Origin: Actinocatenispora rupis
Lineage (GTDB): Bacteria; Actinomycetota; Actinomycetes; Mycobacteriales; Micromonosporaceae
Reading direction: 5' to 3'
Assembly (NCBI RefSeq): GCF_016861975.1
Contig: NZ_BOMB01000054.1
Span: 1-64,000, forward strand
Length of the DNA stretch: 64,000 nucleotides
The notes under the pieces are model-generated. The model was not told the origin of the DNA and did no database searches. It saw only the letters and a program-made list of their open reading frames with translations. Position numbers and translations under genes: made by a program. Shown in pieces: positions 1 to 64,000 of the stretch (its first letter is position 1; every line of letters begins with the position of its first letter).

Positions 1-433
1 ACGCAGACCATACCCATATGTAGCTGTATGCAGAAGGCTCGGCACCGAAAGTTATTTGCCGCATGACACGCATCTCTGCGGTGTCTTCGCCGGAATCGCC
101 GGTGTACCAACGGTTTCCGGCCACCGAACCCGACACGAACCCGATCGTGGTACCCCGCGGCGTGTCGTCGACGCGCCAGGTTCCGCGGCATGTTCAACGT
201 TCACAATCTGCACATAAATGGCAGCTGCCTGTGGCTCCGACGTGCACGGGAAGCGGTGGATGCTCGGGGGTGGCCACCCCGGTGACGGCGGGCGTGTTCA
301 CCGCGGGCGTGCACGGGCCGAGTCGGTGTCCGGCGGCTCGTTCGACGTCGACGCGCTGTTCGGCACGTTCGCGGCGCGGTCCCGCCAACTCGTCGACCGT
401 CCCGAGAACGACGACTCGCTGTTCGCGCCGCGC
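1..433. other. Left-edge intergenic region with a possible coding remnant
   Basis: No intact gene is supported. Positions about 326-415 (+) read like coding sequence with strong third-position G/C (GTG start, then SGGSFDVDALFGTFAARS). A plausible continuation (AALIDNGLPRRS) sits in another frame and soon ends. This looks like a decayed gene end, but I recognise no family. The other open frames here are mutual shadows. Confidence 0.25.
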
Positions 434-976
434 TCATCGACAACGGGCTGCCTCGCCGCAGTCGGTGCGCCGGTGGGGCGTCGTGACCGGCGCGGCGGGC
501 AGGTCGGCGGAACCCGCGGCGGCCGAAGGGAACCGTGCCGCGGCGTGGCTGCCGGGAAATCCTTGCGGTAGAAGGGTTTCATCGGCCGTGCGGACGGCGC
601 TCCGGTACGAGGGGCTGAGGTGTTCGTGCAGCATCACCCAGGCGCCGTCGCGGCGTACGAGGACGTTGGTGCCGCGGCCGGCGCCGGTCCGCGGCACGCC
701 GTCGACCAGGCCGCGCCAGGCGAAGCGGTACCGGCAGACCGCGGTGTCCGGTGTCTGTACGACCCATTCGACGTCGCTGATCTCGTACACCTCGTCGTGG
801 ATCGTGGCGAAGGTGCGCGCGATCGCCGCCGCGATCGCCGGCACGCCACGGAACGAGCCGTCGCTGAACCAGTACGTGGCGTCGGCGGCGATGTGCGGCA
901 CGATCCGGTCGATGTCGTGGCTGTTCGTCGCCCGTACGTAGGCGGCGAGGAACGACGCGGCCCCGGTGTCCGGCAC
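434..976 (-). CDS. SnoaL-like / nuclear transport factor 2 fold protein
   Basis: Predicted 180-residue protein with one SnoaL-like (NTF2 fold) domain at about residues 5-125: an N-terminal helix (SFLAAYVRATNSHDIDRIVPHIAADATYWFSDGSF), then alternating strands ending GRGTNVLVRRDGAWVMLHEHLS. Such domains bind small hydrophobic ligands, or act as isomerases or cyclases; no specific substrate can be read here. The GTG at 974-976 is chosen because GGAGG lies 5 nt upstream; longer frames run into the methyltransferase remnant. The last 45 or so residues are a low-complexity Ala/Pro tail unlike the domain and may be non-homologous read-through. It lies about 150 bp downstream of the broken methyltransferase in the same direction. 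Confidence 0.72.
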   Translation of the reverse strand: MPDTGAASFLAAYVRATNSHDIDRIVPHIAADATYWFSDGSFRGVPAIAAAIARTFATIHDEVYEISDVEWVVQTPDTAVCRYRFAWRGLVDGVPRTGAGRGTNVLVRRDGAWVMLHEHLSPSYRSAVRTADETLLPQGFPGSHAAARFPSAAAGSADLPAAPVTTPHRRTDCGEAARCR

Positions 977-1128
977 GGCAACCTCCAACGTCGGCGGGTG
1001 GGCCGCCAGCGTACGACCCGCATCCGACGGTTTCGCGTCGCGCCGCCCCCGCCCGGCCCGGTCGGTGCCGAGCGTGGCGCGGAGGGCAGCGCGGGCGGAA
1101 GCGTTGGCCCGCAAGGGAACGGGACGGG

Positions 1129-1891
1129 TCAGCGGCGGCGCGCGGTGACCAGCGCGCACCCCAGGTACTCGCCGGCGTCGGCGGTGAGCATGTCGATGAC
1201 GCGCCGGGCGTCGGCGCCGCCCGTACCGTGTTCGGCGACGGCGCGGGTCCACAGCAGCCCAGTCGCGCCAGCCGTCGGGTTGGTGTCGCGCCGAGGTGAC
1301 GTCGACGAGTCCGGTGATCTCCCACTGGAAGCGCCACCAGGCGGCGGTGTGCCAGGCGATCGCCTCCCAGCCGACGACGGCCCGGATGTGCGGCGGCACC
1401 GCACCCATCTCGCGTACTTCCCGGGTCAGGGCCGGGGTCGCCATCCCGAGCTGGCCGCCGGGGCGCAGAAACCGTACCAGGTAAGGAAGGTAGCCGTCGG
1501 CGGTGCCGAAGTACTCGAAGGCGTCGATGCTCACGACGGCGTCGAAGGCGCCCTCGTCGAACGGCAGGGTGTGCGCTTCCGCGCGGACGGCCTCGACCCG
1601 GTCGCCGACGCCGGCCGCGGCGAACACGGCGGCGGCCTCCTCGGGGGCGATCCACCAGTCGGCGGCCACGACCCGCACCCCGTACTCGCGGGCCAGGAAC
1701 ACGGAGGTGGCGCCGCGGCCGGAGCCGAGGTCGAGTACCCGCATGCCGGGTCGGAGGTCGAGGTCGGCGGCCAGGTCCTCCAGTAGCCACAAGGGATTCG
1801 GCCCCATGTCGAGCGACAGCAGCCAGCCGGGGTCGTACCGGGCGGAGCGCGGGAAGCGGTCCGGGCGTACGAGGTCGGTCAGGGCGGTCAT
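1129..1891 (-). pseudogene. SAM-dependent methyltransferase, frameshifted near its C-terminus
   Basis: Class I SAM-dependent methyltransferase. From ATG 1891 the protein reads MTALTDLVRPDRFPRS, then the SAM-binding motif I VLDLGSGRGATSVFLARE, the acidic strand VRVVAADWW, motif IV VSIDAFEYF and RFLRPGGQLGMATP. After HQPDGWRDW the frame runs into Arg-rich nonsense, while LLWTRAVAEHG and a well-formed end (DMLTADAGEYLGCALVTARRR, stop at 1129) continue in the next frame. One extra C in the CCC at 1258-1260 (a G on the coding strand) explains the shift exactly. About 205 N-terminal and 45 C-terminal residues are therefore split. It may be a recent pseudogene or a sequencing error. Confidence 0.8.
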
Positions 1892-1986
1892 GTCGGGAAG
1901 CCAAGCGTGCCGCGCGCCCGCCCACCACCGGTTTTCGCGTCGCCGTGCCCGGCCGGCCACCGCCGCGACCCGTACGATGCGGTGCT

Positions 1987-2433
1987 GTGGACGAGGAGTC
2001 GGCGCCGCGCGGGCGGGTGTGGGCGTGGGTGCTGCTGGCGGCGGGCGGGGTACTGGGCGCGGTCGCCGGCGCGGTCTGGGAACTGCTGACCGAGCACGCG
2101 CACGACCACTGCGCGGTGGCCGACGCGCAGAACCCGGAGAGCTACTGCGCGCTGGGGTTCTTCGTGGCCACGCTGCCGGTGATGGTGCTGGCGGCGGGCG
2201 TCGCGGTGGGCCTGGCGACGTGGATCCTGCTGGCGGCGGTACGGCTCCGGCCCCGGGCGGGCCTCGTGCTGCTCGCCTTCGTCCTGACGCTCGTCGGCGG
2301 CGCCGTCTTCGCGTGGGCGGGGTCGTTCGCGCTGGAGCATCCGAGCCCGTGGCGGATCCTCGCGCCCACCCTCGTACTCGGGGCCGGGATGGGCGGTCTC
2401 GCCGCGCTCTCCGGCGTGCGCCGTACGGAGTGA
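1987..2433 (+). CDS. Small four-helix membrane protein, unknown function
   Basis: 148 residues from GTG 1987. Four hydrophobic helices are visible: about residues 12-32 (VWAWVLLAAGGVLGAVAGAV), 57-85, 92-117 and 125-143. The loop between helices 1 and 2 carries His, Asp and two Cys (EHAHDHCAVADAQNPESYC) and would be extracytoplasmic if the N-terminus is inside. The start is inferred from TACGAT at 1973-1978, 8 nt before GTG, giving a leaderless transcript; no Shine-Dalgarno site is present. It converges on the TetR gene, with 3 nt between stops. I do not recognise a named family. Confidence 0.65.
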   Translation: MDEESAPRGRVWAWVLLAAGGVLGAVAGAVWELLTEHAHDHCAVADAQNPESYCALGFFVATLPVMVLAAGVAVGLATWILLAAVRLRPRAGLVLLAFVLTLVGGAVFAWAGSFALEHPSPWRILAPTLVLGAGMGGLAALSGVRRTE

Positions 2434-2436
2434 CGC

Positions 2437-3072
2437 TCAGTCGAGGGTGGCGAGGGCGCGCTCGGCCGCGTCGAACGCCTGGTGGTACGCGCGCACGCTG
2501 CCGGCGGTGATCGTGTCGGGGTCCGTGCCGGCCATGGCCCGGGTGGCGGCGGTGAGGTAGACGGACCGGTGCGCGGCCAGCACGTACGCCCCGGCGAGGC
2601 GCGCGCGGAGCCCGTGCGGGTCGATGCCCTCGGCCTCCGCGTACAGCCGGGCGACGAGGTCCTCCAGGTCCTGGACGACCTCGCGGACCCGGGCCCGCAG
2701 CGCGGCCGAGGCGGTCACGGTCCGCCAGAACGACGCGTACCGGGGCTCGGCGTACCCGCTGACCGGGTTCTTCGCCTTCAGCAGCGCCAGGTACATGTCG
2801 CGCAGGGCGCGCAGCACGCTCGATCCGGCGGGACGGTCGCGCACGGCCGTCGTGATCATCTCGCCGAGGGGCGCCAGCCGGTCGAGGAACAGGTCCTCCT
2901 TGCGCGGGAAGTAGTTGAACACCGTCTTGGTGGACACGTCCGCGGCGCGGGCCACCTCGGCGACGGTCACCTGGTCGAACCCGCGTTCGAGGAAGAGACC
3001 CGACGCCAGGTCGGAGATCTGCTGCCGCGTCGCGCGCTTCTTCCGCTCCCGCAGGCCGGGTTCGTCGCTCAT
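2437..3072 (-). CDS. TetR/AcrR family transcriptional repressor
   Basis: 211 residues with a TetR_N helix-turn-helix at about residues 15-60 (QISDLASGLFLERGFDQVTVAEVARAADVSTKTVFNYFPRKEDLFLDRL) and a variable all-helical ligand-binding domain. ATG 3072 is 74 bp from the start of a divergent FAD-dependent monooxygenase. The gap between them holds the palindrome CTAAAA-AC-TTTTAG, a likely operator for this protein. By analogy with TetR/monooxygenase pairs it probably represses the monooxygenase (and itself) until an aromatic substrate binds; the ligand is unknown. Confidence 0.9.
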   Translation of the reverse strand: MSDEPGLRERKKRATRQQISDLASGLFLERGFDQVTVAEVARAADVSTKTVFNYFPRKEDLFLDRLAPLGEMITTAVRDRPAGSSVLRALRDMYLALLKAKNPVSGYAEPRYASFWRTVTASAALRARVREVVQDLEDLVARLYAEAEGIDPHGLRARLAGAYVLAAHRSVYLTAATRAMAGTDPDTITAGSVRAYHQAFDAAERALATLD

Positions 3073-3088
3073 GCCGACACTCTACTTG

Positions 3089-3102
3089 CTAAAAACTTTT
3101 AG
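3089..3102. promoter_or_regulatory. Candidate TetR operator between TetR and monooxygenase genes
   Basis: CTAAAAACTTTTAG is a 6-bp inverted repeat around a 2-bp centre, in an AT-rich patch that stands out in this GC-rich sequence. It lies 17 bp upstream of the TetR start and about 44 bp upstream of the monooxygenase start, where binding could block both promoters. Confidence 0.6.
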
Positions 3103-3145
3103 TGACAGTACTTTTTCACTCGACGTACTGATCGGGGAGGACGAC

Positions 3146-4672
3146 ATGACCGAACACGTGGACGTGGTGGTGGCCGGCGGTGGGCCGGTCGGGCTGATGC
3201 TCGCCGTCGAGCTGCGGCTCGCAGGTGTCGCGGTGACGGTGCTGGAGCGCCGCACGGACATCGACCCGACGATCAAGGCCGGTTCGCTGAACTCGCCGAC
3301 CATCCAGGCGCTGTACCGGCGGGGCATGCTGCCCGAGCTGGAGGCGGCGCGGGACGAGAACATGCGGCAGTTCGCGGCGTTCGCGGCGCAGCGCAGCGGT
3401 GGCGGCGGGCCGGCGATCCCGCGGTTCGCCGGCCACTTCGGCGGCGTGATGCTCGACCGGGACACCATCGACCAGGACGATCCGGTCCTCGTCGAGCAGG
3501 CGCACCTCGGCACCCTCGGCCTGGTCAGCCAGCAGCAGTTCGAGTCAATGCTGGAACGGCGCGCCCGGGACCTCGGCGTCGACGTACGGCGTGGCGTCAC
3601 GCTCACCGGGTTCCACGACACCGGCGACGGCGTCACCGTCGACACCGACTCCGGTACGGTCACCGCCGGGTGGCTGGTCGGCTGCGACGGCGGCCGCAGC
3701 CTCGTACGCAAGCAGGCCGGGTTCGACTTCCCGGGCACGGCACCGGAGATCACGGCGTACCAGGCGATGGCGACGTTGCGCGGCACCGAGGCGCTGGAGG
3801 TCGGCTGGCACGTCACCGACACCGGTGTGTACGCGTACGGGCCGCATCCGGGACGGATCCTCGTCGCCGAGTTCGACGGCGCGCCGCGCGACCGGACCGA
3901 GCCGGTCACCCCCGCCGAACTCCAGGCCGCCGTACGCCGGGTCACCGGTGTCGACGTCGGCGTGGACGCGATCACCAGCGCGACCCGGTTCACCGACAAC
4001 GCGCGCCAGGCCACCGAGTACCGGAAGGGGCGGGTGTTGCTGGCGGGGGACGCGGCGCACGTGCACTCGCCGTTCGGCGGGCAGGGGCTGAACCTGGGCG
4101 TCGGCGACGCGGTGAACCTGGGCTGGAAGCTCGCCGCGACGGTACGCGGGTGGGCGCCGGACGGGCTGCTGGACACGTACACGGCGGAGCGGCATCCGGT
4201 GGGGGAGTGGGTGCTGGACTGGACCCGCGCGCAGATCGCCATCATGCGGCCGGATCCGCACGCGCGCGCCATTCGCGCGGTGGTCGCCGACCTCGCCTCC
4301 CGCGGCGACGGCGCGACGTACCTCGCCACCCGGATCTCCGGCGTCTGGCAGCGGTACGACCTGCCCGGCGAGCATCCGCTCGTCGGCCGCAGCGCACCGG
4401 ACCTGGCGTTCGCGGACGGCAGCCGGCTCGCCGACCACCTGCACGACGGTCGCGCGCTGCTGGTGGACCTGCGCGACGACGCCGGCCTTCGGCGCAGCGC
4501 CGACGGGTACGCCGACCGGCTCACCGTGCTCACCGCGACGGCCGACGACACCGACCTGCGCGCGCTGCTCGTCCGGCCCGACGGGTACGTGGCGTGGGCG
4601 GCGACGGACGCCGCGGACACCGGGCCCGACAAGTACCTGGGGCTGTGGTTGGGCGCGCCGGTCGGCGACTGA
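3146..4672 (+). CDS. FAD-dependent aromatic monooxygenase (PHBH/Rdc-type hydroxylase)
   Basis: 508 residues. The Rossmann dinucleotide site is at residues 6-24 (VVVAGGGPVGLMLAVELRL, GxGxxG), and the second FAD motif GDAAHVHSPFGGQGLNLGVGDAVNLGWKLA is near residues 302-331, including the GD motif of class A flavoprotein monooxygenases. The C-terminal region from about residue 400 (PLVGRSAPDLAF ... VLTATADDTDLRALLVRPDGYVAWA) is the thioredoxin-like domain of phenol and polyketide hydroxylases. Such enzymes hydroxylate aromatic rings with NAD(P)H and O2. ATG 3146 follows GGGGAGG by 5 nt. It is divergent from TetR, its likely repressor. Aromatic detoxification or polyketide tailoring are both possible, but no biosynthetic cluster is adjacent. 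Confidence 0.88.
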   Translation: MTEHVDVVVAGGGPVGLMLAVELRLAGVAVTVLERRTDIDPTIKAGSLNSPTIQALYRRGMLPELEAARDENMRQFAAFAAQRSGGGGPAIPRFAGHFGGVMLDRDTIDQDDPVLVEQAHLGTLGLVSQQQFESMLERRARDLGVDVRRGVTLTGFHDTGDGVTVDTDSGTVTAGWLVGCDGGRSLVRKQAGFDFPGTAPEITAYQAMATLRGTEALEVGWHVTDTGVYAYGPHPGRILVAEFDGAPRDRTEPVTPAELQAAVRRVTGVDVGVDAITSATRFTDNARQATEYRKGRVLLAGDAAHVHSPFGGQGLNLGVGDAVNLGWKLAATVRGWAPDGLLDTYTAERHPVGEWVLDWTRAQIAIMRPDPHARAIRAVVADLASRGDGATYLATRISGVWQRYDLPGEHPLVGRSAPDLAFADGSRLADHLHDGRALLVDLRDDAGLRRSADGYADRLTVLTATADDTDLRALLVRPDGYVAWAATDAADTGPDKYLGLWLGAPVGD

Positions 4673-4700
4673 GCGGTGCCGGCGCCGTGTCGTCGTCGGG

Positions 4701-5207
4701 TCAGCCGGCGGCGGCGCGGGCGGCGGCGGCCGCGTCCAGCAGGTGCTGCTCGGCCTCGGCACTCAGCGACGTACGCAGCAGCGTGCCTTCGAAGTGGTAC
4801 GGCGCCATCGCGGCCAGTACCTTGTCCTCGGTCATCTGGTCGACGAGCAGGAACAGCGCGGCGCTGCCCGGTTGCAGCCGCGCGCCGACGTCGCGCATGA
4901 ACGCGTCGTCCACGCCGGTGTCGGCGAGCTTGCCGGTGAGCGCGCCGCCGGCGGCGCCGACCGCCATCCCGAACAGCGGGGCGAAGAACAGCAGGCCGAT
5001 CAGCCCGCCCCACATCGCGCCGCCCGCGGCACCCCGGCCCGGTCCGCCGCGCAGCTGGTGCAGCTTGATGCTGCCGTCGTGGCGTGCCTCCACGATGACC
5101 GCGTCGGAGAGGGAGATCAGCCCCTCGCGCTGGAGTCCCAGGATCCTGTCCCGGGCCATGTCCGCGGTCGCCACGTCCCGGTATCCGATCGCCACCAGAT
5201 CGCTCAT
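4701..5207 (-). CDS. DUF1269-type membrane-associated protein
   Basis: 168 residues. The N-terminus (MSDLVAIGYRDVATADMARDRILGLQREGLISLSDAVIV) and the Gly/Ala-rich membrane hairpin GAAGGAMWGGLIGLLFFAPLFGMAVGAAGGALTGKLADTGVDDAFMRDVGARLQPGSAALFLLV (about residues 60-122) are the hallmarks of DUF1269 proteins. Their biochemical role is not established; they often accompany stress genes. It is the only gene on its strand here, converging on the monooxygenase and divergent from the GH15 gene 315 bp away. Confidence 0.8.
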   Translation of the reverse strand: MSDLVAIGYRDVATADMARDRILGLQREGLISLSDAVIVEARHDGSIKLHQLRGGPGRGAAGGAMWGGLIGLLFFAPLFGMAVGAAGGALTGKLADTGVDDAFMRDVGARLQPGSAALFLLVDQMTEDKVLAAMAPYHFEGTLLRTSLSAEAEQHLLDAAAAARAAAG

Positions 5208-5522
5208 GACTTCCCCCGTCTCCCCGTACGGTGCCGCGTACGCGCAGGTGAGCGGGCGTACGGGTGCGGCGGCCGTACGGTCGCGACGCTACGCGCGCTC
5301 GCCGCGCCCGGGTACCTGCCGAACGACCGTGCACCGGTCGGCCGCGCGTCGGCGCCGACCGGTACGTACGGGGCGGGCCGGGACGGCGTATGCGGCTCCG
5401 TGGGTGTGTCTGTCACCCGGACGGGCATCACCCGGTGCGGGTGGTCCCGCCGCCGTACGGGCCGGGCCAGGCTGACGGTGGGTGCCGCGACCCGGCGGCG
5501 CCGAGTCAGCGTGGAGGCGAGG
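5208..5522. other. Intergenic region with an inverted repeat, between divergent DUF1269 and GH15 genes
   Basis: No gene is seen. A perfect 9-bp inverted repeat, ACCGGTCGG at 5333-5341 and CCGACCGGT at 5355-5363 with a 13-bp spacer, lies in the middle of the divergent promoter region and could be an operator or a hairpin in the GH15 leader. GTAC-rich stretches are frequent. GGAGG at 5512-5516 serves as the GH15 ribosome site. Confidence 0.4.
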
Positions 5523-7397
5523 ATGGACACCTACCCCGCGATCGAGAACCACGGGTTGATCGGCGACCTGCAGACGGCGGCGCTGGTGTCGTCGGACGGC
5601 ACGATCGACTGGTTCTGCGCGCCCCGGTTCGACTCGCCGAGCATCTTCGGCGCGTTGCTGGACCGCGAGCGCGGCGGGTACTTCCGCATCACGCCGGAGG
5701 GTACGGATTTCGTCAGCAAGCAGCTCTACCTGCCCGGCACCGCGATCCTGGTGACCCGGTTCCTGAGTACCGACGGGGTGGGCGAGGTGGTCGACTTCAT
5801 GCCGATCGCCGGCGACCGCGCGACCGATCGGCACCGCCTGGTACGGATGGTCCGGGTGGTACGCGGGCAGATGCGCTTCCGGATGGAGTGCCACCCCAAG
5901 TTCGACTACGGGCGGACCGGCTGCACGGGGCGCATCACCGAGGACGGCGCCGTCCTGTCCGGCGCGGGCACGACCCTGAACGTCAGCGCCGCGCGCCGCG
6001 AGGACCGGCTCGTACGACCCGAGGACGTGCGGCTGACCGACGAGGGACTCACCGCGTTCGTGACGTTGTCGGCGGGGGAGATCGGCGGGATGGTCGTGGA
6101 GACCGCGCCGGACGGGCCGCCGCGGATCGTGCCGCCGGACCGGTTGGCCGAGCTGTTCCGCGAGACCCGGGACTTCTGGCGCTCCTGGATCGGCCGCTGC
6201 ACGTACGCCGGGCGGTGGCGGGAGATGGTGGAACGCTCGGCGATGACCCTCAAACTCATGACGTACGCACCGAGCGGCGCGCTGGTCGCCGCGCCCACCG
6301 CCGGGCTGCCCGAACAGATCGGCGGCGAACGCAACTGGGACTACCGGTTCACCTGGGTCCGCGACGCCTCCTTCTCCGTGTACGCCCTGCTGGGGCTCGG
6401 ATTCACCGACGAGGCGCGCGCCTTCATGGGTTGGCTCAACGACCGGGTCGGGCAGGTGCACTCGGGCTCGGCGCCGCTACAGATCATGTACCGCGTGGAC
6501 GGGTCACCGGACCTCGACGAGGAGATCCTCGACCACCTGGCCGGCTACCGCGACTCCCGCCCGGTACGGATCGGCAACGGTGCGGCGGGCCAGCTCCAGC
6601 TCGACATCTTCGGCGAGGCCATGGACTCGGTGTACCTGGCGGACACGCACGGCCTGGAGGTCTCGTACGACGGGTGGCGGCGGCTCGTCGACCTGACCGG
6701 CTGGCTGTGCGAGCACTGGGACCAGCCGGACGACGGGATCTGGGAGACCCGCGGCGGCCGGCAGCACTTCACGTACGGACGGCTGATGTCGTGGGTGGCG
6801 TTCGACCGGGCGGTACGGCTCGCGGACCGGCGCGGCCGTCCCGGCGACGTGGCACGCTGGTCCGCCATGCGCGACGCGGTGTACCAGCAGGTGATGGACC
6901 GCGGCTTCGACGAGAAGCGGCAGGCGTTCGTGCAGCACTACGACACCGACGTACTGGACGCGTCGCTGCTGTACATGCCGCTGGTGGGGTTCGTGTCGCC
7001 GGCGGACCCGCGGTGGCGGTCGACGCTCGCGGCGATGGACGAGGAGCTGGTGTCCGACAGCCTCGTCTACCGGTACGACCCGGCGGCGTCACCGGACGGC
7101 CTGCGCGGCTCCGAGGGCACCTTCAGCATCTGCACCTTCTGGTACGTCGACGCGCTGGCCCGGTCCGGGCGGCTCGACGACGCCCGGCTGACGTTCGAGA
7201 AGATGCTCACGTACGCCAGCCCGCTCGGCCTGTACTCCGAGGAGATCGCGCCGACCGGCGAGCAGATCGGCAACTTCCCGCAGGCGTTCAGCCACCTGTC
7301 GCTGATCAGCGCCGCCGTCAACCTCGACTACCAGCTCGACCACGGCGCCGGTCAGGTCGGCGCGGTACTCGACCGCGCGCTGCGCGGGGTGGTCTGA
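5523..7397 (+). CDS. Glycoside hydrolase family 15 protein (trehalase/glucoamylase-like)
   Basis: 624 residues, the usual length for actinobacterial GH15 enzymes. The N-terminal beta-sandwich begins PAIENHGLIGDLQTAALVSSDGTIDWFC. The (alpha/alpha)6 catalytic domain shows the family block NWDYRFTWVRDASFSVYALL (about 270-289), the acidic motif SEGTFSICTFW (about 528-538) and YSEEIAPTGEQIGNFPQAFSHL (about 569-590), which carries a conserved catalytic Glu. No signal peptide is present, so it is cytoplasmic. Characterised mycobacterial relatives hydrolyse trehalose; others act on maltodextrins, so the substrate is inferred only. ATG 5523 follows GGAGGCGAGG. Its 3' end overlaps the convergent MFS gene by 46 bp. 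Confidence 0.9.
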   Translation: MDTYPAIENHGLIGDLQTAALVSSDGTIDWFCAPRFDSPSIFGALLDRERGGYFRITPEGTDFVSKQLYLPGTAILVTRFLSTDGVGEVVDFMPIAGDRATDRHRLVRMVRVVRGQMRFRMECHPKFDYGRTGCTGRITEDGAVLSGAGTTLNVSAARREDRLVRPEDVRLTDEGLTAFVTLSAGEIGGMVVETAPDGPPRIVPPDRLAELFRETRDFWRSWIGRCTYAGRWREMVERSAMTLKLMTYAPSGALVAAPTAGLPEQIGGERNWDYRFTWVRDASFSVYALLGLGFTDEARAFMGWLNDRVGQVHSGSAPLQIMYRVDGSPDLDEEILDHLAGYRDSRPVRIGNGAAGQLQLDIFGEAMDSVYLADTHGLEVSYDGWRRLVDLTGWLCEHWDQPDDGIWETRGGRQHFTYGRLMSWVAFDRAVRLADRRGRPGDVARWSAMRDAVYQQVMDRGFDEKRQAFVQHYDTDVLDASLLYMPLVGFVSPADPRWRSTLAAMDEELVSDSLVYRYDPAASPDGLRGSEGTFSICTFWYVDALARSGRLDDARLTFEKMLTYASPLGLYSEEIAPTGEQIGNFPQAFSHLSLISAAVNLDYQLDHGAGQVGAVLDRALRGVV

Positions 7398-8881
7398 TCG
7401 CTCGTCCCGCCGCCCGCCGGTGCGGGCTGGCGGGGCAGCAACAGCGCCGCGACCAGGCCGAGCGCCGCGATCACGGCCAGCGCCACCAGCGACAGCAGGA
7501 ACGGCCGGCCGCCCGGTACGGCCGCGGCCACCAGGATCGAGCCGGCGAACGCGGTGCCCATCGAGGAGCCCAGGTTGGAGACGCTGCGCGACAGTCCGGA
7601 GATCTCGCCCTGGTCCGGTTCCGGGAACGCCGACTGCACCACGTTCACCGACGACGTGAGCATCACGCCGATGCCCAGCCCCATCAGCAACAACCCGGGG
7701 ATGAAACTGAGTACGCCGGAGTCGTCGCGGACGAACACCGGCAGCAGGATCATCCCGACCGTCGTCACCGTGAAGCCGATCCGGATCAGGAACCGCTGCG
7801 AGCGGCGCTGCGCCAGCCGGCCGGCCGCCGCCGACGCCAGCAGGATGCCGATCGTGGCCGGGGTGAGCATCAGGCCGGTCCGGATCGCGTCGTAGTGGCG
7901 GACCTGCTGGAGGAACACCGAGATCACGAAGAACGAGCCCTGCATGGTCAGCCACTGCACGTTCTGCGTGACCAGGCCGAGGTTCGACGTCCGGTTCCGG
8001 AACAACCGCAACGGTACGAGCGGCTCCCGGCCGCGGCGTTCCCGGCGCCGCACGTACAGCACGAAGGCGGCGAGCAGGATCGCGCCGACGCCGATGTACA
8101 GCCAGATCGGGGAGACGCCACCCTTCGGGATGACGACCGTGCCGCCGACCGTGAAGTCCTTGCGCGACACGAACCAGCCGTACGTGCTGGAGCGCAGGAT
8201 GCCGAGGACGACGAAGAACAGTCCGGCCGCGGAGAGTACGGCGCCGACGACGTCGAACCGGGGGCGCGGCGACGCCGGCCGCTCGTCGGTGATCCGCAGC
8301 GCCAGCACCGCGACGACCGCGACGACCAGTACCTGCAGGCCGAACGCCGCGCGCCAGCTCACCGCGCTCGTCAGCAGCCCGCCGATCAGCGGACCGGCCG
8401 CGGCGCCCAGCCCGGCCGCGCCGCTCACCGCGCCGAAGTACTTGGCGCGCGACTTCGTGTCCCGGAACTTGACGGTGATCAGGATGTAGATCGGCGGGAT
8501 CAGCAGCGCCGACCCGACGCCCTCCAGTACCGAGTAGCCGACGACCATCGCGGTGAGGCCCTGCGCGAGCAGCGCGATCACGGCGCCGACGCCGTACACG
8601 GTGAGGCCGGCGAGGAAACAGACCTTGCGGCCGAGGATGTCGGTCAGCTTGCTGCCCGGGATCATCAGCGCGGCCATCGTCAGGGTGAACAACGTGATGG
8701 TCGTCTGCATCCCGGCCACGGTCGTACCGATGTCGTCGGCGATCGTACTGATCGCCACGTTCATGTTCGTGCCGGCGTAGCTCGCGATGAACTGCGCGAG
8801 GACGAGCGGCAGCACCAGCGACCAGGCCGAGGTACGCCCGGCCGCGGGTGCCGCCGCTCCGCCGGATACCGCCGCCGTCAT
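7352..8881 (-). CDS. MFS transporter, DHA2-type multidrug exporter
   Basis: 509 residues with about 14 hydrophobic helices, the DHA2 (14-TMS) drug:H+ antiporter layout. The start SLVLPLVLAQFIASYAGTNMNVAISTIADDIGT matches the family's first helix, followed by the loop LTDILGRKVCFLAGLTVYGVGAVIALLAQGLTAMVVGYSVLEGVGSALLIP (motif A and motif C region). It probably exports a hydrophobic drug or metabolite. It lies 21 bp downstream of the DUF7144 gene on the same strand and is very likely cotranscribed. Its last 15 codons overlap the 3' end of the GH15 gene in antisense. Confidence 0.88.
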   Translation of the reverse strand: MTAAVSGGAAAPAAGRTSAWSLVLPLVLAQFIASYAGTNMNVAISTIADDIGTTVAGMQTTITLFTLTMAALMIPGSKLTDILGRKVCFLAGLTVYGVGAVIALLAQGLTAMVVGYSVLEGVGSALLIPPIYILITVKFRDTKSRAKYFGAVSGAAGLGAAAGPLIGGLLTSAVSWRAAFGLQVLVVAVVAVLALRITDERPASPRPRFDVVGAVLSAAGLFFVVLGILRSSTYGWFVSRKDFTVGGTVVIPKGGVSPIWLYIGVGAILLAAFVLYVRRRERRGREPLVPLRLFRNRTSNLGLVTQNVQWLTMQGSFFVISVFLQQVRHYDAIRTGLMLTPATIGILLASAAAGRLAQRRSQRFLIRIGFTVTTVGMILLPVFVRDDSGVLSFIPGLLLMGLGIGVMLTSSVNVVQSAFPEPDQGEISGLSRSVSNLGSSMGTAFAGSILVAAAVPGGRPFLLSLVALAVIAALGLVAALLLPRQPAPAGGGTSDQTTPRSARSSTAPT

Positions 8882-8902
8882 CGTCGACTGCCGGCGGGCC
8901 GG

Positions 8903-9475
8903 TCAGCTCATCGGTGACTGCGGACGGCCACCCGGTGCGTCGGCCGGCCGCGTTTCGGTCTCGGCGGGCCGGGGCGCCGGGGCGTCCATGCGGGCCGAGG
9001 TCGACGTACCCTGCTGACCCGCCATCGGCCAGCGTTCGGCATCCCCCACCGCGGTCGTCGTACCCATGCGCTCCTCGCGCCGGGCGCCCGACCCGACCGT
9101 GGCCAGCGACCAGATCACGAACGCGTCCAGCGCGATCATGACCAGCGACCAGAACGGGTAGTACGGGATGAAGAAGAAGTTGGCGATGGCCGAGAGGCTG
9201 GCGAGCACGATGCCCGCGCCCCGCGCCCACACCGACTGGTTCACGAACAGGAAGACACCGGTGAGCACGGCGACTGCGCCGATGGCCAGGTGGATCCAGC
9301 CCCAGGCCGTCGTGTTGAAGTGGTACAGGTAGTTGGGCGCGACGACGTAGAAACTGCCCCGGGCGATACCCTCGATGCCCTGCAGCACCTGGAACACGCC
9401 GACGATGAGCAGCATGGTGGCGGCGAAGACCGTTCCGCCCGCCGCCCACGACCGCGCGGCGTTCCGTTGACTCAT
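8903..9475 (-). CDS. DUF7144-type four-helix membrane protein
   Basis: 190 residues. Four transmembrane helices span about residues 10-125 (WAAGGTVFAATMLLIVGVFQVLQGIEGIARGSFYVVAPNYLYHFNTTAWGWIHLAIGAVAVLTGVFLF ... YYPFWSLVMIALDAFVIWSLA), the pattern of the DUF7144 family. A 65-residue Pro/Ala/Thr tail (about 126-190) follows and is unrelated to the family core. ATG 9475 is preferred to an upstream frame; GGAGGAG lies about 10 nt before it. It is the first gene of a two-gene operon with the MFS exporter. Function unknown; it may support the transporter. Confidence 0.8.
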   Translation of the reverse strand: MSQRNAARSWAAGGTVFAATMLLIVGVFQVLQGIEGIARGSFYVVAPNYLYHFNTTAWGWIHLAIGAVAVLTGVFLFVNQSVWARGAGIVLASLSAIANFFFIPYYPFWSLVMIALDAFVIWSLATVGSGARREERMGTTTAVGDAERWPMAGQQGTSTSARMDAPAPRPAETETRPADAPGGRPQSPMS

Positions 9476-9690
9476 GGCTGTGGACTCCTCCCACGTACGA
9501 CGGTGCCGCCGAACCGGCACCCGGCGTCGCCGTGCCCCGGACGGCACCCCACCACCGTCCCGAACCGTGGCCGCGCGGACCTCACCCGGCGGGGGTGAAC
9601 CGGCCCCGGGACCGGCTCACCCGGGCGGGGTGACGACAGCGCGGCCCGGCGTACGGAGGCTGGAACACGACGCCGAGGAGGGAGACACCC

Positions 9691-10038
9691 ATGACCACCG
9701 ACATGGCCCCGGAGCAGATGCTCGGTGCCGTCGCCCGCGGGGACGGCCCGGTGCTGGAGACCCTGGCCCAGATGCAGTACGACACCCTCGGCCGTTCGGG
9801 CCTCCCCGAACGGACCTACCACCTGGTACGCATCGCGGCACTCGCGGCGATGGGCGCGCCGCCCGCGTCGTACCTGGTGAATCTCGCCATGGCGAGCCGG
9901 GCGGGGGTGACGGTGGCCGACATCCAGGGCGTACTGACCGCCGTGGCGCCGATCGTCGGTGGCCCGCGCGTGGTGGCCGCCGCCGGTGCGTCGTTGCAGG
10001 CGATCGGCGTCGGCGACGACGGCAGCCCCGCGGAGTGA
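9691..10038 (+). CDS. Carboxymuconolactone decarboxylase family protein
   Basis: 115 residues forming one CMD-like all-helical domain: LETLAQMQYDTLGRSGLPERTYHLVRIAALAAMGAPPASYLVNLAMASRAGVTVADIQGVLTAVAPIVGGPRVVAAAGASLQAI. The AhpD CxxC peroxidase motif is absent, so it belongs to the non-redox branch; activity cannot be assigned. A Shine-Dalgarno GGAGG precedes ATG 9691. It is a single gene converging on the LuxR regulator (12 bp between stops). Confidence 0.82.
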   Translation: MTTDMAPEQMLGAVARGDGPVLETLAQMQYDTLGRSGLPERTYHLVRIAALAAMGAPPASYLVNLAMASRAGVTVADIQGVLTAVAPIVGGPRVVAAAGASLQAIGVGDDGSPAE

Positions 10039-10050
10039 GGCCCGCCGACG

Positions 10051-12960
10051 TCAGTCGGAAACCGTGAGATCCACCAACCCGTCCGGATCCGTGCGGTCGA
10101 CCGGCCCGTCGCAGGCCGGCGGTCGTACGGGATCCGGCGGGCCGTCGAGGTCGGCAAAGTCCGGCCACGCCGGGCTGTCCGGGAGCGCGTCGGGTACCGC
10201 GAAGTCCGGCCCCGCCGGGGCGTCCGGGAGCCCGTCGGGGTCACCGGTGCCGGACGGGCGGAGGAGGCCGAGCAGCCGGCCCCGCCGGATCGCCTCGCGC
10301 CGGCTGCTGACGGCGAGCTTGCGGTAGAGGCTCTTCAGGTGCGCCTTGACGGTGTTCACGCTGATGTGCAGGTCCCCGGCGATCTCGTCGTTGCTGCTCA
10401 TGGTCGGCAGGTAGCGCAGCACGGTCAGTTCGCGGTCGGTCAGCGGCTCGGCGAGGCGTTCGGCGGGCGGGGCGGCCTGGTCGGTCAACACCATCTCCGC
10501 GAACGCCGCGTGCGTGCCGAGGACCCGCTGCTGCCGCCGGATCAGCGGTGCCAACCGGTTCCCCGCGGTACGGAACGGGTGGCTGAGGCGGTCGGGCGCG
10601 GCGAGTTCCAGGGCGCGGTCGACGGCTTCGACGGCGACGCCGTCCTGCCGTAGCGCGTCCGCGGCGAGCGCGGTGATCAGCGACTCCTCGACGGCGGCGG
10701 CCCGGCCGCGGTCGGGGGAGCGGCCCAGCGGGGCCACGCGGGCGCGCGCGCCCGCCGGGTGCCGCAGCGCCAGATCGGCCCAACCGAGCCAGATCCGCTC
10801 CCAGACGCCCGGGTCGGGGTCGGCGCGCAGGTGTTCGAGTACGGTGTCGGGCGCGCCGGCGGCGAGTTCCGCCTCGGCCTCGGCGCCCGCCAGCCATTCG
10901 GTGAGCAGCGCGGGCAGCCGGTTCCCGCTGTCGGCCCGCAGTTCGGCCAGGATCCGGCGGGCCGCGGCGGCGTCCCCGGCCTGTACGCGCAGCCGCGCCT
11001 CGGCGAGGCGTACGGCCCGGTCGAGGGTGCGGTCCGCGCCGGCCGCGGCGGACGCCCCGGCGCGGGCCAGGTGCCGGGCGGCGACGTGCGGATGATCCTG
11101 CTGTAGTTCGGCGAGCGCCAGCGCGAGGAACGCCCCCGCCGCGTACGGTTCCACCGCGCGGCCCTGGCGTTCGGCGGCCAGTACGGTCGAGCGGGCGCGG
11201 CGGGTGCCGGACCGCAGCTCGCCGCGTACCACGTCGATGACGGCGCGGTGCGCGTCGGCGCTCACCGCGGCCAGGTCCAGCCGGTGGTGGCCGGCGGCGG
11301 TCGCGGCGTCGCGCAGGCTCGCGTCCGCGGCGGCCATCCCGCCCTGCCACAGCTGGGCGCGGCCGAGGTTCCACCGCGCCAGCGCCCGGTACTCGGCGGC
11401 CGCCGGCAGTCCCGGCCTCGCGTCCGGCCCGGCCAGCGACAGCACCCGGGACGCCCCGGTACGGGCCGCGCGGACCGCGCCGGTGGAGCCGGCCGCGATC
11501 GCGTCGACCAGCGACAGCCCGATGTCGGCCGCGTCGCGCAGACCCGCCGGTACGCCCGGCAGCGTCGCCCGGGCGCGGCGCAGGTGCGCGCGGGCCCGGG
11601 CGAAGTCGTGCCGCTGTACGGCTGCGACCGCGGCGCAGGTCAGCGTCACCAGCGACGGCGCGTCGTCGGCCGCGTCGGCGAGCGGCCGTACGGTGTCGGC
11701 GAGTTGCGCGCCCTCCGCGGACAGCAGGCGCGGCAGCGCGAGCGTGAACAGTACCCGCGCCACCTCGTCGGTGTCGCCGGACCGTACCGCGTGCCACAGC
11801 GCGGTCACCGGCGCCCGGTGCGCGCCGTACCAGCGGGCCGCCCGGCGGTGCGCGTCGAGCGCCCCGGCCGGGTCCTCGGCCCGCAGCCGGTGGTACAGGT
11901 ACTCGCGGAGCAGCGGATGGTAGTCGTACGGCCGGCCCCACGGGTCCGCCGCGGAGACGAGCCGGTTGCCGGCGGTCAGGTCCGTCAGCAGTCGCCGCCC
12001 CTCGGGCTGCCCGGACACGGCCGCGGCGAGCGGCCCGCTCAACGGTTCCGCCACGCTCGTCCGCAACAGGAACGACCGCACCGGCGGCGGCAGCGGGGCC
12101 AGTACCTCCCCGGCGAGGTAGTCGGCCACGGCCGGTGACTCGCCGGAGAACCGGGCGAGGCCGGTCGCCGGGTCGGCCGGGTCCACCGACATCGCGGCGA
12201 GCCGCAACCCCGCGGCCCACCCGCCGGTACGGGCCAGCAGCCGGTCGGTCTGCCCGGCATCCAGCCGCAGCCCGTGCGCGGACAGCAGGCGGCCGGCCTC
12301 GGCGCGGTCGAACCGCAGGTCCGGCGCGTGGATCTCGCCGAGCAGCCCGTCGAGCCGCAGCCGGTGCAGCCGCAACCCCGGATCCGCCCGACCGAGCAGT
12401 ACCAGGCGCATCGCGGGCGGCGGCTGGGTGAGCAGCGCGTCGAGCCGGGCCAGTACGGAGGGGTCGTGCAGTTCGTGGATGCCGTCGAGGACCAGCACGA
12501 TCGGCGTGGTCAGGTCGTACAGCAGGGCGTGGATGCGGTCGATGTGCCGCTCCGTCCCCCCGTCCGCGTACTCCAGCGGACGCGGCCCGCCGTCGCCGAG
12601 CGGTACGCCGGTCCAGCGGAGCGCGGCGAGGACGTCGGACCAGAAGGTCGCCGGGTCGGCGTCCGTACGGTCCAGGGTGAGCCAGCCGACGGTGCCCGGC
12701 GCCGCGCCCGCCTCGGCCCATGCCGCGACCAGCGCCGTCTTGCCCTCGCCCGGCCCGGCCGTGACCAGCGTCGTACCGGCGTCGGTCAGGTCGGTCAGCC
12801 GGCGCTCCAGCCGCGGCCGGGAGACGAGTACGGCCGGCCGCCGCGGCACGGTCAGCCGTGCCACCAGCGCCGGCGCCACGCCGACCGGAAGTGCCGTCCC
12901 GGGTGGCCGACGGTACGTGTCGACGCTCGCCACCACCCGGGGTTCCACCACGCGTGTCAT
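10051..12960 (-). CDS. MalT-type ATP-dependent LuxR transcriptional regulator
   Basis: 969 residues. The STAND/AAA-like ATPase has Walker A at residues 69-75 (GPGEGKT) and Walker B-like IVLVLDGIHEL near 155. A long TPR-like helical middle (about 300-820) precedes the LuxR (GerE) helix-turn-helix at about 842-899 (LTDRELTVLRYLPTMSSNDEIAGDLHISVNTVKAHLKSLYRKL). This is the architecture of MalT/LAL regulators, which oligomerise on ATP and inducer binding and activate sigma-70 promoters. Unusually, about 70 residues follow the HTH, made of Pro/Asp-rich imperfect repeats (GLPDAPAGPDFAVPDALPDS). No obvious target operon is adjacent. Confidence 0.9.
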   Translation of the reverse strand: MTRVVEPRVVASVDTYRRPPGTALPVGVAPALVARLTVPRRPAVLVSRPRLERRLTDLTDAGTTLVTAGPGEGKTALVAAWAEAGAAPGTVGWLTLDRTDADPATFWSDVLAALRWTGVPLGDGGPRPLEYADGGTERHIDRIHALLYDLTTPIVLVLDGIHELHDPSVLARLDALLTQPPPAMRLVLLGRADPGLRLHRLRLDGLLGEIHAPDLRFDRAEAGRLLSAHGLRLDAGQTDRLLARTGGWAAGLRLAAMSVDPADPATGLARFSGESPAVADYLAGEVLAPLPPPVRSFLLRTSVAEPLSGPLAAAVSGQPEGRRLLTDLTAGNRLVSAADPWGRPYDYHPLLREYLYHRLRAEDPAGALDAHRRAARWYGAHRAPVTALWHAVRSGDTDEVARVLFTLALPRLLSAEGAQLADTVRPLADAADDAPSLVTLTCAAVAAVQRHDFARARAHLRRARATLPGVPAGLRDAADIGLSLVDAIAAGSTGAVRAARTGASRVLSLAGPDARPGLPAAAEYRALARWNLGRAQLWQGGMAAADASLRDAATAAGHHRLDLAAVSADAHRAVIDVVRGELRSGTRRARSTVLAAERQGRAVEPYAAGAFLALALAELQQDHPHVAARHLARAGASAAAGADRTLDRAVRLAEARLRVQAGDAAAARRILAELRADSGNRLPALLTEWLAGAEAEAELAAGAPDTVLEHLRADPDPGVWERIWLGWADLALRHPAGARARVAPLGRSPDRGRAAAVEESLITALAADALRQDGVAVEAVDRALELAAPDRLSHPFRTAGNRLAPLIRRQQRVLGTHAAFAEMVLTDQAAPPAERLAEPLTDRELTVLRYLPTMSSNDEIAGDLHISVNTVKAHLKSLYRKLAVSSRREAIRRGRLLGLLRPSGTGDPDGLPDAPAGPDFAVPDALPDSPAWPDFADLDGPPDPVRPPACDGPVDRTDPDGLVDLTVSD

Positions 12961-13025
12961 CCACCGAGTCCAGATGAGGTGTCGGGACGGACCTACGAGA
13001 ACGAGCCTACGAACACGGCGGACGA

Positions 13026-13055
13026 GGTGCCCGGGTACGCGGCGGCACGGGCACC
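13026..13055. terminator. Inverted repeat between SHOCT-protein gene and LuxR gene
   Basis: GGTGCCCG (13026-13033) and CGGGCACC (13048-13055) form a perfect 8-bp stem with a 14-nt loop, 99 bp past the stop of the upstream gene and 66 bp before the LuxR start, both on the minus strand. It could be a terminator for the first gene or a regulatory site for the second; there is no U-tract. Confidence 0.35.
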
Positions 13056-13153
13056 TTATGGCTGTTCGGCCGAGCAGTACGGTCGGCGCATCGGCGTCCC
13101 GGTCCGGCCGATGGGTGGACCGGGGCTCGTCCGGCGGACCAGCACCAGGCGGC

Positions 13154-14815
13154 TCAACCCGGCCCGAACCGGTCGCCGGGCGCCTGGTAGTCCATCAACC
13201 GGACCTTCTCCCGCGCGAACTCGGCGTCCGTCAGCAGCCCGTCGTTGCGGGCCTGCCCGAGCCGCGTCAGCAGGGTCAGCCGGGCGTCCGTGGTGACGAG
13301 CTCGTCGACGGTACCGCCGGCTCCGGTGCCGGTCGCGCCGCTCAGCGTCCGGGTCTCCGGGCTGGCGATGTCGGCCACGCCCCGCGGACGGTCCGGCGCG
13401 GGCGCCGAGGCGCCACCCACCGACCCGGGCTCCGCGGCGCCACCCACCGACCCGGGCTCCGTCGTACCGCCCGCGGCGATCCCGGCGGGCATGGCACCCG
13501 CCACCGCGGCCGTACGGTCGCCGGACGGTCCGCCGTCCCCGCTCGGCGCGGCACCGACGGTCGTCTCACCCGGTACGGTGCCGCCGCGCGCCGCGACGAC
13601 CTGGACCAGCCGCAGCACTCCGAGGTACAGGGCGACGATCGCGACGGTCCAGAGAAGTACGGAGAGGGTGGGGTGCGGCCAGATCAGCAGTACCAGCAGG
13701 CCGACCACGACACCCGCCCAGCGCCACGCGGCCGGACCGGCGTTGATCGCGGCGGCCGTACCGGAGAGCCGGCGCGGCAGGTCGAGCCCGTCGACGAACG
13801 CGCCGACCCACACCGCGAACCGCCGGTACCAGGGTGGGCGCGGCCCGGTCACGTCCGCCGTCGCCACCTCCGTCGACGCGGCGCCGGTCGTCGCGGCGTG
13901 CCGGCGGCCGCGGCCGATCGCGGCACGGCTCGCGGCGGCCGCGCGCCGCAGCGCGGACACCACGTGCAGCCGGCCCCACAGCGACACGACGACCGTCAGT
14001 ACCACCATGATCAGGAACAGCCAGAGGGTCCAGGCGCGCAGGCTGTTGGCGACGATGTCGTACACGGCGCCGACGGCGTCCCGGCCGCCGGGTTGCGCCC
14101 GACCGACCACGATCGGCCGCGCGACGGTGATGCCGAGTGCCAGGATCAGGGCGCCGATGCCGGTCCACACCGCCCACGCCCGCAACGTACGACGGCGGCG
14201 GTGCGACACGACCAGCGCGCCGGCGAGCGCGCCCGCGGCGACGAGCCCCAGCCACAGCCACAGCCGCTTCAGCAGGTCGAGCGCCGAGTACAGCTGCGGG
14301 GCCTGGCTCTTCTGCAGCACCGTGATGCCGACGTTGCTCGGGATCAGCGACAGGATCTGGCCCACCACACCGGATTTCGCCGACGCGGGTAGCGCCGCCT
14401 TGGCGTCCCCGATGCTGAACCTGATGTCCTGCCCGGCGACGAGCTGGCTGTGCGCGTTCGTCAGCGCCGTCCGTACCACCTGGTCGAACGCGGCGGACGT
14501 GAGCACCGTACGGACACCGGTGGTGAGCAACGACTGCACGCCGTTCACGATCGACGGCTTGAACTGCTGCAGCGCCGGCGGCAGCTTCTGCACCGTCTGG
14601 TTGATCGCGGTCTGCACCCGGGGTCGCGCCATGATCGCCGTGACCACCTGGTCGGTGACCCGCGCCTGCACCGCCTTGTCCTGCATGACCTGCTGGGTCG
14701 TACTCACGAACACGCCCGTGTTGACCACGTGCCGCCGGGTCCACAGCGACGTACTGCTCAGGATCAGCGCCAGCACACTGACCGCGACGAGAATTCCGAC
14801 CGCCCAGCGTCGCAT
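13154..14815 (-). CDS. Multi-pass membrane protein with C-terminal SHOCT domain
   Basis: 553 residues from ATG 14815, which has GGAGGT 5 nt upstream. Helix 1 (AVGILVAVSVLALILSSTSLW) is followed by a roughly 180-residue extracytoplasmic part rich in Gln/Val (VNTGVFVSTTQQVMQDKAVQARVTDQVV), then helices near 210-290, 315 and 410-450. The cytoplasmic tail ends in a SHOCT motif (RLTLLTRLGQARNDGLLTDAEFAREKVRLMD). The tail before it holds a tandem 9-residue repeat (EPGSVGGA-A/S), a 27-bp DNA duplication at 13410-13461. The frame stays open to ATG 15037, behind which an AT-rich -10-like patch lies, so a longer 627-residue form is possible. Function unknown. Confidence 0.82.
   Translation of the reverse strand: MRRWAVGILVAVSVLALILSSTSLWTRRHVVNTGVFVSTTQQVMQDKAVQARVTDQVVTAIMARPRVQTAINQTVQKLPPALQQFKPSIVNGVQSLLTTGVRTVLTSAAFDQVVRTALTNAHSQLVAGQDIRFSIGDAKAALPASAKSGVVGQILSLIPSNVGITVLQKSQAPQLYSALDLLKRLWLWLGLVAAGALAGALVVSHRRRRTLRAWAVWTGIGALILALGITVARPIVVGRAQPGGRDAVGAVYDIVANSLRAWTLWLFLIMVVLTVVVSLWGRLHVVSALRRAAAASRAAIGRGRRHAATTGAASTEVATADVTGPRPPWYRRFAVWVGAFVDGLDLPRRLSGTAAAINAGPAAWRWAGVVVGLLVLLIWPHPTLSVLLWTVAIVALYLGVLRLVQVVAARGGTVPGETTVGAAPSGDGGPSGDRTAAVAGAMPAGIAAGGTTEPGSVGGAAEPGSVGGASAPAPDRPRGVADIASPETRTLSGATGTGAGGTVDELVTTDARLTLLTRLGQARNDGLLTDAEFAREKVRLMDYQAPGDRFGPG
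13410..13461. repeat. 27-bp tandem duplication inside the SHOCT-protein gene
   Basis: The 25-nt block at 13410-13434 recurs exactly at 13437-13461 (period 27 bp, nine codons, in frame). It encodes EPGSVGGA-type repeats in the Gly/Ala/Pro-rich linker before the SHOCT motif. The in-frame period suggests slippage in a tolerant linker. Confidence 0.8.
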
Positions 14816-15142
14816 CAGACACCTCCCGGCAAGTCCGGACCGCCCACGCGCACGGCAGACCCGTTCGTACCGTCGATGCTGCGCGGCGGGGGTGCGGCCG
14901 CTCATCACCCGGTACGGGTGACTCGCCGCCGCGAGGAGTGCCGTACTCCCGGAACCGGTGCCAGTCGGAGCGTCCGCACCGGGTACTCCCACTCGGCCGC
15001 CACGCCCGGCCCCTCTCGTACCCCGACTGTCGGACATGACGCATTATTCACGGCCCCGGCCGCCCGGACCCGGAAACGCCTGTGCGCAGCGGAAAGTACG
15101 CCGCGCCGGCCGGGCTCGCCTCCCGCTGCCCGACCCGGCGGC

Positions 15143-15199
15143 GTGACCGGGCGGCTGATCACCGCCGGCGCCGGGACCGCTTCAGTAGCAACGATCTCC
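15143..15199. repeat. Interspersed intergenic repeat, copy A
   Basis: It shares the exact 16-mer GTGACCGGGCGGCTGA and a following GGCGCCGG-acc-gCttc...GCAACGatCtCc block with copy C at 33278-33329. Half copies of the second block occur at 15312-15336 and 63048-63073. All lie outside genes. Confidence 0.5.
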
Positions 15200-15311
15200 G
15201 CTGCCCAGTGATCGGCGCGCGGCGCGGTCGCCGGGTTTGCGTCGATGGGCGGGTGCGGCTTCGGGCCCGAAGGCCGACGGCGACGCGGCCGGTCGTACTC
15301 GGACGACGCTC

Positions 15312-15336
15312 GGATCGCTTGCGCCGCAACGAATCC
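15312..15336. repeat. Interspersed intergenic repeat, copy B (half)
   Basis: GGATCGCTTGCGCCGCAACG-AATCC matches the second block of copies A, C and D (consensus core GCAACGAATCC). It ends 1 bp before the stop codon of the NmrA-like gene, that is, immediately downstream of it on the minus strand. Confidence 0.5.
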
Positions 15337-15337
15337 G

Positions 15338-16192
15338 TCAGGCGGCGGGGAAGGCGTGGGCGTTGCGGGCGCACCAGTCGGCGAAGGTACGGGGCGCGCG
15401 GCCGAGGATGCGCCGCACCGTGTCGCTGCGTACCCCGACGGTGTCGGCGCGCATCAGCCGCAGTCCCTCGACGAGCGCCTCGGCGAGTGCCGGCGGCGCG
15501 CCGTGCGGGTACCGGAAGCGCACCGCGTCGGCCGGGTCGTCCACCGGCCGTACGGTGAGGTCGCGGCCGACCGCCGCCGACAGGATCCGCACCTGCTCGG
15601 CCACGGTGAGCGTCTCCGCGCCGCTCAGCAGGTACTCGCGGTGCTCGTGCCCGTCGCCGGTCAGTACGTGTGCGGCGACGGCGGCGATGTCGGCGGGGTC
15701 GACCGGCGCGGCGCGGCCGGGGCCGACCGGGTCGAGGACGTACCCGCCGGCGCGGATGGTGGGCAGCCAGTCGAGTGCGTTGCTGGTGAACCCGGTGGGC
15801 CGCAGGATCGTGGCGGGGATGCCGCTGGCGCGGACCATGCGTTCGCGTTCGCGGTGCCAGCGACCCATCGCGGGCACCGGATCGCCGAGCGCCGCGTACG
15901 AGGAGACGAGCACGACGTGCCGTACGCCGGCAGCCGTGGCCGCGTCGAGCGCGTGCCGCGTGTGCTCCAGCCCGGTCCCCGGTACGAGCAGGAACAGTCG
16001 CTCGACGCCGTCGAGCGCGGGGGCCAGCGTGGCGGGGGAGTCGAGGTCTCCGACGACGCGTACGGCCCGGTCCGGCAGGTCGGTGGCGCGGGCCGGATCG
16101 CGCACCAGGATCCGGAACGTGGCGCGCCGGGCGTCGAGTTCGCGGACGAGTTCGCGGCCGATGTGTCCGGTGGCGCCGGTGATCAGTAGCAT
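15338..16192 (-). CDS. NmrA-like NAD(P)-binding oxidoreductase
   Basis: 284 residues of the atypical short-chain dehydrogenase (NmrA/SDR) type. The Rossmann motif ITGATGHIGRELVREL is at residues 4-19, followed by FRILVRDPAR (NADP-preferring), the strand VERLFLLVPG and VVLVSSYAALGD. The catalytic Tyr-x3-Lys is not evident, as in regulatory or quinone-reductase-type members. ATG 16192 is chosen because GGAG sits 4 nt upstream; the TTG 12 nt earlier is weaker. It is divergent from a MarR regulator with a large perfect operator between them, so it is very likely the regulator's target. Confidence 0.86.
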   Translation of the reverse strand: MLLITGATGHIGRELVRELDARRATFRILVRDPARATDLPDRAVRVVGDLDSPATLAPALDGVERLFLLVPGTGLEHTRHALDAATAAGVRHVVLVSSYAALGDPVPAMGRWHRERERMVRASGIPATILRPTGFTSNALDWLPTIRAGGYVLDPVGPGRAAPVDPADIAAVAAHVLTGDGHEHREYLLSGAETLTVAEQVRILSAAVGRDLTVRPVDDPADAVRFRYPHGAPPALAEALVEGLRLMRADTVGVRSDTVRRILGRAPRTFADWCARNAHAFPAA

Positions 16193-16207
16193 GGGACTCC
16201 GCAATGT

Positions 16208-16251
16208 CGTTTACCGGTTAACGTTCGAGGCGAAACGTTAACCGGTAAACG
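16208..16251. promoter_or_regulatory. Perfect double operator between NmrA-like and MarR genes
   Basis: CGTTTACCGGTTAACGTT (16208-16225) is repeated exactly as its inverse at 16234-16251, around an 8-bp centre (CGAGGCGA). Each arm contains its own near-palindrome, GTTTACCGGTTAAC, so two MarR dimers could bind. The left arm begins 16 bp from the NmrA-like start codon, and the AT-rich arms stand out from the surroundings. Binding would shut both divergent promoters. Confidence 0.85.
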
Positions 16252-16299
16252 ATCAGTCGTCAACCGGCGCCGGCCGGCCCGCGTACCCGGAGGACCGCG

Positions 16300-16740
16300 A
16301 TGCCCGAACTCCTCGACCTGCACGGCAGGACGAACAAGGCGGTCCGCGCCGCGGCCGACGCCGCGCTCCGCCGCCACGGGCTGCGCCTCGGGCAGGACCA
16401 TCTGCTCGCCGCCCTCTGGGACCGCGACGGCCGTACGCCGGGCGAGATCGCCGCCGCCGCGAACGTCACCACCCCCGCCGTCACGAAGCTCGCCGCCCGC
16501 CTCGCCGACGCGGGCCTGCTCACCCGCCGACGCGACGAGACCGACCAGCGCCTCGTACGGCTCTGGCTCACCGACGCCGGCCGCGCCCTCCAGGCCCCCG
16601 TCGAGGCCGAGCGCCGCCTCCTGGAGGAGCGGGTCACCGCGCAGCTCACCGCGACCGAACGCCGGCACCTGCGCAGCGCGCTCGCGAAGATCCACCGGTC
16701 CGCGACCGACCTGCTCGGCGGTGACGTCCCCGACGCCTGA
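16300..16740 (+). CDS. MarR family transcriptional regulator
   Basis: 146 residues. The winged helix-turn-helix spans about residues 33-100: LGQDHLLAALWDRDGRTPGEIAAAANVTTPAVTKLAARLADAGLLTRRRDETDQRLVRLWLTDAGRALQAP, including the D-x-R-x-x-R/V wing typical of MarR. N- and C-terminal helices form the dimer interface. ATG 16300 follows GGAGGA by 6 nt. It most likely binds the 44-bp inverted repeat upstream and represses itself and the divergent oxidoreductase; no Cys is present, so sensing is probably by ligand rather than thiol oxidation. Confidence 0.92.
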   Translation: MPELLDLHGRTNKAVRAAADAALRRHGLRLGQDHLLAALWDRDGRTPGEIAAAANVTTPAVTKLAARLADAGLLTRRRDETDQRLVRLWLTDAGRALQAPVEAERRLLEERVTAQLTATERRHLRSALAKIHRSATDLLGGDVPDA

Positions 16741-16947
16741 TCCGGCTCCGTTGAGCCGATCCGTACCCGTGTCGTCGGTGTCGCGTCGCTGCTCGTGGCT
16801 CGCACGGGGCGCGCCGCCGGACGGCGCTCGGGACGGGTCGGTCGCCGGGCCGCCGACCCCGAACGTGATCGGTGCACAACTGCCCGGGATCTGCCGACCC
16901 GATGCGGCGCCGGCCGCCGAGGGGACGACCGGCGCCGCCCACCGGAC

Positions 16948-18363
16948 TCAGCCGCGGTACGTCTCCCACAGCCGCAGCCACACCTCGCTGATCGTCGGGT
17001 ACGCCGGGACCGCGTGCCACAGCCGCGCGACCGGTACCTCGGCGACCACCGCGACGGTGGCCGAGTGCAGCAGTTCGGACACGCCGGCGCCGACGAACGT
17101 GACGCCCAGCAGTACCTCGCGGTCCAGGTCGACGACGGCGCGCGCCCGGCCGCGGTAGTCGTCGGCGTACAGGCTGGCGCCGGCCACGGAACCCAGGTCG
17201 TAGTCGACCGCGCGGACCCGGTGCCCCGCCGCCCGAGCCTCCTCGTACGTGCGCCCGACGGCGGCGACCTCCGGGTCGGTGAACACCACCTGCGGCACCG
17301 CGTACCGGTCGGCGGTGGCGACGCTGCGGCCCCAGTCGGTGGTGTCCAGCGCGCGGCCGGCGGCCCGGTCGGCGATCACCGCCCCGAACACCCGCCCCTG
17401 GTACTTGCCCTGGTGCGTCAGCAGGGCGCGGCCGTTGACGTCGCCCGCCGCGTACAGCCAGCCGCCGGGGACGCCGGTCGCCGCGCCGGTGTCGTCCACC
17501 TCGACGGGGCGGCCCGGCGTCAGCCCCACGGTGTCCAGCCCGATGTCGGCGGTGGCCGGCGTACGCCCGGTCGCGAACAGCACCTCGTCGGCCTCCACCG
17601 TCCCGTCCCCGGTGGTCAGCGTGACCGTGCCGCCGTCGCGGTGGACCTTCGTCACGGAGACGCCGAAACGTACGTCGACGCCGCTGTCGCGCAGGCTGTC
17701 CGCGACCAGGTCGCCGGCGAACGGCTCCAGCTTCGGCAGCAGCCGGGCCCCGCGTACCAGCAGGGTCACCTCGCTGCCCAGGGCGCGCCACGCGGTGGCC
17801 ATCTCGACCGCGACGACGCCGCCGCCCACCACGGCCAGCCGGCCCGGCACCGCTTTGGCGCTGGTCGCCTCGCGGCTGGTCCACACCCGCGCGTCGGCGA
17901 TCCCGGGCAGATCCGGCACCGCGGCCCGGGTACCGGTGCACACGGCGACCGCGTGCCGCGCGGTCAGTACCCGGTGGGTGCCGTCGGCGGCCTCGACCAC
18001 CACGCGGCGCTCGCCGTCGAGCCGACCGTGCCCGCGAACGAGGGTGAGGCCGGCGCTCGCCACCCAGTCGGCCTGACCGTCGTCCTTCCAGTGCGACGCG
18101 AACGCGTCCCGCCGGGCCAGTACGGCCGCGGCGTCGAGCGGACCGGTGACGGCCTCGCGGGCGCCGGCCACCCGGGTCGCCTCGGCCCGCGCCGCCGCCG
18201 GCCGCAGCAGCGCCTTGCTGGGCATGCACGCCCAGTACGAGCACTCGCCGCCGACCAGTTCGGACTCGACGACGGCGACGCTCAGGCCACCGGCGTGCGC
18301 CCGTTCGGCGAGGTTCTCGCCCGTCGGACCCGCCCCCAGTACCACCAGATCGAACTCGTCCAC
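16948..18363 (-). CDS. Class I pyridine nucleotide-disulfide oxidoreductase
   Basis: 471 residues. FAD site LVVLGAGPTGENLAERAHAGG (6-26), the redox-active disulfide GGECSYWACMPSK (C41, C46), NAD(P)-binding GRLAVVGGGVVAVEMATAWRALG (about 170-192), the ATG/D FAD motif VLFATGRTPATADIGLDTVG and GWLYAAGDVNGRALLTHQGKYQG, then a C-terminal dimerisation domain. The last residues lack the HxxHPxxxE motif expected of lipoamide dehydrogenase or glutathione reductase, and there is no second Cys pair as in mercuric reductase. The substrate is therefore unknown. GTG start preceded by GAGGAG. A single gene on the minus strand. Confidence 0.88.
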   Translation of the reverse strand: MDEFDLVVLGAGPTGENLAERAHAGGLSVAVVESELVGGECSYWACMPSKALLRPAAARAEATRVAGAREAVTGPLDAAAVLARRDAFASHWKDDGQADWVASAGLTLVRGHGRLDGERRVVVEAADGTHRVLTARHAVAVCTGTRAAVPDLPGIADARVWTSREATSAKAVPGRLAVVGGGVVAVEMATAWRALGSEVTLLVRGARLLPKLEPFAGDLVADSLRDSGVDVRFGVSVTKVHRDGGTVTLTTGDGTVEADEVLFATGRTPATADIGLDTVGLTPGRPVEVDDTGAATGVPGGWLYAAGDVNGRALLTHQGKYQGRVFGAVIADRAAGRALDTTDWGRSVATADRYAVPQVVFTDPEVAAVGRTYEEARAAGHRVRAVDYDLGSVAGASLYADDYRGRARAVVDLDREVLLGVTFVGAGVSELLHSATVAVVAEVPVARLWHAVPAYPTISEVWLRLWETYRG

Positions 18364-18426
18364 CCGCTTCTCCTCACGCCACCCCGACGCCGCCGGACCC
18401 GACGGCGGTACGGCGTCGAGTGTCGC

Positions 18427-19380
18427 TCACCGGCCGGCGGCCGCGTGGAACCGGTCGGCGAGCGCGCCGATGCGGTCGGCCAGTTCGGGCGGGTCGAGCA
18501 CGGTGAACGGCACGTCCATCAGCGCGACCCAGACGGCGATCTCGTCGAGCCGGTCCGCACCGCACAGCAGTACGCAGTTCCGCGCGTCGACGGGCTCCAC
18601 CGTCGCCACCGTCGGCGGCATGTGCTCGGTCACCACCTCCGCCGGCGCCTGGACCGCCAGCCGCGCCCGGTACCGGTACGGCGCGCTGGAGATCGCCCGG
18701 GAGGTGTACGCGGCGAGGTCGTCGTCGGGCGGGTCGCGCGGGGCGAAGCGCGGCCCGTTCGGGGTGCGCAACCGCAGCCGGTCGACCCGGTACGTCCGCC
18801 AGTCGTGCCGGTCGGTGTCCCAGGCCACCAGGTACCAGCGGCGCCCGGAATGCACCAGCCGGTACGGTTCCGCGGCGCGCCGGCTGTCCCGGCCCCCGTG
18901 CGAGGTGTAGTCGAACCGCAGTACCTCGTGGTCGCGGCAGGCCGCGGCGATCGCGCCGAGCACGTCCGGATCCACCGGTACGGTCGCCGCCGGCAGGGCG
19001 ACGGTCATCGAGCCGAGCGCCTGCACGCGCCGGCGGAGCCGCGCCGGGAGTACCCGTTCGAGCTTGGCGAGGGCACGGACGGAGGTCTCCTCGATGCCGG
19101 CGACCGTACCGCCGGCCGCGGTGCGCAGGCCCACCGCGACGGCGACCGCCTCGTCGTCGTCCAGCAGCAGCGGCGGCAGGTCGGACCCGGCGCCCAGCCG
19201 GTAGCCGGGCGTACCGGGGGTCGCGTGCACCGGGTATCCCAGCTCCCGCAGCCGGTCCACGTCGCGCCGTACGGTCCGGGTGGTGACGCCGAGCCGCTCC
19301 GCCAGCTCCGTACCGGAGCGGTCGCGGTGCGCCTGGAGCAGGGACAGCAGCCGGAGCAGCCGGGCCGAGGTCTCCATCAT
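18427..19380 (-). CDS. WYL-domain (YafY/DeoR-like) transcriptional regulator
   Basis: 317 residues. The N-terminal HTH_11 (RLLRLLSLLQAHRDRSGTELAERLGVTTRTVRRDVDRLRELGYPV, about 5-50) is followed by a WYL ligand-binding domain (about 130-215; YRLVHSGRRWYLVAWDTDRHDWRTYRVDRL) and a WCX-type C-terminal region. ATG 19380 is chosen because CAGAAT ends 7 nt before it (leaderless). Divergent from the epoxide hydrolase, it probably controls that gene through the TAGGAC/GTCCTA repeat between them, as this regulator class often does for hydrolases and DHFR-like genes. Confidence 0.88.
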   Translation of the reverse strand: MMETSARLLRLLSLLQAHRDRSGTELAERLGVTTRTVRRDVDRLRELGYPVHATPGTPGYRLGAGSDLPPLLLDDDEAVAVAVGLRTAAGGTVAGIEETSVRALAKLERVLPARLRRRVQALGSMTVALPAATVPVDPDVLGAIAAACRDHEVLRFDYTSHGGRDSRRAAEPYRLVHSGRRWYLVAWDTDRHDWRTYRVDRLRLRTPNGPRFAPRDPPDDDLAAYTSRAISSAPYRYRARLAVQAPAEVVTEHMPPTVATVEPVDARNCVLLCGADRLDEIAVWVALMDVPFTVLDPPELADRIGALADRFHAAAGR

Positions 19381-19402
19381 GGCGACCATTCTGTCGGCCA
19401 GC

Positions 19403-19421
19403 TAGGACTTGGGTTGTCCTA
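19403..19421. promoter_or_regulatory. Candidate WYL-regulator operator
   Basis: TAGGAC-TTGGGTT-GTCCTA is a perfect 6-bp inverted repeat with a 7-bp spacer. It overlaps the -35 region of the epoxide hydrolase promoter (-10 TAGCGT at 19431-19436, start 19444) and lies 22 bp upstream of the regulator's start. Confidence 0.6.
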
Positions 19422-19443
19422 ACCGGCTTCTAGCGTGGTGGGC

Positions 19444-20580
19444 ATGGCTGAGATCAACCCGTTCCGCATCGACGTTCCGCAGGCCGACCTCGACGACCTG
19501 CACGACCGGCTGGCGCGTACCCGGTGGCCCGACGAACTGCCCGGCGTCGGCTGGTCGTACGGCGTGCCGACCTCGTACGCCCGGCGGTTGGCGGAACACT
19601 GGCGCACCCGGTACGACTGGCGCGCGCACGAGGCGGCGCTCAACGCGTTCCCGCAGTTCACCACGGAGATCGACGGGCAGAACATCCACTTCCTGCACGT
19701 CCGTTCGGCCGAGCCGGGTGCGCTGCCGCTGATCGTCACGCACGGCTGGCCCGGCTCGGTCGCCGAGTTCACGAAGGTCGTCGGGCCGCTGACCGACCCG
19801 GTGGCGTACGGCGGGTCGGCGGCGGACGCGTTCGACGTGGTGGTGCCGTCGATCCCCGGGTTCGGTTTCTCCGGGCCGACCACCGAACCCGGCTGGGACC
19901 TGGACCGGGTCGCGCGGGCGTGGGCCGAGCTGATGTCCCGGCTCGGCTACGAGCGCTACGGCGCGCAGGGCGGGGACAGCGGCGCCGTCATCTCCCCGGC
20001 GCTCGGCCGCGTCGCCCCCGACCGCGTGGCGGGCGTGCACGTCAACGGCGGGCTCGGGTTTCCCAGCGGCGACCCGGCCGAGTTCGCCGGCCTCACCCCG
20101 GCGGAACTGGCCCGGCTCGGGCAGTACCAGGACCAGGACCGCGCCGGGTACGCGATGATCCAGTCGACCCGGCCGCAGACGTTGGCGTACGGGCTGCACG
20201 ACTCGCCGGCCGCGCAGCTCGCGTGGATCGCCGAGAAGTTCCGGGAGTGGACCGACCCGGCGCGCGAGCTGCCCGAGGACGCCGTCGACCTCGACCAGCT
20301 GCTCACCGACGTCAGCATCTACTGGTTCACCGGTACCGCCGCGTCGTCGTCCCGGCTGTACAAGGAGACGCAGCGGGCGTGGGGCGCGCCGGTGGAGTAC
20401 TCGGGGGTGCCGCACGGGGTGGCGGTGTTCCCCGGTGACCCCGGCGTACGGCGGATCGCCGAGCGGGAGCACAAGGTCGTGCACTGGTCGGAGTACGACC
20501 GGGGCGGGCACTTCGCGGCGATGGAGGCGCCGGACCTCTTCGTCGAGGACGTGCGCGCCTTCTTCCGCCTCGTCCGGTGA
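19444..20580 (+). CDS. Epoxide hydrolase (EHN plus alpha/beta-hydrolase fold)
   Basis: 378 residues. The N-terminal EHN domain (NPFRIDVPQADLDDLHDRLARTRWPDELPGVGWSYG, about 3-110) precedes the hydrolase core. HGWPGS (about 100-105) forms the oxyanion-hole loop, GGDSGA (about 177-182) carries the nucleophilic Asp, Tyr residues sit in the cap region, and HFAAMEAPDLFVEDV (about 357-371) contributes the catalytic His. It hydrolyses epoxides to diols; the substrate is unknown. ATG 19444 follows TAGCGT by 7 nt (leaderless); the upstream in-frame GTG is less likely. Controlled presumably by the divergent WYL regulator. Confidence 0.9.
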   Translation: MAEINPFRIDVPQADLDDLHDRLARTRWPDELPGVGWSYGVPTSYARRLAEHWRTRYDWRAHEAALNAFPQFTTEIDGQNIHFLHVRSAEPGALPLIVTHGWPGSVAEFTKVVGPLTDPVAYGGSAADAFDVVVPSIPGFGFSGPTTEPGWDLDRVARAWAELMSRLGYERYGAQGGDSGAVISPALGRVAPDRVAGVHVNGGLGFPSGDPAEFAGLTPAELARLGQYQDQDRAGYAMIQSTRPQTLAYGLHDSPAAQLAWIAEKFREWTDPARELPEDAVDLDQLLTDVSIYWFTGTAASSSRLYKETQRAWGAPVEYSGVPHGVAVFPGDPGVRRIAEREHKVVHWSEYDRGGHFAAMEAPDLFVEDVRAFFRLVR

Positions 20581-20604
20581 CGCGCCGCCCGCCGCCGGCC
20601 CGGT

Positions 20605-20621
20605 CCGTCCACTGTGGACGG
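20605..20621. terminator. Palindromic hairpin at a convergent gene junction
   Basis: CCGTCCA-CTG-TGGACGG: a 7-bp stem with a 3-nt loop lying between the stops of the epoxide hydrolase (+) and the DHFR-like gene (-). The core GTCCACTGTGGAC and the trailing GGTTCGG recur at 59623, also at a convergent junction, suggesting a bidirectional terminator-like element. Confidence 0.5.
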
Positions 20622-20627
20622 TTCGGG

Positions 20628-21176
20628 TCAGTGGTGGTCGTGCGGCCGGTACACGTGCAGCATCGTGCCCGACGGGTACGTGGTCGCGGCGGCCAGGTCG
20701 AGGTGCAGCGCGCCCGGCAGGCCCCGGAAGACCGGCTCGCCACCGCCGTACGCGACCGGCTGCACGACCAGCGCGTACTCGTCGATCAGGTGGGCGCGGG
20801 AGAGCGCCTGCGCGAACCCGGCGCCGCCCCAGGCGATGATCTCCCCGCCCGGCTGCCGCTTCAGCGCCCCGATCTCCGCGGTCAGTTCGCCGCGCGCGAT
20901 GCTCGACTCCGGCCAGGTCGCCTCGCGCAGCGTCCGGGAGAACACGACCTTGCGGATGTCGTTCATCGGCGCCGCGTACTCGTCGGTCGACGTCGGCCAG
21001 AACGACGCCATCTCCAGGTACGTGACGCGACCCATCACGTGCGTACCGGCGCGGCGGATCCGGTCGAGTTTCCACCGTTTCAGCTCGGCCGGCTCGGGCA
21101 GCCCACCGGCGTGCCCGGCCGGCGAGACGACGTACCCGTCGACGGACGCGGTCATGATCAACACCACGGTACGCAT
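20628..21176 (-). CDS. Dihydrofolate reductase-like (RibD_C) family protein
   Basis: 182 residues: MRTVVLIMTASVDGYVVSPAGHAGGLPEPAELKRWKLDRIRRAGTHVMGRVTYLEMASFW, then KVVFSRTLREATWPES, GGEIIAWGGAGFAQAL and LVVQPVAYGGGEPVF. This is the RibD C-terminal/DHFR-like fold, an NADPH-dependent reductase family of undefined substrate; it is not FolA. ATG 21176 has GGAGGAG upstream. The gene converges on the epoxide hydrolase. Confidence 0.88.
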   Translation of the reverse strand: MRTVVLIMTASVDGYVVSPAGHAGGLPEPAELKRWKLDRIRRAGTHVMGRVTYLEMASFWPTSTDEYAAPMNDIRKVVFSRTLREATWPESSIARGELTAEIGALKRQPGGEIIAWGGAGFAQALSRAHLIDEYALVVQPVAYGGGEPVFRGLPGALHLDLAAATTYPSGTMLHVYRPHDHH

Positions 21177-21251
21177 GTCCGGCTCCTCCCGGCCGCGGTC
21201 ACCCGAGATCCTTCCCGGTAGACGGCGCGGACCGGCCCGACTCATCGCCGG

Positions 21252-21734
21252 TCAGACGCTGATCCGGCCGGGCTGCGGTACCGGCGTCTCCACCACGTAC
21301 GTCCAGCGCTCGTGCCGGGTGGCGCCGGCACAGGTGAGCCGGACCGCGAGCAGCTCGGGCCGACCGGTACGCGGCAGGTCGATGCGCCAGACGGCCGAGT
21401 CGCCGACCGCCAGGTCGGTCCAGGTGGCCGTCGCGGTCGGGTACGGCCCGTACCCCTGGCCGCCGGCGAACTGCACGCCCTTGGTCCGGATCTCGGCCGT
21501 CAGCGCCGACAGCGGCGACGGCTCGTCCAGCCGCAGCGTCAGCTTGTACCACGCGCCGCCGTTCACCGACTCGATCACCGCCGTGAACCGTGGCCGCCGG
21601 TCGTGGGTGAACTGCCTGGTCGCGGTCACCGCCTGGCGCCGCGTGTACCAGCCGGACCCGGCCGCGACGACGACCGCGCCGGCCGCCGCGTACGTGCCCG
21701 CGCCGAGGTGCGTGACCCATGCCCACAACGTCAT
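21252..21734 (-). CDS. Membrane-anchored protein of unknown function
   Basis: 160 residues with one N-terminal transmembrane helix (about 10-30, GAGTYAAAGAVVVAAGSGWY) followed by a roughly 125-residue beta-rich domain (RPRFTAVIESVNGGAWYKLTLRLDEPSPLSALTAEIRTKGVQF ... WRIDLPRTGRPELLAVRLTC) ending in PGRISV. The topology suggests a single-pass anchor with an Ig-like or similar beta domain; orientation is not certain. The -10-like TACGGT ends 6 nt before ATG 21734 (leaderless). No family recognised. Confidence 0.65.
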   Translation of the reverse strand: MTLWAWVTHLGAGTYAAAGAVVVAAGSGWYTRRQAVTATRQFTHDRRPRFTAVIESVNGGAWYKLTLRLDEPSPLSALTAEIRTKGVQFAGGQGYGPYPTATATWTDLAVGDSAVWRIDLPRTGRPELLAVRLTCAGATRHERWTYVVETPVPQPGRISV

Positions 21735-21868
21735 GACCCGACCGTAAGGTGCCGGTCGCGTCCCGTCTCCGGCTGTTTGGCCGATCCCGGTTGGACCGTA
21801 CCGGCACGATCCGGCTCGTCCGTCCCGACATCGACCCGTGCCGATCCGTCGCGCGACCGGCGGTGTGC

Positions 21869-22867
21869 TCAGGCGGACGCCTCGCTGTCCAGCGAGGACA
21901 TCAGCGCCTCCGGGTACCGGCTGCCGGCCACCGCGTCCGCCGGTACGGCCCGGTCGACGTCGGCGAGGTCGTCCGCGGTGAGCGTGACGGCGAGCGCGTC
22001 GACGGCCGGTTGCAACCGCGCGACGGTACGCATGCCGACCAGCGGCACGATGTCGCTGCCCTGCGCCGCCACCCAGGCGATCGCCAGCTGCGGGACGGTG
22101 AGCCCGTGCCGGGCCGCGATCGGTTCGAGGCGGGCGACGAGGTCGAGGTTGCGCCGGAGGTTCTCGCCCTGGAAGCGCGGCCAGGCGGCGTGCGTGGCGT
22201 CCGCGGTCCCGCCGTTGCCGCTCGCGCCGATCAGCCCGCGGGACAGCACCCCGTACGCGGTGATGCCGATGCCGAGTTCGCGGCAGGTGTCGAGGATGCC
22301 GTTCTCGATGCCGCGGGTGAGCACCGAGTACTCGATCTGCAGGTCGCTGATCGGGTGCACGGCCGCGGCCCGGCGGATCGTCTCGGAGCCGACCTCGGAC
22401 AGCCCGATGTGGCGTACGTAGCCGCGCTCGACCTGCTCGGCGATCGCGCCGACGGTGTCCTCGATCGGAACGTCCGGGTCGAGCCGCCCCGGGCGGTAGA
22501 TGTCGACGTGGTCGGTGCCGAGCCGGTTCAGGGAGTACGCGAGGAAGTTGCCGACCGCGGCCGGGCGCGCGTCGAAGCCGACGAACCGGCCCGCCGGATC
22601 CCGCATCCCACCGAACTTCACGCTCAGCACGTACTCGTCGCGGCGGCGGTCCCGCAGGGCGCGGCCGAGCAGCATCTCGTTGTGGCCGTTGCCGTAGAAG
22701 TCGCCGGTGTCGAGCAGCGTGACGCCGGCGTCGAGCGCCGCGTGGATGGTCCGGACGCTGTCGTCCTCGTCGGCACGCCCGTACGCGCCGGACATGCCCA
22801 TGCAGCCGAGGCCGAGGGCGCCCACGGTCGGGCCGGTACTGCCGAGTGTCGTCGTGGTGATCGTCAT
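21869..22867 (-). CDS. Aldo/keto reductase
   Basis: 332 residues with the AKR (beta/alpha)8 barrel. Early motif LGCMGMSGAYGRADEDDSVRTIHAALDAGVTLLDTGDFYGNGHNEMLLGRAL has the catalytic Asp and Tyr, SVKFGG the Lys; HVDIYRPGRLD replaces the common H-x-D-L-Y-Q loop. The C-terminal NADPH-binding part is GMRTVARLQPAVDAL. It reduces aldehydes or ketones; the substrate is unknown. Divergent from an XRE/MmyB-type regulator with a 21-bp palindrome between the starts. Confidence 0.9.
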   Translation of the reverse strand: MTITTTTLGSTGPTVGALGLGCMGMSGAYGRADEDDSVRTIHAALDAGVTLLDTGDFYGNGHNEMLLGRALRDRRRDEYVLSVKFGGMRDPAGRFVGFDARPAAVGNFLAYSLNRLGTDHVDIYRPGRLDPDVPIEDTVGAIAEQVERGYVRHIGLSEVGSETIRRAAAVHPISDLQIEYSVLTRGIENGILDTCRELGIGITAYGVLSRGLIGASGNGGTADATHAAWPRFQGENLRRNLDLVARLEPIAARHGLTVPQLAIAWVAAQGSDIVPLVGMRTVARLQPAVDALAVTLTADDLADVDRAVPADAVAGSRYPEALMSSLDSEASA

Positions 22868-22915
22868 GCGTCCACCATGGCGCGTCCGGGGACCGGCCGA
22901 CAGGCATACCCGCTC

Positions 22916-22936
22916 CCAGGGACCGGCGGTCCCTGG
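22916..22936. promoter_or_regulatory. Candidate operator: 10-bp-arm palindrome
   Basis: CCAGGGACCG and CGGTCCCTGG flank a single central G, a perfect inverted repeat midway in the 101-bp gap between the divergent aldo/keto reductase and XRE regulator genes. It is a good candidate site for the regulator. Confidence 0.7.
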
Positions 22937-22968
22937 ATGCGTGCGGCGCCGCGGGGCACGGTGGGGAC

Positions 22969-23814
22969 ATGGACCGTGCCGCACTCGCCGACCTGCTGCG
23001 TACCCGCCGGGAACGGCTCGCGCCCGCCGACGTCGGCCTCCCGTCCGGCACCCGCCGCCGTACGCCGGGGCTGCGCCGGGACGAGGTCGCGGCGCTCGCG
23101 TCGATCTCCACCGACTACTACACCCGGCTCGAACAGCGCCGCGGCCCGCACCCGTCCACCGCCGTACTCGCCGCGCTGGCGCGGGCCCTGCGCCTCACCG
23201 ACGACGAGCGCGACCACCTGTTCCACCTGACCGGGCAGCCCGCGCCGGAACGGCACAGTACGGGTGCGCACGTCAGCCCCGGCCTGCTGTACCTGCTGGA
23301 CCGGTTGGTGGACACGCCCGCGCTGGTGGTCGACGACCTGTGCGGCGTCCTGGTGCAGAACCGGATGTCGACGCTGGTGTCCGGCGACCTGACCGGGCTG
23401 ACCGGCCGCGCCCGCAACGCGGTGTGGCGCTGGTTCACCGACCCGGCGGCGCGCGAGCGCGTACCGGAGGAGGACTGGGCGGTGCACTCCCGGACGCACG
23501 CCGCGGACCTGCGTGCGGCGGCCGGGCGCCGCGCCGGTGACCCGGACGTCGAGGCGATGGTGGCCGACCTGATCGCCGCGAGCCCGGAGTTCGCCGCCGT
23601 GTGGGCGGAGCACGAGGTCGCCGTGCGGCACGCGGACACCAAGCGCATCGTGCACCCCGAGGTCGGCCTGCTGGACCTGCTGTGCGAGCGCCTCACCCGG
23701 GACGTCGACGGTACGACGCTCGTCCTGCTGCATCCGCGTCCGGGCACCGACTGCCGCGACAAGCTCGACCTCCTCGCGGTGGTCGGCAGCCAGGACCTGC
23801 GCCCCGCCGACTGA
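22969..23814 (+). CDS. XRE family regulator with MmyB-like ligand domain
   Basis: 281 residues. The N-terminal helix-turn-helix (LADLLRTRRERLAPADVGLPSGTRRRTPGLRRDEVAALASISTDYYTRLEQRRGPHPSTAVLAALARALRLTDDERDHLFHLTG, about 6-90) is the characteristic block of actinobacterial MmyB-type regulators. The C-terminal PAS-like domain (LVVDDLCGVLVQNRMSTLVSGD ... ) is expected to bind a fatty acid or other hydrophobic ligand. This family is typically divergent from a short-chain dehydrogenase or aldo/keto reductase, as here. The last residues of the family (HPRPGTDCRDKLDLLAVVG) are intact. Confidence 0.92.
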   Translation: MDRAALADLLRTRRERLAPADVGLPSGTRRRTPGLRRDEVAALASISTDYYTRLEQRRGPHPSTAVLAALARALRLTDDERDHLFHLTGQPAPERHSTGAHVSPGLLYLLDRLVDTPALVVDDLCGVLVQNRMSTLVSGDLTGLTGRARNAVWRWFTDPAARERVPEEDWAVHSRTHAADLRAAAGRRAGDPDVEAMVADLIAASPEFAAVWAEHEVAVRHADTKRIVHPEVGLLDLLCERLTRDVDGTTLVLLHPRPGTDCRDKLDLLAVVGSQDLRPAD

Positions 23815-23853
23815 CGGTTCCCTTGCCCGCACGAGACACCGGATACTGGGCCG

Positions 23854-24798
23854 ATGCCGATCGACGCGGAACCGTACGACGTTGCGTTCGCCAGCGGGGA
23901 GGTCACGCTGGCCGGCGCGCTGGCGGTACCGGAGGGGGACGGGCCGCGTCCCGGGGTGGTGCTGGTCGGTGGGTCCGGGCCGTCCGATCGGCACAACGAC
24001 ACCTTCTTTCCGCCGATCCGCCGGCATCTCGTCGACTCGGGTGTCGCGGTGCTGTCGTACGACAAGCGCGGGGTGGGTGCGTCGTCCGGTGACTGGCTCG
24101 CGTCGACGATGGACGACCTTGCGGCCGACGCGGACGCGGCTCTGCGCTTCCTGCGTACGCGGCCGGGTGTGCGGTCCGATGCGGTGGGGCTGTTCGGGCA
24201 CAGCGAAGGCGGGTGGGTGGTGCTGCGGGCGGCGGCCGGTCGGGATGACGTCGCCTGGGTGGTCACCAACAGCGGCCCCGGTACGACGCCGGCCGTTCAG
24301 GACCGCCATGCCCTGCTCACCGCGGTACGCCGGGACGGCTCGGCGACGCGGGCCGAGGTCGACGCCGCCGCGGAGACGTACGACAGGGTGATGGCGGTGG
24401 GACGTCGCGGTGGGAGTTTCGCCGAGGCGTGCGCGGTGGTCGAGGCGGCCGAGGTGCCGGCGGCGTTCACGGACTTCTGGGCGGACGTGGACGAGCGGCT
24501 GTGGAGGTTCCGGGCGCGGAAGCAGGACCACGATCCGATCCCGGACGTCTGCCGGCTGCGGTGCCCGCACCTCGCCGTGTTCGGCGCCGCGGACGAGCTG
24601 GTTCCCGTCGCCGACAGTCTCGCCTTGTTCGGCCGGGCGGCGTGCCGGCCGGGCCGGGACCGCCGCGCGTCGCTGACCGTCGAGGTGTTCCCGGGCGCCG
24701 ACCACCGGCTCGGGACGGCCGCCGGCCTGGCGCCCGGGTACCTGGACGCGCTGGCCCGATGGATCGGCGCGCGCACCGGGAGCCGTACGAGCGCGTGA
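23854..24798 (+). CDS. Alpha/beta hydrolase (prolyl oligopeptidase/DLH-like)
   Basis: 314 residues. The core shows GVVLVGGSGPSDRHNDTFFPP (oxyanion region), SYDKRGVGASSGDW, the nucleophile elbow GLFGHSEGGWVV (Ser near 116), the acid strand LAVFGAADELVPVADS and the catalytic His in FPGADHRLG. No signal peptide is seen, so it is cytoplasmic. The substrate is unknown. GATACT ends 6 nt before ATG 23854, so the mRNA is probably leaderless. A separate promoter from the upstream XRE gene is therefore likely despite the 39-bp gap. Confidence 0.86.
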   Translation: MPIDAEPYDVAFASGEVTLAGALAVPEGDGPRPGVVLVGGSGPSDRHNDTFFPPIRRHLVDSGVAVLSYDKRGVGASSGDWLASTMDDLAADADAALRFLRTRPGVRSDAVGLFGHSEGGWVVLRAAAGRDDVAWVVTNSGPGTTPAVQDRHALLTAVRRDGSATRAEVDAAAETYDRVMAVGRRGGSFAEACAVVEAAEVPAAFTDFWADVDERLWRFRARKQDHDPIPDVCRLRCPHLAVFGAADELVPVADSLALFGRAACRPGRDRRASLTVEVFPGADHRLGTAAGLAPGYLDALARWIGARTGSRTSA

Positions 24799-24824
24799 CG
24801 GCTCGGTCAGGCCAGGGGAGCGTG

Positions 24825-24914
24825 GTGACGCCTCAGATCCAGGACGCGTCGCTGGCCGAGCCGACTACGGCGTACGACGAGCTGGTGGCGCGGGCGGCGG
24901 ACCTCGACCCGGCA
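24825..24914 (+). pseudogene. Possible truncated 5' gene fragment
   Basis: From GTG 24825, with GGGGAG a few bases upstream, about 30 codons look genuinely coding: MTPQIQDASLAEPTTAYDELVARAADLDPA. The coding pattern stops exactly at the GTCCACTGTGGAC palindrome; beyond it the frame is the antisense shadow of the GNAT gene. I do not recognise the parent gene. It may be the stump of a gene cut by a deletion. Confidence 0.35.
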
Positions 24915-24927
24915 GTCCACTGTGGAC
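24915..24927. repeat. GTCCACTGTGGAC palindrome
   Basis: A perfect 6-bp inverted repeat around one base, between the converging hydrolase and GNAT genes. It is identical to sites at 20607-20619, 50462-50474 and 59623-59635. It may act as a terminator-like hairpin or mark a rearrangement junction. Confidence 0.55.
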
Positions 24928-24934
24928 ACCGCGG

Positions 24935-25642
24935 TCACGGGGTGCGGAAGCCGCGGAACGTCACCGTTCTCCGGGTCGTGAAGCCGAGCCGCTCGTACAG
25001 TGCGAGGGCGCCGGTGTTGGCCTCGGCGACGTGCAGGAACGGCCGCTCGCCGCGCGCCGTGATGCCCGCCACGAGGGTACCGACCAGCCGGGCGGCGTAC
25101 CCCCGGCCGCGTGCCTCGGGGGCCGTGCAGACGGCGCTGATCTCGGTCCAGCCGGGCGGCCGGAGGCGTTCGCCGGCCATCGCGACGAGCGTCCCGTCGA
25201 CCCGGATCCCGAGGTAGCGGCCCATGTCCCGGGTACGCGGCCGGAACGGTCCGGGCTTCGTCCGCGCCACCAGGTCGAGCATCTCCGGCAGGCTGTCCGC
25301 ACCCAGCTCGACGACCTCGCCGCCGGCCACCGGCCGTGCCCCGCCGGTTTCCGGCCGTACGGTGCCGGTCCAGGTCAGCTGGCGGCCGTCCAGGGCGAAC
25401 ACCGGCTCCCAGTCCGGGGGTGGGGTGGCCGTACCGCTGAACAGGTCGGCGAACCCGCCGGAGCCGAGCAGCGCGGCCAGGTCGGCCCAGTCCGCGGCGT
25501 CCGGAACGGCCGGCAGCGCCGAGAACGTCGCGACCTCCGGCAGGTACGTCGCGACCCGGCCCCGCCGCCGCGCCAGGTGCGCGTGCCGCCCGTGCAGCGA
25601 GGCGCCGACCGGGTCGTCGAGTACGGAGGGGTCGCTGGACAT
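24935..25642 (-). CDS. GNAT family N-acetyltransferase
   Basis: 235 residues with a divergent N-terminal half (LHGRHAHLARRRGRVATYLPEVATFSALP) and a canonical C-terminal acetyltransferase domain: ISAVCTAPEARGRGYAARLVGTLVAGI (acetyl-CoA loop R-x-x-G-x-G/A) and FLHVAEANTGALALYERLGF. This arrangement matches the FR47-like/GNAT group. The substrate is unknown. ATG 25642; the frame extends upstream but without a start as convincing. Confidence 0.88.
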   Translation of the reverse strand: MSSDPSVLDDPVGASLHGRHAHLARRRGRVATYLPEVATFSALPAVPDAADWADLAALLGSGGFADLFSGTATPPPDWEPVFALDGRQLTWTGTVRPETGGARPVAGGEVVELGADSLPEMLDLVARTKPGPFRPRTRDMGRYLGIRVDGTLVAMAGERLRPPGWTEISAVCTAPEARGRGYAARLVGTLVAGITARGERPFLHVAEANTGALALYERLGFTTRRTVTFRGFRTP

Positions 25643-25775
25643 CGTGCCGTGCCTCCCGCGTCGTACGGTCCCGCCCGGTGCGGGCGTACGGAACGCTACG
25701 CCCGCGGCCCGGCGGTACGACGCGGCTGCCGGGCCCGGAGCGACCCGGGCCACTGCCGTACCGCCGGGGGAGCGG

Positions 25776-26264
25776 TCAGCGGGCGGCGGCGGCGAACATG
25801 CCCGCCTCGTACGAGCCGCCCTTGGTCCGGGTGATCACCAGCAGCCGGTTCGCCGCGTTGATCATCGCCACCAGGTACACCAGCGCGGCGACCTCGTCAT
25901 CGGTGTAGTGCTCGCGCACCAGCGCCCACGTCTCGTCCGACACCCCCTCGTACGCGTCCGCCAGCCGGGTACCCTCCTCCGCGAACGCCAGCGCCGCGCG
26001 CTCCGCGTCGGAGTACACGGTGGACTCGCGCCACGCGGCGACCAGGTTGACGCGGACCGGGGGCTCGCCGGCGGCGGCGAGTTCCTTCGTGTGGGCGTCG
26101 ACGCAGAAGCCGCACCCGTTGATCTGGCTGGCCCGCAGCTCCACCATTTCCACCGTGGACTTCGGCAGCGTCGACTCCAGGATCGCGGCGCTGGCGCCCG
26201 CGAACCGCTTGCCGATCCGCGCGCCGAGGCCGTTGCCGTTCAGGTCGAAACGGGGCTCGTTCAT
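25776..26264 (-). CDS. AhpD-like carboxymuconolactone decarboxylase family protein
   Basis: 162 residues. The CMD domain holds the alkylhydroperoxidase motif NGCGFCVDAHTKE (C51, C54, H58), a thiol peroxidase/reductase signature. Next to it, in divergent orientation, is an ECF41-type sigma factor. In that family the regulated gene is very often a carboxymuconolactone decarboxylase, so this gene is the probable target. A GGTCACA element lies upstream, but I could not fit a complete ECF41 promoter. Confidence 0.9.
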   Translation of the reverse strand: MNEPRFDLNGNGLGARIGKRFAGASAAILESTLPKSTVEMVELRASQINGCGFCVDAHTKELAAAGEPPVRVNLVAAWRESTVYSDAERAALAFAEEGTRLADAYEGVSDETWALVREHYTDDEVAALVYLVAMINAANRLLVITRTKGGSYEAGMFAAAAR

Positions 26265-26432
26265 GGTTCCTCACTCGGGTCGATCGATGTGGACGACCAT
26301 GGGACGACCGCCGGCCGCGGCGCGTCACGCGGACCGCCCTGTGACCGGCCCCACCGCCGATACCGTGTTACGGCGGGAGCCCCGGCGGCGTCCGATGGGT
26401 GACCCGTCCGTACCAGAGGAGGAGCGTCACCG

Positions 26433-27353
26433 ATGGCCGGCAGCACCCCCGACGACCGCGGTACCGGCGAGCGGCGGCCCGACCCGGCCACCGAGACGTT
26501 CGTCGCGCACCGCAGCCTGCTCTTCACCGTCGCGTACGAGATGCTCTCCTCGGCGGCGGACGCCGAGGACGTGCTGCAGGAAACCTGGCTGCGATGGTCC
26601 CGGGTGGACCTCGACACGGTGCGCGAGCCGCGGGCGTACCTGGTGCGGATCACGACCCGGCAGGCGCTGGACCGGCTGCGCGCCCTGTCCCGCCGGCGCG
26701 AGTCGTACGTGGGGCCGTGGCTGCCCGAGCCGCTGCTCACCTCGCCCGACGTGGCCGACGACGTCGAACTCGCCGACAACGTCTCGATGGCCATGCTGCT
26801 CGTCCTGGAGACCCTGACCCCGGTCGAGCGCGCCGTGTTCGTCCTCCGCGACGTCTTCGACTTCGGGTACGACGAGATCGCCGCCGCGGTCGACCGCACC
26901 CCCGCCGCCGTACGCCAGCTCGCGTACCGGGCGCGCTCGCACGTGGCCGCCCGCCGGCCGCGCGAGGCCGTGTCCGCCGACCAGGCCCGCGACGCGCTCG
27001 GCGCGTTCCAGCGCGCCGTCACCACCGGCGACCTCCACCACCTCCTCGACGTACTCGCCCCCGACGTGGTGTTCCTCGGCGACGGCGGCGGCGTCGCGCA
27101 GGCCGCGCTGGAACCGGTCGTCGGCGCCGAGGCGGTCGCCGCCGTACTCGGCGCCGGGCTCGGTAACCTTGCCGCGCGTTCCCTGGAACCCGCGCAGGTC
27201 AACGGGCACCCGGCGCTGATCCTGCGGCTCGACGGCCGCATCGACACCGTCATCGCGGTACGCGTCGACGACGGTCTCGTCACCGGCCTGTACTCGGTGC
27301 GCAACCCCGACAAGCTCGCCCGCGTCGACCGGGAGACCACCCTCCGCCGCTGA
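26433..27353 (+). CDS. sigJ: ECF41 group RNA polymerase sigma factor (SigJ-type)
   Basis: 306 residues. Region 2 (TFVAHRSLLFTVAYEMLSSAADAEDVLQETWLRW, about 23-56), region 4 (LETLTPVERAVFVLRDVFDFGYDEIAAAVDRTPAAVRQLAYRAR, about 125-170) and a SnoaL-like C-terminal domain (about 190-295) with the group's signature motifs DGGG (about residue 213) and NPDKL (near 290). In this group the C-terminal domain tunes activity in place of an anti-sigma factor. A GAGGAGG ribosome site precedes ATG 26433. The divergent AhpD-like gene is the typical partner. Confidence 0.92.
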   Translation: MAGSTPDDRGTGERRPDPATETFVAHRSLLFTVAYEMLSSAADAEDVLQETWLRWSRVDLDTVREPRAYLVRITTRQALDRLRALSRRRESYVGPWLPEPLLTSPDVADDVELADNVSMAMLLVLETLTPVERAVFVLRDVFDFGYDEIAAAVDRTPAAVRQLAYRARSHVAARRPREAVSADQARDALGAFQRAVTTGDLHHLLDVLAPDVVFLGDGGGVAQAALEPVVGAEAVAAVLGAGLGNLAARSLEPAQVNGHPALILRLDGRIDTVIAVRVDDGLVTGLYSVRNPDKLARVDRETTLRR

Positions 27354-27479
27354 TCCCGCTCGGCCGGCGCCGCGGGGACGATCCCGAACGCCGACCCGTC
27401 CGACGAGGGGCGGGTGACACTGCGACCGGGTCGTCTCCGCCAGCGTGATGGGCGCGGTGTGCGCAGTCCGTCGAGCGGT

Positions 27480-27494
27480 CGGGTGACTCACCCG
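27480..27494. terminator. Short palindrome at a convergent junction
   Basis: CGGGTGA-C-TCACCCG, a perfect 7-bp inverted repeat, overlaps the stop codon of the EamA gene (27488) downstream of the sigma factor gene. The near absence of a loop weakens it as an RNA hairpin. Confidence 0.35.
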
Positions 27495-28459
27495 TCCGAC
27501 GACGCGACCCGGGGACGGTCCGCGGCGGCCACGGGCCGGAAGGCCGGGGCGTGGCGGGAGGCGAGTTGGACGAGGACGACGCCGCCGAGGATCAGGACGC
27601 CGCCGGCGAGGTGGTTCCAGCGGAGCGCCTCGCCGAGCAGGAGCGCGCCGAGCAGCGTCGAGGCCACCGGCGTCAGGTACGTGACGGTCGCGGCGACGGT
27701 CGCCCCCGCGGTACGGATCACGTTCAGGTTGATGATGTACGCGACGCCGGTGCCGAACGCGCCCAGTACGAGCAGGGCGGTGGCCGCGGTCCAGCCGGGC
27801 CAGTGCGGTGCGCCGGCGCCGACCGGTGCGACGAACGCGAGTTCGGCGGTGGCGCAACACATCTGGACGGCGGACAGGCCGGCGGCGGAGGTGGCGCGGT
27901 GCGCGAAGTACCGGCGGGTGTAGGCGAAGCCGGCGCCGTAGCAGAGGGTGGAGGCGACGCAGGCGAGCGAGCCGCCGAGCGTACCGGCGGGCAGGCCGCG
28001 CCAGGCGCCGATGAGGACGAAAACGCCGGCGAGCCCGACGCCGATCCCGCCGAGGCGCCGGCCGGTGAGCCGTTCGGCGGGGACGAGGGCGACCGCGAAC
28101 AGCAGCGTGGCGAGCGGCGTGACGGCGTTGCAGAGTCCGGCGAACACCGACGACACGTGCGTCTCGCCGTACGCGACGAGGGTGAACGGGACGGTGTGCA
28201 GCAGCAGCGCGACGAGCAGCCCGTGCAGCCAGGTGCGGGGGTCGCGGGGAATGGTCTCGCGGCGCAGCAGGCAGATCGCGACGAGGGTGCCGGCGCCGAG
28301 CGCGCAGCGGATCAGCGCCAGCCACGGCGGTGCGACCCCGCCGTCGACGGCGAGCTTGATGAACGTGAAGCTCGCGCCCCAGATCACGGCGACGAGCAGG
28401 AACCCTGGTACCCAGCGAGGCGGACGCACGGGCAGCATCGTGGCCGCCCGGGGCATCAT
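27488..28459 (-). CDS. EamA/DMT family transporter
   Basis: About 323 residues with ten hydrophobic helices in two EamA repeats (WVPGFLLVAVIWGASFTFIKLAV, first repeat; GTLGGSLACVASTLCYGAGFAYTRRY, second). The family exports metabolites such as amino acids or nucleosides. The start is uncertain among ATGATG at 28454-28459 and ATG 28438; the outermost is given. It is divergent from a LysR regulator only about 41 bp away, so the two promoters must overlap and the LysR protein probably controls it. Confidence 0.85.
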   Translation of the reverse strand: MMPRAATMLPVRPPRWVPGFLLVAVIWGASFTFIKLAVDGGVAPPWLALIRCALGAGTLVAICLLRRETIPRDPRTWLHGLLVALLLHTVPFTLVAYGETHVSSVFAGLCNAVTPLATLLFAVALVPAERLTGRRLGGIGVGLAGVFVLIGAWRGLPAGTLGGSLACVASTLCYGAGFAYTRRYFAHRATSAAGLSAVQMCCATAELAFVAPVGAGAPHWPGWTAATALLVLGAFGTGVAYIINLNVIRTAGATVAATVTYLTPVASTLLGALLLGEALRWNHLAGGVLILGGVVLVQLASRHAPAFRPVAAADRPRVASSDG

Positions 28460-28500
28460 GAGTCCAACAACGAGAACAGACCAGCCCATGAGGACCGCTC

Positions 28501-29355
28501 ATGAACGTCAGCGTGCCGCAGCTGCGCGCCTTCCTCGCCGTCGTCGACGAGGGCGGGTTCGGTGCCGCCGCGATCCGGCTCGGGATCAGCCAGTCCGCCG
28601 TCTCGCACGCCGTGTCGGCGCTCGAACGCAGCCTCGACGGCCCCGTCCTCGAACGCGCCGGGCGCACCCGCGCCACCGCGTACGGCGAGCGGATCATGCC
28701 GGCCGCGCGCGACCTGGTCGCCGCCGCCACCCGGATCGAACGCCTCGCCGACCACCGCGACGGCCAGCCCGCCGGCACCGTACGGCTGGCCGCGCCGCCC
28801 ACGGCGTGCCAGGGACTGCTGCCCGCGCTGCTGGCCCGGTGGCGTACCGAGTTGCCGCGGGTCGACGTGGAACTGTTCGAGGGGGAGGACGACGAGGTCG
28901 CCGGCTGGCTCGCGGCCCGCACCGTCGACCTCGCCGTACTCGTGGACGCGCCGGCGGGACGGGGCGTGACGCTCGCCGAGGACGCGTTCTGCGCGCTGCT
29001 GCGCCGCGACCACCCGCTCGCCGGTGAGGCGGCCGTCGATGTCGCCGACCTGGCCGACGACCCGTTCCTGCTGTCCCGTGGCGGCTGCGAGCGCCACATC
29101 CGCCGGCTGCACCGTGCCGCGCGAGTCCCGTTCGCCCCCACCCATCGGGTACGGGAGATGGGGACGTTGCTGGCGATGGTGCGGGCCGGGGTCGGCGTGT
29201 CGATCGTGCCGGACCTGGCGACGGCGATGCTCGACTCCACGCTCACGCTCGTACCGGTGCGGCCCCGGCGTACGCGACGGTTGGTGCTGGCCGGGCACGA
29301 CGACGCCGGCCCGGCCGCCGCCGCGGTCCTCGCCCTCGCCGCGGACCGTCGCTGA
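28501..29355 (+). CDS. LysR family transcriptional regulator
   Basis: 284 residues. The N-terminal winged HTH is at 3-62 (VPQLRAFLAVVDEGGFGAAAIRLGISQSAVSHAVSALERSLDGPVLERAGRTRATAYGERI), followed by the periplasmic-binding-protein-like effector domain (GTVRLAAPPTACQGLLPALLARWRTELPRVDVELFEGEDDEVAGWLAARTVDLAV). It is expected to regulate the divergent EamA exporter in response to its substrate. Confidence 0.92.
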   Translation: MNVSVPQLRAFLAVVDEGGFGAAAIRLGISQSAVSHAVSALERSLDGPVLERAGRTRATAYGERIMPAARDLVAAATRIERLADHRDGQPAGTVRLAAPPTACQGLLPALLARWRTELPRVDVELFEGEDDEVAGWLAARTVDLAVLVDAPAGRGVTLAEDAFCALLRRDHPLAGEAAVDVADLADDPFLLSRGGCERHIRRLHRAARVPFAPTHRVREMGTLLAMVRAGVGVSIVPDLATAMLDSTLTLVPVRPRRTRRLVLAGHDDAGPAAAAVLALAADRR

Positions 29356-29373
29356 CCCGCGGTCCGCCGGCGG

Positions 29374-30054
29374 TCAGCGCCGGGCGTCCCCGGCCGGCAG
29401 GCCGAACTGTGCCGCGACGCGCGCGGTGAGCTCGTCCTCGCCGAGGCTCCCGTCGACCTCGATCGAGGGCAGCCCCAGCCGCGCGAGGTCCGCGGTGAGC
29501 CGGTCGGTGAACAGCCCGTCGCGGACGAGCAGGTTGTCCAGCGCCCGCTCCGGATCGCTGGTACGCCCGGCGATCGACCACAGGGATCCGCGGTGCTCGA
29601 ACGCGGCCCGCCGGAACGCGGGCGTCGGCAGCAGCCACACCGCCTGCCGCGGCTCGGCCAGCAGCGGGCGTACCAGATGGGGCAGGGCACGGAAACCCTC
29701 GACCACCACGCCGGTGTCGGCACCCTGGTCGAGCAGGTCCTCGACGATCAGCCGGAACCCCTCCCCGCGGTACCAGTGGAACGTGTCGAGCATGGTGTGC
29801 GGACTGCGCAGCAGCCACCGCTGGTCCATGTCCATGCCGATGAACTCGTGCAGGTACGGGCTGTCCGCCGGCGTGGTGCGCCCGGTGTGGTCGGACATCA
29901 GCGCGTCGGTGTCGTAGATCCGCAGCCCGTACCGGTCGGCGAGGTGCCGGGCGACGGTCGACTTGCCGCCACCCGAGCCCCCACCGATCCAGTACACGTG
30001 GCGCAGCCGGCGCCGCAGCGTCTCGGTGTCGGCCGGGTACGGCTGGTCGGTCAT
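29374..30054 (-). CDS. P-loop NTPase, kinase-like
   Basis: 226 residues with a glycine-rich Walker A motif (WIGGGSGGGKSTVARHLADRYGLRIYDTDALM, about 22-53), a conserved Asp pair after it and GVVVEGFRALPHLV as a probable Walker B/lid strand. The fold resembles adenylate/shikimate-kinase-like or AAA P-loop proteins; relatives are annotated as putative kinases without a known substrate. Convergent with LysR, 18 bp apart. Confidence 0.8.
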   Translation of the reverse strand: MTDQPYPADTETLRRRLRHVYWIGGGSGGGKSTVARHLADRYGLRIYDTDALMSDHTGRTTPADSPYLHEFIGMDMDQRWLLRSPHTMLDTFHWYRGEGFRLIVEDLLDQGADTGVVVEGFRALPHLVRPLLAEPRQAVWLLPTPAFRRAAFEHRGSLWSIAGRTSDPERALDNLLVRDGLFTDRLTADLARLGLPSIEVDGSLGEDELTARVAAQFGLPAGDARR

Positions 30055-30125
30055 GCGTGGTTCCTCCTCGGTGCCGGGCTCCCTCCCAGCCTGCCATCCC
30101 GACCGGTGGCGACGTCAGGGGCGCT

Positions 30126-30151
30126 GCGGGCCGGTGGTGCCGCCGGCCCGC
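30126..30151 (-). terminator. Stem-loop downstream of the small membrane-protein remnant
   Basis: GCGGGCCGG and CCGGCCCGC form a perfect 9-bp stem with an 8-nt loop, 8 bp past the stop at 30160. GC-rich with no U-tract, as usual in actinomycetes. Confidence 0.5.
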
Positions 30152-30159
30152 GATGTACG

Positions 30160-30339
30160 TCAGGAGGTGTAGTTCCGGCCCGGTGCCCTGCCCGGCACCG
30201 GCTTGGCGATCAACGCGACCGGTACGAAGAAGCAGATCTGCCCGATGGCGAACACCAGCGTCCACAGCGCCCTGTGGTCGTCGAAGTCCGGTTCGCCGCG
30301 CCGTACCGGTGGCCGGCCGGCCGCGTACCGGATGGTGTT
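30160..30339 (-). pseudogene. Remnant of a small membrane protein
   Basis: The minus strand reads NTIRYAAGRPPVRRGEPDFD, then an aromatic/hydrophobic helix (LWTLVFAIGQICFFVPVALIAKP) and ends PGRAPGRNYTS with a stop at 30160. No ATG, GTG or TTG opens this frame upstream before the stop about 35 nt earlier, so the 5' end has been lost or frameshifted. The predicted transmembrane helix and good codon bias argue it was coding. The rest of the 405-bp gap (30055-30459) holds nothing else recognisable apart from the stem-loop and a single CTGTCCACA near 30434. Confidence 0.45.
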
Positions 30340-30459
30340 CCGAAGACTCCGACGACGCGGTCGGCCGAAACGTCAGGCGCCACCCGCGTCGTGCGGCGGA
30401 ATGCCGCCCGCGGAACGGAAAGCGCGGCCATCTGTCCACAATGGAGCATCCGCGGCGGG

Positions 30460-31038
30460 TCAGCGGGGCGCGGACAGGACGCGGGCGACGAGCGTGGCGA
30501 CCAGCTCGTCGGTCCGGTACTGGTCCGGGATCGCCGGCAGGGTCAGGTCGTCGAGCAGCAGGCCGGACATCGCGAAGTACAGCAGGGCCACGCCGATGCG
30601 GTCGCCGGGCAGCCCGGCACCGAGGTGGAAGTCGATCAGCTCGGTGTGTTCGGCGGTGAGGAAGCCGCCCAGTTCGTCGCCGAGCGCGGCGCGCCGGGTC
30701 GCCTCCAGCCGCAGTTCGAGCATGGCGAGGTTGCTGGCGCGGTCGGCGCGCATCCGGTCCACGAGCTGCCGCATCAGTTCGGCGACCAGCTTCGCGTCGC
30801 GCGGTGCGCGCATCGTCCTCTCGACGACGGCGGGGTCGGGCGCGAGCCGTTCCCGGGTCCGGCGCATCACCTGGCCGAGCAGGTCGTCGCGGTCCCGGAA
30901 GTAGTTCGTGGCCGTGCCGGTCGGTACGGAGGCGGCGGCGTCGATGGCGCGCAGCGTCAGGCCGCGCGACCCGTCCCGGGCGAGTACGTCGATGGCGGCG
31001 TCGAGCAGCGCGGTGCGCCGGGCCGGGTTCTGTCGCAT
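30460..31038 (-). CDS. TetR family transcriptional repressor
   Basis: 192 residues. TetR_N domain at about 7-55 (RRTALLDAAIDVLARDGSRGLTLRAIDAAASVPTGTATNYFRDRDDLLGQVM) and a C-terminal helical domain of the type following MTATNYF-like regulators. ATG 31038 is used; a start at 31074 would lie inside the promoter. Two identical-arm palindromes (CACTGC...GCAGTG) sit in the promoter between this gene and the divergent reductase-acetyltransferase gene, and are very probably its operators. Confidence 0.9.
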   Translation of the reverse strand: MRQNPARRTALLDAAIDVLARDGSRGLTLRAIDAAASVPTGTATNYFRDRDDLLGQVMRRTRERLAPDPAVVERTMRAPRDAKLVAELMRQLVDRMRADRASNLAMLELRLEATRRAALGDELGGFLTAEHTELIDFHLGAGLPGDRIGVALLYFAMSGLLLDDLTLPAIPDQYRTDELVATLVARVLSAPR

Positions 31039-31059
31039 GCGGGCGGCTCCCGAAGGTCG

Positions 31060-31110
31060 TTGACACCACTGCAAGTGCAGTGCTAACTTCTGACCACTGC
31101 AAGCGCAGTG
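31060..31110 (+). promoter_or_regulatory. Strong promoter with two TetR operators
   Basis: A perfect -35 TTGACA (31060-31065) and TAACTT (31084-31089) are spaced 18 bp, reading toward the fusion gene. Two 16-bp palindromes, CACTGC-AAGT-GCAGTG at 31067-31082 (between -35 and -10) and CACTGC-AAGC-GCAGTG at 31095-31110 (just after the -10), are 28 bp apart centre to centre. Occupancy would block this promoter completely. Confidence 0.82.
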
Positions 31111-31141
31111 CTTTAGCAGACCGTACTACCAAGGAGCACGT

Positions 31142-32212
31142 ATCCGCACGCTCACGTACCTCGTCGCCGTCACGCTCGACGGGTTCGTCGCCGGCCCGGA
31201 TGGCGCCGACCCGACCGGACCCGGCGGCTTCTGGCCGGTCACCGCCGCCGACATCGCCTACCTGACGGCGACGTACCCGGAGACGCTGCCCGGCCCGGCG
31301 CGTACCGCGCTGTCGGTGACCGCCGACGGCGACCACTTCGACACCGTGCTGGAGGGCCGGCGCAGCTATCAGGTCGGCCTCGACGCGGGCGTCACGAACG
31401 CGTACCCGCACCTGCGACACGTGGTGTTCTCCCGCACGCTGGCCGAGAGCCCGGACCCCGGCGTCGAGCTCGTCGCGACCGACCCGGTGGCGTACGTGCG
31501 GGAGCTGAAACGCCAGCAGGGCAAGGGAATCTGGCTCGTCGGCGGGGCCACGCTCGCCGCCGCGCTGCGACCCGAGATCGACCGGCTCGTCATCAAGCGC
31601 GCCCCGATCGCCATCGGCTCGGGCATCCCGCTGTTCGCGGGGGAGTTCGCGGTCGACACGTACCGGCCGGTGCACAGCGACGCGCTCGACTCGGGCGTCG
31701 TCGTCACCACGTACGAGCGGCCGGCGCCGACGCTGCCGACCGAACGGTTCGACCTGCGGCCGCTCACCCGGCAGCAGGCCGAGCGCATCCTCGCCGACGA
31801 CCGGACCGGCCAACCCTGGTCACCCGGGTACCCGCGGGCGGACGACCGCGACGTGGCCCGGATGGCGCTGCGGCACGACGCGGCGGACGACCCGTGGTTC
31901 GGCGCGTTGCAGATCGTGGACCGCGACACCGGTCTCGTCGTCGGTGGGCTCGGCTGCTTCGGCCCGCCCGGCGACGACCGCACCGTCGAGTTCGGGTACG
32001 GCGTGGCGCCGGAGGTCGAGGGCCGCGGCATCGCCACCGAGGCCGTACGCGGGCTGCTCGACCACGTGTTCGCCACCGGGCGGGTCGACCTGGTGCGCGC
32101 CGACACCACGCACGACAACCTCGGATCCCAGCGGGTACTGGAGAAGGCCGGCCTGCACCGGTACGCCAGCGACGACCGCCTGCACTACTACGAGCGGCGC
32201 CGTACGACGTGA
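31142..32212 (+). CDS. Fusion: DHFR-like (RibD_C) reductase domain plus GNAT acetyltransferase
   Basis: 356 residues if initiated at ATC 31142. Residues 1-195 are DHFR-like (RTLTYLVAVTLDGFVAGPDG ... VVFSRTLAES ... GKGIWLVGGATLAAAL ... RAPIAIGSGIPLFAG). Residues about 200-356 are a GNAT domain (RFDLRPLTRQQAERILADD ... GYGVAPEVEGRGIATEAVRGLLDHVF ... NLGSQRVLEKAGLHRY). No ATG, GTG or TTG lies in frame between the stop at 31091 and the start of the conserved first strand; ATC stands where homologues have Met, with AAGGAG 5 nt upstream. The first GTG (31316) would delete the nucleotide-binding core. Driven by the TetR-controlled promoter. Confidence 0.82.
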   Translation: MRTLTYLVAVTLDGFVAGPDGADPTGPGGFWPVTAADIAYLTATYPETLPGPARTALSVTADGDHFDTVLEGRRSYQVGLDAGVTNAYPHLRHVVFSRTLAESPDPGVELVATDPVAYVRELKRQQGKGIWLVGGATLAAALRPEIDRLVIKRAPIAIGSGIPLFAGEFAVDTYRPVHSDALDSGVVVTTYERPAPTLPTERFDLRPLTRQQAERILADDRTGQPWSPGYPRADDRDVARMALRHDAADDPWFGALQIVDRDTGLVVGGLGCFGPPGDDRTVEFGYGVAPEVEGRGIATEAVRGLLDHVFATGRVDLVRADTTHDNLGSQRVLEKAGLHRYASDDRLHYYERRRTT

Positions 32213-32219
32213 CCGCCCG

Positions 32220-33170
32220 TCACGGGCGGAGCGTGACCTTGCCGGTGGTCGTACGGGCGAGCAGGTCACCGAACGCCCGGCGCACGTCACCGAGGCCGTA
32301 CGCGGCGTCCGTGCGCGGGGTCAGCACGCCGTCGGCGACCAGCCGGAACATCGCCGCCAGCGGCTCCGCGTACGCGCCGGGCACGGCGAGCGCCGGCCGC
32401 AGCCAGAACCCGAGTACGGCCGTGTTGCGTTCGGCGAGGGCGCCCGGATCGACCAGCGGGCGCCCCTCGCGCGACGCGTTGCCGAAAGTGACCAGCCGAC
32501 CGAACGGGGCCAGTACGTCGAGCCCGGCGGTGAACACCCGGCCGCCCACCGACTCCAGTACGACGTCGACGGGGTGGCCGTCGTTCGCGGCGAGCACCCG
32601 CTCGGCGTAGCCGTCCGCGTCGCCCGGGACCGCGGCGTCCGCGCCGATCGACCGCGCGTACGCCCGGCGTTCCGGTGTCGATGCGACCGCCACGACCCGG
32701 CCCGCGCCGAAGTGCCGGGCCAGCTGGACGGCGAGCGAGCCGACACCGCCCGCCGCGGCGTTGACGACGACCGACTCGCCCGGCCGGATCCGGGCGCAGC
32801 TCGCCAGTGCGTGCCAGGCGGTCAGACCCTGCACCAGCAACGCGAGCGCGGCGGCGTCGCCCACCCCCTCCGGTACGGTCACCGCGTCCGCGGCGGAAAT
32901 CACCGCGCGCTCCGCGAACCCGCCACCGGCGAACGTCGGCGCGAGCACCCGGCGACCGTCCGCGGTGCGCCCCACCACCTCCGTACCCGGCACGAACGGC
33001 AGCTCCGGCGTCGGCCGGTACGTGCCCGCGATCCGCCCCGTGTCGGCGAAGTTGACGCCTGCGGCGAGGACGTCGACGACCACCTGCCCGTCCGCGGCGA
33101 CCGGCGCGGCGGTCTCGACCAGCTCCAGTACCTCCGGCCCGCCGAACCGGTCCACCCGTACCGCCCGCAC
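32220..33170 (-). CDS. Zinc-binding-type alcohol dehydrogenase / NADPH:quinone oxidoreductase
   Basis: 316 residues of the MDR superfamily, quinone oxidoreductase branch: RAVRVDRFGGPEVLELVETAAPV, GVNFADTGRIAGTYRP, PFVPGTEVVGRTADG, the Rossmann motif VVVNAAAGGVGSLAVQLARHFGAGRVVAVAS (about 140-170) and LESVGGRVFTAGLDVLAPFGRLVTFGNASRE. The zinc-ligating Cys residues of alcohol dehydrogenases are absent, consistent with a quinone reductase. GTG 33170 has GGAGGGGG upstream; GTG 33185 with GACAAT 5 nt before it is an alternative leaderless start. Confidence 0.88.
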   Translation of the reverse strand: MRAVRVDRFGGPEVLELVETAAPVAADGQVVVDVLAAGVNFADTGRIAGTYRPTPELPFVPGTEVVGRTADGRRVLAPTFAGGGFAERAVISAADAVTVPEGVGDAAALALLVQGLTAWHALASCARIRPGESVVVNAAAGGVGSLAVQLARHFGAGRVVAVASTPERRAYARSIGADAAVPGDADGYAERVLAANDGHPVDVVLESVGGRVFTAGLDVLAPFGRLVTFGNASREGRPLVDPGALAERNTAVLGFWLRPALAVPGAYAEPLAAMFRLVADGVLTPRTDAAYGLGDVRRAFGDLLARTTTGKVTLRP

Positions 33171-33277
33171 CCGTTCCCCCTCCACCGCCGATTGTCCACC
33201 ACATCACTCGGTTTTACGTCGACGGTACGCGCCCGCTCGGTGCCAGCGGCGTACGGCCCGCGACGGACTCGGCGTTG

Positions 33278-33329
33278 GTGACCGGGCGGCTGACGCGAGG
33301 CGCCGGAACCCTTCCGCCGCAACGGATCC
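33278..33329. repeat. Interspersed intergenic repeat, copy C
   Basis: It begins with the same GTGACCGGGCGGCTGA 16-mer as copy A at 15143 and ends with GGAACCCTTCCGCCGCAACG-GATCC, matching copies B and D. Confidence 0.5.
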
Positions 33330-33612
33330 CGTACGTCCGGCCGTGTCGGCGGACATCGACGCCGCGCGCGTCGACGAGTGGTCGAGTCGGAGTCGTCCGC
33401 GCCCCGGGCGGCGCCATGAGTCCCGCCGCATCCGGCGCCACGAACCACCCCGCGCTCCGGCCGGGTGTATGCCTTCCACCGGCCCGCCACCGCGCCCCGC
33501 AGGACGTTCCGCGCGTCGATGGTGTGCCAGCCGCCCGGGTCGCCCGGCGGACGATGTGCCCCGGTGCCGGTCCGGGACGGCACGCGCGGGTTCGGCCGGT
33601 ACGGCGGTGTTA

Positions 33613-33774
33613 GAGGTCCTAACAGAAAGGCGTCGGAAGGCTGGCGAGGCTCAGGGCGGGGCTGCCAAGGCGGAGGTGCAGTCGCATACCGGTGTTGTAT
33701 GCGACTGTGCCGACAACGTCGGCAGCGTCGTCCTGAGTCCGCCAGGCGCCGACAGTCCTTTCTGTTAGGACCTC
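33613..33774. mobile_element. 162-bp MITE-like element with TTA target duplication (IS5-type ends)
   Basis: Perfect 18-bp terminal inverted repeats, GAGGTCCTAACAGAAAGG at 33613-33630 and its inverse at 33757-33774, are flanked by TTA on both sides (33610-33612 and 33775-33777). A 3-bp TNA duplication is typical of IS5-family transposition. The interior encodes nothing and folds on itself: GGCTGGCGAGGCTCAGG pairs imperfectly with CCTGAGTCCGCCAGGC, and CAGTCGCATAC/GTATGCGACTG (from 33680) plus GCCGAC-AAC-GTCGGC (33710-33724) form inner hairpins. It sits directly upstream of a -10 hexamer (TAGGCT, 33776-33781) that spans the right TTA, separating that promoter from its -35 region. No transposase is in the window. 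Confidence 0.8.
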
Positions 33775-33787
33775 TTAGGCTGCCGGC

Positions 33788-33862
33788 ATGTCGCGCATCG
33801 CCTACAAGCTGCCCCTGTACGGGGTGGACACCGAGCGCGGCGACCTCGCTTCGATGCCGTGA
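33788..33862 (+). CDS. 24-codon open reading frame behind a leaderless promoter
   Basis: MSRIAYKLPLYGVDTERGDL, then ASMP and TGA. ATG 33788 lies exactly 6 nt after the -10-like TAGGCT, the same geometry as many real genes here, and the codon choice is good. It could be a small protein or leader peptide for the adenosine deaminase starting 67 nt later, or the stump of a gene whose promoter was hit by the MITE-like element. No homologue is recognised. Confidence 0.4.
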   Translation: MSRIAYKLPLYGVDTERGDLASMP

Positions 33863-33929
33863 CGCGACAGCGGATCCCGCTGCCCTCCCGTCACCGTCCA
33901 CGGCCATCCCGACCTTCCGGAGCGATCCC

Positions 33930-34934
33930 GTGTCCCTGCCCGACGTCATCCGTGCCCTGCCCAAGACCGACCTGCACCTGCACCTGGTCGGCTCGGCGTC
34001 CGTACCGACAGTGCTCGACCTGGCCCGCCGGCATCCGGCGGCCGGCATCCGACCGGACGCCGAGCACCTGCGCCGCTTCTACACGTTCACCGACTTCGCC
34101 CACTTCATCGACGTGTACCACGCCGTCGACCAGCTCGTACGCACGCCGGAGGACGTGACCGCGCTGATCGTCGGCGCCGCCCGGGATGCCGCGGCCAACA
34201 ACGTCCGGTGGGCCGAACTGACCGTCACCGCGAGCACCCATCTGGGGGTGGGGATGGATCCGGGCGCGCTCGCCGCGGCGATGGCGGCCGGCCGCGAGAC
34301 CGCGCTGCGCGAGCACGGCGTACGCCTCGGGTTCATCGTGGACACGCCCGCCGAGTACGGCCTGGATGCGGCCGACGCGACGACCGCCTTCCTGCGCCAC
34401 CACGCGCCGCCCGGTACGGTCGCGGTCGGGCTCGCCGGCCTGGAGCAGGCCGCACCCCGCGCCCTGTTCGCGCGGTACGTCGAGCAGGGGCGCGACCTGG
34501 GCTACCGCGCGGTCATCCACGCGGGCGAGTCGACCGGGCCGGACGCCGTCCGGTCGGCGCTGCACGACCTGCACGCGGACCGCATCGGCCACGGCATCGC
34601 CGCGGTCGCCGACCCCGAACTGCTCGCCCACCTCGCCCACACCGGTACGCCGCTGGAGGTGTGCCCGACGTCGAACCTGCGTACCGGGGTGGTGGCCGAT
34701 CCCGCGCGGCACCCGGTCGTCGAGCTGCTGCGCGCCGGGGTGACCGTCACGCTGGGGACCGACGACCCGGGCATGTTCGACACCAACCTGTGCCGGGAGT
34801 ACGGGTACGTGGCCCGGCTCGCCGGGTTGGACGCCCACGGGGTCGCCGGGATCGCCCGCGCCGGCGTACGCGCCTCGTTCGCCCCGGACGAGCTGAAACG
34901 CGACCTGCTCACCGAGATCGACGCCACCCTCTGA
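33930..34934 (+). CDS. Adenosine deaminase family protein
   Basis: 334 residues of the metal-dependent amidohydrolase (TIM barrel) family. Metal ligands H16 and H18 are in LPKTDLHLHLVGSAS, the third His in VIHAGEST (about 196), catalytic Glu in the same motif, His in DRIGHGIAAV (about 221) and Asp pair in LGTDDPGMFDTNL (about 277). The family block LEVCPTSNLRTG is present. Adenosine to inosine is the expected reaction, but adenine or aminodeoxyfutalosine deaminases are close relatives. GTG 33930 follows CGGAG; the frame extends far upstream without coding pattern. Confidence 0.88.
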   Translation: MSLPDVIRALPKTDLHLHLVGSASVPTVLDLARRHPAAGIRPDAEHLRRFYTFTDFAHFIDVYHAVDQLVRTPEDVTALIVGAARDAAANNVRWAELTVTASTHLGVGMDPGALAAAMAAGRETALREHGVRLGFIVDTPAEYGLDAADATTAFLRHHAPPGTVAVGLAGLEQAAPRALFARYVEQGRDLGYRAVIHAGESTGPDAVRSALHDLHADRIGHGIAAVADPELLAHLAHTGTPLEVCPTSNLRTGVVADPARHPVVELLRAGVTVTLGTDDPGMFDTNLCREYGYVARLAGLDAHGVAGIARAGVRASFAPDELKRDLLTEIDATL

Positions 34935-34952
34935 CGCGGTACGCCGCGGTCC

Positions 34953-34970
34953 GGCCCGTGCGCGCGGGCC
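34953..34970 (+). terminator. GC-rich stem-loop after the adenosine deaminase gene
   Basis: GGCCCG-TGCGCG-CGGGCC, with outer CCGCGG sequence able to extend the stem, 18 bp past the stop codon. No U-tract. Confidence 0.5.
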
Positions 34971-35076
34971 GCGGCTCACCGGCTCCGTCGGACGACGGTA
35001 CCGACGGGGCGCTGCGTGGCCGTCGGCAGTGCGGCGGGCCGGGGAACGCGCCGAACCGTTGGCGCGTCTCACTGCC

Positions 35077-35502
35077 ATGCCGAAGCATCCTGTCCGTCTC
35101 GCGGTGATCGCCGCCGTGGTCATAGCGGCCGTGGTCACGATCGGGCCCTGGCCGGTCGCGTCGCTGTGGCGGGGAAGCGGGATCCGCGGTCAGACGACGG
35201 TGGGGCCGACCTGCCCGGCCAGCAGCCCGGGGCACCCGTGCCCACCACCCGGGCACGTACGAGTGTGGTTGGTGCTGACCCGGCACGGCTGGCCCGGCGT
35301 CTTCGCGATCTCGCGCACCGACGCGGCCGGCAGGTTCCGGGTGGGTGTGCCGCCGGGCGACTACACGGTGCGCGTGGAATGGCCCGGCGCCGCCTTCGAC
35401 GGCTCCCCGTTCCCGGTCCTGCGGAACCCGGTGGTGCCGGTGCGGGTACGCCCGCACTCCTTCACGACCGTCCCGCTGGGGTTCGACTCGGGAATCCGTT
35501 GA
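35077..35502 (+). CDS. Exported or membrane-anchored protein with carboxypeptidase-regulatory-like domain
   Basis: 141 residues. An N-terminal signal/anchor helix ([22 protein letters not shown], about 6-27) precedes a Cys-containing segment ([15 protein letters not shown]; a possible disulfide) and a beta-sandwich ([44 protein letters not shown]) of the carboxypeptidase-regulatory-like/transthyretin type, ending in a surface-like strand. It is likely anchored or secreted. ATG 35077 is chosen over an upstream start because it begins the charged n-region. Function unknown. Confidence 0.72.
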
Positions 35503-35621
35503 ACACACCGGTATCGAGGGGCCCACGCCCGCTGCGCTGACCGTCCGGTACGTGCAGACCGCCCGGAGCGTTGGTCGTTCGGGCGATGGCCGGTGCCACC
35601 GTCGTCGGGCAGCCTGGTCCC

Positions 35622-35867
35622 GTGTACCGACCGCGGATGCCCGACGAAGACTCCGTACCGGGCAAGCTCGTGCTGACGTTCACCGCGCTGCTGATGGGCG
35701 TCGGCGGCGGACTCTCCGCGTGCCTGCACGTGTCACTGCTGCTCGGCGTACCGCTGGTCGTGGTGGGGTGCCTGATCTGCGTCGTCGGCGTGGCGAGCCT
35801 GGTACGGCGGGTGCCGCTCGGCGACGCCCTCGCCCGCCGCGGCAAGGACGACAGCGGCCCCGCCTAG
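35622..35867 (+). CDS. Small two-helix membrane protein
   Basis: 81 residues from GTG 35622 (or 76 from ATG 35637). Two adjacent hydrophobic helices ([46 protein letters not shown]) and a basic tail. CAGCCT ends 6 nt before the GTG, which fits a leaderless start. The stop overlaps the stop of the opposing response regulator gene (shared CTAG at 35864-35867). Function unknown. Confidence 0.6.
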
Positions 35868-36505
35868 CGGGCGAGGTCGTGTTCCCAGGCCCAGGCGGCG
35901 ATCTCGACCCGGTTGCGCAGCCCGAGCTTGGTCTGCACCGCCGACACGTGGCTCTTGACCGTACTGAGGGAGATGAAGAGTTCGGCGCCGATCTCCCGAT
36001 TCGTACGGCCGCGCGCGATGGCGCGGACCACGTCGAGTTCCCTTTCGGACAAGGGATGCGGCTCGTGCCGGGGGCGTACGGCGGTGAGGTGGCGGAGCAG
36101 CCGGAGCGTGACGGACGGGGAGACGAGGGCGTCGCCGTGGTGCGCGGCGCGGACGGCTTCGACGAGCAGGGCGGGCCCGGCGTCCTTGAGGACGAAGCCG
36201 ACGGCGCCGCCGCGCAGCGCGCCGTGCACGTACTCGTCGAGGTCGAAGGTGGTGACCACGACGACCCGCAGCGGATCCGGTACGTCCGGGCCGGCGAGCG
36301 CGCGGGTGACCTCGATGCCGTCGATGCGCGGCATCCGGATGTCGACGAGGCACACGTCGGGGCGGAGCCGCCGGGCCTGCTCGACGGCCTCGACGCCATC
36401 GGCGGCCTCCGCGACGACGGTGATGTCCGGCTGGTCCTCCAGGATCATCCGCAGCCCGCCGCGGACCATCGCCTGGTCGTCGGCGACGAGTACCCGGATG
36501 GTCAT
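35864..36505 (-). CDS. NarL/FixJ family response regulator
   Basis: 213 residues. Receiver domain at 3-118 with the phospho-acceptor D55 ([12 protein letters not shown]), acidic pair D9/D10 and the conserved K in VLKDAGPA. The C-terminal LuxR helix-turn-helix is at about 145-205 ([48 protein letters not shown]). ATG overlaps the stop of the upstream kinase (ATGA, 36502-36505): a translationally coupled two-component pair. Confidence 0.95.
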
Positions 36506-37605
36506 GCCGGGTCCTGCGCGGGGAGGGTGGCGACGACGGACCAGCCGGCGCCGGTACGCGGGCCGGCGGACAGGGTGCCGCCGAGGGCCTCGACACGTTC
36601 GCGCATTCCGACCAGACCGTACCCGCCGGGGTGGCGTCGGGTCCGGGCCGGTGCGGCGTCGTCGGTGACCTCGACGGTCAGGCCGCGCCGGTCGCGGGTG
36701 ACGGTGACGGTGACGGCGGTGGCGCGCGGGGCGTGCCGCGCCACGTTCGTCAGCGCCTCCTGCACGATCCGGTACACGGTGGCGGAGGTGGCGGCGTCCG
36801 GTTCGCCGTCCGGCAGCGTCAACCGTACGGTCGGGCCGCGTTCGGCGAAGCGCGTCACCAGCTCCCGCAGGTCCTCGGTACGGGCGCTCGGTGCGTCGGC
36901 CGCGTCGCGCAGCAGCCCGACGACGCGCCGGATCGCGGTCAGCGCCTCGGCACCGGCCGTCTCGATGTCGGTCAGCGCGTCGTCGACCAGGGCCGGGTCG
37001 CGCCGGGCGGCGATGTGCGCGGCCTGCGCGGTGACCACGATCCCGGTCACGTGGTGGGCGACGACGTCGTGCAGCTCGCGGGCGAGTTCCAGCCGCTCCT
37101 CCCGGCGTACGGCGTCGGCGGTGGCGCGGCGGCGGGCCGCGAGCAGCCGCAACGGCAGCGCGACGGCGAGCGCCACGCCCAGCAGCAGCGCGCCGATCGC
37201 CGGTACCGCGGTCGACCCGGACGCGAGGCCGGTGAGCCAGCTCGCGGCGATGATGGCGACGGCGGCGCCGGCTGTACCGAGGGCGGGGCGCACCGGGCGC
37301 CGGAGTACCGCGGCGGCGGCGAGGACGGCGAGCGACAGCGCCATCGCGGGACTCGGCTCGCGCGGCAGCCCGGCGTACGCGGCGGCGCCGACCGTGGCGG
37401 CCGCCACCGCCAGCCCGAGCACCGTCGACGCGGGGCCACGGCGCCGCAGCAGTACGGTGCCGCACACCGCCGCGCCGGCGACCACGTCGACCACCCAGTA
37501 CGTGCCGCCCCAGCTGTCCGCGATCCGTACCGCCTGCACGGCGAGCATCGCCGCGACCGCGACGGCGAGCGCCACGTCCCCCGCGTACCGTCGGAACCGT
37601 TCCAC
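36502..37605 (-). CDS. Sensor histidine kinase (HisKA_3 type)
   Basis: 367 residues. Four or five N-terminal membrane helices ([17 protein letters not shown] ... [24 protein letters not shown]) without a large periplasmic loop suggest intramembrane sensing. The dimerisation/phospho-acceptor helix is [23 protein letters not shown] (about 172-194), and the ATPase domain has [17 protein letters not shown] and [20 protein letters not shown] 37605 follows TAACCT by 6 nt (leaderless). Coupled to the adjacent NarL-type regulator. Confidence 0.93.
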
Positions 37606-37723
37606 CCGGCCAGGTTACGCAGTCCCGGTCCGCGCCGAACCGGCCGAAAGAACGACCGGCGCGCCGCCGGTGCGTCCTTCCGGCCGATGCCCGCGTACGG
37701 GTGCGGCGCCGAGGATTCGTGCC

Positions 37724-38776
37724 ATGTCCGCACTCTCCACCGGCCCCGGGGCCGCCCTGCCACCGCCCACCGAACCCACGCCCGATCCGTTGCGTACCAA
37801 GGGATCCGGCGATCGTGCCCGGATCTCGGCGCTGGACGTGCTGCGCGGGTTCGCGCTGTGCGGGATCCTGCTGGCCAACGTGCAGCCGATCGCCAACGCG
37901 GGCGCGCGGATCCTGACCGCCCCGCTGACCGGCGCCGACTGGCCGGGCCTGCTGGTCGACCAGCGGTTCTTCCCGATCTTCTCGATGCTGTTCGGTGTGG
38001 GGTTCGCGCTGCTGCTCGGATCGGCCGGCGACCGCGTCGCGCGCCCCCGGATCGTGCTGCTGCGCCGGCTCCTCGTACTGCTGGCGGTGGGCCTGGCGCA
38101 CCACCTGCTGCTGTGGGAGGGCGACATTCTGGCCGTGTACGCCGTCGTCGGCCTCGTCGTCCTGCTGCCGTCGAGCTGGCCGCCGCGCTGGGCGGTCGCC
38201 GGCCTGGCCGCCGTACTGTTGGTCGTGCCGCTTCTCGCCGGGTACGGCTTATTCGCGCTGATTCCCGGGCTGTTCCTGCTCGGCGCCGCCCTCACCCGGT
38301 ACGGCGTGGTCGCCCGCATCGAGCGCTCCACCACCGTGCCGGCCGTACTCGGGCTCGGTCTGGTCGCCGGTGCCGTGCCGCTCGCGTGGTGGCAGGTACG
38401 GTCCGGCGGCTCGGGCGCGTTCGCCGCCGCCGGCCTCTGCACCGCCGGTGCGTACGTGTGCGCGGTGCTGGTGGCGCTCCGCACCCCGCTGCGACCCGTA
38501 CTCCGGGCGGTGTTCGCGCCGCTGGGCCGGATGGCGCTGACCAACTACCTGACCGCGACCGTCGTCGTACGGATCGTGGCGCCGCTGATCGGTGGCCGGC
38601 CCGAGGACTGGAGTACCGGCACGGTGTTGGCGGTCGCGGGGTCGATCCTCGCCGCGCAGTGGCTGCTGTCCACGCTGTGGCTGCGCCGGTTCCGGCAGGG
38701 GCCGCTGGAATGGTTGTGGCGCTGGGCGACCTGGCTGCGCCGCCCGCCGCTGCGCCGCGCCACCGGTGCGCGCTGA
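37724..38776 (+). CDS. DUF418 family membrane protein
   Basis: 350 residues. After a Pro-rich N-terminus the block [28 protein letters not shown] starts the heparan-alpha-glucosaminide-like/DUF418 membrane core of about eight helices, and the C-terminal [18 protein letters not shown] ... [19 protein letters not shown] is the DUF418 signature. The family is thought to be acyltransferase- or transporter-like; the substrate is unknown. GAGGAT ends 7 nt before ATG 37724. It is divergent from the histidine kinase gene, which may regulate it. Confidence 0.88.
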
Positions 38777-38824
38777 CCGCGCGGGTCGCTGACCGCGGGG
38801 AGCGCTGAGGGCGCGCTGACCGCG
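38772..38824. repeat. Short direct repeats after the DUF418 gene
   Basis: GCTGACCGCG occurs at 38772-38781, 38788-38797 and 38815-38824, the first overlapping the DUF418 stop codon. Each copy contains an in-frame or alternative TGA, so they may be slippage products of the gene end. The remaining gap to 39066 shows no gene. Confidence 0.45.
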
Positions 38825-39066
38825 GGGTGCGGCGCGTCGCGCGCCGACCGGGCAGGAGGGCGATTCCGGGCACGTGACGACCGATCGGGTGCATCGCCCC
38901 CTCCGGGCCGAGAGCGGCATCGACGTCGACGCGGGGTGACCGCGTCGCGTCCCCCGTACGAGCTACGGGCGAGTGTCCGCTTCGCGGGGACGATTCCGGC
39001 TCGTCCGGTCCGTAGCGTTCGGCGCAGCCGCGGCGGGTCGGCCGCGGATCCGGCGAGGGAGTCAGC

Positions 39067-39918
39067 GTGAAGGTGATCGGAAAGACCGTCCTGCAACTGG
39101 TGGCCGTGGTGGTGATCTCGGCCCTCGGCGGGCAGGCGCTGGCCGCGGTACAGGGGAAACCCTGGCTGATGCTCGCCGCCGGCCTGCTGACCGCCGCCGC
39201 CGCGGTCGCCGCGTACGCCGGGCTGGTGCGGCTGACCGAGAAGCGCCGGGTCGACGAGGTCGGCCGCACGGGCCTGGTCGGTGGCCTGAGCCTGGGCACG
39301 GTACTGGGCGTTGCGGTGTTCGCGCTGGTGGTCGTGAACATCTGGTTCCTCGGCTACTACCACGTGAACGGCCCGGGTCAGGTCGGCGGTGCGGTCGGCC
39401 TGTTCGGGTTCATGGCGGCGGCGGCGGTGACCGAGGAGCTGATGTTCCGTGGCGTGCTGTTCCGCGTCATCGAACGCCGCACCGGTACGTGGCTCGCGAT
39501 GCTGCTGACCGGTCTGCTGTTCGGCGCGTACCACCTGGCGAATCCGGACGCGAGCGTGTGGGGGGCGCTCGCGATCGTGGTCGAGGCCGGGAGCATGCTG
39601 ACCGCCGCGTACGTCGCGACGCGCCGGCTGTGGGTGCCGATCGGGCTGCACTTCGGGTGGAACTTCGCCGCCGCCGCCATCTTCAGTACCGAGGTGTCGG
39701 GCAACGGGTCCAACCACGGGCTGCTCGACGCGACGATGTCCGGGCCGTCGCTGGTCACCGGCGGCAGCTTCGGCCCCGAGGGCAGCCTGTACTCGGTGGT
39801 CTTCTGCCTGCTCACCGCGGTCGTGTTCCTGTGGGTCGCGCACCGGCGGGGCCGCATCGTACCGATGGGCGGCCAGCGGCTCGCCCGCCTCGAAGCCGCC
39901 ACTACGCTGCCACGGTGA
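39067..39918 (+). CDS. CPBP family intramembrane metalloprotease
   Basis: 283 residues with eight or so hydrophobic helices. The CAAX-protease-and-bacteriocin-processing motifs are intact: EELMFR (E123, E124, R128), FGAYH (about 152-156) and the later HFGWN. It is expected to cleave a membrane substrate; relatives act in prenyl-protein processing or bacteriocin self-immunity. GTG start preceded by GAGGGAG. Its stop overlaps the start of the following histidine kinase (GTGA, 39915-39918), so the three genes 39067-41725 form one operon. Confidence 0.9.
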   Translation: MKVIGKTVLQLVAVVVISALGGQALAAVQGKPWLMLAAGLLTAAAAVAAYAGLVRLTEKRRVDEVGRTGLVGGLSLGTVLGVAVFALVVVNIWFLGYYHVNGPGQVGGAVGLFGFMAAAAVTEELMFRGVLFRVIERRTGTWLAMLLTGLLFGAYHLANPDASVWGALAIVVEAGSMLTAAYVATRRLWVPIGLHFGWNFAAAAIFSTEVSGNGSNHGLLDATMSGPSLVTGGSFGPEGSLYSVVFCLLTAVVFLWVAHRRGRIVPMGGQRLARLEAATTLPR

Positions 39919-41069
39919 CCGGACTCCGACGCGTACCCGTACCGTGGCGCCGGATCGGCGCCGCGGTCTGGTACGCGCCGCTGGCGTTGCTGCTGCTGGT
40001 CGGCTCGCTCGTACCGTCGCTGCACAACTTCGGTACGCAGCTCGGCGGCGTCCCCGCCCACCCGTACGACGCGGTCGCGCTGGTGGCCATCGGGGTGCAG
40101 TGCCTGCCGCTGGTCGTGCGGCGCCGCTGGCCGGTCTGGTGCCTGGCGCTGGTGTCCGTCGGGTTCGCCGTCGACCAGCTCCGCGGCTACCACACGATGG
40201 CCGGCACCGCGCTGCCGATCGCGCTCGTCGCCGTCGGCGCCAACGCCGGCCGGCTCCGGCGCACCACCGCCCTCGCCTTCTCCCTAGCGTACGCGGGGCT
40301 CGCGGTGACGCTGGCGCGGGTCGGCCCCGGCGAGTCGGTCAGCGGGTACGTGATGTTCTACCTGGCGTGCGCGCTGGCCTGGGGGATCGGCACCTGGTGG
40401 CGCGCCACCCGGGCCGCGGAGGCCGAACGGCGCAGCCGCGTCGCCGAGGCCACCCGTACGGCCGAGCGCACCCGGATCGCCCGCGAACTGCACGACGTCG
40501 TCACCCACCACGTGACGGCGATGGTGGTGCAGGCGGAGGCCGCGCAGTACCTGACCGGCGCGCCGGAGCGGCTGAGCGAGACGCTCACCGCCGTCACCGA
40601 CACCGGCCGCCGCGCCATCACCGACCTGCGGCACCTGCTCGACCTGCTCGACCCGGGCCACGACGGCGACGCCCGGACCCCGCCCGCCGGCCGGCTGCGT
40701 ACGCTGGTGGACCAGACGCGGCGGGCCGGCCAGCCCGTCGAGTTCACCGAGCGGGGCACGCCGGCGGAGTCGGCCGGCAGCGCCGACCTCGTGGCGTACC
40801 GGGTTGTGCAGGAGGCGCTGACCAACGCGCTCAAGCACGCGCGCGGCAGCCGTACCGAGGTCCTGGTGCACCACGGCGAACGGGAGATCAGCGTGGAGGT
40901 CGCGACCGACGGCGCCGGCGCCCGCCCGGCCGTACCGGCGGGTGGTGGGCGCGGGCTCGCCGGCCTGCGCGACCGGGTGGACGTCCTCGGCGGCGACTTC
41001 ACCGCGGACGGCCGGCCCGACGGCGGCTTCGTCGTACGGGCGCGGATCCCGGCCGGGAAGGTGTCGTGA
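39915..41069 (+). CDS. Sensor histidine kinase (HisKA_3 type)
   Basis: 384 residues with six N-terminal membrane helices, then the H-box [27 protein letters not shown] (about 187-213) and an ATPase domain (VAYRVVQEALTNALKHARGS ... GRGLAGLRDRVDVLGGDF). It has its own leaderless-type promoter: TACGCT at 39903-39908 ends 6 nt before GTG 39915, inside the CPBP gene, so it can be read alone or with that gene. Overlaps the response regulator start by 4 nt. Confidence 0.93.
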   Translation: MTGLRRVPVPWRRIGAAVWYAPLALLLLVGSLVPSLHNFGTQLGGVPAHPYDAVALVAIGVQCLPLVVRRRWPVWCLALVSVGFAVDQLRGYHTMAGTALPIALVAVGANAGRLRRTTALAFSLAYAGLAVTLARVGPGESVSGYVMFYLACALAWGIGTWWRATRAAEAERRSRVAEATRTAERTRIARELHDVVTHHVTAMVVQAEAAQYLTGAPERLSETLTAVTDTGRRAITDLRHLLDLLDPGHDGDARTPPAGRLRTLVDQTRRAGQPVEFTERGTPAESAGSADLVAYRVVQEALTNALKHARGSRTEVLVHHGEREISVEVATDGAGARPAVPAGGGRGLAGLRDRVDVLGGDFTADGRPDGGFVVRARIPAGKVS

Positions 41070-41725
41070 CCGCGCCGATCCGGGTCCTGGTCTGCGACGA
41101 CCAGGTACTGATCCGGACCGGTCTCGCCACGATCATCGACGCGCAACGCGACCTGGAGACCGTCGGCGAGTGCGGCGACGGGCAGGCCGCGGTCGACCTT
41201 ACCGCCCGGCTGCGCCCCGACGTGGTCGTCATGGACGTCCGGATGCCGGTCCTGGACGGCATCCAGGCCACCCGGCAGCTGGCCGGCGCGGGCGTGCCGC
41301 ACCCGGTGAAGGTCCTCGTCGTCACCACCTTCAACCTCGACGAGTACGTCTACGAGGCGCTGCGCGCCGGGGCGAGCGGCTTCCTGCTCAAGGACGCGCC
41401 GCCGGCCCAGCTCCTGCACGGCATCCGTACCGTCGCCAGCGGCGCCGCGCTGCTCGACCCCGAGGTCACCCGCCAACTCGTCGGCCGGTACGCCGCGCGC
41501 ATCCGGCCCGCCGACCGCGCCGACCCCGACATCCCGCTCACCCCACGCGAGCTGGAGGTACTCCGGCTGCTCGCGGACGGCCGCTCGAACAGCGAGATCG
41601 CCGCCGCGCTGGTGATCAGCCCGGAGACGGTCAAGACGTTCGTGTCGCGGATCCTGACGAAACTCGACCTGCGCGACCGCGTCCAGGCCGTCGTCTACGC
41701 GTACCGTCGCGGCCTGGTCACCTGA
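41066..41725 (+). CDS. NarL/FixJ family response regulator
   Basis: 219 residues. Receiver with D57 (VVMDVRMPVLDG), D11/D12 and K in FLLKDAPPA; LuxR HTH at about 150-210 (LTPRELEVLRLLADGRSNSEIAAALVISPETVKTFVSRILTKLDLRDR). GTG 41066 overlaps the kinase stop (GTGA). Probable targets are the CPBP gene or other unlinked genes. Confidence 0.94.
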   Translation: MTAPIRVLVCDDQVLIRTGLATIIDAQRDLETVGECGDGQAAVDLTARLRPDVVVMDVRMPVLDGIQATRQLAGAGVPHPVKVLVVTTFNLDEYVYEALRAGASGFLLKDAPPAQLLHGIRTVASGAALLDPEVTRQLVGRYAARIRPADRADPDIPLTPRELEVLRLLADGRSNSEIAAALVISPETVKTFVSRILTKLDLRDRVQAVVYAYRRGLVT

Positions 41726-41737
41726 TCCGCCCGTACG

Positions 41738-42115
41738 TCAGCGGCGGCGCCGGTCGTACGCGTCCTGGGCGGCGAGCACGTCCGGCAGCGTCTCCTCGAC
41801 CAGCTGGTACAGCCGGCGGACGTGCCGGGCCATGCGCCGGCCGAGGTCGGTGAGCCGGTAGTTCACGTGCGGCGGGATGACGGGCAGCACCTCGCGCTCG
41901 ACCATGCCGTCGCGTTCGAGGGACTGGAGGGTGGACGACAGCATCTTCTCGCTGACGCCGTCGACCTCGCGGCGCAGCTCGGTGAACCGCCGGGTGCCGC
42001 CGAGCAACGCACCCAGTACGAGGACGCCCCAGCGGCTGGTGGCGTGCTCCAGCACCGGCCGCGACGGGCAGTTGCGGTCGAAGACGTTGCCGGGGCGCGG
42101 GGCGGTGGCTGCCAT
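41738..42115 (-). CDS. HxlR/DUF24 redox-sensing repressor (QorR-like)
   Basis: 125 residues. The winged HTH is complete (NCPSRPVLEHATSRWGVLVLGALLGGTRRFTELRREVDGVSEKMLSSTLQSLERDGMVEREVLPVIPPHVNYRLTDLGRRM). The single N-terminal Cys (C16 in DRNCPSRPVL) matches the sensing Cys of the QorR/YodB type, which is oxidised by quinones or diamide. ATG 42115 sits 10 bp from the palindrome CTTACC-GCT-GGTAAG, and the divergent target encodes a QorB-like quinone reductase. This is the same arrangement as qorR-qor2. Confidence 0.9.
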   Translation of the reverse strand: MAATAPRPGNVFDRNCPSRPVLEHATSRWGVLVLGALLGGTRRFTELRREVDGVSEKMLSSTLQSLERDGMVEREVLPVIPPHVNYRLTDLGRRMARHVRRLYQLVEETLPDVLAAQDAYDRRRR

Positions 42116-42124
42116 GCCGCCAAG

Positions 42125-42139
42125 CTTACCGCTGGTAAG
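42125..42139. promoter_or_regulatory. HxlR operator 1 (autoregulatory)
   Basis: CTTACC-GCT-GGTAAG, a perfect 6-bp inverted repeat just upstream of the HxlR start. A further half-site ACTTACC occurs at 42243-42249 next to operator 2. Confidence 0.65.
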
Positions 42140-42224
42140 TGACTGTGCACAGGTCAGGTAACGGCGAACACAACCGGTGCCGAACGCACCCGCTCTGAGC
42201 TGGGGTTTCACCTGGGTGTCCGAT

Positions 42225-42242
42225 ACTAACCCGAAGGTTAGT
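42225..42242. promoter_or_regulatory. HxlR operator 2 (quinone reductase side)
   Basis: ACTAACC-CGAA-GGTTAGT, a perfect 7-bp inverted repeat in the promoter of the QorB-like gene, with GGTTAG repeated again at 42271-42276. It resembles sites reported for QorR/YtfH-type regulators (spaced half-palindromes). Confidence 0.7.
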
Positions 42243-42319
42243 ACTTACCGATCGAAAGTTTGGCTCCTACGGTTAGTGGCGAACCACCCGAGACCAGGAC
42301 CGGAGAACCAGGAGCAGCC

Positions 42320-43180
42320 ATGACCATTCTCGTGACCGGAGCCACCGGTGCCCTCGGCGGCCGTATCGTCGCGCACCTGCTGGACCGCGTGCCCGCCGCC
42401 GAGATCGCCGTCTCCGTACGCGATGCCGGCCGCGCCGCCGACCTGGCCGCCGCCGGCGTCGACGTACGCCAGGCCGACTTCGACGACGCCGCCTCCGTAC
42501 GCCGGGCGTTCGACGGGGTGGACCGGCTGGTTCTGGTGTCCACCAACGGATCCGACGACCAGCGGCTCGCCCAGCACGCCACCGCGGTACGTGCCGCGGC
42601 AGACGCGGGCGTCGGCTTCCTCGCGTACACGAGCGTGACGGCGGCGGACGCGGACAGCGTCGCCGGCCTCGCCGAGGTGCACGGCGGTACCGAACGGGCG
42701 ATCCGGGACACCGGCATCCCCTTCTCGTTCCTGCGCAACAACATGTACCACGAGAACTACACCGGTCAGCTCGCCGCCGCTTACGACCGGGGCGCGCTGG
42801 TCACCGCGACCGGCAGCGGCCGGCTCGCCAGCGCCGCCCGCGACGACTACGCCGAGGCCGCGGCGGTCGTGGCCAGCACCCCCGGCCACGACCGCACCGT
42901 GTACGAGCTGACCGGGCCGCGCGCGTGGACGTTCGACGAGCTGGCGGCGATCGCCACCGGGATCACCGGCCGGCCGCTGGCGCACGTCGGTGCCGCCGAC
43001 GCCGACCTGGCGCAGGGCCTGCGCGACGCCGGCCTCCCCGGCTTCCTCGCCGACACCCTCGTCGCGATCGACGTCGCGGTCCGCGCCGGCCGGCTCGCCG
43101 AGGTACGCCCGGACCTGCCGAAGCTGCTGGGGCGCGCGCCGGTCGACATCGCCGACGCCGCCCGCGCCGCCCTCGCCTGA
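42320..43180 (+). CDS. QorB/YtfG-like NAD(P)H:quinone oxidoreductase
   Basis: 286 residues of the NmrA-like SDR subfamily: MTILVTGATGALGGRIVAHLL (Rossmann), IAVSVRDAGRAADLAAAGVDVRQADFDDAASVRRAFDGVDRLVLVST and FSFLRNNMYHENY match the type 2 quinone oxidoreductase QorB. It reduces quinones with NAD(P)H, protecting against electrophile stress. AGGAGC precedes ATG 42320. Together with the divergent HxlR gene it forms a redox-sensing unit. Confidence 0.9.
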   Translation: MTILVTGATGALGGRIVAHLLDRVPAAEIAVSVRDAGRAADLAAAGVDVRQADFDDAASVRRAFDGVDRLVLVSTNGSDDQRLAQHATAVRAAADAGVGFLAYTSVTAADADSVAGLAEVHGGTERAIRDTGIPFSFLRNNMYHENYTGQLAAAYDRGALVTATGSGRLASAARDDYAEAAAVVASTPGHDRTVYELTGPRAWTFDELAAIATGITGRPLAHVGAADADLAQGLRDAGLPGFLADTLVAIDVAVRAGRLAEVRPDLPKLLGRAPVDIADAARAALA

Positions 43181-43238
43181 GCCACGCCGGTTCCGACTGC
43201 CGACGCCCGCGCCGCGGCGTCGGCAGTCGGCCCCCGCC

Positions 43239-43362
43239 GCACCGTGTACCTGGATCCGCGCGCGAGGGCGCCAGCAGTCGCCGTCCGGGGCACCGTGTAC
43301 CTGGATCCGCCCGCCGGGGCGCCCGCAGCCGCCGCCACCCGGCACCGTGTACCCGGCCGCCC
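43239..43362. repeat. 51/52-bp tandem repeat before the tautomerase-like gene
   Basis: GCACCGTGTACCTGGATCCG-C at 43239-43259 and 43290-43310 (identical) and a degenerate third copy (GCACCGTGTACC, 43342-43353) recur with a 51-52 bp period, with similar Pro/Ala-coding sequence between. They occupy the gap between the quinone reductase and the next gene and stop shortly before its promoter. Confidence 0.7.
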
Positions 43363-43371
43363 GGCGACGCC

Positions 43372-43377
43372 TAGGCT
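43372..43377 (+). promoter_or_regulatory. Leaderless promoter -10 hexamer
   Basis: TAGGCT ends 6 nt before ATG 43384. This is the clearest example of the leaderless geometry repeated across this window. Confidence 0.6.
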
Positions 43378-43383
43378 GGCCGG

Positions 43384-43734
43384 ATGCCGATCGTGGAGGT
43401 CACGTACGCGCCGCACGTCGCCGACGGCACGCTGCGCGCGCTCGCCTCGGCCCTGCCGCACCTGGTGTCCACCGCCGTCGAGTGCCCCGAGGAGCCGTAC
43501 GACGGGGACCTGCGGCCGGGCGACGTGGACCTGCGCCTCCGCCCGCGCGGGCCGTACGACAGCGGTGGTCTGGCCGTCGTGGTCGAGGTGCGCTCCAAGT
43601 GGTTCGCCAGCCGCGCCGCGGACCGGCAGGAGCGTGCCGACCGCCTGTACGCCGACCTCGTGGCCGCCGTCGACCTGCCCGACCTCGGCGTGTACCTGAC
43701 GCTCCCGGTGGCCGCCTGGTCCCAGGGCGACTGA
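43384..43734 (+). CDS. Tautomerase-superfamily-like small protein
   Basis: 116 residues starting MPIVEVTYAPHVADGTLRALASALPHLVSTAVE. A Pro immediately after Met and the beta-alpha-beta pattern (VVVEVRSKWFASRAADRQERADRLYADLVAAVDLP) are reminiscent of the 4-oxalocrotonate tautomerase or 5-carboxymethyl-2-hydroxymuconate isomerase fold, where Pro1 is the catalytic base. The match is by pattern only. Leaderless start at 43384. Confidence 0.6.
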   Translation: MPIVEVTYAPHVADGTLRALASALPHLVSTAVECPEEPYDGDLRPGDVDLRLRPRGPYDSGGLAVVVEVRSKWFASRAADRQERADRLYADLVAAVDLPDLGVYLTLPVAAWSQGD

Positions 43735-43738
43735 CGGT

Positions 43739-44137
43739 TCAGCCCGCGGAGCAGTACGTCGGCCAGCCGTGGCCGGGCTGCTCGCTCCCGTCCCCGCTGT
43801 ACGTCAGGGCGAAGACCAGTCCCGTCGTCACCAGCAGCAGCGTGGCGGCGAGCGTGACGAGCAGCGCTCCGGGGCGGGGAGCCCGGTGCAGCGCCAGCAC
43901 CCCGAGTACGGCGGCGCCCACCAGGAACGCCACCGCGCACGCCAGCAGTACGACGACGCCGAGGGTCGGCGCCATCGTCACGCATGCCGTACGGCTGCTG
44001 AGGATGCGCGCGTTCTCGGCGTCGCGGGCCGACGCCAGCGCGAGCCAGCCGGCGGACGCGCCCACGCTGGCGAGACAGAGCACGGCGGCGAGCAGCGGTC
44101 GCCAGGGGAGCCGGGTCGTGGACGGGTCCGTACGCAC
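43739..44137 (-). CDS. Small membrane protein, three predicted helices
   Basis: 132 residues from GTG 44137, which is preceded by TACCCT with 6 nt between (leaderless). Hydrophobic helices near residues 13-33 (LLAAVLCLASVGASAGWLAL), 52-77 and 83-107. A short C-terminal segment (GDGSEQPGHGWPTYCSAG) would face outside if helix number is three with the N-terminus in. Converges on the tautomerase-like gene, with 4 nt between stops. Function unknown. Confidence 0.62.
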   Translation of the reverse strand: MRTDPSTTRLPWRPLLAAVLCLASVGASAGWLALASARDAENARILSSRTACVTMAPTLGVVVLLACAVAFLVGAAVLGVLALHRAPRPGALLVTLAATLLLVTTGLVFALTYSGDGSEQPGHGWPTYCSAG

Positions 44138-44284
44138 CGGGCCAGGGTAGGTCCACCGGACGAGTACCGCCGCCGGGCTGTCGTCGCACCTCACCGTGCC
44201 CCGCGGTACCGTTCCTCGCGACGCCGCGCGTGTACGGCGACGGTCCGCGAACGGCGCGGGCCGAGGGGCGGGCGGACGGAGAAC

Positions 44285-45571
44285 ATGGCGTCGGACGAGC
44301 TGACCGGGACCGGCCGGCCCACCCCCGAGCCCGGACCCGCCACCGACCCGCCCTCGCCCGGGGAAGCCGGAGCGGACCCGGCCACGCCCGACTCGCGTGG
44401 CCCCGGCGACGCCCCGGCCGGGGAAACCACCGCCGATCCGGTCACGCGCGGCGCGGGTACCGGAACCGACGCCGACCCATCCACACCCGACTCGCGCGGC
44501 ACTGACGACGCCCCAGGCGGGGGAGCCGCCGCCGGTCCGGCCACGCGCGATGCGGGTACCGGAACCGACGCCGTGGTGGCGTCCCCTGCCGAGGGCGCGG
44601 ACGACGCGGGAGATGGCTCAACCCCAACCGATCCGGCCGGTACGGAGCCGGTGCCGGGGTGGCGGCGGGCGTCGCGGCCGCGGCGGATCGGGACGTTGCT
44701 GCGCCTGACGGTGGTGGCGGCGTGGCGGCAGGACCCGTTCGCGAAGGCCGCGCAGTCGGCGTTCTGGCTGACGCTGTCGCTGCCGCCACTGCTGCTGGGC
44801 CTGCTGGGCTGCGTCGGGTACCTGGGGGACTGGGTCGGCGCGCCGCTGGTGGAGGAGCTGCGGGACGAGATCTTGACGTTCGCGAACGCGGTGTTCACGC
44901 ACCAGGTGGTCGTGGACATCATCCGGCCGACGGTCGCGGACACGCTGTCGCACGGCAAGGCGGAGGTCGCGTCGCTCGGGTTCGTCCTGTCGCTGTGGGC
45001 CGGTTCGTCGGCGATGTCCTGCTACGTCGACGCCATCACCGCCGCGTACGGGCAGAAGTCGGTGCGGCACGAGGTGTGGCAGCGGCTGTTCGCGCTGTTG
45101 TTGAACCTCGCGGGGCTGATCGTGGCGGTGGTGACGTTGCCGCTGCTGGCGCTCGGCCCGGACGTGCTGCCCCGGCTGGTACCGGTGGCGCACCGGCAGG
45201 GTGTCGAGGACATCGTCGGCGCCTCGTACTACCCGGTCGTGGGGCTGCTGCTGATCCTGGCCCTGACCACGCTGTACAAGCTGGCGCCGCCGCACAAGCT
45301 GCCGTGGCACCGGGGGCTGCCGGGCGCGGTGACGGCGATGGCGTCGTTCCTGGTGGCGAGCATCGGGCTGCGGGCGTACATCGGGTGGATCGGGTCGACG
45401 GGATACACGTACGGTGCGCTCGCCACACCGATCGCGTTCCTGCTGTTCGCGTTCTTCGCCGGGCTCGCCACCGTACTCGGCGCGCACCTGAACGCCACGG
45501 TGCAGCGCCTCTGGCCGGCCAAGACCGTACGGTGGTCGCGGCGGCTGCTGCGCCGGGCCCGCGGCCTCTGA
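44285..45571 (+). CDS. YihY/BrkB-type integral membrane protein with low-complexity N-terminus
   Basis: 428 residues. Residues 1-120 are Pro/Asp/Gly/Thr-rich with two imperfect 33-residue repeats (ADPATPDSRG from residue 30, ADPSTPDSRG from 63; DNA 44372-44569). From about 135 follows the YihY/virulence-factor-BrkB core of six or seven helices (FAKAAQSAFWLTLSLPPLLLGLLGCVGYLGDW ... LYKLAPPHKLPWHRGLPGAVTAMASFLVASIGLRAYIGW). The role of YihY proteins is unsettled (cell-envelope or permease-like). ATG 44285 follows GGAGAAC. Confidence 0.85.
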   Translation: MASDELTGTGRPTPEPGPATDPPSPGEAGADPATPDSRGPGDAPAGETTADPVTRGAGTGTDADPSTPDSRGTDDAPGGGAAAGPATRDAGTGTDAVVASPAEGADDAGDGSTPTDPAGTEPVPGWRRASRPRRIGTLLRLTVVAAWRQDPFAKAAQSAFWLTLSLPPLLLGLLGCVGYLGDWVGAPLVEELRDEILTFANAVFTHQVVVDIIRPTVADTLSHGKAEVASLGFVLSLWAGSSAMSCYVDAITAAYGQKSVRHEVWQRLFALLLNLAGLIVAVVTLPLLALGPDVLPRLVPVAHRQGVEDIVGASYYPVVGLLLILALTTLYKLAPPHKLPWHRGLPGAVTAMASFLVASIGLRAYIGWIGSTGYTYGALATPIAFLLFAFFAGLATVLGAHLNATVQRLWPAKTVRWSRRLLRRARGL

Positions 45572-45596
45572 CCCGCCCGGGTGACAGGATGGACCG

Positions 45597-46277
45597 GTGA
45601 TCGCACTGGTGACCGGGGCCAACCGGGGGATCGGCCGCGAGGTGGCCCGGCAGCTCGTCGAGGCCGGCCACACCGTCCTGGTGACCGCCCGGTCCGCGGA
45701 CGCCGCCGCCGGGGTCGCCGCCGAGCTGGGACCGGACGCGCACCCGTTGCGGCTCGACGTCACCTCCACCGACGACGTCGTACGCTGCGCCGCGGACGTC
45801 GCCGACCGGTTCGGCGTCCTCGACGCGCTCGTCAACAACGCCGCCATCACGTACGACACGTGGCAGCGTGCGGCGGACGCGGACCTGGACGTGGTGCGCG
45901 ACGCCGCCGAGACCAACCTGTACGGGCCGTGGCGGCTGGTCCAGGCACTGCTGCCGCTGCTGCGCGCGAGCCGGCACGGCCGGATCGTGAACGTGTCGAG
46001 CGAGGCGGCGTCACTCGCCGGGATGGGCGGCGGGACGCCGGCGTACACGGTGTCGAAGGTGGGGTTGAACGCGCTGACCCGGATGCTCGCCGCCGAACTG
46101 CGCCCGGACCGGATCCTCGTGAACGCGGTCTGTCCCGGCTGGGTCGCCACCGACATGGGCGGGCCGGGCGGCCGACCGGTGACCGCGGGCGCGGCGAGCG
46201 TGGTGTGGGCCGTGACGCTGCCCGACGACGGGCCGACCGGCGGCTTCTTCCGGGACGGCCGCCCGCTGCGCTGGTAG
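45597..46277 (+). CDS. Short-chain dehydrogenase/reductase (SDR)
   Basis: 226 residues of a classical SDR: cofactor motif TGANRGIGREVARQL (6-20), NNAA (about 79-82), catalytic Ser in VNVSSEAASLAGMGG and Tyr-x3-Lys in AYTVSKVGLNALTRMLAAEL; the C-terminus VCPGWVATDMGG is typical of carbonyl-reductase-like SDRs. It reduces carbonyls with NADPH; the substrate is unknown. CAGGAT ends 6 nt before GTG 45597 (leaderless). Confidence 0.9.
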   Translation: MIALVTGANRGIGREVARQLVEAGHTVLVTARSADAAAGVAAELGPDAHPLRLDVTSTDDVVRCAADVADRFGVLDALVNNAAITYDTWQRAADADLDVVRDAAETNLYGPWRLVQALLPLLRASRHGRIVNVSSEAASLAGMGGGTPAYTVSKVGLNALTRMLAAELRPDRILVNAVCPGWVATDMGGPGGRPVTAGAASVVWAVTLPDDGPTGGFFRDGRPLRW

Positions 46278-46322
46278 GCGTACGGGTCTGCGCGCGGGCG
46301 GCGCGGCGTGCACCATGGGCGC

Positions 46323-47006
46323 ATGGCGTACGTCCTGCTGCACAGCCCGCTGGTCGGCCCCTCGACCTGGTACCCGGTCGCCGACCGGCTGCGCGCCGCC
46401 GGTGCCACCGTCGTGGTCCCCGTACTCACCCCCGCGCTCGCCGGCGACCCGCCGTACTGGCCGCGCATGGTCCGCGTGGTCCGCACCGCTCTCGCCGGCG
46501 TACCCCGGGACGAACCGGTCGCCGTGGTGGCGCACAGCAACGCCGGCCTGTACGTGCCCGTCGTGTGCGCCGAGCTGGACCACCCCGTCGCCGCCTCGGT
46601 GTTCGTCGACGCCGCCATGCCGGCCCGATCCGGCGACACCCCGGTCGAACCCCCGCACATGCTGCACATGGTCCGCGGCATGGCCGTCGACGGTGTCGTC
46701 CCGCGCTGGACCGACTGGTGGGACGCCGCGGACGTGGCGACGCTGTTCCCCGACGACACCACCCGGCAGCGCGTCACCGCCGAACAACCCTGCCTGCCCC
46801 TCGCGTACTTCGAGTCCAGCGTGCCCGTACCGGACGGCTGGGCCGACCACCCGGTCGCGTACCTGCAGCTGAGCCCCGGGTACGAGGCCGAGGCGGCGGA
46901 GGCGGCGGACCGCGCCTGGCGCGTCGAGTCGCTGCCCGGCGACCACCTGCACCAGCTCGTCGACCCCGACGCCGTCACCGCCCGCCTGCTCCAGCTCGCG
47001 CGCTGA
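46323..47006 (+). CDS. Alpha/beta hydrolase
   Basis: 227 residues, a compact fold: MAYVLLHSPLVGPSTWYPVADRLRAAGATVVVPVL, nucleophile region VVAHSNAGLYVPVVCAELD (Ser in H-S-N-A-G, a variant of GxSxG), and the His in LPGDHLHQLVDPDAV. The non-canonical elbow (HSNAG) is unusual, so the activity is uncertain. CACCAT ends 6 nt before ATG 46323. Confidence 0.75.
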   Translation: MAYVLLHSPLVGPSTWYPVADRLRAAGATVVVPVLTPALAGDPPYWPRMVRVVRTALAGVPRDEPVAVVAHSNAGLYVPVVCAELDHPVAASVFVDAAMPARSGDTPVEPPHMLHMVRGMAVDGVVPRWTDWWDAADVATLFPDDTTRQRVTAEQPCLPLAYFESSVPVPDGWADHPVAYLQLSPGYEAEAAEAADRAWRVESLPGDHLHQLVDPDAVTARLLQLAR

Positions 47007-47198
47007 GGCGCCCCGGCGGGTCACCCCGGGTCCCCGGCATCGTGGTGATGCTCCCGGCATCGGGACCGACAGATCCCGTTGAAGACCCGAGGGGTCAGCC
47101 AGGCGAAGGTCGGATCTCGCCGGGAGGCGTTCGCTGACGTCCTCACTGTCGGTCGGTGGGCCAGACGCGCAACGGCGTCACCACCAACATCATCACTG

Positions 47199-50042
47199 TC
47201 AGTCGAGGAGGCCGGCGCGGTGGGCGAAGGCGGCCGCCTCGGTACGGGTGGCGACGCCGAGCTTGGTGAGGATGCGCGCGACGTGCGTGGCGACGGTGTT
47301 GCCGGTGACGAACAGTTCGGCGGCGATCTGCGCGTTGGACCGGCCGCGGGCGAGGACCCGCAGGACGTCGAGTTCCCGTGCGGTGAGGCCGAATCCGGGT
47401 GTGGCGGGCGGTTCGGCGGCGGGGGAGAGCCGGGCCCGGGCGAGCATCTCGTCGACGCGGGCGAGCAGCGGCCGGGCGCCGAGCGCCGAGGCGATCCGGC
47501 GGGCCTCGTCGAGCCGGGTACGGGCGCCGGGACGGTTGTTGGTGGCGAGCGCGATGCCGGCGCCGTCGGCCAGTACGGTGGCGAGCTCGTGGGGGTTGTG
47601 CAGCGCGCGCCACGCGTCGGCGGCACGGTCGGCGGCGGCCAGGTCGCCGTGGCCGGCGAGTACGTCGAACGTGGCCCGGTACGCCCGCCGCGTCGCCGTG
47701 CACGCCTCGACGGCGTCGACGAACCGGGTCAGCGCGGCGATCCGGTCGGCGGTGGCGGCGGCGACGCGCCGGTTGCGGGGCGCCGCCGCGCGCCGCGCCC
47801 GCTGTAGCCGTACGCCGGCGAGGGCCAGCCGCATCGCGTCCGTCGGGTACGGCGGCGGCCAGTCCAGGTATCCGGTGAGGATGCTGTCGGCGGCGTCCAG
47901 CTCGCCGCGTGCGGTGGCGTCGGCGATGCGCTGGACGGCGAAGTCCGGGTCGAAGTCGCGGCGGTCCCGCCGGTGCGCGCCGAACTCGGTCAGCTGCCGC
48001 AGCAACACCTCGAACCGGTCGGCGTCGCCGCGGCAGCGCGCCACGTCGGCGGCGACCAGCCGCAGGAACGCGGCGTACAGCGGGGGCGGGCCGTCGGCGA
48101 GGGCGTCGGTGACGACGTCGACCGCCGCGTCCCACTCGCCGAGGAACCGGAGCTGACCGGCGCGTACGACGGCGAGCATGCTGCCGCGGGACCGCGCCAT
48201 GCCGAGGCGTTCGGCGGCCCGCTGCCCGTCGTGGCACAGGTCCGCCGCCAGCCGGTACTCGCCGGCCTCGCCGAGCGCCAGCGCCTCCCACTGGTACGTC
48301 GTGAGGTAGGTGGGGTCGTCGCCGGCGGTGCGTGCCGCCTGCCGTGCCTCGGCGAACGTCCGCCGGGAGCGTACGGTGTCGCCGGCGGCGCCGGCCAGCA
48401 TCGCCAGTACCAGCAGGGGACGGGCGCGCAGACCCGGATCGCCGTAGCCGTCGGCGAGGCGCAGCGACTCCTCGGCGTGCACGCGGGCCCGCGCGTAGCG
48501 TTCGGTGCTCGCGTCGACGAACGCGGCGTCGGCCAGCAGTTCGGCGCGCAGCCGGTCCGACCGGCCCGGCGGTACGAGCGCCAGCGCGTCGTGCAGGTCG
48601 GGGCCGTCCGAGCCGTCGAGCCGGTGCGCGAGCCGGCCGCGCAACCCCAGCAGCCGCGCCGTACGGTCCGGTTCGGCGGCGGGGTCCAGCGCGTCCAGCG
48701 CCGCCGTGGCGTACGTGATGCCGTCGGCGGAACGGCCCGCCGCGAACGCCGCGAACGTCGCCTCCTCCAGTACGGCGGTGCGCTCGGTTCCGGTCAGGGA
48801 AGCCGGATCCGCGACCCGCGACCAGCCGTCGAGTACCAGGCCCAGCAGGTGCAGGCGCTCGTCGTGCGCGGAGCCGACGTGCCGGCTGGCCCGCCACGCG
48901 GCCGGCAGCGCCAGCTCGGGTTCCCCGGCGGCGGTCCAGTGCTCGGCCAGCGCCGGGGCGTCCGGGTCGCGACCGGCGAGCGCCCGCGCGTACCGGGCGT
49001 GTCCGTGGCGGCGGTCGAGCGGCAGGAGCGTGTCGTACACGGCGTCGCGGATCAGGTCGTGCCGGATCCGGTACCCGTCGGCGCCGGCGACGACCAGGTC
49101 GCGCCCGACCAGCGCCCCCAGCCCGTCGCGCAACCGGGTGACCCCGGCGACCTCGGCGAGCAGGTCGTCGGGTACCTCGGCGCCGGCGACGGCGAGGACG
49201 GACAGCAGCGCGCGGGCCTGGTCCGGGAGGTCGGCGATCCGGTCGAGCAGCAGGTCGCGCAGGTCGCCGGCGGACATCGGCGCGGCCCCGCTCAGCGCCT
49301 CGACGAACAGCGGATTGCCGCCACTGCGCCGATGTACGGCACCGGCGCGCTCCGGGTCGCCCGGCCGCCCGTCGATCGCCGCCAGCAGTTCCGAGACCTG
49401 CCGGCGGGACAGCGGACCCAGCTCCACGCGGACCAGTTCGGCGCGGCGGCCGAGTTCGGCGAGCAGCCGGCGGTTCGGGTGGTCGGCGGCGAGGCTGCCG
49501 GTACGGACCGTGCCGACGAGTAGCACGCGGCTGTCGCCGAGGTTCCGCGACAGGTACGTGAACAGTTCGCGGCTGGACGCGTCGGCCCAGTGCAGGTCCT
49601 CGACGACGACCACGACGGGGCGCTCCGCCGCGGCCGCGCCGAGCAGCGTCAGCATCTCCTCCAACAACCGGGTACGCCCGAGCGCCGGCACCGCGGGCCG
49701 TACGCCCGGCAGCCACGCGCCCAGCGCCGACCCGTCGAGCGGCAGGTACGCGTCGACCCGGTCGCGGCCGAGACGCCGCACGAGGTGCCGCAGCACCGCC
49801 ACGAACGGCACGTACGGCGCGGCGTCGGCGCCGAGTTCGAGGCAGCCGCCGGACAGTACGAGCGGGTCGTCGGGCAGGCCGGACAGCGCGGCCGTGACGA
49901 GCCGGGACTTGCCGATGCCGGCCTCGCCGGACACCAGCACCGTGACCGCCGCGCCGGACCGGGCCCGCGCGTACGCGTCGCGCACCGCGCCGGTCTCGGC
50001 CGCCCGCCCGACCAGCACCGGGCTGACCACCGAACCCGACAT
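47199..50042 (-). CDS. LuxR family ATP-binding transcriptional regulator (AAA_16 plus HTH)
   Basis: 947 residues. The AAA_16 domain begins SPVLVGRAAETGAVRDAYARARSG, with Walker A GEAGIGKS (39-46) and the Walker B-like strand VVVVVEDLHWADASSRELF (about 140-158). A long TPR-like region follows, then a C-terminal LuxR HTH (GLTARELDVLRVLARGRSNAQIAAELFVTGNTVATHVARILTKLGVATRTEAAAFAHRAGLLD). The architecture is that of LAL-type pathway regulators. The flanking hydrolase and reductase genes face away from it and are not obviously its targets. Confidence 0.92.
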   Translation of the reverse strand: MSGSVVSPVLVGRAAETGAVRDAYARARSGAAVTVLVSGEAGIGKSRLVTAALSGLPDDPLVLSGGCLELGADAAPYVPFVAVLRHLVRRLGRDRVDAYLPLDGSALGAWLPGVRPAVPALGRTRLLEEMLTLLGAAAAERPVVVVVEDLHWADASSRELFTYLSRNLGDSRVLLVGTVRTGSLAADHPNRRLLAELGRRAELVRVELGPLSRRQVSELLAAIDGRPGDPERAGAVHRRSGGNPLFVEALSGAAPMSAGDLRDLLLDRIADLPDQARALLSVLAVAGAEVPDDLLAEVAGVTRLRDGLGALVGRDLVVAGADGYRIRHDLIRDAVYDTLLPLDRRHGHARYARALAGRDPDAPALAEHWTAAGEPELALPAAWRASRHVGSAHDERLHLLGLVLDGWSRVADPASLTGTERTAVLEEATFAAFAAGRSADGITYATAALDALDPAAEPDRTARLLGLRGRLAHRLDGSDGPDLHDALALVPPGRSDRLRAELLADAAFVDASTERYARARVHAEESLRLADGYGDPGLRARPLLVLAMLAGAAGDTVRSRRTFAEARQAARTAGDDPTYLTTYQWEALALGEAGEYRLAADLCHDGQRAAERLGMARSRGSMLAVVRAGQLRFLGEWDAAVDVVTDALADGPPPLYAAFLRLVAADVARCRGDADRFEVLLRQLTEFGAHRRDRRDFDPDFAVQRIADATARGELDAADSILTGYLDWPPPYPTDAMRLALAGVRLQRARRAAAPRNRRVAAATADRIAALTRFVDAVEACTATRRAYRATFDVLAGHGDLAAADRAADAWRALHNPHELATVLADGAGIALATNNRPGARTRLDEARRIASALGARPLLARVDEMLARARLSPAAEPPATPGFGLTARELDVLRVLARGRSNAQIAAELFVTGNTVATHVARILTKLGVATRTEAAAFAHRAGLLD

Positions 50043-50156
50043 CCCCCGTACCCCCGAATTCCCGGATCCGATCTCACCAGGACTGACGATGACATGCCGG
50101 TACCACGACCGGCAGCCTGCTGGTGTCACCCACCGCACCGGCAAGGAGCCACCGCG

Positions 50157-50759
50157 ATGAACACCACCGAAGGCCGTACCGTCGTCGCCAACATCTCGCT
50201 GTCGCTGGACGGCCGGACCAGCGGCCCGGGCGGCGAGTACGACCTGGGATGGATCGTGCCGCACGCCGTCAGCGACGGCGCCCGCGACCACATGGTCGAG
50301 GTCACCGGCAAGGCCACCACGGCGCTGCTCGGCCGCAAGAACTACCAGGGGTTCTCGGGGTTCTGGCCGTCGGTCGCCGACGACGCGGCCGCCGACCCGC
50401 GGGACCGGACGTTCGCCCGCTGGCTCAACGAGGTCGAGAAGGTCGTCTTCGGCCGTACACTGTCCACTGTGGACTGGTCGAACGCGCGGCTGGCCGACGC
50501 CGACCCGGTGGCCACCGTCCGCGCCCTGCGCGCCGCGCCGGGTGACGACATCATCGTCCTGGCCAGCAGCAGCATCATCCGGCAACTGCTCGCCGCGGAC
50601 GAGGTCGACCGGCTCAGCATCACCCTGTGCCCCGAGGTCGCCGGCGGCGGCGCGCGGCTGTTCGACGACGGGCTGCCCGGCTCGTCGTGGACCCTCGCCT
50701 CCACCGCCACGACCGACACCGGGGCGATCTGCCTGCTGTACGACCGCGCCCGGTCCTGA
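50157..50759 (+). CDS. Dihydrofolate reductase-like (RibD_C) family protein
   Basis: 200 residues: TVVANISLSLDGRTSGPGGEYDLGWIVPHAVSDGARDHMVEVTGKATTALLGRKNYQGFSGFWPSV, KVVFGRTLSTVDWSNARLADADPVATVRALRAAPGDDIIVLASSSIIRQL and SITLCPEVAGGGARLF are the family blocks. A NADPH-dependent reductase of unknown substrate. AAGGAG precedes ATG 50157. The palindrome GTCCACTGTGGAC occurs inside the coding sequence at 50462-50474, its only genic copy seen. Confidence 0.88.
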   Translation: MNTTEGRTVVANISLSLDGRTSGPGGEYDLGWIVPHAVSDGARDHMVEVTGKATTALLGRKNYQGFSGFWPSVADDAAADPRDRTFARWLNEVEKVVFGRTLSTVDWSNARLADADPVATVRALRAAPGDDIIVLASSSIIRQLLAADEVDRLSITLCPEVAGGGARLFDDGLPGSSWTLASTATTDTGAICLLYDRARS

Positions 50760-50888
50760 CGGCACGCGAACGACGGCACCCGGCCGTACCGGGGACCGAC
50801 GCGGGGCCCGCGCCTCAGGCCCCGCATGCCATGCGCGTCCCGCCACGGGCACGCACCAGCAGTACGGACAACGGAACGGGAGAGTCCC

Positions 50889-51311
50889 ATGAAGATCGTG
50901 GTATGGATCGCGTCGGCGCTGCTGGCGGTGACGTTCCTCGTGGTCGGCGGCGGCAAGCTGCTGGCACCGACGGCCGAACTCCACCAGACCGCCGCCGGAG
51001 TACCGGTCGCCCTACTGAAGCTCGCCGGCGCCGCCGAGGTACTCGGTGCGCTCGGTCTGGTGCTGCCCGCCGCGACCCGCATCCGCCCGGTACTCACTCC
51101 GGTCGCGGCGGTCGGGCTGGTGCTCACCATGCTCGGCGCGACCATCACGAACCTGGCGGTCGGCGTGCCCGCGAGCGCCGTCGCCACCCTCGTACTCGGT
51201 GCCGTCGCGGCGTTCGTGGGCTGGGCCCGGTTCGGCCCCGCCGCAGTACGACCGCGCACCGGCGGCCGGCGCGCCGAGCCCGCCGGCCCGACCGTACGGG
51301 TCGACGGCTGA
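50889..51311 (+). CDS. DoxX family membrane protein
   Basis: 140 residues. Four helices typical of DoxX-like proteins: VVWIASALLAVTFLVVGGGKLL, the loop HQTAAGVPVALLKLAGAAEVLGALGLVL, VLTPVAAVGLVLTMLGATITNLAVG and TLVLGAVAAFVGWARF, with a basic tail. The role is uncertain; DoxX-like proteins may handle quinones. GGGAGAG precedes ATG 50889. Confidence 0.85.
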   Translation: MKIVVWIASALLAVTFLVVGGGKLLAPTAELHQTAAGVPVALLKLAGAAEVLGALGLVLPAATRIRPVLTPVAAVGLVLTMLGATITNLAVGVPASAVATLVLGAVAAFVGWARFGPAAVRPRTGGRRAEPAGPTVRVDG

Positions 51312-51312
51312 C

Positions 51313-51489
51313 GTCACCGGTGCCGGCCCTGGCGCCGCACTCCGCGGTTCCGGGTCCGGCGGACTGCCGGTGACGGGCACGTCGCTGCCGCTGTACGGAG
51401 CCGCCGGCGGCGTACTGCTCGCCGGCGGCGCCGGTCTCGTCGTCCTCGCCCGTCGGGGCCGCGCACGAGCCGACGCCAGCGCGGGGTGA
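51313..51489 (+). pseudogene. Remnant of an LPXTG-anchored surface protein
   Basis: The frame after the DoxX stop encodes a complete class C-type sorting signal: GSGSGGLPVTGTSLPLYGAAGGVLLAGGAGLVVLARRGRA, that is, LPVTG, a hydrophobic span and a positively charged tail, ending at 51487-51489. There is no start codon in the short stretch downstream of the DoxX stop and no coding pattern in this frame upstream, so only the C-terminus of a sortase substrate survives. It ends 1 bp from the stop of the convergent gene. Confidence 0.72.
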
Positions 51490-51490
51490 G

Positions 51491-51739
51491 TCAGCCGGAC
51501 CGACCACGACGCCACAGTACGACCGCGAACGGTGCGCACACCGCGACGACCACCACCGCCACCACCGTGTACGGCGTGAGGTCGTGCGCGGCGACCGCCC
51601 GGACGATCTCCACCGCGCCGGCCAGCGCGAGGACGGCCGCCGGGACCATCAGGCGCAGCCGTACGTCGGCGTCGGTTCTCGCACCGCCGAACGGGAACAC
51701 GATCCGTCGCCACAGCGGCCGATCCTCGTGCGGGTCCAT
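51491..51739 (-). CDS. Small two-helix membrane protein
   Basis: 82 residues: a charged N-terminus (MDPHEDRPLWRRIVFPFGGARTDADVRLR), then two helices, LMVPAAVLALAGAVEIVRAV and YTVVAVVVVAVCAPFAVVLW, ending RRGRSG. TACCGA ends 6 nt before ATG 51739, giving a leaderless start. No family recognised. Confidence 0.6.
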   Translation of the reverse strand: MDPHEDRPLWRRIVFPFGGARTDADVRLRLMVPAAVLALAGAVEIVRAVAAHDLTPYTVVAVVVVAVCAPFAVVLWRRGRSG

Positions 51740-52033
51740 GCCCCATCGGTAGCACACCCGCCGTACGTCCCAGCGCCCGGCCACACTCTCCGGCGTCGGG
51801 CCGGCCTCGCCGAGGTCAACGCGGACGCGGGCGCGTCGGCGGGATCGGTGACGTGGCAACGGTTCCAGGCCGCTGCCGCCACGGCCGGCAGGTCGGCGTG
51901 GGCGCGCCGTCACCATCGTGGGACCGCCCGGTCACGAGTGTGGCGCGGTCGTCCACCCAACGCGCCATGCGGCCGCGGATCCGTCGTTCCGGACAGGAAC
52001 CGGGCGCATGCGACGGACCTGTCCGGAGGACGC

Positions 52034-53266
52034 TCAGGACGGCGACAGGATGGTGTGGATCGCGGTGACGGCGGTGGCCGGGCCGTCCTCGGCGCGCATC
52101 GCCGCGCCGACGGTCGCCGCCCGCTCCCGTACCTCGGGGGTCTGTGCGGCGGCGATCGCGCGCGCCAGTACGGGAGCGGTGACGTGCCGGGCGTCGGTGG
52201 TGGCCGGCGCGGTCCCGAGGCGGCAGAGCGCCGATGCCCAGAAGTACTGGTCGGCGGCGAACGGGAGGACGACGGAGGGCACGCCGGCGCGCGCGGCCGA
52301 GTGCGTCGTACCGGATCCGCCGTGGTGGACGACGAGGCTGGTACGCGGGAACAGCCAGTCGTGCGGGGTGTCGCCGACGACGTGGAAGTTCGGCGGCAGG
52401 TCCAGCGCGCCGGGATCGCCCCAGCCGGGCGAGAACACGACGCGCGCGCCGTCCGCCGCCTCCACGAGTACCCGGCGGAGGGCGCCATGGTCGAGGCCCG
52501 CCATGCTGCCGAACCCCATGTACATCGGCGGATCGCCCGCGGCGAGGAAGTCGCGCAGCGGGCCGGGCGGCGTCCACTCGTCGGTGGGGCGGATCCACTG
52601 GCCGCACATCCACGCGTCGTCCGGCCAGTCCGCGGGCTTCGGCAGCAGCGTCGGCGAGATCCCGTACAGCATCGGATGTCCGGCCCACAGCCGGCGGCCG
52701 GGCGGCATCCCCACCGCCGCGCGCGCCTCGTTCGTCGCGGCCCGGAACGCGCGCCACAGCACCGCGTTGACGAGCCCGTAACTGAGACGGTTGAGCCAGT
52801 GTGGCAGCCGGCGCGGCGGCAGGAACGGCGACGGGAACGCGGAGGTCGGCGTGAGCGGGATCATCCCCGCGCCGACGACCGGCACGCGCAGCTTCTCGGC
52901 CGCCGAGAACCCCACGTACGCCGCGAGCCCCGCCACGATCAGCCCGTCACACCCCTTCGCCGTTGACAGGATCTGACGCAGCCAGGACTCCGCGTTCTCG
53001 TTGGCGAGATGGCCGAGCGCCTTCGCCGTACTGTCCAGACCGTTCCGGCCCGCGGCCGCCGACGCCAGATCACCGCTCGGCCGCAGCGCCCGGCGGATGT
53101 CCCCGTCCAACGCCACATGCGGTACGCCACCGTCGCGCGCGCTGCGCAACGTGCCGCCGTCGGCGAGCAGCGTCACGTCGTGCCCGGCATCGATCAGGGC
53201 GGCGCAGAGCGCGGCGACCGGCCGCGTGTCGCCCTCGGTGCCGTACGTCACCGCCACCAGCTTCAT
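52034..53266 (-). CDS. UDP-glycosyltransferase-like GT1 (sterol glucosyltransferase/MGT type)
   Basis: 410 residues of the GT-B fold. N-terminal acceptor domain MKLVAVTYGTEGDTRPVAALCAALIDAGHDVTLLA, and C-terminal donor domain with MYMGFGSMAG and the signature HHGGSGTTHSAARAGVPSVVLPFAADQYFWA (about 311-340), where His and Gln/Asp bind the sugar nucleotide. It glycosylates a lipid, sterol, macrolide or other small acceptor; no cluster context resolves which. A single gene flanked by degraded sequence. Confidence 0.9.
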   Translation of the reverse strand: MKLVAVTYGTEGDTRPVAALCAALIDAGHDVTLLADGGTLRSARDGGVPHVALDGDIRRALRPSGDLASAAAGRNGLDSTAKALGHLANENAESWLRQILSTAKGCDGLIVAGLAAYVGFSAAEKLRVPVVGAGMIPLTPTSAFPSPFLPPRRLPHWLNRLSYGLVNAVLWRAFRAATNEARAAVGMPPGRRLWAGHPMLYGISPTLLPKPADWPDDAWMCGQWIRPTDEWTPPGPLRDFLAAGDPPMYMGFGSMAGLDHGALRRVLVEAADGARVVFSPGWGDPGALDLPPNFHVVGDTPHDWLFPRTSLVVHHGGSGTTHSAARAGVPSVVLPFAADQYFWASALCRLGTAPATTDARHVTAPVLARAIAAAQTPEVRERAATVGAAMRAEDGPATAVTAIHTILSPS

Positions 53267-53341
53267 CCAGCCTCCAACCCTGCCTGCACCGTACCGCGCG
53301 GCCGGATCGGCGCCACGCAGCCAGGCCCGGCGCGCTCCGGG

Positions 53342-53783
53342 TCAGCGCTGCCGGGCGGTCCGGGGCCAGCGCACACACACCGCGTCCGGCGCGTTGTCCT
53401 GCTCACCCGCCGTGAGTTCGACGATGCCGCGACTGCGGATCCCGCCCGCGTACCGCATGCCGGTGCGTTCCATGACGGCACATGAACGGAAGTTGTGGCG
53501 GACCGTGCAGGACACGACCGCCCGCATGCCGAGTACGCCAGCCCGGCGCGGCCGATCTCGGCCGCGTACCCGCGACCCCGGATCCCGCCGCGCAGCGCCG
53601 AGACTCGCATCGCCTGCGCCGACCGTTCCACCTGCGCGAGGGTCGGCTTGTCCGCGACGTACCACGGCCAGACCCACGCGCCACAGGTCGGCGACGGTGC
53701 GGGCCCGCCGGTACGAGCCGCAGGCGTTCCGTGTACCGGTCGCCGCTCAGCAACGCCCAGCGCGACGGCGCCGCACCTGACAT
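53342..53783 (-). pseudogene. GNAT acetyltransferase pseudogene (frameshifted and shortened)
   Basis: Three pieces of one acetyltransferase occur in three frames on the minus strand. From ATG 53783: MSGAAPSRWALLSGDRYTERLRL, the usual N-terminus. In a second frame: SAQAMRVSALRGGIRGRGYAAEIGRAGLAY, carrying the acetyl-CoA loop. In a third: VVSCTVRHNFRSCAVMERTGMRYAGG, the final strand-helix of the family, to the stop at 53342. About 40-60 residues between the first and second are missing. At least two frameshifts plus a deletion make it non-functional. Confidence 0.8.
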
Positions 53784-53842
53784 CGCCGCGATGGTGTCGG
53801 CGTCGGCCGGCACGGTTGCCGGTCGGTTCTACGCTGGCCCGC

Positions 53843-54400
53843 GTGCGACGGTGGATCGTGATTCCGATCGGTGCCGCGGTCGTGGTCGCGCTGCTGGCCG
53901 CGGGCGCGGTCTCGGCGGTCTGGTACCGGGTGCCGGACCGTCTGCGGTCCGGCATCCCGTGCAGCGACGCCGAAGCCCGCTTCGCCGCGGCACTCGGCCG
54001 CGACCCGCTGCTCACCCAACCGCCGCCCGGCGTGACGCCGGTGTCCAAGCCGCCGGCCGCCGAGGTCTACCAACCGTGCGAGGGCAACGGCAGCAGCAGC
54101 TACTACGGCGGCGCGCTCCGCGGGTTCACGATGCCGTCCACCGATCGTGGCGTGGCCGCGGCGCGCGCCTACTACCGGCGGCTCACCGTCGCCGACGGCT
54201 GGACGGTCACCGTACGGGCCAACGGCGACATCCTCGGTACGAAGACGATCGACGGCACCGCCGTGGTCTGCGACGTACGCGACATGCGGCGCGCCGATCC
54301 GGTCCACCACGTCCGCTACACCGCGTACTGGATCGAGCTGCGGTACCGCCGGCTCGGCTCGCACCGGCCGATGCTCCAGACGCCCGAGGACACGACCTGA
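53843..54400 (+). CDS. Single-pass membrane-anchored protein, unknown function
   Basis: 185 residues. N-terminal anchor helix IVIPIGAAVVVALLAAGAVSAVWY (about 5-28), then a roughly 155-residue extracytoplasmic domain with Cys residues (GIPCSDAEARF ... EVYQPCEGNGSSSYYGG ... TAVVCDVRDMRR), possibly disulfide-linked. TACGCT ends 7 nt before GTG 53843. Upstream sequence is the antisense GNAT pseudogene. No family recognised. Confidence 0.65.
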   Translation: MRRWIVIPIGAAVVVALLAAGAVSAVWYRVPDRLRSGIPCSDAEARFAAALGRDPLLTQPPPGVTPVSKPPAAEVYQPCEGNGSSSYYGGALRGFTMPSTDRGVAAARAYYRRLTVADGWTVTVRANGDILGTKTIDGTAVVCDVRDMRRADPVHHVRYTAYWIELRYRRLGSHRPMLQTPEDTT

Positions 54401-54428
54401 CCGCGCCGGTCCGACGCTCGAACCTCGG

Positions 54429-54868
54429 TCAGTCCCCGGTGGGGCGCCAGATCCAGCGCAGGGCGTCGGGCAGGAGTACGCCGGCGTGGTTGGGGGTGTG
54501 CCCGCCGTCGCCGAGTACCAGGCGGAGGTCGTAGCCCGCCTCGGCGAGCGCGGCGGCCACGCGCAGGTTCTCGGCGAACCAGTTGTGGTGCGGCTCGTTC
54601 CAGCGCAGGTCGCGGTGGCCGGCCTGCAGGAAGATGCGCAGCGGCCGGCGCGGGACCAGCGGAATCGTTGCGGGGTAAGGGTTTCCGCCCGGCATCTGCG
54701 CGAAGCTCGACAGGAACCCGACGACCCGGCGGAACGTGTCCGGCCGCAGCCACGCGGCGGTCACCGCGCAGTTGCCGCCGCTGCTCCCGCCGCAGATGCC
54801 CCAGCGTTCGGGCGCCGGATCGATCGCGTACCGCCGGGAGGCGTCGTACTCGACGGTGCGTGAGTGCC
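54429..54868 (-). pseudogene. Esterase-family (enterochelin esterase-like) pseudogene, N-terminus lost
   Basis: The C-terminal part of an alpha/beta-fold esterase is readable to the stop at 54429: SRTVEYDASRRY, the nucleophile elbow ICGGSSGGNCAVTAAWLRPD, PRRPLRIFLQAGHRDL and the His region LGDGGHTPNHAGVLLPDALRWIWRPTGD. About 200 N-terminal residues and the segment between RRY and the elbow (normally FLLDEILPEV-like) are absent. The 5' break lies 11 bp from a strong GC stem-loop. It is therefore deleted twice and inactive. Family: Fes/putative esterase, usually about 350 residues. Confidence 0.8.
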
Positions 54869-54878
54869 CAGGTGGCGG

Positions 54879-54900
54879 GCACCCGCCGAGCGGCGGGTGC
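54879..54900. terminator. Strong GC stem-loop at the esterase break and before the GH3 gene
   Basis: GCACCCGCC-GAGC-GGCGGGTGC: a perfect 9-bp stem with a tetraloop, 75 bp upstream of the GH3 start and at the truncated 5' end of the esterase pseudogene. Confidence 0.6.
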
Positions 54901-54974
54901 GGTGTACGTCGGTAGCGTTCGGGCTGCTTGATCGGTGGAGACGCGGCGCGGCGGCGCGGCAGAGGAGTGACCGC

Positions 54975-56438
54975 ATGAGTGACCTGTCCCGGCTCGCCCA
55001 CGGCGTACTGTTTCCCGGCGTCGGCCGGCCCCGGCTGCCGCGGTGGGCGGCCAAGCGGATCGACCGCGGTGTCGGCGGCTTCGTCGTGTACGGCAAGGAC
55101 GTGGAGTCGGCGGAGCAGGTCCGGGCGCTGACCGACGCCGTACACGGGTTGCGCGAGCACGTCCTGGTCGCCACCGACGAGGAGGGCGGCGACGTCAGCC
55201 GGCTGGAGTACGCGGGCGGCATCTCGACGCCGGGGAACCTGCCGCTCGGGCGGATCGACGAGCCGGACACCACCGAGGCCGCCGCGTACCAGGTGGGGTT
55301 GTCGCTGCGGGACGCCGGGATCGACTGGGACCTGGCGCCGACCGTGGACGTGGCGGCGAACCCGCTGACGCCGATCGGCAGTCGCTCGTTCGGCGCCGAC
55401 CGCGGGCTGGTCTCCCGCCACACCGCCGCCTGGGTACGCGGGTTGCAGGCGGCCGGGCCCGCCGCGTGCGCCAAGCACTTCCCGGGGCACGGCGAGAGCA
55501 ACGCGGACGCGCACTTCGGCGCCACGACGGTCGGCGTCCCGCGGGACGAGTTGCTGGCGAGTTACCTCGACCCGTTCCGGGCGGCGATCGCCGCGGGTGT
55601 CGACTCGATCATGGTGTCGCACGACCGGCTCACCGCGGTCGACCCCGACCTGCCCTCGACGATCAGCGCCCCGGTGATCACCGGCATCCTCCGCACCGAC
55701 CTCGGGTACGACGGGGTCGTGCTCACCGACGCGCTGGAGATGCGCGGGATCGCCGATGTGGCCGACGTTCCGACCGCCGCGGTACGCGCGATCGCGGCCG
55801 GCGCGGACGCCCTGTGCCTCGGCTCCTGGGCGTACGGCGAGGACGTGGACGCGGCGGCCGCCGCGCTGGTCGCCGCGGTACGCGACGGGCGGCTCGACGA
55901 GGGGCGGCTCCGGCAGGCGAACGACCGCCTCGCCCGACTCGGTACCCGGGCCCGGTCCGCCGCCGACCGCGACGACGAGATCGGCGTACGGCTCGCGCGA
56001 CGTGCGCTCGTCGTACACGGGGATCCGCGGGTGCGGGGGCGGCACGTGCTGACCGTCCGGCTCACCCCGTCGGTCTCGCCGGCCATCGGGCGCCGCGACT
56101 GGGGCATCGAGCCGCTGCTCGCGGACGCCGGGCTGGAGCTGACGACCGTCGTGGTCGACGGCGACACGTACAACGGGCCGGGCATGGTGCGCGCCGAGAT
56201 CGGCCAGTACCGCAGCGAGTGCGGCGCGGACGCCCCCGTCGTGATCCAGGTACGCAGCCCGCACCGGTTCGACTGGACCGGGCCGATCCTCGCCGACCTG
56301 CGCGACCGGTGCCCGGACGCGGTCGTCGTCGACATGGGCGTACCGGGGGAGAGCTTCGCCGGGTTCCGCGGGTGGGTCCGGACGTTCGGCGCGTCCCGCG
56401 CCTGCGCGCAGGCCGCGGTCGGGGCGCTGCTCGGGTAG
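54975..56438 (+). CDS. Glycoside hydrolase family 3 protein (beta-N-acetylhexosaminidase-like)
   Basis: 487 residues. The TIM barrel shows DEEGGDVSRLEYAGG, DLAPTVDVAANPLTPIGSRSFGAD, the NagZ-type general acid-base motif KHFPGHGESNADAH (about 166-179) and the nucleophile GYDGVVLTDALEMRGI (Asp near 252). A second domain extends to 487 (HVLTVRLTPSVSPAI ... APVVIQVRSPHRFDW ... DAVVVDMGVP), as in longer GH3 enzymes. It releases N-acetylglucosamine from cell-wall or glycan fragments; no signal peptide, so cytoplasmic recycling is likely. GAGGAG precedes ATG 54975. Confidence 0.9.
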   Translation: MSDLSRLAHGVLFPGVGRPRLPRWAAKRIDRGVGGFVVYGKDVESAEQVRALTDAVHGLREHVLVATDEEGGDVSRLEYAGGISTPGNLPLGRIDEPDTTEAAAYQVGLSLRDAGIDWDLAPTVDVAANPLTPIGSRSFGADRGLVSRHTAAWVRGLQAAGPAACAKHFPGHGESNADAHFGATTVGVPRDELLASYLDPFRAAIAAGVDSIMVSHDRLTAVDPDLPSTISAPVITGILRTDLGYDGVVLTDALEMRGIADVADVPTAAVRAIAAGADALCLGSWAYGEDVDAAAAALVAAVRDGRLDEGRLRQANDRLARLGTRARSAADRDDEIGVRLARRALVVHGDPRVRGRHVLTVRLTPSVSPAIGRRDWGIEPLLADAGLELTTVVVDGDTYNGPGMVRAEIGQYRSECGADAPVVIQVRSPHRFDWTGPILADLRDRCPDAVVVDMGVPGESFAGFRGWVRTFGASRACAQAAVGALLG

Positions 56439-56561
56439 CCGGATTCCCGTGCGGTGTCTGCCGGTGCGACGGCAGGCACCGCGTGTCGTCGTGCCCGGCC
56501 ACGGGCGACCGTGGTGGGCCGTTCCGGGGGTGCCGCGCCGGCCAACTATTCAGTGTTGCCA

Positions 56562-56611
56562 AGTACCGGTAGCCAGCGTTACTATCTACCGGTACTCAAC
56601 GACATTGAGTA
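56562..56611. promoter_or_regulatory. PadR operator region of the ABC operon
   Basis: Two overlapping inverted repeats: AGTACCGGTAG (56562-56572) with its inverse CTACCGGTACT (56586-56596), and TACTCAA-CGACA-TTGAGTA (56593-56611). The second matches the spaced TACTCA-type palindromes bound by PadR regulators. The end of the region is only 10 bp from the PadR start, so binding would block the operon promoter. Confidence 0.75.
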
Positions 56612-56621
56612 GGAGGTGTCC

Positions 56622-56951
56622 ATGGGCAAGCTGGCCACGGAGATGCTCAAGGGCACGCTGGAGGGCATCGTTCTCGCGATCCTGTCCACGCGGCCCGCGT
56701 ACGGCTACGAGATCACCGCATGGCTCCGGGACCGCGGCTTCGCCGACATCGCCGAGGGCACCATCTACGCGCTGCTCATCCGGGTCGAGCGGCACGGGCT
56801 CGTCGACGTCGAGAAGGTCCCGTCCGAGAAGGGGCCGCCGCGCAAGGTGTACCGCCTCAACGCCGACGGCCGCGAGTACCTCGACGAGTTCTGGCGTACC
56901 TGGGGATTCCTCACAGACCGGCTCGAACAGCTCCGAGAAGGGGGCAGGTGA
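56622..56951 (+). CDS. PadR family transcriptional regulator
   Basis: 109 residues with a winged HTH: LKGTLEGIVLAILSTRPAYGYEITAWLRDRGFADIAEGTIYALLIRVERHGLVDVEKVPSEKGPPRKVYRLNADGREYLDEFWRTW. The C-terminal helix for dimerisation is present but short. GGAGG lies 5 nt before ATG 56622. It is the first gene of a six-gene operon whose next gene starts 5 nt after its stop. It presumably represses the operon until a drug-like ligand releases it, as for LmrR/PadR. Confidence 0.92.
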   Translation: MGKLATEMLKGTLEGIVLAILSTRPAYGYEITAWLRDRGFADIAEGTIYALLIRVERHGLVDVEKVPSEKGPPRKVYRLNADGREYLDEFWRTWGFLTDRLEQLREGGR

Positions 56952-56955
56952 CACC

Positions 56956-57336
56956 ATGTCCGACGCAGACGACAACGGCCTCATCGCCAAGCTGGTCGGT
57001 CCCAAGAAGCGGTGGCGCGCCTACAAGGCCCGCGTGCGCGCGCTTCCCGAGAACTACCGCCTCGCGGTCGAGGCGATCGAGCGGTTCCTGATGCTCTTCG
57101 GCCCCAAGGACGGGGTACGCATCGAGACACAGTTCGAGGACCTGGCGGACCTGTTCGAGCAGGCCGCCGCGGACGGTACGCCGATCCGTGCCGTGGTCGG
57201 CGACGACCCGGTCGAGTTCGTGCGGACGTTCGCCGCGAACTACTCCGACGGCGGGTACCTCACGCCCAAGGCGCGGAAGCGACTGGTCCAGGATGTCGAC
57301 CGCGCCGCCGCCGTCGACACCGGGGAGACGGACTGA
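56956..57336 (+). CDS. DUF1048 protein (copy 1 of 3)
   Basis: 126 residues. DUF1048 block LVGPKKRWRAYKARVRALPENYRLAVEAIERFLMLFGPKDGVRIETQFEDLADLFEQAAADGTPIRAVVGDDPVEFVRTFAANYS. Compact, helical and cytoplasmic, with no membrane segment. The family is of unknown function but very commonly sits in PadR-ABC operons, as here. Its stop overlaps the start of the ABC ATPase by 1 nt. Confidence 0.88.
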   Translation: MSDADDNGLIAKLVGPKKRWRAYKARVRALPENYRLAVEAIERFLMLFGPKDGVRIETQFEDLADLFEQAAADGTPIRAVVGDDPVEFVRTFAANYSDGGYLTPKARKRLVQDVDRAAAVDTGETD

Positions 57337-58127
57337 TGCCGGGGCCCGCGATCCACGTACAGGGTCTGACCAGGTCGTACGGGGAGCTGGAGGTGTTGCG
57401 CGGCGTGGACTTCGACGTGGCGCGCGGCAGCATCTTCGCGCTGCTCGGTTCGAACGGGGCCGGCAAGACCACGATCGTGCACATCCTGTCCACGCTGCTC
57501 CGGGCCGACGGCGGTACGGCCGAGGTCAACGGCTTCGACGTCGTACGGCAGGCCGCGCGGGTCCGCGAGTCGATCAGCCTCACCGGGCAGTTCGCGGCGG
57601 TCGACGACGTGCTCAGCGGACGCGAGAACCTGGTCCTGATGGCGCGGCTGCGGCACGTCCGGAAGCCGAAGGCGGTGGCCGACGAGCTGCTCGAACGGTT
57701 CTCGTTGACCGACGCCGGCGGGCGCAAGGTCGCCACGTACTCCGGGGGCATGCGGCGCCGGCTCGACATCGCGATGAGCCTCATCGGCGACCCACCGGTC
57801 ATCTTCCTCGACGAGCCGACGACCGGACTCGACCCGCAGGCGCGGATCGAGGTGTGGCGTGGCGTACGGGAACTGTCCGAGGGCGGCACGACGGTGCTGC
57901 TGACCACGCAGTACCTGGACGAGGCCGAGCAGCTCGCGGACCGCATCGCGATCCTGCACACCGGAAAGATCATCGTGACCGGCACGCTCGACGAGCTCAA
58001 ACGGCTCCTGCCGCCCGCGAAGGTCGAGTACGTCGAGAAGCAACCGAGCCTCGAAGACGTGTTCCTCGCCCTCGTCGGCGACGACGCGGCCGCCGCGGCC
58101 GACACGCGAGGAGGGACCAGCGCATGA
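57336..58127 (+). CDS. ABC transporter ATP-binding protein (DrrA-like)
   Basis: 263 residues. Walker A GSNGAGKT (38-45), signature YSGGMRRRLDIAMSLIGDPP (about 134-153), Walker B VIFLDEPTTGLDPQAR and the H-loop region VLLTTQYLDEAEQLADRIAILHTGKI. This is a daunorubicin-resistance-type exporter ATPase; the C-terminal segment LPPAKVEYVEKQPSLEDVFLALVGD is the DrrA tail. It partners the adjacent permease (ATGA overlap) to export a hydrophobic compound. Confidence 0.93.
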   Translation: MPGPAIHVQGLTRSYGELEVLRGVDFDVARGSIFALLGSNGAGKTTIVHILSTLLRADGGTAEVNGFDVVRQAARVRESISLTGQFAAVDDVLSGRENLVLMARLRHVRKPKAVADELLERFSLTDAGGRKVATYSGGMRRRLDIAMSLIGDPPVIFLDEPTTGLDPQARIEVWRGVRELSEGGTTVLLTTQYLDEAEQLADRIAILHTGKIIVTGTLDELKRLLPPAKVEYVEKQPSLEDVFLALVGDDAAAAADTRGGTSA

Positions 58128-58885
58128 GCGTCATCGGCGACACCGCCGTACTCACCGGGCGGTCGTTGAAGCACGTCACCCGCAGCATGGACACCATCAT
58201 CACGACCGCGGTCGTGCCCATCGCGATGATGCTCCTGTTCGTGTACGTGTTCGGCGGCGCGATCAGCCACGGCGCCGGCAGCGGCACGTACGTGACGTAC
58301 CTGCTGCCGGGGATCCTGCTCATGACGATCGCCTCGGGCATCTCGTACACGGCGTTCCGGATCTTCACCGACATGACGACGGGGATCTTCGGACGGTTCC
58401 AGTCGATGCCGATCGCGCGTTCGGGCGTGCTGTGGTCGCACGTGCTGACCTCGTTGGCCGCCAACGTCATCTCGCTCGTGGTCGTGTTCGGCGTCGCGCT
58501 GCTCATGGGATTCCGTACCGGCGCGGGCGTCGGGGCCTGGTTCGCGGTGGCCGGCATCCTGATCCTGTTCACGCTCGCGCTCACCTGGGTCGCCGTCATT
58601 CCCGGCCTCACCGCGAAATCGATCTCGGGCGCCAGCGCGTTCTCCTACCCGCTGATCTTCCTGCCGTTCATCAGTTCGGCGTTCGTACCGACGCAGACGA
58701 TGCCGGGGCCGGTCCGGTGGTTCGCCGAACACCAACCCGTGACGCCCATCGTGAACACCATCCGGGACATCTTCGCGGAGCGTCCCGTCAGTACCGACAT
58801 CTGGGTCGCGCTCGCCTGGATGGTGGGCATCCTCGCGGTTTCCTTCGCGTTCGCGATGGTCGTCTACCGCCGCAAGATCTCGTAG
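58124..58885 (+). CDS. ABC-2 type permease (DrrB-like)
   Basis: 253 residues with six membrane helices in ABC-2 layout: DTIITTAVVPIAMMLLFVYVFGGAI, YLLPGILLMTIASGISYTAFRIFTDMTTGIFGRFQSMPIARSGVLWSHVLTS, LVVVFGVALLMGF, WFAVAGILILFTLALTWVAVIPGL, then the ABC-2 signature SGASAFSYPLIFLPFISSAFVPTQTMPGPVRWFAEHQPVTPIVN. Together with the ATPase it forms a drug-exporter-type half-transporter dimer. The start overlaps the ATPase stop (ATGA). Confidence 0.92.
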   Translation: MSVIGDTAVLTGRSLKHVTRSMDTIITTAVVPIAMMLLFVYVFGGAISHGAGSGTYVTYLLPGILLMTIASGISYTAFRIFTDMTTGIFGRFQSMPIARSGVLWSHVLTSLAANVISLVVVFGVALLMGFRTGAGVGAWFAVAGILILFTLALTWVAVIPGLTAKSISGASAFSYPLIFLPFISSAFVPTQTMPGPVRWFAEHQPVTPIVNTIRDIFAERPVSTDIWVALAWMVGILAVSFAFAMVVYRRKIS

Positions 58886-58933
58886 CCGGCGCGGTCACGC
58901 CGCCGCACCGACAAGCCCAGAGGAGGGCGCGGA

Positions 58934-59290
58934 ATGAACTTCTGGGAAACCATCACCGGAAGCGATCTCACCCGGGAATGGAAAGCGTTCGAGACGCGGG
59001 CCGCGGCACTGCCGCCCGAGTACCGGTCGGCGTGGGAGCAGATCAAGGCCCACCTCTCCCCGTACTCGGACTTCACCGGACGCAACCTGACGGCGATCCT
59101 CGACGGTGTGCTGGGTCTGCTCGAAGAGACCGCCGCCGAGGGGCAGGACATCCACGAGGTCGTCGGCGACGACATCGCGGGATTCTGCACGGCGGTCGCG
59201 GGCGGCGCCGGCGCCCGGAACTACCGCGACCGGTGGCGCGAACAGCTGAACCGCAACGTCGCGCGGAAACTCGGACGGCTGGGAGACTGA
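58934..59290 (+). CDS. DUF1048 protein (copy 2 of 3)
   Basis: 118 residues: TREWKAFETRAAALPPEYRSAWEQIKAHLSPYSDFTGRNLTAILDGVLGLLEETAAEGQDIHEVVGDDIAGFCTAVAGGAGARNYRDRWREQLNRNV. The general pattern matches copies 1 and 3, but it lacks the KKxWRA start block and has a longer basic tail. GGAGGG is 8 nt before ATG 58934. Starts 48 bp after the permease stop. Confidence 0.88.
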   Translation: MNFWETITGSDLTREWKAFETRAAALPPEYRSAWEQIKAHLSPYSDFTGRNLTAILDGVLGLLEETAAEGQDIHEVVGDDIAGFCTAVAGGAGARNYRDRWREQLNRNVARKLGRLGD

Positions 59291-59291
59291 C

Positions 59292-59618
59292 GTGGGAATC
59301 CGGGACATCATCGACGGCAAGAAGCAGTGGCGGGCGCACCAGGCACGCGTCAAAGCGCTCCCGCGCGACTACCAGATCGTGTACCACGAGATCCAGAAGT
59401 ACTTCTTCAAGGTCGGGCCGGTGGATCTGGTCGACGGGCCGCTGCTGCCGGGAATCGTCGACTTCTTCGTGGAGGGCGCGGCGGCCGGAAAGGGCGTCCT
59501 CGAACTCGTCGGCACCGACGTGGCGGCATTCTGCGACGACCTGGTGAAGGACACCCGCACGTACGCGGAGGTCTATCAGGAATCGCGCGCCCAGAAGCCC
59601 GACGCGACCGGGAAGTAA
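59292..59618 (+). CDS. DUF1048 protein (copy 3 of 3)
   Basis: 108 residues: IIDGKKQWRAHQARVKALPRDYQIVYHEIQKYFFKVGPVDLVDGPLLPGIVDFFVEGAAAGKGVLELVGTDVAAFCDDLVKDTRTYAEVYQ. It shares the KK-x-WRA-x-x-ARV-x-ALP-x-x-Y block with copy 1. GTG 59292 follows the copy 2 stop by 1 nt, so these two are translationally coupled. Last gene of the operon. Confidence 0.88.
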   Translation: MGIRDIIDGKKQWRAHQARVKALPRDYQIVYHEIQKYFFKVGPVDLVDGPLLPGIVDFFVEGAAAGKGVLELVGTDVAAFCDDLVKDTRTYAEVYQESRAQKPDATGK

Positions 59619-59622
59619 ATCT

Positions 59623-59635
59623 GTCCACTGTGGAC
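59623..59635. repeat. GTCCACTGTGGAC palindrome after the DUF1048 operon
   Basis: Five bp past the last DUF1048 stop and 12 bp from the stop of the convergent regulator. GGACGGTTCGG follows, as at 20615-20625, which suggests one conserved terminator-like element. Confidence 0.6.
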
Positions 59636-59646
59636 GGTTCGGCGCG

Positions 59647-62019
59647 TCACGGTTCCGCGGACGGTGACGCGCCGAGGTCGCTCCGGCCGACGAGGGCGCG
59701 ACCGTGGTCGAACTCGTCGCGCAGCGACCGTTCCTCCCGGCGCGTCCGCCGGGCGGCGACCTCCCGGCCGACGGCGTGCAGCGCGCCGCTGAGCCGGTCG
59801 AGTACGCCGGCGGCGGTCCAGGTGTCGCCCAGCTCCCGGCAGATCTCCAGCGCCTGCCGGTAGTACGTGACGGCCTGGTCGTGCCGGCCGAGTTCGGCGT
59901 GGACGTCGCCGAGGGTGGCGAGGGTGAGCCGTCGGCTGTGCCGGTCGTCGATGGCGACCTGGACGGCCAGCGCGTCGATCAGGTACCAGAGGGCCTGGCG
60001 GTGGTGGCCGAGCCGGCGGTGCGTGTCGGCGAGGCTGTTCTGCGCCAGCGCCTGGCCGCGCAGGTCGCCCAGCCGCCGGTACGCGGCGACGGCACGCAGA
60101 TGGTCGTCGAGCGCCTGCCCCGGCCGGCCCTGCGCGGTGTGCGCGATCCCCAGTACGGAGCGGCTGATCGCCTCGCCGGCGCGGTCACCGAGCGCGTGGC
60201 GCAGCCGTACCGCCCGCTCGCAGCATTCGACGGCCTCGTCGTACCGGTGCAGGTCGGTGTGCGCGATCGCCAGCGTGGTCAGGGTGCTGGCCTGGCCCTG
60301 CCGGTCGCCCGCACCCTCGGCGGCGGCGAGCGCCGAACGGTACATGGCGATCTGGTCGGCCCAGTGCTTGCGGAGATGGAAGTGGCCCCACATCGCCGCG
60401 GGGAGCTGCCAGGCGATCGTGGCGAGGCCGTGCTCCACCGCGATCCGTACGGCGTCGACCAGGTTGTCGTGCTCGGCCTCGAAGTACGCGAGGGCGTGGC
60501 GGTGGGTGGTGAACGTCCGCGGATGGCGGGGGACCGCGGTGTCGAGGTGCCGGCCGAGCGGGTACAGGGTGCGGTTGGCGGCGTCGGTGGTGTGCAGGTA
60601 CCAGGTGAGGACGCGGAGCCGGGCGTCGTGGCGGTCCCGGTCGCCGTCCTCGGCGCGGCACCGCTCGCCGGCGTACGCGCGGACCAGGTCGTGGCAGTGG
60701 TACCGGCCGGGGCGGTCCTGGAGCACGAGGTGCTCGTCCAGCAGGGCTTCGAGCAGCTGCTCGGCCGCGTCCGGGTCGGTGTCGGCGAGCGCCGCGGCGG
60801 ACGCGGCGGTGACGTCGTGCCCGGGATGTACGGACAGCAGCCGGAGCATCCGTGCCCGCGCGGCCGGCAGTGACCGGTACGACAGGTCGAACGCGGTGCG
60901 TACCGCCCGGCTGCCCGCCGCGAGCTGGCCGAGCCGCCGGTCGTCGTCGGCCAGCCGGCGGGCCAGGTCGGTCATCGTCCACGCCGGGCGCGCCTGCAGC
61001 CGCCGCGCGACCAGCGCGATCGCGATGGGCAGCCGCCCGCACACCTCCACCACGCGCCGGGCCGCGCCCGGATCGGCGGCCACCCGGGCCGGTCCGGCCA
61101 CCCGCGACAGCAGGTCCACCGCGTCGTCGGCGCCGAACACGTCCAACGGCAGCGGGTACGCGCCGTCGATCGCCAGCCGGCGCCGGCTCGTCACCAGTAC
61201 CAGGCAGCTCGGTGAGTTCGGCAGCAGCGGGGCGACCTGACGCTCGTCGGCGGCGTCGTCGAGCACGAGCAGCGCGTCCTGGCCGTGCAGCCGCTCCCGG
61301 TACAGCGCGGCGCGCGCCTGCACGCCCGCCGGTACGCGGTCCGCCGGCACGCCCAGCATGCGCAGCAGGTCGGCTAGTACGGTCTCCGGCCGGGCGGGCG
61401 GGTGGTCCGGGCTGAAGCCGTGCAGGTCCACGAACAGCGCTGCGTCCGCGAACGCGCCGGTACGCAGCATCCGGTGCGCGGCGTGCACCACCAGCCGGGT
61501 CTTGCCGACCCCGGGCATGCCCTGCACCGTGCAGATCCCGGTGACCGTCGAGCCCGGCGCCGGCAGCAGCTCCTGCAACGTCTCCAGCTGTTCGGTACGC
61601 CCGGTGAAGTCCGCGACGTCCGGCAGCATCTGCTGGTGGTGCGCGGCGGCCGCGTCCGCCGCACCGGGTCCGTCGTCCCGGGGTGCTGTCGCCAGCCGGC
61701 GCCACTCCCGGCGCCACCGGTCCACCGCCGGGCGCACGTCGTCGGCCGGTACGCCGCCGGCCCGCAGGCACGCTGCCGTGAACGCCGACACGAACTCCAG
61801 CCGCGGCAACTCCGCCCGCCGCAACGCCGACGACACCGTACTCGGCGGCAGCGCGTCCACCGCGTCACCGCGCGCCGTCCGACGCGTACCGCCGAGGTGT
61901 TGCAGGCGGCGGAGCGACGGTTGGCCGGCCCAGGACCGCAGCCGTACCAACAGATGCACGAAGGACCGCGCGTCGCGGGCGGTGCCCGGATCCGGTGGTA
62001 CCGGCGGTGAAACGGCCAC
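59647..62019 (-). CDS. NB-ARC/TPR regulatory protein with N-terminal helix-turn-helix
   Basis: 790 residues. The N-terminal segment (ARSFVHLLVRLRSWAGQPSLRRLQHLGG ... LPPSTVSSALRRAELPRLEFVSAFTAAC, about 18-85) is the HTH often found before NB-ARC in actinomycetes. NB-ARC ATPase: Walker A GMPGVGKT (167-174), Walker B LVLDDAADERQVAPLL, RNBS/GLPL-like CGRLPIAIALVARRL. C-terminal TPR repeats begin near 540. Such STAND proteins are signalling switches controlling specialised metabolism. GTG 62019 has GGGAGGACG upstream; a longer frame adds 63 residues without coding pattern. Divergent from the CHAP gene. Confidence 0.88.
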   Translation of the reverse strand: MAVSPPVPPDPGTARDARSFVHLLVRLRSWAGQPSLRRLQHLGGTRRTARGDAVDALPPSTVSSALRRAELPRLEFVSAFTAACLRAGGVPADDVRPAVDRWRREWRRLATAPRDDGPGAADAAAAHHQQMLPDVADFTGRTEQLETLQELLPAPGSTVTGICTVQGMPGVGKTRLVVHAAHRMLRTGAFADAALFVDLHGFSPDHPPARPETVLADLLRMLGVPADRVPAGVQARAALYRERLHGQDALLVLDDAADERQVAPLLPNSPSCLVLVTSRRRLAIDGAYPLPLDVFGADDAVDLLSRVAGPARVAADPGAARRVVEVCGRLPIAIALVARRLQARPAWTMTDLARRLADDDRRLGQLAAGSRAVRTAFDLSYRSLPAARARMLRLLSVHPGHDVTAASAAALADTDPDAAEQLLEALLDEHLVLQDRPGRYHCHDLVRAYAGERCRAEDGDRDRHDARLRVLTWYLHTTDAANRTLYPLGRHLDTAVPRHPRTFTTHRHALAYFEAEHDNLVDAVRIAVEHGLATIAWQLPAAMWGHFHLRKHWADQIAMYRSALAAAEGAGDRQGQASTLTTLAIAHTDLHRYDEAVECCERAVRLRHALGDRAGEAISRSVLGIAHTAQGRPGQALDDHLRAVAAYRRLGDLRGQALAQNSLADTHRRLGHHRQALWYLIDALAVQVAIDDRHSRRLTLATLGDVHAELGRHDQAVTYYRQALEICRELGDTWTAAGVLDRLSGALHAVGREVAARRTRREERSLRDEFDHGRALVGRSDLGASPSAEP

Positions 62020-62153
62020 GTGCGTCCTCCCGTGGCGGGACCGAACCACCGGAGCGTAACGGAGTGTCAGGCCCGGCTCCGTCGCGCAGGCGACATCCGA
62101 CCCGATCGCCGCACCTGTGCCGCCGCACGGTTGCGCGGACGCGCGGCGCCGGG

Positions 62154-62186
62154 CCGTGCCGAACCGTGCGGGAACGTTCGGCACGG
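62154..62186. promoter_or_regulatory. Perfect 11-bp inverted repeat in the NB-ARC/CHAP divergent promoter
   Basis: CCGTGCCGAAC and GTTCGGCACGG with an 11-bp spacer, 135 bp from the NB-ARC start and 108 bp from the CHAP-protein start. It is a plausible operator for the NB-ARC protein or an unlinked regulator; no other gene lies between. Confidence 0.6.
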
Positions 62187-62293
62187 CGCGCAGGTCTTCA
62201 CCCCGCACCGTCGGCGGGACACGCTGAGCGGGCCGCGAACCTACCGCGGCGCACGCCCACGGTGCGTACGCACCGGATCAGGAGGCACCAGAA

Positions 62294-62947
62294 ATGGCCG
62301 AAGCCACAACGCACGACAACGCCATGCCGGCGGACACCGAGAAGAACGTGGCCGAACTCGACGCGGCGCCCGACGAGGCGAGCCGCCGTACGGTGGAGGC
62401 GAAGCTGATCCTCCCCGGCGCCGGCCCGCTCGACGCCGCCGAGCAGCCGTCGCAGGCCGAACTCGCCGCGCTCGACGCCGCACAGCCGATGGACCCCAAC
62501 ATCCCGTCACACCGCGTGGTACGGGTGGCCAAGGGCGAGGTCGGTACGCACGAGAGCGGCGACAACCACACCAAGTACGGCCGGTGGTACGGGCTGGACG
62601 GGCAGCCGTGGTGCGACATCTTCGTCAGCTGGGTCTGCCACGAGGTCGGCCAGCTGAAGGCGATCGGCGGCAAGCACGCGTACGTGCCCGACCACCTCGC
62701 CTGGTTCCGGAAGCACAAGCGCTTCCACCACCGCGGCGCGAAGGGCGGCGGCCCCGACATGGGCGGCGCCATCTTCTTCGACTGGAACGGCAACGGATCG
62801 CCCGACCACATCGGCATCGTCACCGGCTGGACCGCCACCCACGTCTACACCGTCGAGGGCAACCGGTCCGACAAGGTCGTGGCCGGCAAGTACTCCCGCT
62901 CGTACCGGTGCATCCTCGGGTACGGGTACCCGATCTGGGTCAGCTGA
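62294..62947 (+). CDS. CHAP-domain protein without recognisable signal peptide
   Basis: 217 residues. The C-terminal CHAP (amidase/endopeptidase) domain spans about 75-217: VVRVAKGEVGTHESGDNHTKYGRWYG, catalytic Cys in QPWCDIFVSWVCHEVG (C107), His in GSPDHIGIVTGW (H171), Glu/Asn in VYTVEGN. Such domains cleave peptidoglycan stem peptides or glutathionylspermidine-like bonds. Residues 1-70 are acidic and low-complexity with no hydrophobic leader, so it is either cytoplasmic, exported by another route or a phage/effector-type cargo. CAGGAGG precedes ATG 62294. Confidence 0.88.
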   Translation: MAEATTHDNAMPADTEKNVAELDAAPDEASRRTVEAKLILPGAGPLDAAEQPSQAELAALDAAQPMDPNIPSHRVVRVAKGEVGTHESGDNHTKYGRWYGLDGQPWCDIFVSWVCHEVGQLKAIGGKHAYVPDHLAWFRKHKRFHHRGAKGGGPDMGGAIFFDWNGNGSPDHIGIVTGWTATHVYTVEGNRSDKVVAGKYSRSYRCILGYGYPIWVS

Positions 62948-62984
62948 CCCGGCACGTGCGGCCGACCACGGGGCTGCCGCACAC

Positions 62985-63041
62985 CCGGTACGGCGGCGCG
63001 GTCCCGGACGGCCCTCCGGGGCCGCGCCGCCGTCGTACCGG
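62985..63041. terminator. Strong bidirectional terminator hairpin
   Basis: CCGGTACGGCGGCGCGG (62985-63001) pairs with CCGCGCCGCCGTCGTACCGG (63022-63041), with one bulge, across a 20-nt loop that itself contains GTCCCGGACGGCC. It lies between the convergent CHAP gene and the 63084 gene. Confidence 0.7.
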
Positions 63042-63047
63042 ATGGCC

Positions 63048-63073
63048 GGAAACCGTGCCAGCGCAACGAATCC
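63048..63073. repeat. Interspersed intergenic repeat, copy D (half)
   Basis: GGAAACCGTGCCAGCGCAAC followed by GAATCC matches copies A, B and C. As with copy B it sits immediately downstream of a minus-strand gene stop (63084). Confidence 0.5.
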
Positions 63074-63083
63074 CGCGATCCGG

Positions 63084-63734
63084 TCAGATGCCGAGGTCCT
63101 GGAGGAGGCAGCCGGTGCACGCGGCCGTGACGGCGACGACGGCGGCCGGCCCACCGAACTTGGCCACGACCTCCGGGTGGGCGGCGGCGTCGCAGAGCGC
63201 CTGGCACGTGGTCGACAACGCGAACGTGGACACCACCCCGGGCAGGGTGAGGGACGCCTGCAGGTCGCTGTTCGTCTTCAGTTCCGCGCCGAACTTGGCG
63301 ATGCGGTGGACGGGGGGCACCGTGACGTCCTCCAGCGCGGTGGCAAGGTACTTCGTGTCGGCGTCGAGCGGCGCCTCGAAGGGGTACGCGGTGCCGTCGG
63401 CCTGGGTGGAGACGCCGACCATGGTGCGGCCGTTGGGAATCGCGTACGCCAGGGTGGCCCCGGACCGGTGCCAGAACGAGGTGCGCACGCCGCCCGAGGT
63501 ACGGCGGATCTCCAGCCGTTCCACGACCTCGGCGCCGTCCAGGGCCTCCAGGCTCAGGCGATCCTTGATGCGGTCGAGGCGGTATCTTGTCGCGTCCAGC
63601 GTTATGTCCATGACGTCCTGGATGCTGGTGATCGTGTACCTGCGCTCCATGGTGACCATGACGACCCCGTTCCCGCCCTTTGCGTCATCGGCTCGAAGAA
63701 GTGAAGCGATCGTCGCTGCGGTGGTTCCGGCCAT
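63084..63734 (-). CDS. Unknown protein with Cys-containing hydrophobic C-terminus; bacteriocin-precursor-like
   Basis: 216 residues. Residues about 26-165 are a polar beta/alpha domain (MVTMERRYTITSIQDVMDITLDATRYRL ... GVVSTFAL). The last 42 residues (STTCQALCDAAAHPEVVAKF, then GGPAAVVAVTAACTGCLLQDLGI) carry all four Cys (C177, C181, C206, C209) around a Gly/Ala/Val-rich hydrophobic stretch. This layout recalls halocin C8-like and other Cys-bearing bacteriocins released from a long proregion, but the match is only architectural. ATG 63734 or the internal ATGs at 63659 and 63650 could be the start. It is a single gene convergent with the CHAP gene. Confidence 0.6.
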   Translation of the reverse strand: MAGTTAATIASLLRADDAKGGNGVVMVTMERRYTITSIQDVMDITLDATRYRLDRIKDRLSLEALDGAEVVERLEIRRTSGGVRTSFWHRSGATLAYAIPNGRTMVGVSTQADGTAYPFEAPLDADTKYLATALEDVTVPPVHRIAKFGAELKTNSDLQASLTLPGVVSTFALSTTCQALCDAAAHPEVVAKFGGPAAVVAVTAACTGCLLQDLGI

Positions 63735-63968
63735 GGCGTGACCCCGCTCGCCTCTGCACAGACATCCAGGATGAACCGGGGCACGCCGTGGTGGTCCGAC
63801 CGCGCGACGTAAATGTGCTACGTGGTCTGCACTACCCGACGCCGGTACCGCGGGTACGGGTTCTCCGGCCGAACGCCCGACAGTGGTACGCCGTGCGGGG
63901 GTCGTACGGCGCGCAGCCGGCCCCGGACGGTGCGCCGGGACCGGCTGCGGTGTCGTACCAGGGGCGGG
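63735..63968. other. Intergenic region with a terminator at the right end
   Basis: No gene is seen. The stretch upstream of 63734 (CTCTGCACAGACATCC, and AAATGTGCTACGTGG near 63812) is less GC-rich than average and probably contains the promoter of the Cys-containing protein gene. Confidence 0.4.
63913..63948 (-). terminator. Terminator hairpin for the partial right-edge gene
   Basis: GCAGCCGGCCCCGG (63913-63926) pairs with CCGGGACCGGCTGC (63935-63948), one mismatch, 8-nt loop, 21 bp past the stop of the partial minus-strand gene. Confidence 0.65.
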
Positions 63969-64000
63969 TCAGGGGACGGCGGCGCCGTCGAACACCAGGA
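63969..64000 (-). CDS. Possible partial gene (C-terminal end) running off the window
   Basis: The minus strand reads LVFDGAAVP and a stop at 63969-63971, in good codon bias, with a strong hairpin just downstream. Only about ten codons are inside the window, so no function can be given. Confidence 0.3.
   Translation of the reverse strand, partial: LVFDGAAVP

Follow-up and report, generated by a model that had tools for sequence, protein, structure and literature searches.

A many-copy hairpin MITE in Actinocatenispora rupis, with IS5-family ends and an interior that occurs with other ends in other actinomycetes

The window analysed here is a stretch of 64,000 nucleotides from Actinocatenispora rupis (NZ_BOMB01000054.1, positions 1 to 64,000). 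A 162-bp element lies in it at 33613-33774, between a divergent neighbour encoding a zinc-binding dehydrogenase (32220-33185, minus strand) and the next long gene downstream, for an adenosine deaminase (33930-34934, plus strand); it is oriented so that AAGGCGGA reads on the plus strand. Its left terminal inverted repeat is the 18-bp GAGGTCCTAACAGAAAGG (33613-33630, plus strand) and the right one is the exact reverse complement (33757-33774, minus strand), perfect over 18 bp, with a TTA target duplication on either side (33610-33612 and 33775-33777). The original prediction had described a 162-bp MITE with perfect 18-bp repeats, a TTA duplication and the ability to fold, and in each of these respects it is borne out. 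The element is short and non-coding and carries terminal inverted repeats, as expected of a MITE. Folded as single-stranded DNA, it forms one long hairpin of -66.6 kcal/mol, compared with -29.6 kcal/mol (sd 3.2) for shuffled versions (z = -11.6; none of 200 shuffles was equally stable).

Near the middle of this hairpin is a conserved ‘core’ hairpin (33663-33722, plus strand), which scores 76.3 bits with a covariance model, R1, described below. It contains an internal loop with two conserved strands, AAGGCGGA on the left (33667-33674, plus strand) and CGACAAC on the right (33711-33717, plus strand). The apical ATACCGGTGTTGTAT (33686-33700, plus strand) is common in near relatives and absent from the 29 class-level rows considered below.

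The element abuts a possible promoter. A -10-like hexamer, TAGGCT (33776-33781, plus strand), overlaps the right TTA as had been described, and 6 nt after it an ATG at 33788 opens a tiny, possibly leaderless frame of 24 amino acids (33788-33862, plus strand). This frame has a weakly similar counterpart at C47:81694, in which TAGACT is followed at the same spacing of 6 nt by ATG and which is 69% identical over 16 residues (E = 0.15); matches to the tiny frame at E values up to 10 occur in 13 of 61 genomes, the best outside its own genome being 0.066. Both frames (33788-33862 in the window and G000 C47:81694-81741, locus L249) read xLPLYGxDxxRGDLA, 6 nt past TAGNCT, and are perhaps leader peptides. 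The counterpart at C47 makes a leaderless promoter plausible for the window frame, and the MITE would separate such a promoter from its upstream sequence. A sigma-70 scan of 33450-33950 found no promoter-like pair and no -35, so the suggestion that the right arm supplies a new -35 is not supported. Thus, what stands of the proposed promoter is the hexamer and the tiny frame with its weakly similar counterpart, whilst the -35 does not, and a promoter effect of the insertion is unproven. The same interval contains no T-tailed intrinsic terminator.

Searching the genome for the terminal repeat had been suggested as a check. With up to three mismatches, the 18-mer end occurs at 69 sites in the element's own genome and its reversed control at one. 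When 40 of 70 candidates were scored, at least 23 proved to be near-full copies of the 162-bp unit, at 93-100% identity, and there were besides two diverged copies at 76-77% as well as partial and shorter ones. Both ends are kept in seven shorter forms, of 46, 52, 58, 67, 67, 84 and 117 bp. Six forms of 46-84 bp (L029, L030, L037, L038, L039 and L047) have both ends and lack the core, and two sites carry the 67-bp form in identical sequence.

Of the 23 near-full copies, 12 sit between identical 3-bp flanks, in every case TNA. An exact duplication is missing in the other 11, six of which (L009, L010, L013, L016, L022 and L023) have TNA on both sides, yet differing, as would be expected if copies had recombined with each other or if flanks had mutated. 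At 9 of the 23 copies, the triplet beside the element serves as the stop codon of a called gene. According to gene calls by a simple script, no near-full copy lies inside a gene; 11 are between convergent genes, 8 between divergent genes and 4 between genes in tandem.

The proposed comparison with empty sites was made by joining the flanks of 10 of the 23 copies and searching four genomes of the genus, and it revealed uninterrupted sites in relatives for two copies other than that of the window (L005 and L012). The joined L005 site is spanned by one match in G001 (78%) and in G003 (76%); the alignment shows the element to be absent there, with CCTGA at the position of the stop codon, and in G002 the match is about 37 bp longer, at 73%. 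The L012 site is spanned at 80-82% in G001, G002 and G003, with some extra bases to the left of the site in G001 and G002. For the other eight joined sites no match in the four genomes crossed the junction by a useful margin, and the downstream flank of the window copy gave weak matches only, in three relatives.

A candidate source of transposase, looked for as the original prediction had advised, is present in the same genome. An 889-bp IS at C10:141148-142036 has the ends GAGGTCCTAACAGAAT and GAGGTCCTAACAAAAT and is flanked by TTA left and right. Overlapping frames encode its DUF4096 and DDE_Tnp_1 parts, which score 99.6 and 119.4 bits against the NCBI IS5 model NF033580, for which the cut-off of 110 applies to a whole protein. 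The IS is single in the genome, there being one match for the C-terminal part of its transposase. Its first bases agree with those of the MITE at 15 of 15 positions on one side (the first 15 bp of the left repeat are the IS end at C10:141148) and 14 of 15 on the other, the agreement over the full repeat being 15 of 18 bases. The reading of the element as IS5-related, which was to be doubted were there no other copies and no matching IS, has thus met with neither absence, and is supported by the other copies, by this same-ended IS5-family element with TTA flanks and by the two empty sites. The window insert can be taken as confirmed to be a real, many-copy mobile DNA hairpin with ends of a known transposon kind.

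The likeness of the MITE to IS5-family elements (NF033580, DUF4096, DDE_Tnp_1) consists in its end sequence and 3-bp TNA duplication. Unlike them, it has no transposase, and its interior is unrelated to that of the C10 IS. Outside the ends, nothing is shared by the two above chance; the resemblance between the core and a 10-mer of the IS (E = 0.2) was taken as fortuitous. On this comparison the interior is not a product of deletion of the C10 IS, a derivation that is not required of all MITEs. An ordinary IS5-family MITE, left over from an internal deletion in one IS and with nothing special inside, would account for ends and TTA flanks that match an IS5-family element of the genome and for the many copies. 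Such a relic would not be expected to resemble its IS above chance in the ends alone, nor to have an interior that recurs with other ends, and with the MITE and the C10 IS alike in their ends only, a simple IS-relic origin is disfavoured and seems to us improbable. What the earlier reading overlooked is that the interior does not derive from the C10 IS and is part of a wide lineage with changing ends.

This lineage became visible in that the places matching the middle of the element have differing ends. Core matches include one in the Actinocatenispora comari record NZ_BOPO01000123, and contig C123 of G001 has a copy at 11,787. A BLAST search with the 62-bp core of L071, scoring three candidates per genome, found matches in 34 of 300 genomes of the family and in 10 of 44 genera, its own included. 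A strict core pattern detected 49 stretches in named genomes, from Micromonospora, Longispora, Rugosimonospora, Actinocatenispora, Glycomyces, Stackebrandtia, Nocardia, Rhodococcus, Pseudonocardia and a Pseudonocardiales bin. The covariance model R1, made from 52 of 58 distinct cores, gave 108 matches across all four genomes of the genus (45, 18, 27 and 18), with 150 candidates scored per genome. At class level it matched at least 50 of 394 genomes and 19 of 138 genera, its own included; this is a lower bound imposed by stricter filters and 13 candidates per genome, and the weak matches may include false ones.

A phage origin was considered and rejected, since one Streptomyces-type element, other than the window's own, had no phage match and the strict pattern found nothing in viral contigs. 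Plasmids do carry related elements: that of L271 has matches in 65 plasmid records, 63 from Streptomyces and two from Embleya, and the gene tables of two plasmid records examined list no transposase. At L313, on a plasmid of Streptomyces sp. NBC_00316, the annotated record has a gene terminating just inside the element, in its first bases, and places the element between convergent genes. As far as sequence can define it, the interior is a lineage of palindromes of about 165 bp found in Actinocatenispora, Micromonospora, Glycomyces, Nocardia, Streptomyces and others. The open-access literature that was searched yielded no account of this lineage, and neither did the available text of the review PMC10969869.

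Common to the lineage is a hairpin with an asymmetric internal loop, AAGGCGGA / CGACAAC, and covarying stems. RNAalifold applied to 34 of 56 extracted cores showed both-side changes in 27 of 33 pairs. The model alignment has 88 rows, 87 of them distinct, drawn from 83 chosen sources. Of its cells 90.8% pair, and the covariation score is 0.531, compared with 0.148 (sd 0.009) for shuffles and at most 0.117 for slid structures. Covariation of this kind is not proof of function, because the alignment is fitted to the structure and because a palindrome symmetrised by repair would covary too. Both AAGGCGGA and GACAACG are kept in 28 of 29 rows from the class search, and the apical ATACCGGTGT in none; both loop motifs are kept strictly in 55 of 87 genus rows. 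The true constancy of the loop is lower than these counts, since model and pattern were built on the loop and favour such rows. No Rfam family reached its gathering score for the window copy and five related loci, the four matches listed having E values of at least 1.9, and identity with a known RNA family was set aside. Folded as RNA, five plus-strand cores form the upper stem, as does the minus strand of the window core, and the small lower helix varies between cores.

The ends were surveyed in two sets. The genus set comprised 85 of the 108 matches, rows L208 and L213 and 21 of the 23 near-full 162-bp copies being set aside; the set from other taxa comprised 77 chosen rows (from L074-L095, L100-L148 and L262-L290), among which at least five pairs are the same place reached through two collections. 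Inverted ends agreeing at 12 or more of 15 positions are present in 62 of the 85 genus rows and 69 of the 77 others, and in 28 of 400 random placements. Element length has a median of 165 in both sets and a range of 141-204. At 80% identity the ends fall into about 16 clusters among the 62 genus elements and 43 overall, and at 70% into 8 and 17, one cluster then taking in 49 of the 62 ends from the genus; these counts are rough, as the boundaries set automatically are wrong in some rows.

How far ends and interiors part company was examined in 16 hand-chosen pairs among 16 hand-chosen elements. Five pairs, each from a single genome, combine interiors that are 73-89% identical with ends no more than 0.06 above shuffled. 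The clearest is L178 and L198, both in the window element's own genome, with interiors 89% identical and ends at 34%, shuffled ends giving 43%; for the other four the interiors are 73-88% identical and the ends at most 0.06 above shuffled. The ends of the other 11 pairs are more than 0.06 above shuffled, which indicates that part of the end variety is gradual. L188, L192 and L200 in G002, for example, have 98-99% of their interior in common and ends that are 70-77% alike.

These graded cases bear on a second alternative: a single, old MITE lineage in which the ends followed their transposases by gradual drift, with no exchange, and in which covariation only reflects repair from arm to arm. The ends of L188, L192 and L200 that are still alike, the 11 of 16 pairs clearly above shuffled, the single cluster holding 49 of 62 genus ends at 70% linkage and the steady length (median 165) would all fit such drift. 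It would not be expected to give the unrelated ends of L178 and L198, two elements of one genome whose interiors are 89% identical. Symmetrising repair would also tend to erase non-complementary loop motifs, which 28 of 29 class rows keep, a figure subject to the ascertainment described above. On balance we regard gradual drift alone as rather unlikely. Within the 162-bp family, a greater variability of ends than interior (12 of 36 versus 20 of 126 sites variable, row L021 excluded; permutation p = 0.022) is too weak to lean on.

Three of the end types resemble the ends of three IS5-family elements, two of which are in another Actinocatenispora species than the MITEs they resemble. Besides the C10 IS, these are represented in G003 by L160 and L162, where TCA or TAA flanks the ends GAGGCTGTTGGG and these ends resemble those of MITEs L179 and L198, and by L165, with ends GAGATCAGTTCAGAATGAG and TAA flanks, which resemble those of L056. 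The L160 protein passes NF033580 with 228 bits and is 28% identical over 109 residues to the C-terminal part of the C10 transposase. The L165 frame that was scanned passes DUF4096 and scores 88.1 bits on NF033580, below the whole-protein cut-off of 110. No IS was found with TAGGGCGTGTC, the commonest of the other ends, either as a close pair of pattern sites or in the 20 stretches inspected around such sites; six further places in G003, including a 64-bp pair, lie outside these 20. Near TAGGGCGTGTC pattern sites there are five short elements of 49-89 bp. L310 (G003:C1:127085-127137) is a 49-bp element consisting almost only of two ends that begin GGGCGTGTCTGGTGGATCTT.

Some core hairpins lie close to genes. 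Twelve of those in the genus, taken to have no clear ends (10 from the 23 survey rows with no ends, plus L232 and L236, both of which passed 12/15), are just after stop codons, and 10 of the 12 are antisense to the nearest gene. Six hairpins without clear ends, L226, L228, L229, L230, L232 and L234, follow stop codons and have the word TGGGGAC in common on the left; L230 and L232, from two species, look like orthologues. These twelve, with two pairs that look orthologous, would be accommodated if the core were the RNA structure or terminator of a host-gene 3' end captured by transposons. Other sets point either way, the ratio of sense to antisense being 7:6 in the 162-bp family, 26:12 for other genus matches and 21:31 in other taxa, so a common 3'-end RNA role is not supported and, with no consistent orientation to genes, was rejected. 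Target choice at stop codons also explains part of the position, and the window copy is without a T-tailed terminator. Capture from a gene 3' end thus strikes us as a poor prospect, as improbable as the deletion of an IS.

The explanation that we consider probable overall is an IS5-mobilised element with a lineage-wide core and changing ends. An IS5-family transposase recognising ends of the GAGGTCCT type would move the non-autonomous element in trans and duplicate the TNA target; the ends, the flanks, the number of copies and the empty sites speak for such trans-mobilisation. The lineage of about 165 bp would keep its structured core and change its ends, so that different transposases could move its members. 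The pattern of kept core and changed ends is there in the sequences; movement by different transposases is what we infer from it. Points that weigh against this explanation are the 11 copies with no exact duplication, the eight joined sites with no useful match, the single copy of the C10 IS and the 15 of 18 bases over which its ends agree, the search for an IS with TAGGGCGTGTC ends that found none in the places covered, and the short forms that have no core. The most likely route for end exchange may be the long hairpin itself, in which a new end acquired on one arm could be copied to the other by hairpin-templated repair. Against this route, the two arms match in no more than 14 of 22 copies of the 162-bp family at the end position that varies most. 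As to why the core is kept, the folded form with its fixed internal loop might most likely be recognised or tolerated by a host factor, or shield the insert from transcription, and here our preference is slight. A more far-reaching version, which we advance tentatively and at somewhat less than even chances, is that of a class-wide ‘modular parasite’, whose folded core, with its near-invariant internal loop, would be passed between transposase systems by the swapping of both terminal repeats and would constitute an undescribed functional nucleic-acid module.

To our knowledge, Correia/NEMIS, ERIC, RUP and other bacterial MITE families are each known by one end sequence, whereas here one core is found with many ends. 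According to the available text of a review, bacterial MITEs such as Correia/NEMIS, ERIC, RUP and others are small and non-autonomous and can carry transcribed secondary-structure motifs (PMC2229807); there is no actinomycete family among its headings. For rice mPing, the accessible part of one report has internal as well as terminal sequences regulating mobility (PMC9921582). That element is eukaryotic and has a different transposase, and is likened to the present ones by description, not by sequence. REP elements, with their REP-associated tyrosine transposases, are likewise repeated extragenic hairpins, as far as the available text describes them (PMC2817692). The present elements differ from these in having long inverted ends and TNA duplications.

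MITEs are normally viewed as relics, bound to one transposase through their ends. The structured core, whose stems covary and whose internal loop is conserved, matches no Rfam family here and is a candidate nucleic-acid motif in antibiotic-producing genera. If a lineage retains its interior while its ends change, this would account for the survival of tiny elements beyond that of their helper ISs, and such a lineage would provide a tractable system for learning how both ends get exchanged.
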